Below are positions 1-20,589 of a stretch of 20,589 nt of DNA, one piece after another. The stretch's first letter is position 1. Each line of letters opens with the position of its first letter. Origin of the DNA: a virus. Below the pieces are notes generated by a model, which worked only from the letters and a program-made list of their open reading frames with translations, had not been told where the DNA came from and did no database searches. The stretch lies in IMG/VR virus record IMGVR_UViG_3300048813_000201, positions 1 through 20,589 of that record; one strand, given 5' to 3'. A program made the position numbers and the translations under genes.

Positions 1-387
1 ACACAGAGTTATTATGCGGCGCGGCTCGCACAGAAAGAGAACGGAGAAAGATACTTTCTGTCGATGCATCGGTATATACTTGGTCTCGATCCAGGTGATC
101 CCCGCACAGGGGATCACATTGAGAGCAAGGAAACTCTTAACAACACAGACGAAAATCTTAGAATCGCCACGAAATTTCAGCAGATACGAAACCAGCACAG
201 ACGACGCAATAATACGAGCGGGTATAAAGGAGTCAACCTACGCAGGAAGACGGGCAAGTGGGAAGCCCATATAACTGCTGGTGGAAAGAGAATTTGCTTG
301 GGAGCATTTATTGGTCCTAAGGAAGCGCACGAGGCCTACTGTAAGGCCGCTGTTATGTATCACGGGGAATTCGCTTGTTTTGAATAA
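1..387 (+). CDS. HNH-AP2 homing-type endonuclease, 3' part (5' truncated by window edge)
   Basis: The frame is open from base 1, so the true start lies upstream. The first ATG (64) falls inside the HNH domain and is not the start. The visible part reads through an HNH core: an MHR-ILGL-GDPR lead-in, the DHI motif, the NN pair in place of the usual DN, then NLRIAT. An AP2-type DNA-binding domain follows (NNTSGYKGV, GKWEAHI, GKRICLGAF, EAHEAYCKAA, HGEFA). This HNH-plus-AP2 order is typical of free-standing phage homing-type endonucleases, which nick or cut DNA at specific sites. The segment after DHI (ESKETLNNTDEN) differs from the usual NGDGLDNRRAN, so activity is uncertain although the H and N residues remain. 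The recT-like gene follows 26 bp downstream. Confidence 0.85.
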   Translation, partial: TQSYYAARLAQKENGERYFLSMHRYILGLDPGDPRTGDHIESKETLNNTDENLRIATKFQQIRNQHRRRNNTSGYKGVNLRRKTGKWEAHITAGGKRICLGAFIGPKEAHEAYCKAAVMYHGEFACFE

Positions 388-413
388 CATCAAAAGTTGA
401 AGGAAAGGTAAAA

Positions 414-1391
414 ATGGCAGAATCTTCGCTCCAAATCGCATCCTCATCGTCGCGCGCGGCAGCACTTCAACGCCAACAGGAATCAGCGGAGCTCTTTCGG
501 CCCACGTCTTTTGGCGAAGCCTTGGAATTCGCCAAGGTTCTCGCAGACAGCGGCATGGTACCAAAGGCCTACGCCGGGCGCCCGGCTGCAATCATCGCAA
601 CCTGGCAGCATGGTCTTGAGTTAGGCGTTGGCTTAATGCAGGCGCTGCAAGGAATTTCAAACATCAACGGAAACCCGTCCGTATTTGGAGATCTTGGATG
701 GGCGCTCGTCCAAAACCATCCAGACTTTGTTGATTCCATCGAGGAAGTCACGGACACCTATGCCGTTTGCACATTGAAGCGTCGTGGCCGCACCGACAAG
801 ACCTGGAAGTACACGCTGGACATGGCAAAGCAAAACGATCTGCTTGGCAAGGATAACTGGAAAAAGAATCCGAAGCGGATGCTTCAATGGCGCGCTCGGT
901 CATGGGCAATGCGCGATCAATTCCCCGATTCCCTCAAAGGCATGGTAATTGCCGAAGAAGCTAGCGATTATGACGGAAGGACGATCGATGCACCGCCTTC
1001 ATCTCCTAACTCATCGCCAGCGCTCACTACGTCGGTAGAGCCAGAATTAACCATCGGACAATCCGGAGGCAGCGACTGGTATAAAAAGTACAAGTCGAAC
1101 GGTTGGACGCCAGATGAATCGAAGAAGTGGCTTGCCGACAATCTCCAGATCGGACCGCCGCATAATGAGAAAAACTCGAAAGACATTCCGACCTCGAAGA
1201 AGGACGCGGCTTTTGCATGGGCCAACACTCCGTCGCCGATCAAACTCGCTGTCAATGAAGCATTCGACCTATTGGAATTCAAGCCCGATGAACGCGCCGC
1301 ATTCTTCGCTCTGCACAAGGACTTCAAGACCGTCCACGAAGCCTTACTGGCGGAAGCGCAGAAGCGCGATGCAGCCGAGCGCGGCGAATAG
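414..1391 (+). CDS. RecT-like single-strand annealing protein
   Basis: This is a 325-aa protein with an AAGGAAAGG ribosome site just upstream. Residues about 28-190 follow a phage RecT-type pattern that I recognise: PTSFGEALEFAKVLADSGMVPKAY, AAIIATWQHGLELGVGLMQALQ, INGNPSVFGD, then a basic KRRGRTDKTWKYT segment, PKRMLQWRARSWAMRDQFPD and GMVIAEEASDYD. Such proteins bind single-stranded DNA and anneal complementary strands during phage recombination. The part after about residue 195 is a Ser/Pro-rich linker followed by a less conserved helical tail rich in Lys and Glu. A partner exonuclease would be expected, and the PD-(D/E)XK nuclease at 5000-5656 fits, although the two are separated by about 3.6 kb. 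The family call rests on motif memory, not on a search. Confidence 0.75.
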   Translation: MAESSLQIASSSSRAAALQRQQESAELFRPTSFGEALEFAKVLADSGMVPKAYAGRPAAIIATWQHGLELGVGLMQALQGISNINGNPSVFGDLGWALVQNHPDFVDSIEEVTDTYAVCTLKRRGRTDKTWKYTLDMAKQNDLLGKDNWKKNPKRMLQWRARSWAMRDQFPDSLKGMVIAEEASDYDGRTIDAPPSSPNSSPALTTSVEPELTIGQSGGSDWYKKYKSNGWTPDESKKWLADNLQIGPPHNEKNSKDIPTSKKDAAFAWANTPSPIKLAVNEAFDLLEFKPDERAAFFALHKDFKTVHEALLAEAQKRDAAERGE

Positions 1392-1499
1392 TCCACGCAT
1401 AGATTCTGGGGCGGCGTGGTGGTATTGTCAGTACCTACAGGCGGGGATGCATACCTGCTTCAAGACACGCGGGAAGGGCGAGAATAAGCGTCCACGAAG

Positions 1500-1800
1500 T
1501 TCCGGATACGGGCACAATCAAAGACCGTCATAGGCGGGAGACCTAGAAGCGCACCCGTATCGTAGCTGGAGGAATACCAGCCCCCAGACGCGAGATTCAG
1601 GAGCAGGTTTTGTTAGCCTGTTGGACGATCCGGCCACGGCGCTGTATGTGGCATACCTGAAACAGCAAAAGGTTTAACCTTCCTTGGGACGCCAAGGATG
1701 ATGTGCGGCGGCGACCGGAGCGCACTCCGGGCTGAAGACCTAGTGGCGCCTACATGCCGGTTGAGCCGGTGAAAATAGTTCCGGCGAAGTAAGGGTAGGA
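1500..1800 (+). ncRNA. Candidate structured RNA in a 477-nt gene-free stretch (1392-1868)
   Basis: The interval 1392-1868 has no convincing reading frame, although the surrounding genes overlap by a few bases. It holds a chain of stems seen directly. GATACGGG (1505-1512) pairs perfectly with CCCGTATC (1554-1561). GCTGG (1565-1569) pairs with CCAGC (1577-1581). GTATG (1644-1648) pairs with CATAC (1652-1656), AAGGT (1669-1673) with ACCTT (1677-1681), TCCTTGG (1681-1687) with CCAAGGA (1692-1698), and CCGGAG (1715-1720) with CTCCGG (1725-1730). A CCGG/CCGG stem lies at 1757-1769. The motif GACCTAG occurs twice (near 1539 and 1737). This could be a free-standing phage RNA or a long 5' leader of the DUF5131 gene. 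A group I-like core was considered but not established. The exact ends are unknown. Confidence 0.4.
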
Positions 1801-1868
1801 AGCCTGGCCACGATCCATGGTTTAACGTGTGTCAGGCCGTCGCACATAGCATTCACGGAAAGGAACGT

Positions 1869-2642
1869 ATGGGTAAAGAAACAACGATTTCCTGGACTGA
1901 CCACACTTTCAACCCATGGCAAGGGTGTACCGAGGTTTCTCCCGGCTGCGATAACTGCTATGCGAGAGTTCTCGACAGCCGCTGGGGCGGTCCATCGCAC
2001 TGGGGAAAGGGAGTTCCGCGGCAGACGCGCGGCGACGACTACTGGAAACAGCCTGTCAAATGGAACGCCGTCGCAGCAAGGGCGGATAGGCGCGAGACGG
2101 TATTCTGTGCGTCGATGGCTGATGTGATGGATGATGAAGCTCCTGAAGGCCAGCGCGAGCGTCTATGGGAGTTGATCGACCAGACGCCCAATCTCGTTTG
2201 GCAGTTGCTCACTAAGCGGCCAACACGCTACACGCAATATCTGCCAACAGAAGGCTTTAAGCATGGCAATGTGTGGCTCGGAACCAGTGCAGAGAATCAG
2301 CACTTCTACGAGATCCGGTGGCCGGTGCTTCGCATCGTCGCGCGAGACTTTGACCTACTCTCTTTCGTGAGCTACGAACCGGCGCTGGGGCCGCTTCGCA
2401 TTCTTGATCTATGGAGAAGGGATGGCGGTAGTCCTGAATGGCTGATCTGCGGTGGGGAAAGCGGAGATGGTCGGCGCCCTATGAGCCAAGAATGGGCTGA
2501 GGATGTTGCCTCGGATTGCGAGATTACCGGCACGAAGTTCTGGATGAAGCAGATGAGCGCGCGGACTCCTAATGCCGGCGCGAAGTTGATTCCAGCACAT
2601 CTTTTGATCAGACAGAAGCCAATACTGGGAGTGTGGGAATGA
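1869..2642 (+). CDS. DUF5131 / phage Gp37-Gp68 family, radical-SAM-like protein
   Basis: This 257-aa protein starts at the ATG preceded by GGAAAGGAAC. The N-terminus carries the family signature WTDHTFNPWQGC, followed by a C-x6-C-x2-C cluster (Cys20, Cys27, Cys30; GCTEVSPGCDNCYA), which resembles an iron-sulfur/SAM site. Further family blocks are VFCASMADVMDD, WQLLTKRPTR, VWLGTSAENQ, SYEPALGPL, WLICGGESGDGRRPM and a KFWMKQM stretch. These proteins are common in phages and mobile elements. Their substrate is not established, and a nucleic-acid or nucleotide modification is only an inference. Its last codon overlaps the ATG of the next gene (aATGA), so translation is probably coupled. The 13-mer ACGGAAAGGAACG in its leader (1855-1867) also occurs before the integrase (11393-11405). 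Confidence 0.85.
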   Translation: MGKETTISWTDHTFNPWQGCTEVSPGCDNCYARVLDSRWGGPSHWGKGVPRQTRGDDYWKQPVKWNAVAARADRRETVFCASMADVMDDEAPEGQRERLWELIDQTPNLVWQLLTKRPTRYTQYLPTEGFKHGNVWLGTSAENQHFYEIRWPVLRIVARDFDLLSFVSYEPALGPLRILDLWRRDGGSPEWLICGGESGDGRRPMSQEWAEDVASDCEITGTKFWMKQMSARTPNAGAKLIPAHLLIRQKPILGVWE

Positions 2643-2896
2643 GACTCGAATTCATCCACTGGCCCGGCAACACGGAGATTGCGCTCGTCGATGACGATGG
2701 CTCAACCAAGGACCGCTTCTACACCTCCGAAACCCACTTCTACGAAGACACCGACCACGGCATGCACGACGGAATGCGGGCTGCGGAAGCGTTCGCCATG
2801 CTGTCGAAGACCTTGCCTGCGCCGAGGATAGAGGGCGACTGGGCGGAACATCATCCGGAGATGCAGCGGTGGCGGGAAAGGCATGGTGGAAAGTGA
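2639..2896 (+). CDS. Hypothetical small acidic phage protein
   Basis: An 85-aa protein starts at the ATG that overlaps the DUF5131 stop (ATGA). A GTG two codons upstream is possible but less likely. The N-terminus (MRLEFIHWPGNTEIALVDDD) looks like a short beta-rich module. The middle is acidic and His-rich (HFYEDTDHGMHDG), and the C-terminus is helical and charged. I recognise no family. Its place between the DUF5131 and ASCH-like genes, with overlaps on both sides, suggests co-expression with them. Confidence 0.7.
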   Translation: MRLEFIHWPGNTEIALVDDDGSTKDRFYTSETHFYEDTDHGMHDGMRAAEAFAMLSKTLPAPRIEGDWAEHHPEMQRWRERHGGK

Positions 2897-3570
2897 AGGA
2901 GACGGGCATACTGTTCACGCCGGACAACATCCGTGCGATTCTCGAAGGTCGGAAGACGCAGACACGGCGGGTGATCAATTGGGAGCCGCGTCCAGAATCG
3001 GTTGGCATGAACTTCGATGCGTCCTCTTTGGTTTCGGGCTTATATCACGGCAGTGTTGAGTCGAGCGGATGGGTGCTGAGGTCGAGAGGCGGCTTGGGTG
3101 GATGCTGGAATGATCGCACCAAGCCAAATCATTGCCTGTATGGGGTCAAAAGCGACCGCCTCTACATCAAGGAGGGCGTCATTGTCAGCGCAGACGGCGG
3201 AACCCTTGGCGGTTACTATATGGACGGCGCTCGGGCTGGCGATGGATGCAAGCGGCAGACAGCGATGTTCATGCCGAAGTGGGCGGCGCGACACTGGCTG
3301 GAGATCACCGAGGTTCGCGTCGAGCGGCTGCAGAATATCAGTGAAGAGGATTGCATTGCCGAAGGCGTCTACAATGCTGGCGGCGTCATCCTCGATCACT
3401 GGTACGAAACCGGTGAAGTGAAGACTGGTTATTCCTCAATGGGTGTTGGTACTTTCCCGACCGCAAAATCCGGCTATGAGTTCATGTGGAATGCGATCAA
3501 CCGCAAGAAGCATCCCTGGTCGAGCAATCCTTGGGTGTGGGCTATCACATTTAAGCGTGTGAGCCGATGA
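2893..3570 (+). CDS. ASCH/PUA-like phage protein
   Basis: This protein of about 225 aa begins at the GTG that overlaps the previous stop (GTGA), giving MKETGILF and then the characteristic AILEGRKTQTRRV block. Family landmarks follow: YGVKSDRLYIKE, MPKWAARHWLEITEVRVERLQNISEEDCIAEGV near the middle, and the C-terminal block FMWNAINRKKHPW, SNPWVWAITFKRV. This is the pattern of phage proteins assigned to the ASCH domain, a PUA-related beta-barrel thought to bind RNA or modified nucleotides. The function in phage is not known. A longer form from GTG 2869 would overlap the previous gene by 28 nt and lacks support. Its position next to DUF5131 suggests a nucleic-acid or nucleotide modification role, which is inference only. 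Confidence 0.75.
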   Translation: MKETGILFTPDNIRAILEGRKTQTRRVINWEPRPESVGMNFDASSLVSGLYHGSVESSGWVLRSRGGLGGCWNDRTKPNHCLYGVKSDRLYIKEGVIVSADGGTLGGYYMDGARAGDGCKRQTAMFMPKWAARHWLEITEVRVERLQNISEEDCIAEGVYNAGGVILDHWYETGEVKTGYSSMGVGTFPTAKSGYEFMWNAINRKKHPWSSNPWVWAITFKRVSR

Positions 3571-3902
3571 CCACCCTAACCAAACTCAAGAAGCTCGCCG
3601 CAAAACGTGGTCTCCGCATCGAAGAGCGCGGCTCTGGCCACATCCAGATTCTTGGCGGCACATGCCTGGTCAATTACTACCCGGACTCGAAGCGGCAGAG
3701 CGCGTACATCGCCGACATTCCCGGCAGTACGCGGTCTGGAGTCACACCGGAGCAGGCGATCGAGATGGCTTTCGAGGTAGAGGCGAAGCCGAAGCCGGTA
3801 AGCAGGCCGGTCTACACAGGCCTCGACGATCCGAAGAAGCGGACGCCGGAGCAATGGATTGCGCTGTTGCCGTCGCTGAAGTTTGCTTGGAGGAGTCGAT
3901 GA
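3567..3902 (+). CDS. Hypothetical phage protein, small basic N-terminal module
   Basis: This 111-aa protein is coupled to the ASCH-like gene by an ATGA overlap. The N-terminal half (LKKLAAKRGLRIEERGSGHIQILGG, LVNYYPDSKRQSAYIADIPG, GVTPEQAIEMAFE) looks like a compact alpha/beta module with Lys/Arg-rich faces, somewhat reminiscent of small nucleic-acid-binding domains. I recall similar LVNYYP-SKR-AY proteins in soil phages, always without function. The C-terminal half is a Pro/Lys linker followed by a short helix. The GSGHIQILGG stretch superficially resembles HicA toxins (GSHH--), but the active-site His context and a HicB partner are missing. Confidence 0.7.
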   Translation: MTTLTKLKKLAAKRGLRIEERGSGHIQILGGTCLVNYYPDSKRQSAYIADIPGSTRSGVTPEQAIEMAFEVEAKPKPVSRPVYTGLDDPKKRTPEQWIALLPSLKFAWRSR

Positions 3903-4168
3903 CGCCAGTCGAGAAAACCGACATCACCGAACTCGAAAAGGAGATCATCGCAAGGGTGGCCACTGCGAACTTTCCGCCAGCAACCGCGAGTAAGCGATTC
4001 ATCGGCGACTTGTCGGCTGGCTACATCAAGCAACTCTCCGACAAGGGACGGATGTTTCTGGCATTCATCGCAAAGCGGTTCAGGCGGCAGTATCAGTTGA
4101 GTGCGGAGCAGCAGGCTTATGTTGACGAATGGAATGCGCGATTTGAGAAATTGGAGCCGAAGCCATGA
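3899..4168 (+). CDS. Hypothetical small helical phage protein
   Basis: An 89-aa protein starts at an ATG overlapping the previous stop (ATGA). It is almost wholly helical and basic in the middle. Blocks such as KRFIGDLSAGYIKQLSDKGR, FLAFIAKRFRRQY and LSAEQQAYVDEWN are of a kind I associate with uncharacterised phage early proteins. No catalytic motif is visible. It belongs to the ATGA-coupled run between 2639 and 7264. Confidence 0.7.
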   Translation: MTPVEKTDITELEKEIIARVATANFPPATASKRFIGDLSAGYIKQLSDKGRMFLAFIAKRFRRQYQLSAEQQAYVDEWNARFEKLEPKP

Positions 4169-4560
4169 CCGAGTATTACAGCATGCAACAATTCGAAGCT
4201 CTCCGCCCTCACCTGGAGCGCCAGTTGCCCACCTACGGCACGATGAAGAAGTCTCAACTGGAAGCGTTCGACATCTACCATCGTGAGAAACTGGAGGCCG
4301 CGCTGGCCACTCTTGGCCGCATTCTCCAGCAGGACGAGATCGACGAACTGCGGTTCCGGATCGACGAGGAGTGCGAGAAGCAAGAACGCAGGCTGGCGAA
4401 TCTGAGACAGGCCGGCCGGGCGATGGAGGAACTTCGTACACGGATTGGCTACGAGGAAAAGATCAGTCTCGACTTCGACACCGGCAAGATCATCCACACG
4501 CCGATGGGTGATTTCTGGATTGCGCTTCGGGGGTTGCTTGAGGAGTTTTGGACGGCATGA
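4165..4560 (+). CDS. Hypothetical helical phage protein
   Basis: This 131-aa protein has an ATGA overlap with its upstream neighbour. Residues about 20-105 are predicted to be mostly helical with heptad-like spacing and charged runs (LEAFDIYHREKLEAALATLG, DELRFRIDEECEKQERRLAN). A short beta-like C-terminus follows (ISLDFDTGKIIHTPMGDFW). No family is recognised. A small structural or DNA-metabolism accessory role would fit the operon but is not shown. Confidence 0.65.
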   Translation: MTEYYSMQQFEALRPHLERQLPTYGTMKKSQLEAFDIYHREKLEAALATLGRILQQDEIDELRFRIDEECEKQERRLANLRQAGRAMEELRTRIGYEEKISLDFDTGKIIHTPMGDFWIALRGLLEEFWTA

Positions 4561-5003
4561 CGCGCAAGAAACTCGACAGGGGTCGCCCATGGCTGCTCGG
4601 AAAGAACGACACTCCGCCTCCGATGCGCGTCCCCTGGCAGATGTGGAGTCAGAGTTCCAACCCACATCAACAAGGGCTAATAGCTTTTGAATTCACGGAA
4701 GAGGGTTTGGCGGTTGGGTGGTATCCCGAAGGGTTTCTGGAGAAGAGCATTATTCCATGGGACGAGTTGGCATGGATGTCTGGACAAGTAAATCCAGACC
4801 TGAAGATAGAGGCTCAGTATCTCAAGGAGCAGGCGGAAACTGATGGCTACAAACTCGGCAAGCAGAGAGCGGTTGAAGAAATTAGGCTGAAGATCATGAA
4901 ACTGAGAACGATGTCCGACGAAACAGGCAATCCGTTCTTGGTGAAGTACGCAGAGGCGTTGAAGGCGGTTATGGACGAAGTGGAGGCGACACTTAATCAA
5001 TGA
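4557..5003 (+). CDS. Hypothetical phage protein
   Basis: This 148-aa protein starts at the ATG overlapping the preceding stop. The N-terminal half is rich in Trp and Pro (WLLGKNDTPPPMRVPWQMW) and contains a beta-type segment (LIAFEFTEEGLAVGWYPEGF). The C-terminal half is a long charged helix. No motif is recognised. It directly precedes the RecB-like nuclease with an ATGA overlap, so the two are probably translated together. Confidence 0.65.
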   Translation: MTRKKLDRGRPWLLGKNDTPPPMRVPWQMWSQSSNPHQQGLIAFEFTEEGLAVGWYPEGFLEKSIIPWDELAWMSGQVNPDLKIEAQYLKEQAETDGYKLGKQRAVEEIRLKIMKLRTMSDETGNPFLVKYAEALKAVMDEVEATLNQ

Positions 5004-5656
5004 GCACGACCATCATCCACGGAGGCACCTTTCGCACTGAGCCGCACGAATACCGTTCGGATGTTGGCGGCTGGGTCCCAAGTTTGACCCAAACACTTCA
5101 CCTCGCCGGCCTATCCAACTTCGACGGTGCGGACCCAGATGATTTGGCCAACGCAGCCAGGCGTGGCGACCTGCTCCACGGCGCGGTTGAGGTCTACAAC
5201 AAAGATCGCGAAGGTCTGGATCCATGCTGGATCACGGAGGAGATTCAAGGTTACTTCGAAGGCTATCTGAAATTTGAGCGCGACACGGGATTCAGGCCGG
5301 ACCCCGCATGGACCGAATTGCCGATGATCGTGACTGTCGCCGGATTTCCCATCGGGATGAAACCTGACTGCTTCGGCAGACTCGGCAAATGGGATGCGGT
5401 AGTCGAGTTGAAGGCGGCGAGCTGCGTACAGCCGTCGTGGAGTGTTCAGACAGCCATGCAGGAAATGGGTATCTTCCGGTCGAGTCACGTTGGCCGGGTC
5501 CAGAGGTTCGCATTGCAACTGTTCAGGGAGGGCCGGTATAAGTTACATCCGCATTTGAACCATCAGGAGGATGAGGCTATCGGAATCGCGGCGTTGAGGA
5601 CGGTGCATTACCGGCTTAACAAAGGACAACGTTTGTGGGAGAAGGTGAACGCATGA
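5000..5656 (+). CDS. PD-(D/E)XK nuclease, RecB/Cas4-like; probable partner of the RecT-like protein
   Basis: This 218-aa protein is the size expected for a stand-alone phage RecB-type exonuclease. The PD-(D/E)XK signature is visible in order: motif I histidine in RRGDLLHGAVE (His60), GMKPDCFGRLG with Asp123, VVELKAA with Glu137 and Lys139, and a motif IV glutamine in SVQTAMQEMG (Gln150, the QxxxY-like position). It contains no obvious four-Cys iron-sulfur set, so it is closer to RecB-family phage nucleases than to classical Cas4. In phage recombination such an enzyme resects double-strand ends to give the single strands that RecT anneals. It overlaps both neighbours by ATGA junctions. Confidence 0.75.
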   Translation: MSTTIIHGGTFRTEPHEYRSDVGGWVPSLTQTLHLAGLSNFDGADPDDLANAARRGDLLHGAVEVYNKDREGLDPCWITEEIQGYFEGYLKFERDTGFRPDPAWTELPMIVTVAGFPIGMKPDCFGRLGKWDAVVELKAASCVQPSWSVQTAMQEMGIFRSSHVGRVQRFALQLFREGRYKLHPHLNHQEDEAIGIAALRTVHYRLNKGQRLWEKVNA

Positions 5657-5859
5657 CCCTCTTCAACATCTTCGTCTCCGAACTCAAGCGCAGCCCGACC
5701 CTCATCATCTCCCGTCAGACGATGAACGGCGTGTACCCGGATCGGCCTGCGACAGACGCAGCGAACGCATTGGCTGAGGCTACGGATACGGAAGTCTTCG
5801 TGGACGACAATGGCAACTTTCAATTCAACCCAGTGGAGAAAGGAACGCATCATGGATAA
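5653..5859 (+). CDS. Hypothetical small phage protein
   Basis: A 68-aa protein is translationally coupled to the nuclease (ATGA), and its end overlaps the start of the next gene by 8 nt. It shows a short beta segment (SPTLIISRQTMNGVYPDRP), a helix rich in Ala, and an acidic end (EVFVDDNGNFQF). No family is recognised. The overlaps on both sides support it as a real gene. Confidence 0.6.
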   Translation: MTLFNIFVSELKRSPTLIISRQTMNGVYPDRPATDAANALAEATDTEVFVDDNGNFQFNPVEKGTHHG

Positions 5860-7264
5860 TACACAGCAACTGCTCGCCTGCCTGAAGCCGGTCGAGTCTT
5901 CGATGTTCAGCAAGGCTGGCTACTCCGAGGATTACTGGACGCTGGTTCTGGCTTTCAAGTCCAGCAAAGAGATCAAGGCCTACAAGAACTGCGCGCCGGA
6001 GGTGGCCGACGAGGCGCTGAGTTCGCCTTCTTTGGGTAAATGGTGGAACGCCAACATCAAAGGCAATCCCGCATGGGAAGCCGAGGTTATCGGCGTTGAC
6101 GAGCCTGTGCCGGTCGAGAAGGCGAAGACGACAGAGACGAAATTGGGTGTGATCGACGAGGACATCAAACTCTGCGAACCGGGTTGGGACGGCGAGAAGA
6201 TTGTGCGGACCACGGTGACACAGGTGCAGTCCGGCAAGATCGTCAACGGCGAGTCTGTTCCTTTTGGACCCGAGGATGTGTTTACCGGGCCGGTGACGGT
6301 GAGTGCGCAGCAAGTGGATCGAGTTGATATTTACCGCGATAACTTCGATGGAACATACACTCCTATTGAAGGCGGAATTGACATCGGACCTACCGCTATC
6401 ACCCAACAGACCCAAGGTGAACTCTTGGGCGCGTGGACGGCGCCGGAATCAGCAGCAGAGTGTTTAGATTTGATGGCAGAACGGGCCGCTGAAATCAAAG
6501 CCATCATCGCCCAATCAAAGTCAACCGGCGAGCAGGCGCTGACCGTGCGCGTGACGGATGCCGATTCACATAAGGCGGCGAGTGAGACGCTGGCGACTTT
6601 GGTCAAAAAGAAGGATACGACAACGGCGCTATTGGAGCCGTTCCGAGTTGCCCTTTTTTCCGCCTACGAGGAAGCGCGCAGCTACAAGACTGCCGCGCTT
6701 ACTCCGCTGGAGGCTGGGGAAAAGCACATTAAACTGCAACTGACCACGTATACCACGGCGCAAGAGCGCATTCGGCAACAGAAGATCCGCGAAGACAACG
6801 AGCGGCGTGAGCGCGAGGCCCGGGAATTACAGGAAGCGGAGGCGGCCAGGATCAAACTCGCCGATGTGCAGGACGCGATCGACGAAGGCGACGAGCAGCG
6901 AGCCCAAACCTTGTTCGATGCTCCGGCAATCCAGGTTCCCCGTCCATATATCGCGCCGACGTATATCGCGCCCGCCGCGCCGAAAGTCGAAGGTCAGAGC
7001 ACCTCGACGACGTGGAAGGTGGACCGCAGCCTGGTCGAGGACGACGAAACCGGACAGGCCTATGTTGCGAGCATCACGAAGTTGCTGGCGGCCGTCAAGC
7101 ACGGAACCTTCCCCATCGAGCAGGCGGCGCAGTTGCTGCAGTGGGATTTCTCGGCTGCGGATAAACTTGCGGGAGCGCTCATGGCTGCATTTTCGGTTCC
7201 GGGCTTGCAGGCTGGACCGCAATCGACGCTGAGGGTTAGCCGGGGGAGGAAGAAGAAGACGTAG
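5852..7264 (+). CDS. KTSC-headed coiled-coil phage protein of unknown function
   Basis: This 470-aa protein starts at the ATG preceded by GAGAAAGGAACG. An upstream in-frame start at 5810 would overlap the previous gene more and lacks support. Residues about 14-70 (SSMFSKAGYSEDYWTLVLAF, then GKWWNANIKG) match the KTSC domain pattern. Residues about 210-330 form long charged helices, with an Arg/Glu coiled coil (RIRQQKIREDNERREREARE). The C-terminal part (YIAPAAPKVEGQSTSTTWKV, a helical segment, then SVPGLQ and a Lys/Arg tail) is a pattern seen in many phage proteins annotated only as hypothetical. Function is unknown. A DNA recombination or replication accessory role fits the neighbours. Confidence 0.75.
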   Translation: MDNTQQLLACLKPVESSMFSKAGYSEDYWTLVLAFKSSKEIKAYKNCAPEVADEALSSPSLGKWWNANIKGNPAWEAEVIGVDEPVPVEKAKTTETKLGVIDEDIKLCEPGWDGEKIVRTTVTQVQSGKIVNGESVPFGPEDVFTGPVTVSAQQVDRVDIYRDNFDGTYTPIEGGIDIGPTAITQQTQGELLGAWTAPESAAECLDLMAERAAEIKAIIAQSKSTGEQALTVRVTDADSHKAASETLATLVKKKDTTTALLEPFRVALFSAYEEARSYKTAALTPLEAGEKHIKLQLTTYTTAQERIRQQKIREDNERREREARELQEAEAARIKLADVQDAIDEGDEQRAQTLFDAPAIQVPRPYIAPTYIAPAAPKVEGQSTSTTWKVDRSLVEDDETGQAYVASITKLLAAVKHGTFPIEQAAQLLQWDFSAADKLAGALMAAFSVPGLQAGPQSTLRVSRGRKKKT

Positions 7265-7389
7265 AAAGGCAGGTGATGCCCAATACTCCCCGGAGACGGA
7301 CCAAGACGCAAACCACCGACATCTCGGCGTATGCCTCGTACCGCCGAGTAGGAACACGGGGCACAATTTCAGTACCAGGAGAACGACAG

Positions 7390-7614
7390 ATGCAAACAGG
7401 CACAGTAGTAACATGGAGCGATCCGAAGGGCTGGGGATTCATCAAGCCGGACCGGGGGGACAAGGATTTTTTTGTTCATTACTCGCACGTCCAGTCGGAC
7501 GATGATTTCAAGTCACTTATGAAGGGTGATCGAGTATCTTTCGAGGTGGAACCCGGTCCCAACAATAGACCCCAGGCGGTAAGAGTCTCAATTCTTGAAA
7601 AGGCGGTGGCGTAA
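7390..7614 (+). CDS. Cold-shock domain protein (CspA family)
   Basis: A 74-aa single cold-shock domain carries the RNP1 motif KGWGFIKPD (residues 13-21) and RNP2 DFFVHYS (26-32), then KGDRVSFEVEPG and a C-terminal strand. It binds single-stranded RNA or DNA, melting structure or protecting strands. In a phage it may aid replication or translation. ATG 7390 was chosen because it gives the canonical MQTGTV start and is preceded by AGGAGA at good distance. The frame is open upstream to GTG 7273 (39 extra codons, Arg/Thr-rich), but that extension looks non-native. Its stop abuts the ATG of the KTSC gene. Confidence 0.9.
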   Translation: MQTGTVVTWSDPKGWGFIKPDRGDKDFFVHYSHVQSDDDFKSLMKGDRVSFEVEPGPNNRPQAVRVSILEKAVA

Positions 7615-7833
7615 ATGGCAGAGCAGCAGTTGAATCTCAAGGCATCGGCGAACGTGAAGGGTGCGAGTTACGATCCCGACACGATGACACTCACGGTCCA
7701 GCTCAACGGCGGGACGTATGCCTATCAGGGTGTCTCCGTCGAGAAGGCTCAGGCATTTGCGGATGCTGACTCGCATGGGACATTCCTGCATTCGCAGATC
7801 AAAGGGCAGCACACGTTCAGCAAGATCGGATAG
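7615..7833 (+). CDS. Stand-alone KTSC-domain protein
   Basis: This 72-aa protein is essentially one KTSC domain: SANVKGASYDPDTMTLTVQL, a GGTYAYQGVS turn, and the C-terminal GTFLHSQIKG. KTSC domains are short beta-rich modules often found next to or fused to lysyl-tRNA synthetase-like or phage proteins. Their role is not settled, and RNA or DNA contact is only suggested. The gene begins immediately after the cold-shock stop codon. It is a second copy of the domain that heads the 5852-7264 protein, with matching landmarks (aromatic-rich strands and a terminal IKG). Confidence 0.85.
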   Translation: MAEQQLNLKASANVKGASYDPDTMTLTVQLNGGTYAYQGVSVEKAQAFADADSHGTFLHSQIKGQHTFSKIG

Positions 7834-7836
7834 TCA

Positions 7837-9279
7837 TTGACCATCGACGACTACAGCCTACCCGACAGCGTGCCCGAGCCGCCTCCAGACAGCAGACACG
7901 CGCCATTGCCCGATGATCGACGCCGGGTGATGCCTGTTGGAATTGCCAACGACATAGGACTGCCGGCCAACATTGACGCGGAGAAGACGATCCTCGGGGC
8001 GATCTTGCTCGACAATCAAGCCTTCAATGAGGCAGCCGAGCGCCTGGAACCAGAGGATTTCTCACTCGACAGCCATCGCCGCATCTTTCTTCGTATGGCC
8101 GACCTGATGGACGCGAATCAGGCGGTGGACATCGTGACGTTGGCGAATGAACTGGCGCGGATGAAGGAGGTAGAGTCGATTGGGGGTGTCGCGTACTTGG
8201 CTTCGTTGACGGAGGGACTTCCGCGGCGACCGGTGATCGACAACTATATCCGCATCGTTAAAGATAAGTCCGCCCTCCGCCGGATCATGGGCATCTGTTC
8301 TCTGGCCATTGCGCGAGCTGCGGAGCAGAGCGAATCGGCGCTGGAAGTGCTTGAAGCAGCCGAGAGTTCGCTGTTGGAGATTGCGCAGGGAGCCAACGTC
8401 GGCAAGCTCAAGACCATCTTCGAATCCGTCAAAGAGGCCGGGGGGATGGATGCTTATATCCAGAAATATACGGACCCCGACATAAAGCCTGGCCTGCTGA
8501 CGGGATTCCATGAGTACGACCTAAAGACTGGCGGACTGCAGAAGTCGGAATTGACGATTATTGCGGCGCGACCTGGGGCTGGAAAAAGCGCGTTGATGCT
8601 GAATATCGCCGAGAATGTTGGCATTGGCACAGATAATGTAGTCGCCATCTTCAGCCTCGAGATGTCGAGACCTCAACTCGAATGCCGCATGATGGCATCG
8701 AAGGCGTGGGTTAACGTTCACAAGGCGATGGAAGGCATTTACCTTGGCCGGGAAGAGAAAGTGAAACTACAGACTGCGCTTGGTCATTTAGTCGAAACCA
8801 ACATCTACATCGACGATTCAGCAACACTCACTCCAGTTCAATTACGAGCAAAGTGCCGGAGATTAAAGCAAAGAGCAAAGCGGCTCGATCTGGTACTCAT
8901 CGACTATTTGACTCTCATGTCGGCTGGCTCGCGCACTGGATCTCGCGAACAAGAGATTGCGCTTATTTCTCGCTCACTGAAACAGTGTGCGAAAGAACTC
9001 GAAGTGCCCGTAGTTGCTCTGGCGCAACTTAATCGCAACCCGGAAGCTCGACAAGATAAACGCCCGATGCTCTCTGATCTTAGAGAGAGCGGACAGATCG
9101 AACAAGACGCCGATGTTGTAGTTTTCGTCCACAGACCCAGCATGTACGATCCCGATAACCCTGATTTACAGGGGCTTGCGGAACTGATTTTGGCAAAGCA
9201 AAGATCGGGTCCTACTGGCGTAATTAAACTGGCATTTGTTAGTCAACACACACGATTCGACAACCTCGCAAGGAGCTAA
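7837..9279 (+). CDS. dnaB: Replicative DNA helicase, DnaB family
   Basis: This 480-aa protein has the full DnaB layout. The N-terminal helical domain begins near residue 44 (NIDAEKTILGAILLDN, the usual DnaB start pattern). After the linker, the RecA-like motor has Walker A ARPGAGKSAL (Lys250), SLEMSRPQLECRMM, Walker B LVLIDYLTLM, LAQLNR, LSDLRESGQIEQDADVV, and the C-terminal AKQRSGPTGVIKLAF-TRF. DnaB is a hexameric 5'-3' helicase that unwinds the fork and calls in primase. The start is uncertain. TTG 7837 lies 3 nt after the KTSC stop and gives a Pro-rich N-tail. ATG 7930 would give a protein starting close to the canonical domain. No loader or primase is recognisable nearby. Confidence 0.95.
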   Translation: MTIDDYSLPDSVPEPPPDSRHAPLPDDRRRVMPVGIANDIGLPANIDAEKTILGAILLDNQAFNEAAERLEPEDFSLDSHRRIFLRMADLMDANQAVDIVTLANELARMKEVESIGGVAYLASLTEGLPRRPVIDNYIRIVKDKSALRRIMGICSLAIARAAEQSESALEVLEAAESSLLEIAQGANVGKLKTIFESVKEAGGMDAYIQKYTDPDIKPGLLTGFHEYDLKTGGLQKSELTIIAARPGAGKSALMLNIAENVGIGTDNVVAIFSLEMSRPQLECRMMASKAWVNVHKAMEGIYLGREEKVKLQTALGHLVETNIYIDDSATLTPVQLRAKCRRLKQRAKRLDLVLIDYLTLMSAGSRTGSREQEIALISRSLKQCAKELEVPVVALAQLNRNPEARQDKRPMLSDLRESGQIEQDADVVVFVHRPSMYDPDNPDLQGLAELILAKQRSGPTGVIKLAFVSQHTRFDNLARS

Positions 9280-9280
9280 C

Positions 9281-9514
9281 ATGGACATAGAATCCAAAAT
9301 CCGCAACATCCTCATCAACGACTACGACTGCGATCCCGACACATTGCAGTTATCCGACACCCTGGTAGCCGACCTGGGCATGGACTCGATAGAACTAGCC
9401 GAGTTCGGCTTATCACTGGAAGAGGCCTTCGACGTGGAAGTGCTGGACGATGCGATCACCCAGACCATGACGGTTGGCGAAGTGGTCAACAAGATCAAAG
9501 AGTTGAAAGGTTGA
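9281..9514 (+). CDS. Acyl carrier protein
   Basis: This 77-aa acidic protein has the size and sequence pattern of a type II acyl carrier protein: an N-terminal helix, then LSDTLVADLGMDSIELAEF with the phosphopantetheine-accepting serine at residue 36 (DSIE, equivalent to the DSLD of Escherichia coli AcpP), EEAFDVEVLDD, and a final helix (MTVGEVVNKIKEL). AGGAG lies 6 nt before the ATG. It begins 1 nt after the helicase stop and ends 1 nt before the next gene. Carrier proteins hold acyl or amino-acyl groups as thioesters for synthases. No ketosynthase, adenylation enzyme or phosphopantetheinyl transferase is visible here, so it would need host partners. Confidence 0.9.
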   Translation: MDIESKIRNILINDYDCDPDTLQLSDTLVADLGMDSIELAEFGLSLEEAFDVEVLDDAITQTMTVGEVVNKIKELKG

Positions 9515-9515
9515 T

Positions 9516-10112
9516 ATGCGCCAACACTGTGAAAGATGCGGTCGCCGGTACGACGACGAGCACTGCTCAACAATTTGTCCGCACCGTGGAATGGGCTTCT
9601 GCCCAGTCTGCGACTGCGTAATCTGCGTCTGCGATCCGAAGTACACCCGCGACTGGGAGCGCAGTTCAAACAACAATGCACCACCAACAGACGAGAGGAG
9701 CAATACCATGCCTGGAAGCAATGACCCGAACTTTGACGCCTACAACGCAAAGCAGAGTGAAGCCGCAACCGCCGACACTTCCGCAACCGATGCAGCCCTG
9801 AAATCGCTTGGAGCGAAGATCGAGGCTCTTCAAAACACCGACTCTGAGGCGCATCCTCATACCCACAGCGCCGACCTCCGCAGCTTCACTCAAGTGGAAA
9901 TCTCAAATTGGTTCTCGTACCACGCCCCGACGCCGGAGCAGATCATTCAATATGGCGAGATCCGCACGGCAGCCAAAATCTTCGCAGAGACCATCAACAG
10001 GCATGTCCCGGCTGGCGCTGACAAGACGGCGGCGATGCGAGACCTCCGCAAGACCGTGATGGCGGCGAATCTGGCCATCGCCTGCTACGTCGAGCCAGTC
10101 AAAAACGTCTGA
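9516..10112 (+). CDS. Zinc-knuckle protein with C-terminal Acb2/Tad1-like hairpin domain (candidate anti-CBASS/anti-Thoeris sponge)
   Basis: The 198-aa product has two parts. Residues 1-45 are Cys-rich (Cys5, 8, 17, 21, 29, 32, 34, 37, 39; CERCGRRYDDEHC, ICPH, CPVCDCVICVC) and should bind zinc. After a low-complexity linker, residues about 130-190 read NWFSYHAPTPEQ, YGEIRTAAKIFAETI, a Pro turn, then DKTAAMRDLRKTVMAANLAIAC. That is the two-helix pattern I recognise from the Acb2/Tad1 hairpin family, in which phage proteins sequester the cyclic nucleotides or gcADPR-type signals of CBASS and Thoeris. ATG 9516 has AAAGG 5 nt upstream. A second in-frame ATG (9708) has its own strong ribosome site, so a short 134-aa form without the zinc part is likely too. 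Family call by eye; ligand unknown. Confidence 0.7.
   Translation: MRQHCERCGRRYDDEHCSTICPHRGMGFCPVCDCVICVCDPKYTRDWERSSNNNAPPTDERSNTMPGSNDPNFDAYNAKQSEAATADTSATDAALKSLGAKIEALQNTDSEAHPHTHSADLRSFTQVEISNWFSYHAPTPEQIIQYGEIRTAAKIFAETINRHVPAGADKTAAMRDLRKTVMAANLAIACYVEPVKNV
9693..9710 (+). promoter_or_regulatory. Internal ribosome binding site and second start in the Acb2/Tad1-like gene
   Basis: GAGAGGAG (9693-9700) sits 7 nt before an in-frame ATG at 9708, inside the Acb2/Tad1-like gene. This is stronger than the site before ATG 9516. It would yield a 134-aa protein holding only the linker and the hairpin domain. Either two isoforms are made, or the Cys-rich upstream part was once a separate gene that fused in frame. 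Confidence 0.6.
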
Positions 10113-10185
10113 CACCATGCCGAAGTCCGACTGGCGCAATCTTCAGGCCTACCACCAACTTCAACTTCAAAAGGAAAGGGGACTT

Positions 10186-10545
10186 ATGTCCACAGCAACA
10201 TCGTTCGACACTCAGGCGCTGGAGCAGACGAGCAATTCAGCGCCAGTAATGCAGCCAACATTGTCAGCCCCGCACGGCAATCCCAATCCGCCGGCACCGC
10301 CCGCTCGCAAAGAGCGTAAACCTCGCTCCGACGCCGGCAAGCCTAACCCGCTCCGTGCCAACCGTGGCGCATCCAAGTTCAACCTGGAGGCCAATCTGTT
10401 TACTCCAGTCGGCCGCGAGACGTTGAAGTTCTGGATTCACAACGGATTCGCGGAAGAGGCGATGGAAGTCGTTGATCGGCTGCTGGTCGTCACGCAAGAG
10501 ACGAAGGCGTTGCTCGACGATCTGGCGGAGCAGAAGAAGAAGTAG
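10186..10545 (+). CDS. Hypothetical Pro/Lys-rich phage protein with helical C-terminus
   Basis: This 119-aa protein starts at ATG 10186, preceded by AAGGAAAGGGG. An in-frame ATG at 10117, without a ribosome site, would add 23 residues (MPKSDWRNLQAYHQLQLQKE). The N-terminal half is disordered and rich in Pro, Ala and basic residues (PNPPAPPARKERKPRSD). The C-terminal half is helical (FTPVGRETLKFWIHNGFAEE, then AMEVVDRLLVV) and ends in a Lys cluster. The layout of a basic disordered tail plus a helical hairpin suggests nucleic-acid or protein binding, but no family is recognised. Confidence 0.65.
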   Translation: MSTATSFDTQALEQTSNSAPVMQPTLSAPHGNPNPPAPPARKERKPRSDAGKPNPLRANRGASKFNLEANLFTPVGRETLKFWIHNGFAEEAMEVVDRLLVVTQETKALLDDLAEQKKK

Positions 10546-10628
10546 GATTCCATCCGAGTTCCCCGCGAGGATGGTTCGATGGCGGTCAGTGAGGCGCGAT
10601 CATTGGCCGCTGTCAGAAATGAGGATTT

Positions 10629-10868
10629 ATGGGAAAAGACATCACGAAGCAGGAACGCGAATTCATCACCATGATTGCTCTCGGCAATCGGTCGATACTG
10701 ACTTTAATTCTTGATCATTGCGAGTCGTCTGTATGCAAGGTGCCTGGCGCCCACGCGATGCTTGTGGAGGTAGCGAAACTCCGAGTTAAAGTGGCGGCAT
10801 TGGAACCGATCACGGACCCGGTTAAGAAGGGGGAGTCACCTTATTGGGATTTGGAGAGGTGGTGGTGA
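10629..10868 (+). CDS. Hypothetical small helical phage protein
   Basis: This 79-aa protein has a TGAGG ribosome site just before its ATG. It is mostly helical (KQEREFITMIALGNRSILTL, HAMLVEVAKLRVKVAALEP) and ends in a Trp-rich tail (YWDLERWW). No family is recognised. The stop overlaps the GTG start of the next gene (GTGA), which supports both. The 83 nt before it (10546-10628) hold no gene I can support. Confidence 0.6.
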   Translation: MGKDITKQEREFITMIALGNRSILTLILDHCESSVCKVPGAHAMLVEVAKLRVKVAALEPITDPVKKGESPYWDLERWW

Positions 10869-11347
10869 GTATGTACTACTGGCTGCAGAATCGCAAAATG
10901 GAACTCGCGGACCTCTGGGATCGTTTCCGTCCGCGCGAATGGCGACCGATAATCAAACACTGGCTGTGGGACCGGAAAATGGGCCAGCGCAAATCGGAAA
11001 CTGAGATGTGGCAATGGGCTGATGTCTCCGTGAATGGCGTGTGGGGTAAGCGTATCAAGGTCTTTAGCAGACCGCGCAATTGGCAGCAGATGCTGGTCTG
11101 CCTGGAGTTAGCAGAGTCAAATTCTGATGCCTCACGTCTTCTCAAAACTGGATCTTTCGAGATGAGGGATTGGTGCTTAGATAAGTCGTGGGAAAAAGTT
11201 ACTCTGAACACTCCACTTCCAGATAGTCCAACACATCTCCGTCGCGGCAAGAAACTATACGGCATCAAAACAGTGTGGCTTCCGCCTGCCGGAATAAGTG
11301 AGAAGCAGGGAGAAGAGATGTTGCGAGAGTATGCCTTGAAAATATAG
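10865..11347 (+). CDS. Hypothetical Trp-rich phage protein
   Basis: A protein of about 160 aa starts at GTG 10865, coupled to the previous stop. ATG 10871 two codons later is an alternative. It is unusually rich in Trp, Lys and Arg (LWDRFRPREWRPIIKHWLWD, EMWQWADVSVNGVWGKRIKV). No motif is recognised, and no signal peptide or membrane segment is seen. Its final bases overlap the first copy of the 13-bp repeat before the integrase. Confidence 0.6.
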   Translation: MSMYYWLQNRKMELADLWDRFRPREWRPIIKHWLWDRKMGQRKSETEMWQWADVSVNGVWGKRIKVFSRPRNWQQMLVCLELAESNSDASRLLKTGSFEMRDWCLDKSWEKVTLNTPLPDSPTHLRRGKKLYGIKTVWLPPAGISEKQGEEMLREYALKI

Positions 11348-11388
11348 TTGCAAGCGTGATCCTTTGTGTTGTAATGTTGCAAGCGTGA
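11347..11388 (+). repeat. 13-bp direct repeat flanking the integrase promoter (candidate operators)
   Basis: GTTGCAAGCGTGA occurs exactly twice, at 11347-11359 and 11376-11388, 29 bp apart start to start. Flanking bases differ, so the repeat is precisely 13 bp, and it holds the palindrome TTGCAA. The first copy covers the -35 hexamer and the second the expected transcription start of the candidate promoter before the integrase. This layout fits binding sites for a repressor or excisionase, or integrase autoregulation. No other copy was noticed in the window. Confidence 0.6.
11348..11375 (+). promoter_or_regulatory. Candidate sigma70-type promoter of the integrase
   Basis: TTGCAA (11348-11353; 4 of 6 consensus positions) and TGTAAT (11370-11375; 5 of 6) are separated by 16 nt. 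Transcription would start near 11382, leaving a leader of about 27 nt with a GGAAAGGAAC ribosome site before ATG 11409. The -35 box lies inside the first copy of the 13-bp repeat. Confidence 0.4.
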
Positions 11389-11408
11389 CAGAACGGAAAG
11401 GAACGGAA

Positions 11409-12557
11409 ATGGCTAAAGCGAGTTTTCAGAACGGCAGCGTCATCCGAGTATCCCGCAAGGGAGTGGATTGCTGGAGGCTGCGTTACCGTCTCAACGGCAC
11501 CCAGCACAGCGACTTCATCGGCAGCATCCGCCAATATCCCACGAAGAGTTCCGCAGAGAAGGCCGCTGAAAAGATGCGGTCCCTGCTGAATAATGCGCCG
11601 ACCGAGATTATCACGATGTCCGACCTCATCGACAGGTACGAGCGCGAAGCGATGCCGGAACGAGCTGCAACGGCTGCTAGTTACAAATCCATCTTTCGCC
11701 GGATACGCGACCGCTGGGGTGCAATGCGGCTCGACCAGTTCTCGATCGACATGGTTTCTGTGGAAGTTTGGCTTCAGGAATTGACTGTGATCGGTCGCCA
11801 TCCGAAGCCGGGTCCGAAGTCGCTTGTCTCGCCGCTGTTTCGAGCGCAGATCAAGAACCTGATGCACACGCTCATCGAACACGCGATGAAGTGGGGCGCT
11901 TTGCCTGCGCAGAGGAATTGCATCGAGTTGGTCAGACTCAAAGGCGGCGCCCGAGTCAAAGACATCGTGATCCTCGACGTGGCGCAATACGCCGCTTTGC
12001 TCGACGATCCAGAATTGCCGGAAGTCGTGAAAGTCCTTATTCAATTGCTCTCAGGCCTCGGCTTAAGAATTTCCGAAGCTCTCGGCCTGCAATGGTCGGA
12101 CACTGACTTTGAGGCCGGCACCATCCAGATCCAGCGCAGCGTTGTCCACGGCCAGGCGAACGATACGAAGACGGCGAGCTCGAAGACTGTTCTGCCGCTG
12201 CATTCCAACCTCGTTGAGGTGTTGAGGGCATGGAAGGAGCGGGAGGCGTTCAAGTCTCGCTGGGTGTTCTGCTCTGAGCGGACTGGACGGCCACTGGACA
12301 GGGATTGGCTGCGTGCCGAATACTTGCAGCCTGCCGGGGAGCGGATTGGCGTTGGTGGGCTTGGCTGGCACGGACTGAGGCATCTACATCGGGCTCTGCT
12401 GCGGCAATGCGGAACTCCTATTGAGGCGCAAAAGAATCTTATGCGTCATTCAAAAATTAGCACAACTTTTGATGTGTACGGAGGTTCTGGCAAAGTCGAG
12501 GAACTCCGTCCCGTCAATGCTCGCGTAATCGAGATGTTGGCGAGAAAGCGGGCGTAA
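11409..12557 (+). CDS. int: Tyrosine recombinase (phage integrase)
   Basis: The 382-aa protein starts at the ATG with GGAAAGGAAC upstream. An N-terminal basic, strand-rich region (GSVIRVSRKGVDCWRLRYRL) looks like an arm-binding module. A helical core-binding domain follows (about 65-175, LIDRYEREAMPERAATAASY). The catalytic domain has all expected residues: Arg220 in GLGLRISEALGLQW, Lys259 in TASSKTVLPL, His321 and Arg324 in WHGLRH, His347 in MRHSKISTTF, and nucleophile Tyr357 in DVYGG. It catalyses site-specific integration or excision of the element. HRALLRQCGTPIE replaces the more usual HASLL--AG-P-K. It is followed by the pentanucleotide array. No attachment site can be named from this window. 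Confidence 0.95.
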   Translation: MAKASFQNGSVIRVSRKGVDCWRLRYRLNGTQHSDFIGSIRQYPTKSSAEKAAEKMRSLLNNAPTEIITMSDLIDRYEREAMPERAATAASYKSIFRRIRDRWGAMRLDQFSIDMVSVEVWLQELTVIGRHPKPGPKSLVSPLFRAQIKNLMHTLIEHAMKWGALPAQRNCIELVRLKGGARVKDIVILDVAQYAALLDDPELPEVVKVLIQLLSGLGLRISEALGLQWSDTDFEAGTIQIQRSVVHGQANDTKTASSKTVLPLHSNLVEVLRAWKEREAFKSRWVFCSERTGRPLDRDWLRAEYLQPAGERIGVGGLGWHGLRHLHRALLRQCGTPIEAQKNLMRHSKISTTFDVYGGSGKVEELRPVNARVIEMLARKRA

Positions 12558-12567
12558 CACTTTTTGC

Positions 12568-12769
12568 GGCACGGCACGGCATGGTGAGCAATGGTTAGGC
12601 GGGGCGGGGTCGGGTGAGGTAGGGCGTGGGCACTGAAATATGGTGCGGTTCGGCTGGCAGAGGTGTGGTAAGGTTTGGCCCGGCAGAGTTGGGAGTGGAA
12701 TGGCTGGGTTCGGTTGGGTGGTGCATGGTGTGGCTTGTTCTGGTACGGCGAACTATGGTTTGGTGAGGC
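12568..12769 (+). repeat. Degenerate pentanucleotide array, GGYNN (about 40 units)
   Basis: The stretch between the integrase and the 12822 gene carries a GG dinucleotide every 5 nt. In one phase (12568, 12573 ... 12628), 12 of 13 positions are GG. After a 14-nt break (12628 to 12642), which shifts the phase by -1, 21 of 26 positions from 12642 to 12767 are GG. In all, 33 of 39 in-phase positions are GG, and 30 of these are GGC or GGT; the last two bases of each unit vary freely. The strand is strongly G-rich and C-poor. The period is not a multiple of 3, no ribosome site precedes any frame, and translations are Gly/Trp/Val-rich noise, so it is not coding. The remaining gap (12770-12821) holds only the AAGGAGG ribosome site of the next gene. 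Confidence 0.9.
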
Positions 12770-12821
12770 TATACGTTAGCCTTGAGACGACAACAATTAA
12801 CCATCCGAAGGAGGTTGTTCT

Positions 12822-13454
12822 ATGGCAAAAGCCACGGCGATTAGCGAGCCAACAAACGATGCGTCTCAGGTGATTGACACCGAGCAACCATTCACAATTT
12901 CCTGCACAATCAAGGGAACCGCCGATCTCCTACTCCATGCGTGGAGTGTTGAGGCGGTAGCCGAGAAGTCTGCAGCCAAGAAAGGTAGCACGGGCAAGAA
13001 GACGGACAACTTGGAATCCTACGTCCGGCGAGACGAGCGCGGCGTGATCTGCATTCCATCGGAGTATTTGCGGATGAGCGTGATTGCTGCGGCAAAGTTC
13101 CGGCAAGATCCACGCAGCCCACGAAAGAGCGCAATGGATTTGTTTAAGGCTGGCGTGGTTGGCCTGACGAATCTCTCCCCCATTACCAACGTAGTCGGCG
13201 AATTGCCGAAGGTGTGGGACTTTGAGGATGCACGGAGAGTCCAAATCCAGAGAAACGGGATTACGAGGGTCCGGCCTGCGTTTCGCGCAGGGTGGGAGGC
13301 GACATTCCTGCTTGGCATCCTGCTCCCCGAATACATCAAGCCGCATGATCTTAACGAAGTAATCGCGCAGGCTGGAAGACTCGTCGGCGTCGGCGATTTC
13401 AGGCCAACATTCGGGCGATTTCAGGTCGTCAAGTTTGAAGTGGTACAGGATTGA
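12822..13454 (+). CDS. Conserved-looking phage protein of unknown function next to the GGYNN array
   Basis: This 210-aa protein has a near-perfect AAGGAGG ribosome site. Recognisable blocks are FTISCTIKGTADLLLHAWSV, a Lys-rich loop (EKSAAKKGSTGKKTD), DNLESYVRRDERGVICIPSE, YLRMSVIAAAKFRQDPRSPR, KSAMDLFKAGVVGLT, IQRNGITRVRPAFRAGWEAT and a C-terminal VGVGDFRPTFGRFQV. I recall similar proteins in phages and prophages, always unnamed. The strand-helix pattern and the Gly-rich GxGDFRPxxGRF end are reminiscent of RAMP/Cas7-type RNA-binding folds, which is a guess. The many basic residues suggest nucleic-acid binding. It heads the second gene run of the window. Confidence 0.75.
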   Translation: MAKATAISEPTNDASQVIDTEQPFTISCTIKGTADLLLHAWSVEAVAEKSAAKKGSTGKKTDNLESYVRRDERGVICIPSEYLRMSVIAAAKFRQDPRSPRKSAMDLFKAGVVGLTNLSPITNVVGELPKVWDFEDARRVQIQRNGITRVRPAFRAGWEATFLLGILLPEYIKPHDLNEVIAQAGRLVGVGDFRPTFGRFQVVKFEVVQD

Positions 13455-13515
13455 TCCTGCCAAGGTTGCGTCCGGAGAACAGCAAGGTGGTGGATATGCT
13501 CACACGGAGGTCGGC

Positions 13516-13839
13516 ATGAGCGACATTAAGCGGTACGAACTCAATCCGTTCGACGGCGAGTGCGGTATGGAAGAATCTGTGGACGGCGACTTTGTAACGT
13601 TTGAAGACCACGGCATTGTCCTCATCGAGCGCATCCAGAACGCCCTGCGTGAGGCGGCAGTTGCCACCTGCAAGCTCTGCGCCGGAGGCAACAAGTTTGT
13701 GGAGGTGGATCCGCTGCAATATTATGCTCGCGAGAATGAGCCGTGCCGCTGGTTTCATCGCTTCTCGGACACTAAAGAGATTGCCACCTCCTGCGGTGCT
13801 TACAAGATTCACGATCTCATTTCAAAGGTGAAGGCATGA
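13516..13839 (+). CDS. Hypothetical Cys-containing phage protein
   Basis: This 107-aa protein starts at ATG 13516, which has CGGAGG 5 nt upstream. The in-frame ATG at 13435 would overlap the previous gene by 20 nt and lacks a clear site. The middle has a CKLC pair, then CRWFHRF and SCGAYKIH, so a C-x2-C ... C ... H ... C zinc site is possible. The N-terminus is acidic. No family is recognised. It ends in an ATGA overlap with the next gene. Confidence 0.65.
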   Translation: MSDIKRYELNPFDGECGMEESVDGDFVTFEDHGIVLIERIQNALREAAVATCKLCAGGNKFVEVDPLQYYARENEPCRWFHRFSDTKEIATSCGAYKIHDLISKVKA

Positions 13840-14135
13840 GCACCAATAACAAATGCGACCACGTTACCGTCTCTCGGCAATGGGACACGGACGATAACTT
13901 CATTGACAAGTGGATATGTGTGCGGTGCGGAGCTGAATTCTTTCACTTCGCCCTCGACGCTCAACCCGGCAAGATCACCTTCACGCCGTCGCCGGCTGGA
14001 CCATGTACCCGCCACACATGGATGCGCTTGGCGACCGCGTGGATATCGCGAGACAGGTTGCCGAGGCGACCGGCACCGTGGTCGAGTGGACTGAGGGTGG
14101 AAGTCCGCGCTTCATGCCGAAAGACGAGGCCCTAG
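13836..14135 (+). CDS. Hypothetical small zinc-ribbon-like protein (C-terminus doubtful)
   Basis: The start overlaps the previous stop (ATGA). Residues 1-57 look natural: CDHVTVSRQWDTDD, then WICVRCGAEFFHF, a C-x-H ... C-x2-C layout that could bind one zinc. From about residue 58 on (TRHTWMRLATAWISRDRLPR and beyond) the composition is rich in Arg, Trp and Pro, as when a GC-rich gene is read out of frame. The frame of the next gene (14003-14218) uses the same DNA. Either the two genes truly overlap by 133 nt, or a frameshift here has joined and split them. Confidence 0.5.
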   Translation: MSTNNKCDHVTVSRQWDTDDNFIDKWICVRCGAEFFHFALDAQPGKITFTPSPAGPCTRHTWMRLATAWISRDRLPRRPAPWSSGLRVEVRASCRKTRP

Positions 14136-14218
14136 CGGAACTGATTCGAGTTGGCTGGCGCAGGATTGATTTAGATGTTGAATCCTATGTGCCACCGAAA
14201 ACTGGAGGCGTGAAGTAA
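14003..14218 (+). CDS. Hypothetical small phage protein
   Basis: A 71-aa protein (MYPPHMDALGDRVDIARQVA, TVVEWTEGGSPRFMPK, LIRVGWRRIDLDVESYVPPK) has codon use and composition that look more natural than the overlapping frame of the 13836 gene. No good ribosome site precedes ATG 14003. ATG 14018 is an alternative, or the frame may be the continuation of the upstream gene after a shift. Its stop overlaps the next ATG (TAATG). No family is recognised. Confidence 0.5.
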   Translation: MYPPHMDALGDRVDIARQVAEATGTVVEWTEGGSPRFMPKDEALAELIRVGWRRIDLDVESYVPPKTGGVK

Positions 14219-14412
14219 TGGCGGACATTAAGCAAGCCGCAAGATGGATTCAGGAAGACAAGACAGTGGAGCGCGAATCGGCAGCCGGAAAATGGTGGGC
14301 TAGTGCGTGGCACCCCGGCTTATTCATGTGGTGTATTAGTTGCGCAGATGGTGGTGAGCATGAATTAGACTGCTTCGATATTCTTGCCGACGACTGGAGG
14401 ATTGCGCAATGA
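14218..14412 (+). CDS. Small phage protein, weakly Tad2-like (DUF2829-type)
   Basis: This 64-aa protein starts within the previous stop (TAATG). It reads MADIKQAARWIQEDKTVERE, GKWWASAWHPGLFMWCI, then FDILADDWRIAQ. Small phage proteins with an initial helix, a short beta sheet and a terminal D-x-LADDW-I motif include the DUF2829/Tad2 group, whose members can bind the Thoeris signal. The C-terminal match is suggestive, but the N-terminal KxVRRxxW block of that family is not clear here (KTVERESAAGKWW instead). Treat the family as a hypothesis. It overlaps the next gene by ATGA. Confidence 0.55.
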   Translation: MADIKQAARWIQEDKTVERESAAGKWWASAWHPGLFMWCISCADGGEHELDCFDILADDWRIAQ

Positions 14413-15098
14413 CCGAACTCTTCGCCCCACCTCCCACCTACCCCGAATCCGTCCTGCTGTCGATCTACAACCAGTACCCGCGCAAGACCGGCCGCCCAGC
14501 CGCGCTGAAGCGGATTGCCGAGGCCCTCGACCGGATCTGCATGGGGGAAATCGACGGCTCACCGCGGACGACTGCTGAGGCTATTGAGTTCCTGCGGATG
14601 AAGACGGAAGAGGCGCGCCGGCAGATGGGCGCCAGAGAGCAGAAGTTCATTCCGCATTTTGCCACATACCTACATCAGCGACGATACCTGCGAGTGACAC
14701 CCGCACAAGCCGCTGAGATGCCAAAGCGCCTCAAGGCCTGTGTCCGGATTCTGGCTCTCTATCCGAAGATGCCGGGCCTTCAGGTTCTCTCTGATCGAGT
14801 AGAGGCATTTGTCCCCGCTCTTAATGCGATCGACAAAGCTTTGGAGCGGATCGAAGAGAATCCCCTGCGCGCCGGATTCGGCAAGCCGGAAGAGCAGGCG
14901 GAGAAGTTTCTAACGAGTCGTGTTGCGCTTTATCGGGACGCGGTAAGCTTGTGGCCCGTGGAAGAATTGCAATATGTCCCCAACCCACAAAAATGGTTCG
15001 ACGAACAGAGGTTTAATCATGACGAAGCAACTTGGGGTAGACAGCCAAATAACGGATTTAGTGTTGAACGGGACCAACTCAAACGGATACTCCAGTGA
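14409..15098 (+). CDS. Phage protein with YPRK...KFIPH-type helical repeats, possibly replication-linked
   Basis: The 229-aa protein starts with an ATGA overlap. Near the N-terminus lies IYNQYPRKTGRPAALKRIAE, followed by REQKFIPHFATYLHQRRYLR, a pairing common in phage replication-region proteins (YPRK-K-A--A and FIPHP-TWL-Q-RW). Near the C-terminus a similar pattern returns in weaker form: ALYRDAVSLWPVEELQYVPN followed by PQKWFDEQRF, suggesting an internal duplication of the helical unit. The role is unknown, and replication initiation or loader function is possible from the pattern. Its last 80 nt overlap the start of the next gene. Confidence 0.65.
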   Translation: MTELFAPPPTYPESVLLSIYNQYPRKTGRPAALKRIAEALDRICMGEIDGSPRTTAEAIEFLRMKTEEARRQMGAREQKFIPHFATYLHQRRYLRVTPAQAAEMPKRLKACVRILALYPKMPGLQVLSDRVEAFVPALNAIDKALERIEENPLRAGFGKPEEQAEKFLTSRVALYRDAVSLWPVEELQYVPNPQKWFDEQRFNHDEATWGRQPNNGFSVERDQLKRILQ

Positions 15099-15639
15099 CG
15101 CAATGAGGCTGGCTGCAGTTGGGCTTTCATTGATCCGTGAAATTTTCCCCATGCAGCAGGCCGACAGCGACGAGGCTGCTAAATTGAGACTGGAGTTAAT
15201 GGCCGAGCTTGCGAGCGAAGTCGGAGAGCAGCGCTTCGTCAAAGCTGTGCGCGACACGATCAAGGTGAGCCACAGACGGTGGGATGCATCTGTTGCCCGA
15301 ATTCGCGAAATGGCTGGGCTGAGGTACACACCCGATCCGAGTCCAGCAGCGAAGGCATGGGCACTGGTCACCCAGGTATTCATCGACCACTGCCGTACAG
15401 ATGAGAACGGCAATTACAGACTCGAGGAGAAGATCGTCAACTTCGACGGCGTGGCTCGCGTCTTTGCCGTGCCGGAACTTTCGCCGGCGATCAAGCGGGC
15501 GATTCGATCTTTAGGTGGATGGGCGGCAATCGCCGAAGCGTGGCCTGAATTTCACGGGGCAAAATACCGAGACTTCAAGGAACTGTTTAGCGAGGACGAA
15601 CCTGGTCCACGCATGGATTCATTGCAGCGGGTCAAGTAG
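15019..15639 (+). CDS. Hypothetical phage protein, possibly replication-associated
   Basis: This 206-aa protein starts at ATG 15019 (AGAGG 8 nt upstream). An in-frame ATG at 14974 would lengthen an already long 80-nt overlap. The first half is helical (AMRLAAVGLSLIREIFPMQQ, LRLELMAELASEVGEQRFVK). The end carries AIKRAIRSLGGWAAIAEAWP followed by YRDFKELFSED, a block similar to uncharacterised proteins of phage replication regions (LGGW ... DF---Y). No enzymatic motif is visible. It pairs with the 14409 gene in an order that would suit replication organiser and loader proteins, but this is not shown. Confidence 0.6.
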   Translation: MTKQLGVDSQITDLVLNGTNSNGYSSDAMRLAAVGLSLIREIFPMQQADSDEAAKLRLELMAELASEVGEQRFVKAVRDTIKVSHRRWDASVARIREMAGLRYTPDPSPAAKAWALVTQVFIDHCRTDENGNYRLEEKIVNFDGVARVFAVPELSPAIKRAIRSLGGWAAIAEAWPEFHGAKYRDFKELFSEDEPGPRMDSLQRVK

Positions 15640-15670
15640 CGGCATCCGGCGCATAGCCGAGGAGGATGGA

Positions 15671-16009
15671 ATGTCAGAAACCAGCGACATCACCGGCCCG
15701 CTGCTCAAGATGCTCAACCAGGCGGGGCACATGGCAATGCGGATGCCTGTAGGCAAGGTGCAGAAGGGCAAGCACTGGATACAGATGCACGAAGAGGGGA
15801 CAGCCGACATACTCTGCTTTCCGCGCTCCGGTGGCGTGGTGTGGATAGAGACAAAGGCTGCTGACGGTAAGACGCACAAGGAGCGGGCAATCAAGCAGGC
15901 GCAGTTTCGGGACGACGTGCTGGCGCGAGGGCACCGGCACATCTTGGCAAAGAGCATCGACGAAGGCTTGCAGGCGGTTAACCCACCACCCACACAGAGG
16001 AGGAAGTAG
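15671..16009 (+). CDS. VRR-NUC domain nuclease
   Basis: A 112-aa protein with a strong GAGGAGG ribosome site is a single VRR-NUC domain of the PD-(D/E)XK superfamily. It shows an N-terminal helix, the MRMPVGKV strand, GTADILCF with Asp46, GGVVWIETKAADGKTH with Glu60 and Lys62, and the closing QAQFRDDVLARGHRHILAKS. Stand-alone VRR-NUC proteins of phages are thought to act on branched DNA such as Holliday junctions or flaps. The usual neighbour, an SNF2-type helicase, is absent. GT-D replaces the common GTPD (Ala at the Pro position). The next gene starts on the base after its stop. Confidence 0.85.
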   Translation: MSETSDITGPLLKMLNQAGHMAMRMPVGKVQKGKHWIQMHEEGTADILCFPRSGGVVWIETKAADGKTHKERAIKQAQFRDDVLARGHRHILAKSIDEGLQAVNPPPTQRRK

Positions 16010-16282
16010 ATGGCAGAAGCCACTTACACGGTCGAGCAGGCTAAGCGGATCGTGCGCGCGCAGTATCCGCAGGCGCGATGCTGCAAAGAGGGTTACTGGG
16101 GATATGGGGTGTACGCGGGGAAAGAAGAGGATGCAGAGCGCCTTACGTCCTCAGTTATCCCCGGAATGAGTAAGAGAGAAGCGTGGAAGTCTGCCGCGGC
16201 TTTTGTGAGTAAGAGTGAGGCGTGGAAGGATGCGGCGGCGGCTTTTGTGCTCGATAGGGAGACCAGGAAAGGCACCAAATGA
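16010..16282 (+). CDS. Hypothetical small phage protein with an internal duplication
   Basis: This 90-aa protein has GAGGAGG upstream and starts directly after the VRR-NUC stop. The N-terminal part (YTVEQAKRIVRAQYPQARCC, then GYWGYGVYAG) looks like a small fold seen in phage accessory proteins. Residues 54-66 and 67-80 are near-identical units (SKREAWKSAAAFV and SKSEAWKDAAAAFV), arising from a tandem DNA duplication. The C-terminus is therefore an elongated Ala-rich helix. No function is known. Confidence 0.65.
   Translation: MAEATYTVEQAKRIVRAQYPQARCCKEGYWGYGVYAGKEEDAERLTSSVIPGMSKREAWKSAAAFVSKSEAWKDAAAAFVLDRETRKGTK
16169..16249 (+). repeat. Tandem duplication of 39/42 bp inside a coding region
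   Basis: Unit 1 (16169-16207) and unit 2 (16208-16249) both begin AGTAAGAG and end GCTTTTGTG. They differ by a few substitutions and one inserted codon (GCG). The duplication keeps the frame and repeats the SK-EAWK-AAAFV helix. Confidence 0.8.
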
Positions 16283-16623
16283 CACAGCAGGAAGAGTATG
16301 TAAGAGCGCGGTGGGAGCGCGTGTTTGACAGGGAGACGATAGTTGCAGGCCACGGTTGGATGGTACGGCTACCGATCATCTGGCATAAGTCGTTGACGGA
16401 TGGTTATTTCAAAACCAAAGCCGCCGCATGGCAAGCCGCCTACGAATTCACCGTCGCCCGCGAGGAAGAGATACGGCTGCTGGAGGAAGAGATCGCCGAG
16501 ATCGAAGACGACTTAGGCCATCTCCGTGAAAACCTTACACGATTGCGCGGAGTCTATGGCCGCATCCTCGCCCGTCTCCAGCAAGCCTTGGAAGACTTAG
16601 CGAAAGAGATGGTGAAAGCATGA
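16279..16623 (+). CDS. Hypothetical coiled-coil phage protein
   Basis: This 114-aa protein starts with an ATGA overlap. Residues about 1-58 are mixed (WERVFDRETIVAGHGWMVRL, then FKTKAAAWQAAYEFT). Residues about 60-112 form a strong coiled coil with regular heptads (REEEIRLLEEEIAEIEDDLG, LARLQQALEDLAKEM). This suggests an oligomer, but no family is recognised. It is coupled to the next gene by another ATGA. Confidence 0.65.
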   Translation: MTQQEEYVRARWERVFDRETIVAGHGWMVRLPIIWHKSLTDGYFKTKAAAWQAAYEFTVAREEEIRLLEEEIAEIEDDLGHLRENLTRLRGVYGRILARLQQALEDLAKEMVKA

Positions 16624-16967
16624 GCGATTACAAAATGTACGTCTGGCGTGAGCAGCCACTTTACACGGTGATGGCTCATGCAACCAGCGTGGCTTCGGCG
16701 CGGGAGTTGGCATTGGAAGAATGCCGAGGCACAGGCGATGACACCACCCCAATCCGACGCCAAGCGTACATTCGCGTCGAGACTACAAATCCGGAAATCT
16801 TCTACCGCGAGAACGCTGAATTTGTTTTGACGGACAGCGCAGAACTTCAGGAGATGGAGGCGTATTGTGCTGTACTTAGCGAACGGATCAGGGAACTCAC
16901 AGGAATCGCGGGAATCTCCCTTACCCAGTTTCGTTTGACGAAGGCGGCAATGGAGGAGCCCGAATGA
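16620..16967 (+). CDS. Hypothetical phage protein
   Basis: This 115-aa protein is coupled by ATGA overlaps on both sides. The N-terminus (YKMYVWREQPLYTVMAHATS, VASARELALEE) has a strand-helix pattern seen in small phage accessory proteins. The C-terminal third is helical (LQEMEAYCAVLSERIRELTG). No motif is recognised. Confidence 0.6.
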   Translation: MSDYKMYVWREQPLYTVMAHATSVASARELALEECRGTGDDTTPIRRQAYIRVETTNPEIFYRENAEFVLTDSAELQEMEAYCAVLSERIRELTGIAGISLTQFRLTKAAMEEPE

Positions 16968-17188
16968 GCGAGATACAGCGATTTTCAGACGAGGACACGC
17001 GACTAAATCCAGATGACCTGAGATACTACGTGCTCCACGCCGACCACGCCCGCATCGTGAGCGAGTTGGAGCAGCAGCTCAAGACGGCGCGGGAGTTGCT
17101 GCGGAGAGCTAGGGGATTCGTTGGAGTAGTTCACGGTGACTCGGCTGAATCACTGGCAGAGCGCACCGACGCGCACCTTAACCCGTAG
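16964..17188 (+). CDS. Hypothetical small phage accessory protein (coiled-coil core)
   Basis: A 74-aa protein coupled to its neighbour by ATGA. The core helix (HARIVSELEQQLKTARELLR) followed by a variable loop and a terminal DAHL is a format common to short phage accessory proteins that are otherwise undefined. No enzymatic feature is visible. Confidence 0.6.
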   Translation: MSEIQRFSDEDTRLNPDDLRYYVLHADHARIVSELEQQLKTARELLRRARGFVGVVHGDSAESLAERTDAHLNP

Positions 17189-17207
17189 CAGCGAACCAGG
17201 AGAAAAT

Positions 17208-17540
17208 ATGACTAGCGATAACAAGCCGCAGATACCGGATGACCTGCGAGCTTCATATGAATTTGAGACAAGTGGCGATCTTGGATCAAAGGGTACAGGT
17301 AAGTCACGCCTCATCGAGCGCATCGCTCAGCAAGCCGCCGAACTCGCCACATTGCGGGCGGAAAACGCACGGCTGAAAGCGCCGGTCAGCGATGAGGAAG
17401 TGAATATGTTGTTTCACTGCCACAAAGGATTCAATAATAACAGCGGCCATTTATGTGATTGGGGCGCTATTCGCCCGCTACTGAAAGAGTTTGTTGCCTC
17501 CCGCCTATCCGCCCCACAAGAGGAGCCACATGCCGAGTGA
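17208..17540 (+). CDS. Ead/Ea22-like phage accessory protein (tentative)
   Basis: This 110-aa protein starts at the ATG preceded by CCAGGAGAAA; a longer in-frame start at 17136 lies inside the previous gene. A helical segment LIERIAQQAAELATLRAENA, followed by RLKAPVSDEEV, resembles the coiled region of Ead/Ea22-like phage proteins, small accessory products of unknown role. The end holds a possible metal-binding set (FHCHKGFNN, GHLCDWG). It overlaps the Lar-like gene by 11 nt. Confidence 0.55.
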   Translation: MTSDNKPQIPDDLRASYEFETSGDLGSKGTGKSRLIERIAQQAAELATLRAENARLKAPVSDEEVNMLFHCHKGFNNNSGHLCDWGAIRPLLKEFVASRLSAPQEEPHAE

Positions 17541-17880
17541 ATTGAAGCCATGCCCGTTCGATGGAGCGGAAGGAGAGGTTATCGGCGCTGGATTTGGAGA
17601 GCCTGAGTGGAAGCAGATTAGTTGTGTAAAGTGCTGCTGTTCTACTGGGGCATGGGCTACTGAAGCCGAAGCCATCGCCGCATGGAACACCCGCACCCCG
17701 GACCCGCAACTGTCCGCTCTCCAGTGGACGCCCATCGACGCGGAGCATCTGCCGAAGGTGGGAGATGAGGTACTGATGCGGTTTCAATCTGCACTATATG
17801 TGCGAGAGGTGCTAAGCGTATGTGGGCTGGGAAAAGGCTGGACCCACTTCCGCCCGATCAACGCCCCGGAGAAGCTATGA
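17530..17880 (+). CDS. Lar-like zinc-knuckle protein with DUF551-like tail; first knuckle incomplete
   Basis: This 116-aa protein begins with the Lar family pattern LKPCPF-G, an intervening loop, ISCVKC and EAIAAWNTR. Lar proteins of phages alleviate host type I restriction by modulating the modification complex. Here the first knuckle reads CPFDG (Asp11 in place of the usual Cys), while Cys8, Cys32 and Cys35 remain; Cys36 or Cys37 might substitute. The C-terminal half (LQWTPIDAEHLPKVGDEVLM ... WTHFRPI) resembles DUF551, a module often found in the same small phage proteins. It is coupled to its neighbours by short overlaps. Confidence 0.7.
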   Translation: MPSELKPCPFDGAEGEVIGAGFGEPEWKQISCVKCCCSTGAWATEAEAIAAWNTRTPDPQLSALQWTPIDAEHLPKVGDEVLMRFQSALYVREVLSVCGLGKGWTHFRPINAPEKL

Positions 17881-18131
17881 GCAACTTTTTATCGTCTCTC
17901 AGCAGTCACGATTCGCGGCACAATCTTTGCTCCAAGTGCTTCATCGTCGTCATCTTCGTGAATGGTGAATGGCGGCATAACCGCGAGGGATATATCGCCG
18001 ATCACGTAGCGACTCCATGCGGAAAGATATTTGGCGGATGCCGCGAACTCCCACCGTTCAAGGAAATAATAACGGACCCATTTCTAACCCCGGAGCCTAG
18101 CGGCGTGCAGGGGAAGGAGAGAGGACTTTGA
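17877..18131 (+). CDS. Hypothetical Cys-containing phage protein
   Basis: This 84-aa protein starts at the ATG overlapping the Lar-like stop. It shows an N-terminal Cys/His set (HDSRHNLCSKC), a hydrophobic strand (FIVVIFVNGEW), then HVATPCGKIFGGC, so a zinc ribbon is possible. No family is recognised. The stop is overlapped by the TTG of the next gene (TTGA). Confidence 0.6.
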   Translation: MSNFLSSLSSHDSRHNLCSKCFIVVIFVNGEWRHNREGYIADHVATPCGKIFGGCRELPPFKEIITDPFLTPEPSGVQGKERGL

Positions 18132-18256
18132 GCAAACCTAAATCAAAGCTCTGCTGGCGGTGCCGAAAAGGGATGCATTCCTGCTGTACCGGTCACCGCC
18201 GGCTGGGTCACGGTATCTGTGAACGCTGCGAGTGTGACTGCCAATTATGTAAATAA
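18128..18256 (+). CDS. 42-aa Cys-rich zinc-knuckle microprotein
   Basis: This small frame starts at TTG 18128, overlapping the preceding stop (TTGA), with GGAGAGAGGA just upstream. It encodes 42 residues with nine Cys (9, 12, 19, 20, 31, 34, 36, 38, 41) and three His (17, 23, 28): CWRC, HSCCTGH, then CERCECDCQLCK. Such density implies one or two zinc sites. The end pattern C-x2-C-x-C resembles the N-terminal knuckle of the Acb2/Tad1-like protein (CPVCDC). An ATG start at 18173 would give only 27 residues. Function unknown. Confidence 0.6.
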   Translation: MSKPKSKLCWRCRKGMHSCCTGHRRLGHGICERCECDCQLCK

Positions 18257-18269
18257 TCCCGCAAAACCC

Positions 18270-18297
18270 TTCCTTTTTGGCTGCTCGCCTGTAAAAT
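18270..18297 (+). promoter_or_regulatory. Weak candidate promoter before the 18361 gene
   Basis: TTCCTT (18270-18275, 3 of 6) and TAAAAT (18292-18297, 5 of 6) are 16 nt apart, in the first break of more than 100 nt in the second gene run. The -35 is poor, so this is tentative. A transcript would start near 18304, which argues against GTG 18304 as the start codon. Confidence 0.25.
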
Positions 18298-18360
18298 CGC
18301 CGCGTGAGCGCTTCCCTCGTCATCTCGACACCGCTTCCGCCGCCTCCATTCGGAGAGGTT

Positions 18361-19116
18361 ATGGCGCCGGAATCAACTCCGGTCATGGAGTATCATTCCC
18401 AACTCCAAAGCGCCGCGCGCAGTCTGCGGTCGAATCTGGCGAGAATCGCCTATTTTGGCCATCGGATGCGGATGTGCGAAGGGTGGACTTTCCTCGGATT
18501 TGAGGAAGGACCGCGGGGGGAAGAAGCGTACCGGGAAGCGTTGGATATTGCTCGATCGACATTTTACAAGGCAGTTCGCATAGGCCAAGCCCTAAACCAA
18601 CTCTCCCTAGCCGACCTCGAGCGCATCCCCACCTCAAACGCCGAACTCTTGATCCAGGTGGATCCGTCGATTATCCGAGACCACAATTGGGTGAGGGAGG
18701 CGCAACTCCTGAAGCCGAAAGCTATGGCCGAGCTCGTCGCCAGCCGGAATAAAGCCGTTGGCGGCCGAGAGCCGTTGTCCACAATCGTCTTCAAAGTCCC
18801 CTTCCTCGCCAAACAGGCGATGGAGACCATGCTGGAATCGGTCCAAAAGAAGTACGAGTTGTCGAGCAAGGGGCAGGCGCTCGAACTGATGATCGCCGAT
18901 CTACACAATGACGCGAATCTGATTGCTGCGGTTGGCCAAGCACTGCAGTTGCTTCAGGGTGTAGCAAAGTCCATGCAATTCAGGAACTGCGCAACGAACG
19001 ACGAGACTACGTGGCTGGGAATGGCCATGGAGGTGTTGAGTGAGAGCCATGAGAAAGCGGTTCAAACCGCCAGAGAGAAATCCCACGGCGGTAAAGCGAA
19101 TGGAGGACGGTCGTGA
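18361..19116 (+). CDS. Unknown helical phage protein, possibly DNA-binding
   Basis: This 251-aa protein starts at ATG 18361, which has GGAG 5 nt upstream. GTG 18304 (19 extra residues, Ser/Pro-rich) is possible but has no ribosome site. The protein is largely helical: LRSNLARIAYFGHRMRMCEG, ALDIARSTFYKAVRIGQALN (which could be a helix-turn-helix), then LSLADLERIPTSNAELLIQV and a long helical second half with KKYELSSKGQALELMIADLH. The C-terminus is rich in Lys and Gly. Its place before an HNH endonuclease recalls a terminase small subunit, but no large terminase follows, so this remains open. Confidence 0.65.
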   Translation: MAPESTPVMEYHSQLQSAARSLRSNLARIAYFGHRMRMCEGWTFLGFEEGPRGEEAYREALDIARSTFYKAVRIGQALNQLSLADLERIPTSNAELLIQVDPSIIRDHNWVREAQLLKPKAMAELVASRNKAVGGREPLSTIVFKVPFLAKQAMETMLESVQKKYELSSKGQALELMIADLHNDANLIAAVGQALQLLQGVAKSMQFRNCATNDETTWLGMAMEVLSESHEKAVQTAREKSHGGKANGGRS

Positions 19117-19414
19117 AATCTGTCTTCAGAATGCGGCGGGGCGGCATGAATACAAGCACCGCAAGATGCTTTGTTGGCAGCGTCAGAACGGACTTTGCAG
19201 TTTATGTTCTCTCCCTGTTTCGTTGGTTGACTGCACCTTTGACCACGCTCAAGGGAGAACTTCTGGACATAAAGACGAGAGGATTGTCGATGAAAAAGGG
19301 AATCCACAAAATTCCATTTGCCACAAGAAATGCAACTCCAAGAAAGGCAGCCGCCATTTTCAGCCGCCTATCCCTCGCGGCTTCGATCCTCCTATTGAGT
19401 TCGAGCGCGATTAG
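19049..19414 (+). CDS. HNH endonuclease
   Basis: This protein of about 121 aa starts at ATG 19049. GTG 19040 three codons upstream has a better-spaced GGAGG and is a real alternative. The core is typical of small phage HNH enzymes: a basic N-terminus (RKRFKPPERNPTAVKRMEDG), a zinc pair CSLC (Cys50, Cys53), FDHAQGR with the catalytic His66, then the second half NSICHKKCNSKKGSRHF with the CxxxC zinc pair (Cys91, Cys95) and Asn96. These enzymes nick DNA with one divalent metal and often assist packaging. It overlaps the previous gene by 68 nt, and the next gene begins 125 nt before its end. Confidence 0.85.
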   Translation: MRKRFKPPERNPTAVKRMEDGREICLQNAAGRHEYKHRKMLCWQRQNGLCSLCSLPVSLVDCTFDHAQGRTSGHKDERIVDEKGNPQNSICHKKCNSKKGSRHFQPPIPRGFDPPIEFERD

Positions 19415-20589
19415 CTTCGCCCAGGCCGGCTTCGCGATTTCAGGACAAGCCATCACGCCCGGCGGAACGCCCGCGGCTGGCGCCAGAATTACCGTTTGCC
19501 CGTACACGGCATCCGGAATTCCCTGCTCGCCGCAATCGTCTATCTACTCGAATATCAATCTCACGGGCAGCCCTTTGCCGCAACCCTACGCCTCCGACCA
19601 GCACGGCAATTACACGTTTTACGTGGCGCCTTATTCATCCTATCTGGTGCAGATTGCCGTCAACCAGACGACCACATATTCTTACGTCTTTACCGCCGCG
19701 ACAAATAGCATTGGATGCACCACTACAACAGACGGATATTTCCAGGTTTCAAATGCGCCTGGTTGCGTGGATACCTATGCCGATTACGGCGAGACGAATC
19801 CCAATGTGTTCACATTCAACGATAGTTTCGCGGTGAATGCCACGGCGCAGACAGTCGGAGAAACTTACGACCCTGGAAACTTCGTGGTGAACGTCAATGA
19901 CCCTAGCGGACTCGGCGGCGGAAACATCGAACTAAAAGCAGAGAGCAACGCTACCGACGATGAAAGTCAGCAACCTGGGCCGGGCGGCGTCTTCTTGTCG
20001 TCATCTAGTGATACGTCATTCTCCAATGGCTACTATGAGGCGAGTATTCTTCTAGATGCTGAGCCTGCTACATCTAGCAATAACGGTTCAGCCGACATAT
20101 CTTTGACTACGTGCCGTGAAGCCAAAGGCGGCACACTCGGTTCGAGTGGTTGTAATATTAGCCTTAATGCAGACGCCGAAGGGGCGATGGCCACTAACGG
20201 CGGGCAAATTGATCTCAATGCGATCCACGGCGTCTACATAAATGGGGTTCCTATTCAACCCCAAGGGGTGTTTGCCTGCGATTTTCCGGGGGCTGACCTT
20301 GGGGCTAAAATTATTGCCGCCTACAATGGGGCATCTCCCGCTATCATCATCGTGCAGCCTTGCGCCTCGTGGACTACGCCTCTGACCGGCTTACCGATTG
20401 GAGATGCGCTCTATCTGCAAGCTGGTAACTACACGGTCCCTGGCGGGAATAAGTTACTCGGCAATAATCAGGTCTATGGGGATGGTTTTGGTGTTACAAC
20501 TCTAAATCTCCAGAATTCAGACTCCAGCGGGATGATGTGGCAAATGTCAGACGGCACGACATTCGCCGCGAGCAACGTCTCGATCAGCG
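19290..20589 (+). CDS. Secreted tail-fibre or beta-helix-like protein, 5' part (runs off window)
   Basis: An open frame from ATG 19290 (GAGAGGA 7 nt upstream) continues without a stop to the window end, giving at least 433 aa. It starts with MKKGIHKIP, a basic n-region, then a hydrophobic core (LSLAASILLLSSSAISFAQA) with a likely signal-peptidase site near FAQA. A carboxypeptidase-regulatory-like beta sandwich follows (ISGQAITPGGTPAAGARITV ... DQHGNYTFYVAP ... YLVQIAV). Next come Gly/Asn/Ser-rich repeats and a pectate-lyase-like beta-helix start (CDFPGADLGAKIIAAYNG ... LYLQAGNYTVPGGNKLLGNN, GDGFGVTTLNL). Such helices occur in tail spikes and adhesins. A Sec signal on a tail protein is unusual. 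The start lies inside the HNH gene in another frame. Confidence 0.75.
   Translation, partial: MKKGIHKIPFATRNATPRKAAAIFSRLSLAASILLLSSSAISFAQAGFAISGQAITPGGTPAAGARITVCPYTASGIPCSPQSSIYSNINLTGSPLPQPYASDQHGNYTFYVAPYSSYLVQIAVNQTTTYSYVFTAATNSIGCTTTTDGYFQVSNAPGCVDTYADYGETNPNVFTFNDSFAVNATAQTVGETYDPGNFVVNVNDPSGLGGGNIELKAESNATDDESQQPGPGGVFLSSSSDTSFSNGYYEASILLDAEPATSSNNGSADISLTTCREAKGGTLGSSGCNISLNADAEGAMATNGGQIDLNAIHGVYINGVPIQPQGVFACDFPGADLGAKIIAAYNGASPAIIIVQPCASWTTPLTGLPIGDALYLQAGNYTVPGGNKLLGNNQVYGDGFGVTTLNLQNSDSSGMMWQMSDGTTFAASNVSIS

Follow-up and report, generated by a model that had tools for sequence, protein, structure and literature searches.

The window analysed here is a 20,589-nt stretch of viral DNA (positions 1 to 20,589 of IMG/VR record IMGVR_UViG_3300048813_000201), in which an array of GGYNN pentanucleotides lies between a tyrosine integrase gene and a gene starting at 12822 (Table 1). 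The original prediction, made from the letters of the sequence, had pointed to a 5-nt GG period at 12568-12769 with a phase slip at 12628-12642, and had proposed that the spacing is under selection while the last two bases of each unit are free. The autocorrelation that it suggested as a check bears out the period: GG at lag 5 is counted 28 times in 12568-12769, whereas 5000 dinucleotide shuffles average 9.5 (sd 2.7) and never exceed 19. A chaining detector run on both strands of the whole window recovered exactly one array (12568-12771, plus strand, GG in 33 of 41 units, one slip, score 20.4; maximum of shuffle controls 6.0 in 1000 region shuffles and 5.0 in 20 whole-window shuffles), with none on the minus strand and with the slip at the predicted position. 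Of the 33 GG units, 30 carry a pyrimidine (C or T) at the third position, and the two positions after it are mixed. The last unit (12767) is part of the closing hairpin; no tail was seen inside the array. As RNA, the array folds no better than shuffled sequence (z +0.84), neither the window as a whole nor the array matched an Rfam family, and a search for a sigma-70-like promoter near the array found none. A gap of 51 nt separates the array from the downstream gene on the same strand. Elsewhere in the window, an acyl-carrier-protein-like gene (9284-9514; Pfam PP-binding, E 1.9e-9) lies directly 3′ of a dnaB-like helicase gene; a cold-shock-domain protein (E 1.8e-19) and then a KTSC-domain protein are found at 7393-7833; the protein encoded at 5810-7264 gives a second KTSC match; and a 39-nt tandem repeat in two copies (16167-16249) lies inside the ORF 16010-16282.

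Table 1. Features between the integrase and the 3′ end of the vipr region of the window, with the arrays of relatives that carry a ~92-nt conserved element.
Feature	Position	Strand	Remark
Tyrosine integrase of this phage	11403..12557	+	gene just upstream of array
First predicted vrRNA guide tract	12568..12627	+	12 GGYNN units up to slip
First-guide NN series	12568..12627	+	AC AC AT GA AT TA GG GG CG GA AG GT
Phase slip GGGCACTGAAATAT	12628..12641	+	read as boundary between guides
Second GGYNN tract	12642..12766	+	~25 units
Array-closing hairpin, candidate vrRNA 3′ tail	12765..12783	+	7-bp stem, 5-nt loop, z ~ -2.5
Ribosome-binding site of vipr, AAGGAGG	12808..12814	+	sequence
vipr, single-domain RAMP protein, 210 aa	12822..13454	+	profile and predicted fold
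Small gene 3′ of vipr	13516..13839	+	no Pfam family
Arrays with ~92-nt element (relatives)	L022:1048-1406, L026:2932-3835, L027:5854-5947, L028:4770-4864, L029:2476-2569		

The protein encoded by the 12822 gene matches no Pfam family, and its only PHROGs match is phrog_4652, of unknown function. A profile built from 21 homologues matched a single PDB sequence, 36pp, deposited as the SUSP1 Vipr protein (E=3e-9), which the 12822 sequence by itself also recovered (E=4e-8). Searches with tblastn retrieved a full-length relative with 53% identity in phage DSL-LC04 and a partial relative in the SUSP1/Suspvirus group; GGY/NN arrays lie to either side of the SUSP1 gene. Structure prediction with AlphaFold, given 31 diverse homologues as input, yielded a model with a pLDDT of 89 (52 when only 21 close homologues were supplied). 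The closest solved folds, among the matches listed, are the Csm3/Cas7-type RAMP subunits (Foldseek E 5e-7; VIA Z 12.3, rmsd 3.9 over 168 residues); the Foldseek structure set ends in April 2026, and 36pp was not among the matches listed. Judged from its profile and modelled fold, the 12822 gene is vipr, coding for a RAMP homologue. The small gene 3′ of it is a possible accessory (vap) gene; no vap gene was recognized in the window.

According to a 2026 preprint (PMC13142463), VIPR comprises a phage-encoded RAMP protein, Vipr, and vrRNAs in which 9-16 GGY/NN repeats are followed by a 3′ tail; the vrRNAs recognize double-stranded DNA via NN pairs that lie one skipped base apart, mostly with the skip at the codon wobble, and the outcome is silencing of the genes of competing phages. 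The preprint distinguishes seven types and reports experimental tests of the systems of SUSP1 and a P. fulva prophage (PMC13142463). VIPR can be seen as a simple relative of CRISPR. The window resembles these systems (SUSP1, P. fulva and 36pp) in having a RAMP protein recognizable by profile and predicted fold, in the GGY/NN array beside its gene, on the same strand and closed by a hairpin that may be a 3′ tail, in a 1-nt skip code with wobble alignment, in being phage-borne and in an apparent target in a related phage. It differs from the published systems in that the array sits between integrase and vipr, has ~37 units and one phase slip, shows no repeated tail within itself and is accompanied by no recognized vap gene; further, its first guide would read an integrase, a class of target that the preprint's main text does not name (PMC13142463). 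Against the 9-16 repeats of a published guide, the first tract has 12 units, and the ~25 units of the second tract probably make up at least two vrRNA guides, overlapping or lying side by side. By analogy with the published system, Vipr subunits would assemble along the GGYNN repeats, gripping GGY and exposing NN; the NN pairs would read the DNA target with one base skipped between pairs; and the Vipr-vrRNA complex would then silence the target gene. We read 12568-12783 as one or more VIPR guide RNAs (vrRNA) and 12822-13454 as Vipr, with the first guide reading sister-phage integrases and likely acting against integration, and give this reading a probability of about 94%. It agrees with earlier suggestions that the spacing is under selection with two bases left free, and that the array may be active as RNA and may be the footprint of a protein binding 5 nt per subunit, and the free bases of the spacing pattern would be the guide code itself. 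The statement that no function had been described for such an element is outdated, as GGY/NN vrRNAs are described in the preprint.

The association of array and vipr was then surveyed across loci. GG-5 arrays were found at all 24 viral loci with vipr homologues and, over 57 loci besides the window (the 24 viral loci, 32 bacterial genome contigs and DSL-LC04), 53 have a same-strand array close to vipr and none has one on the opposite strand; two of the array-less loci have vipr at the extreme end of the contig. The inspection of homologous loci that had been recommended thus upholds the proposed connection between the array and the basic 12822 protein. In the reverse direction, viral stretches were retrieved through the pattern (GGNNN)12 by itself, with no protein information used: a Vipr relative was present in 76 of the 120 stretches, on the same strand as the array in 76 of 76, and always within 1.5 kb (median 98 nt). 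Of 58 control contigs obtained with unrelated patterns, 0 had such a relative. A strong hairpin occurs at the array ends of relatives in 39% of cases versus 3.6% of control positions (p ~1e-8). Several viral contigs in the series L033-L152 that lack a Vipr match (e.g., L125, L126, L152) in the stretch available have many GGY/NN units; they may encode Vipr proteins of a divergent type or be truncated. Among the arrays of relatives we also observed a ~92-nt conserved element of the form TCATTYGTGTCCGCTG..hairpin..CATATG..hairpin..TAGCGATACACGAGAG, which is branched in predicted folds, has thin covariation (1 of 26 pairs), has no match in Rfam, and is a candidate vrRNA tail or processing element. 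Separately, the vipr-bearing phage contig L027 has a Type-P5 twister ribozyme above the Rfam gathering score at 2425-2501 (minus strand), and L028 a weaker, cut-off match to the same ribozyme.

The skip code could be examined directly in this clade with 93 arrays (2188 units), each 10-unit segment of which was compared with 3.6 Mb of locus sequence on both strands; the arrays were masked, and the target set left out any locus retrieved through a guide pattern of the window itself. With one base skipped, 102 segments from 10 arrays matched at least 9 of 10 units, in 52 locus pairs, all of them in other loci and none in the own locus. At the same threshold, skip-0, skip-2 and skip-3 gave 0, 1 and 4 segments, respectively, and five unit-order shuffles at skip-1 gave 0, 0, 0, 0 and 3; a smaller separate run over skips 0-2 had the same outcome. 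The main target sites, read by eye, are coding, with the skipped base at the wobble position, and encompass helicase motifs (VIPTGGGKTPV, NVNVLTTGF and KDLGYAVT), a DUF669 gene, the C-terminus of rival vipr genes and an excisionase-like gene. Where readable, the own-locus copies of target sites match fewer units. The published 1-nt skip code thus holds in this clade.

In the skip-1 reading, the first guide of the window becomes ACxACxATxGAxATxTAxGGxGGxCGxGAxAGxGT, which corresponds to the codons TTIDIYGGRDSV, the motif found at the C-terminus of sister-phage integrases, with the skip at the wobble position. Its first eight units (ACxACxATxGAxATxTAxGGxGG) have nine exact matches among viral contigs, two of which (L248 and L255) fall in close homologues of the window's integrase, where they encode the C-terminal motif TTIDIYGG. 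When sister integrases were fetched by protein similarity alone, without the guide, their homologous codons matched 9 of 12 units in each of L256, L258, L259 and L260 and 8 of 12 in L257; pooled, they match all 12 units in codon phase 0, which none of 166,217 unit-order shuffles achieved against the same pool (best 11). For the sister loci, a simple test with 8 units returned p = 5e-4 (42/82,331), and across the window and ~200 kb of sister records the skip-1 matches fall at the integrase site in 17 of 18 cases with 10 units and in 11 of 11 with 12 units. The integrase of the window itself (TTFDVYGG; site 12462-12497) agrees at 7 of 12 units, which is not far below the 8-9 of 12 in its sisters. 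Since the first-guide match ends at the slip, the slip is taken to be a boundary between vrRNAs. These correspondences indicate that the first guide reads the integrase gene family of sister phages and that its job is most likely interference with integration by sister temperate phages, where sisters at 8-9 of 12 units may or may not be silenced.

Of the competing explanations, the nearest accepts a VIPR guide array but treats the integrase reading as a coincidence with a conserved motif, the true target of the first guide being another gene. No integrase matching all 12 units was found in the collections, the best single one reaching 9 of 12; 8-unit patterns yield ~9-47 matches in the viral collection, mostly by chance; and the integrase family was picked for testing after pattern matches had pointed to integrases. 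This coincidence would nonetheless have to extend over all 12 codons of the pooled sisters, in phase and beyond any of the unit-order shuffles, in a family retrieved without the guide, and with virtually no other skip-1 match in ~200 kb of sister sequence, and we regard it as unlikely.

Two further explanations leave out the guide function, and both appear to us highly improbable. The window encodes a RecT-like annealing protein (414-1391), to which the original prediction had linked the 5-nt period; on this view the period would be a ruler or loading site for the protein on single-stranded DNA, at ~5 nt per subunit. Yet the arrays adjoin vipr and not recT (as in the 76 same-strand pairs above), the 16-21 kb stretches compared from two phages that encode homologues of the window's RecT contain no array, and the free bases hold a target code; because the arrays track vipr and these two phages lack one, the link to RecT is unsupported. 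Similarly, GG runs with 3-nt loops could in principle form a chain of two-layer G-quadruplexes, in RNA or single-stranded DNA, and this chain might serve the 12822 gene as a structural switch in its leader. Such a structure would require neither the pyrimidine that is seen at the third base of nearly all GG units nor any order in the last two bases, whose order here holds target information.

Returning to the VIPR guide array, an exact scan with units 3-11 gave no match. For the second tract, four patterns had no match within 3 mismatches in the sister records, and no targets for the ~25 units were found in the viral collections and sister records searched. In four viral contigs, a scaffold-like gene agrees with units 15-23 (counted from 0) at 9 of 9 units; with an estimated ~0.75 such families expected by chance, we treat this gene as a lead only. 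Matches to units 24-31 and 31-39 look like chance.

Comparison with the closest relative, L256, bears on how the unit came to be at this site. The two are ~88-92% identical in nucleotide sequence over most of 7849-12366; the identity breaks inside the integrase gene at ~12366, upstream of the first-guide codons, and resumes briefly at ~13926, so that the intervening 12366-13926 comprises the remainder of the integrase, the array and vipr. Both array and vipr are missing from L256, so that the VIPR unit has the appearance of an optional cassette 3′ of the integrase. No vipr was found in seven sister records, an empty search that is weak alone, and the stretches of the sister loci are likewise without an array. 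As a tentative extension, the cassette might have brought along a substitute 3′ end of the integrase that evades the cassette's own guide, and weapon and immunity would then form one unit excluding sister phages from the same attachment site; this reading draws on the lower count of the own integrase and on the break of identity upstream of the codons read, and we hold it to be possible rather than probable.

Beyond VIPR, the predicted RAMP fold is shared with Csm3/Cas7 of Class 1 CRISPR-Cas systems, as is, under the VIPR reading, the RNA-guided logic with periodically interrupted pairing. The period is 6 in those systems versus 5 in the window's array, and their guide is a continuous spacer, versus dinucleotides within a pentanucleotide repeat here. 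A tandem repeat scan and the absence of an Rfam match gave no CRISPR-like array in the window, and no cas family was found among the part of its protein set that was scanned. The binding sites of TRAP (trp RNA-binding attenuation protein) likewise combine a triplet with two spacer bases at a 5-nt period, in 11 repeats. They differ in their triplet and in the shortness of their arrays, and in the window the protein is a predicted RAMP and the NN are informative. VIPR is known as a system, and what is new is this VIPR locus, with one guide decoded.

These observations provide a check of the skip code in another phage clade, independent of the two bench-tested systems of the preprint (SUSP1 and P. 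fulva), in which both the length of the skip and its alignment to the wobble position were clearly set apart from three other spacings and from shuffles. GGY/NN arrays, together with the profile of this Vipr clade, locate such systems in unannotated viral contigs. In the window, the first guide can be read as a plausible rival gene, the sister-phage integrase, which raises the prospect that VIPR may block integration by related temperate phages. As this guide appears to spell a piece of sister-phage integrase, the phage itself appears to be armed against its own competitors.
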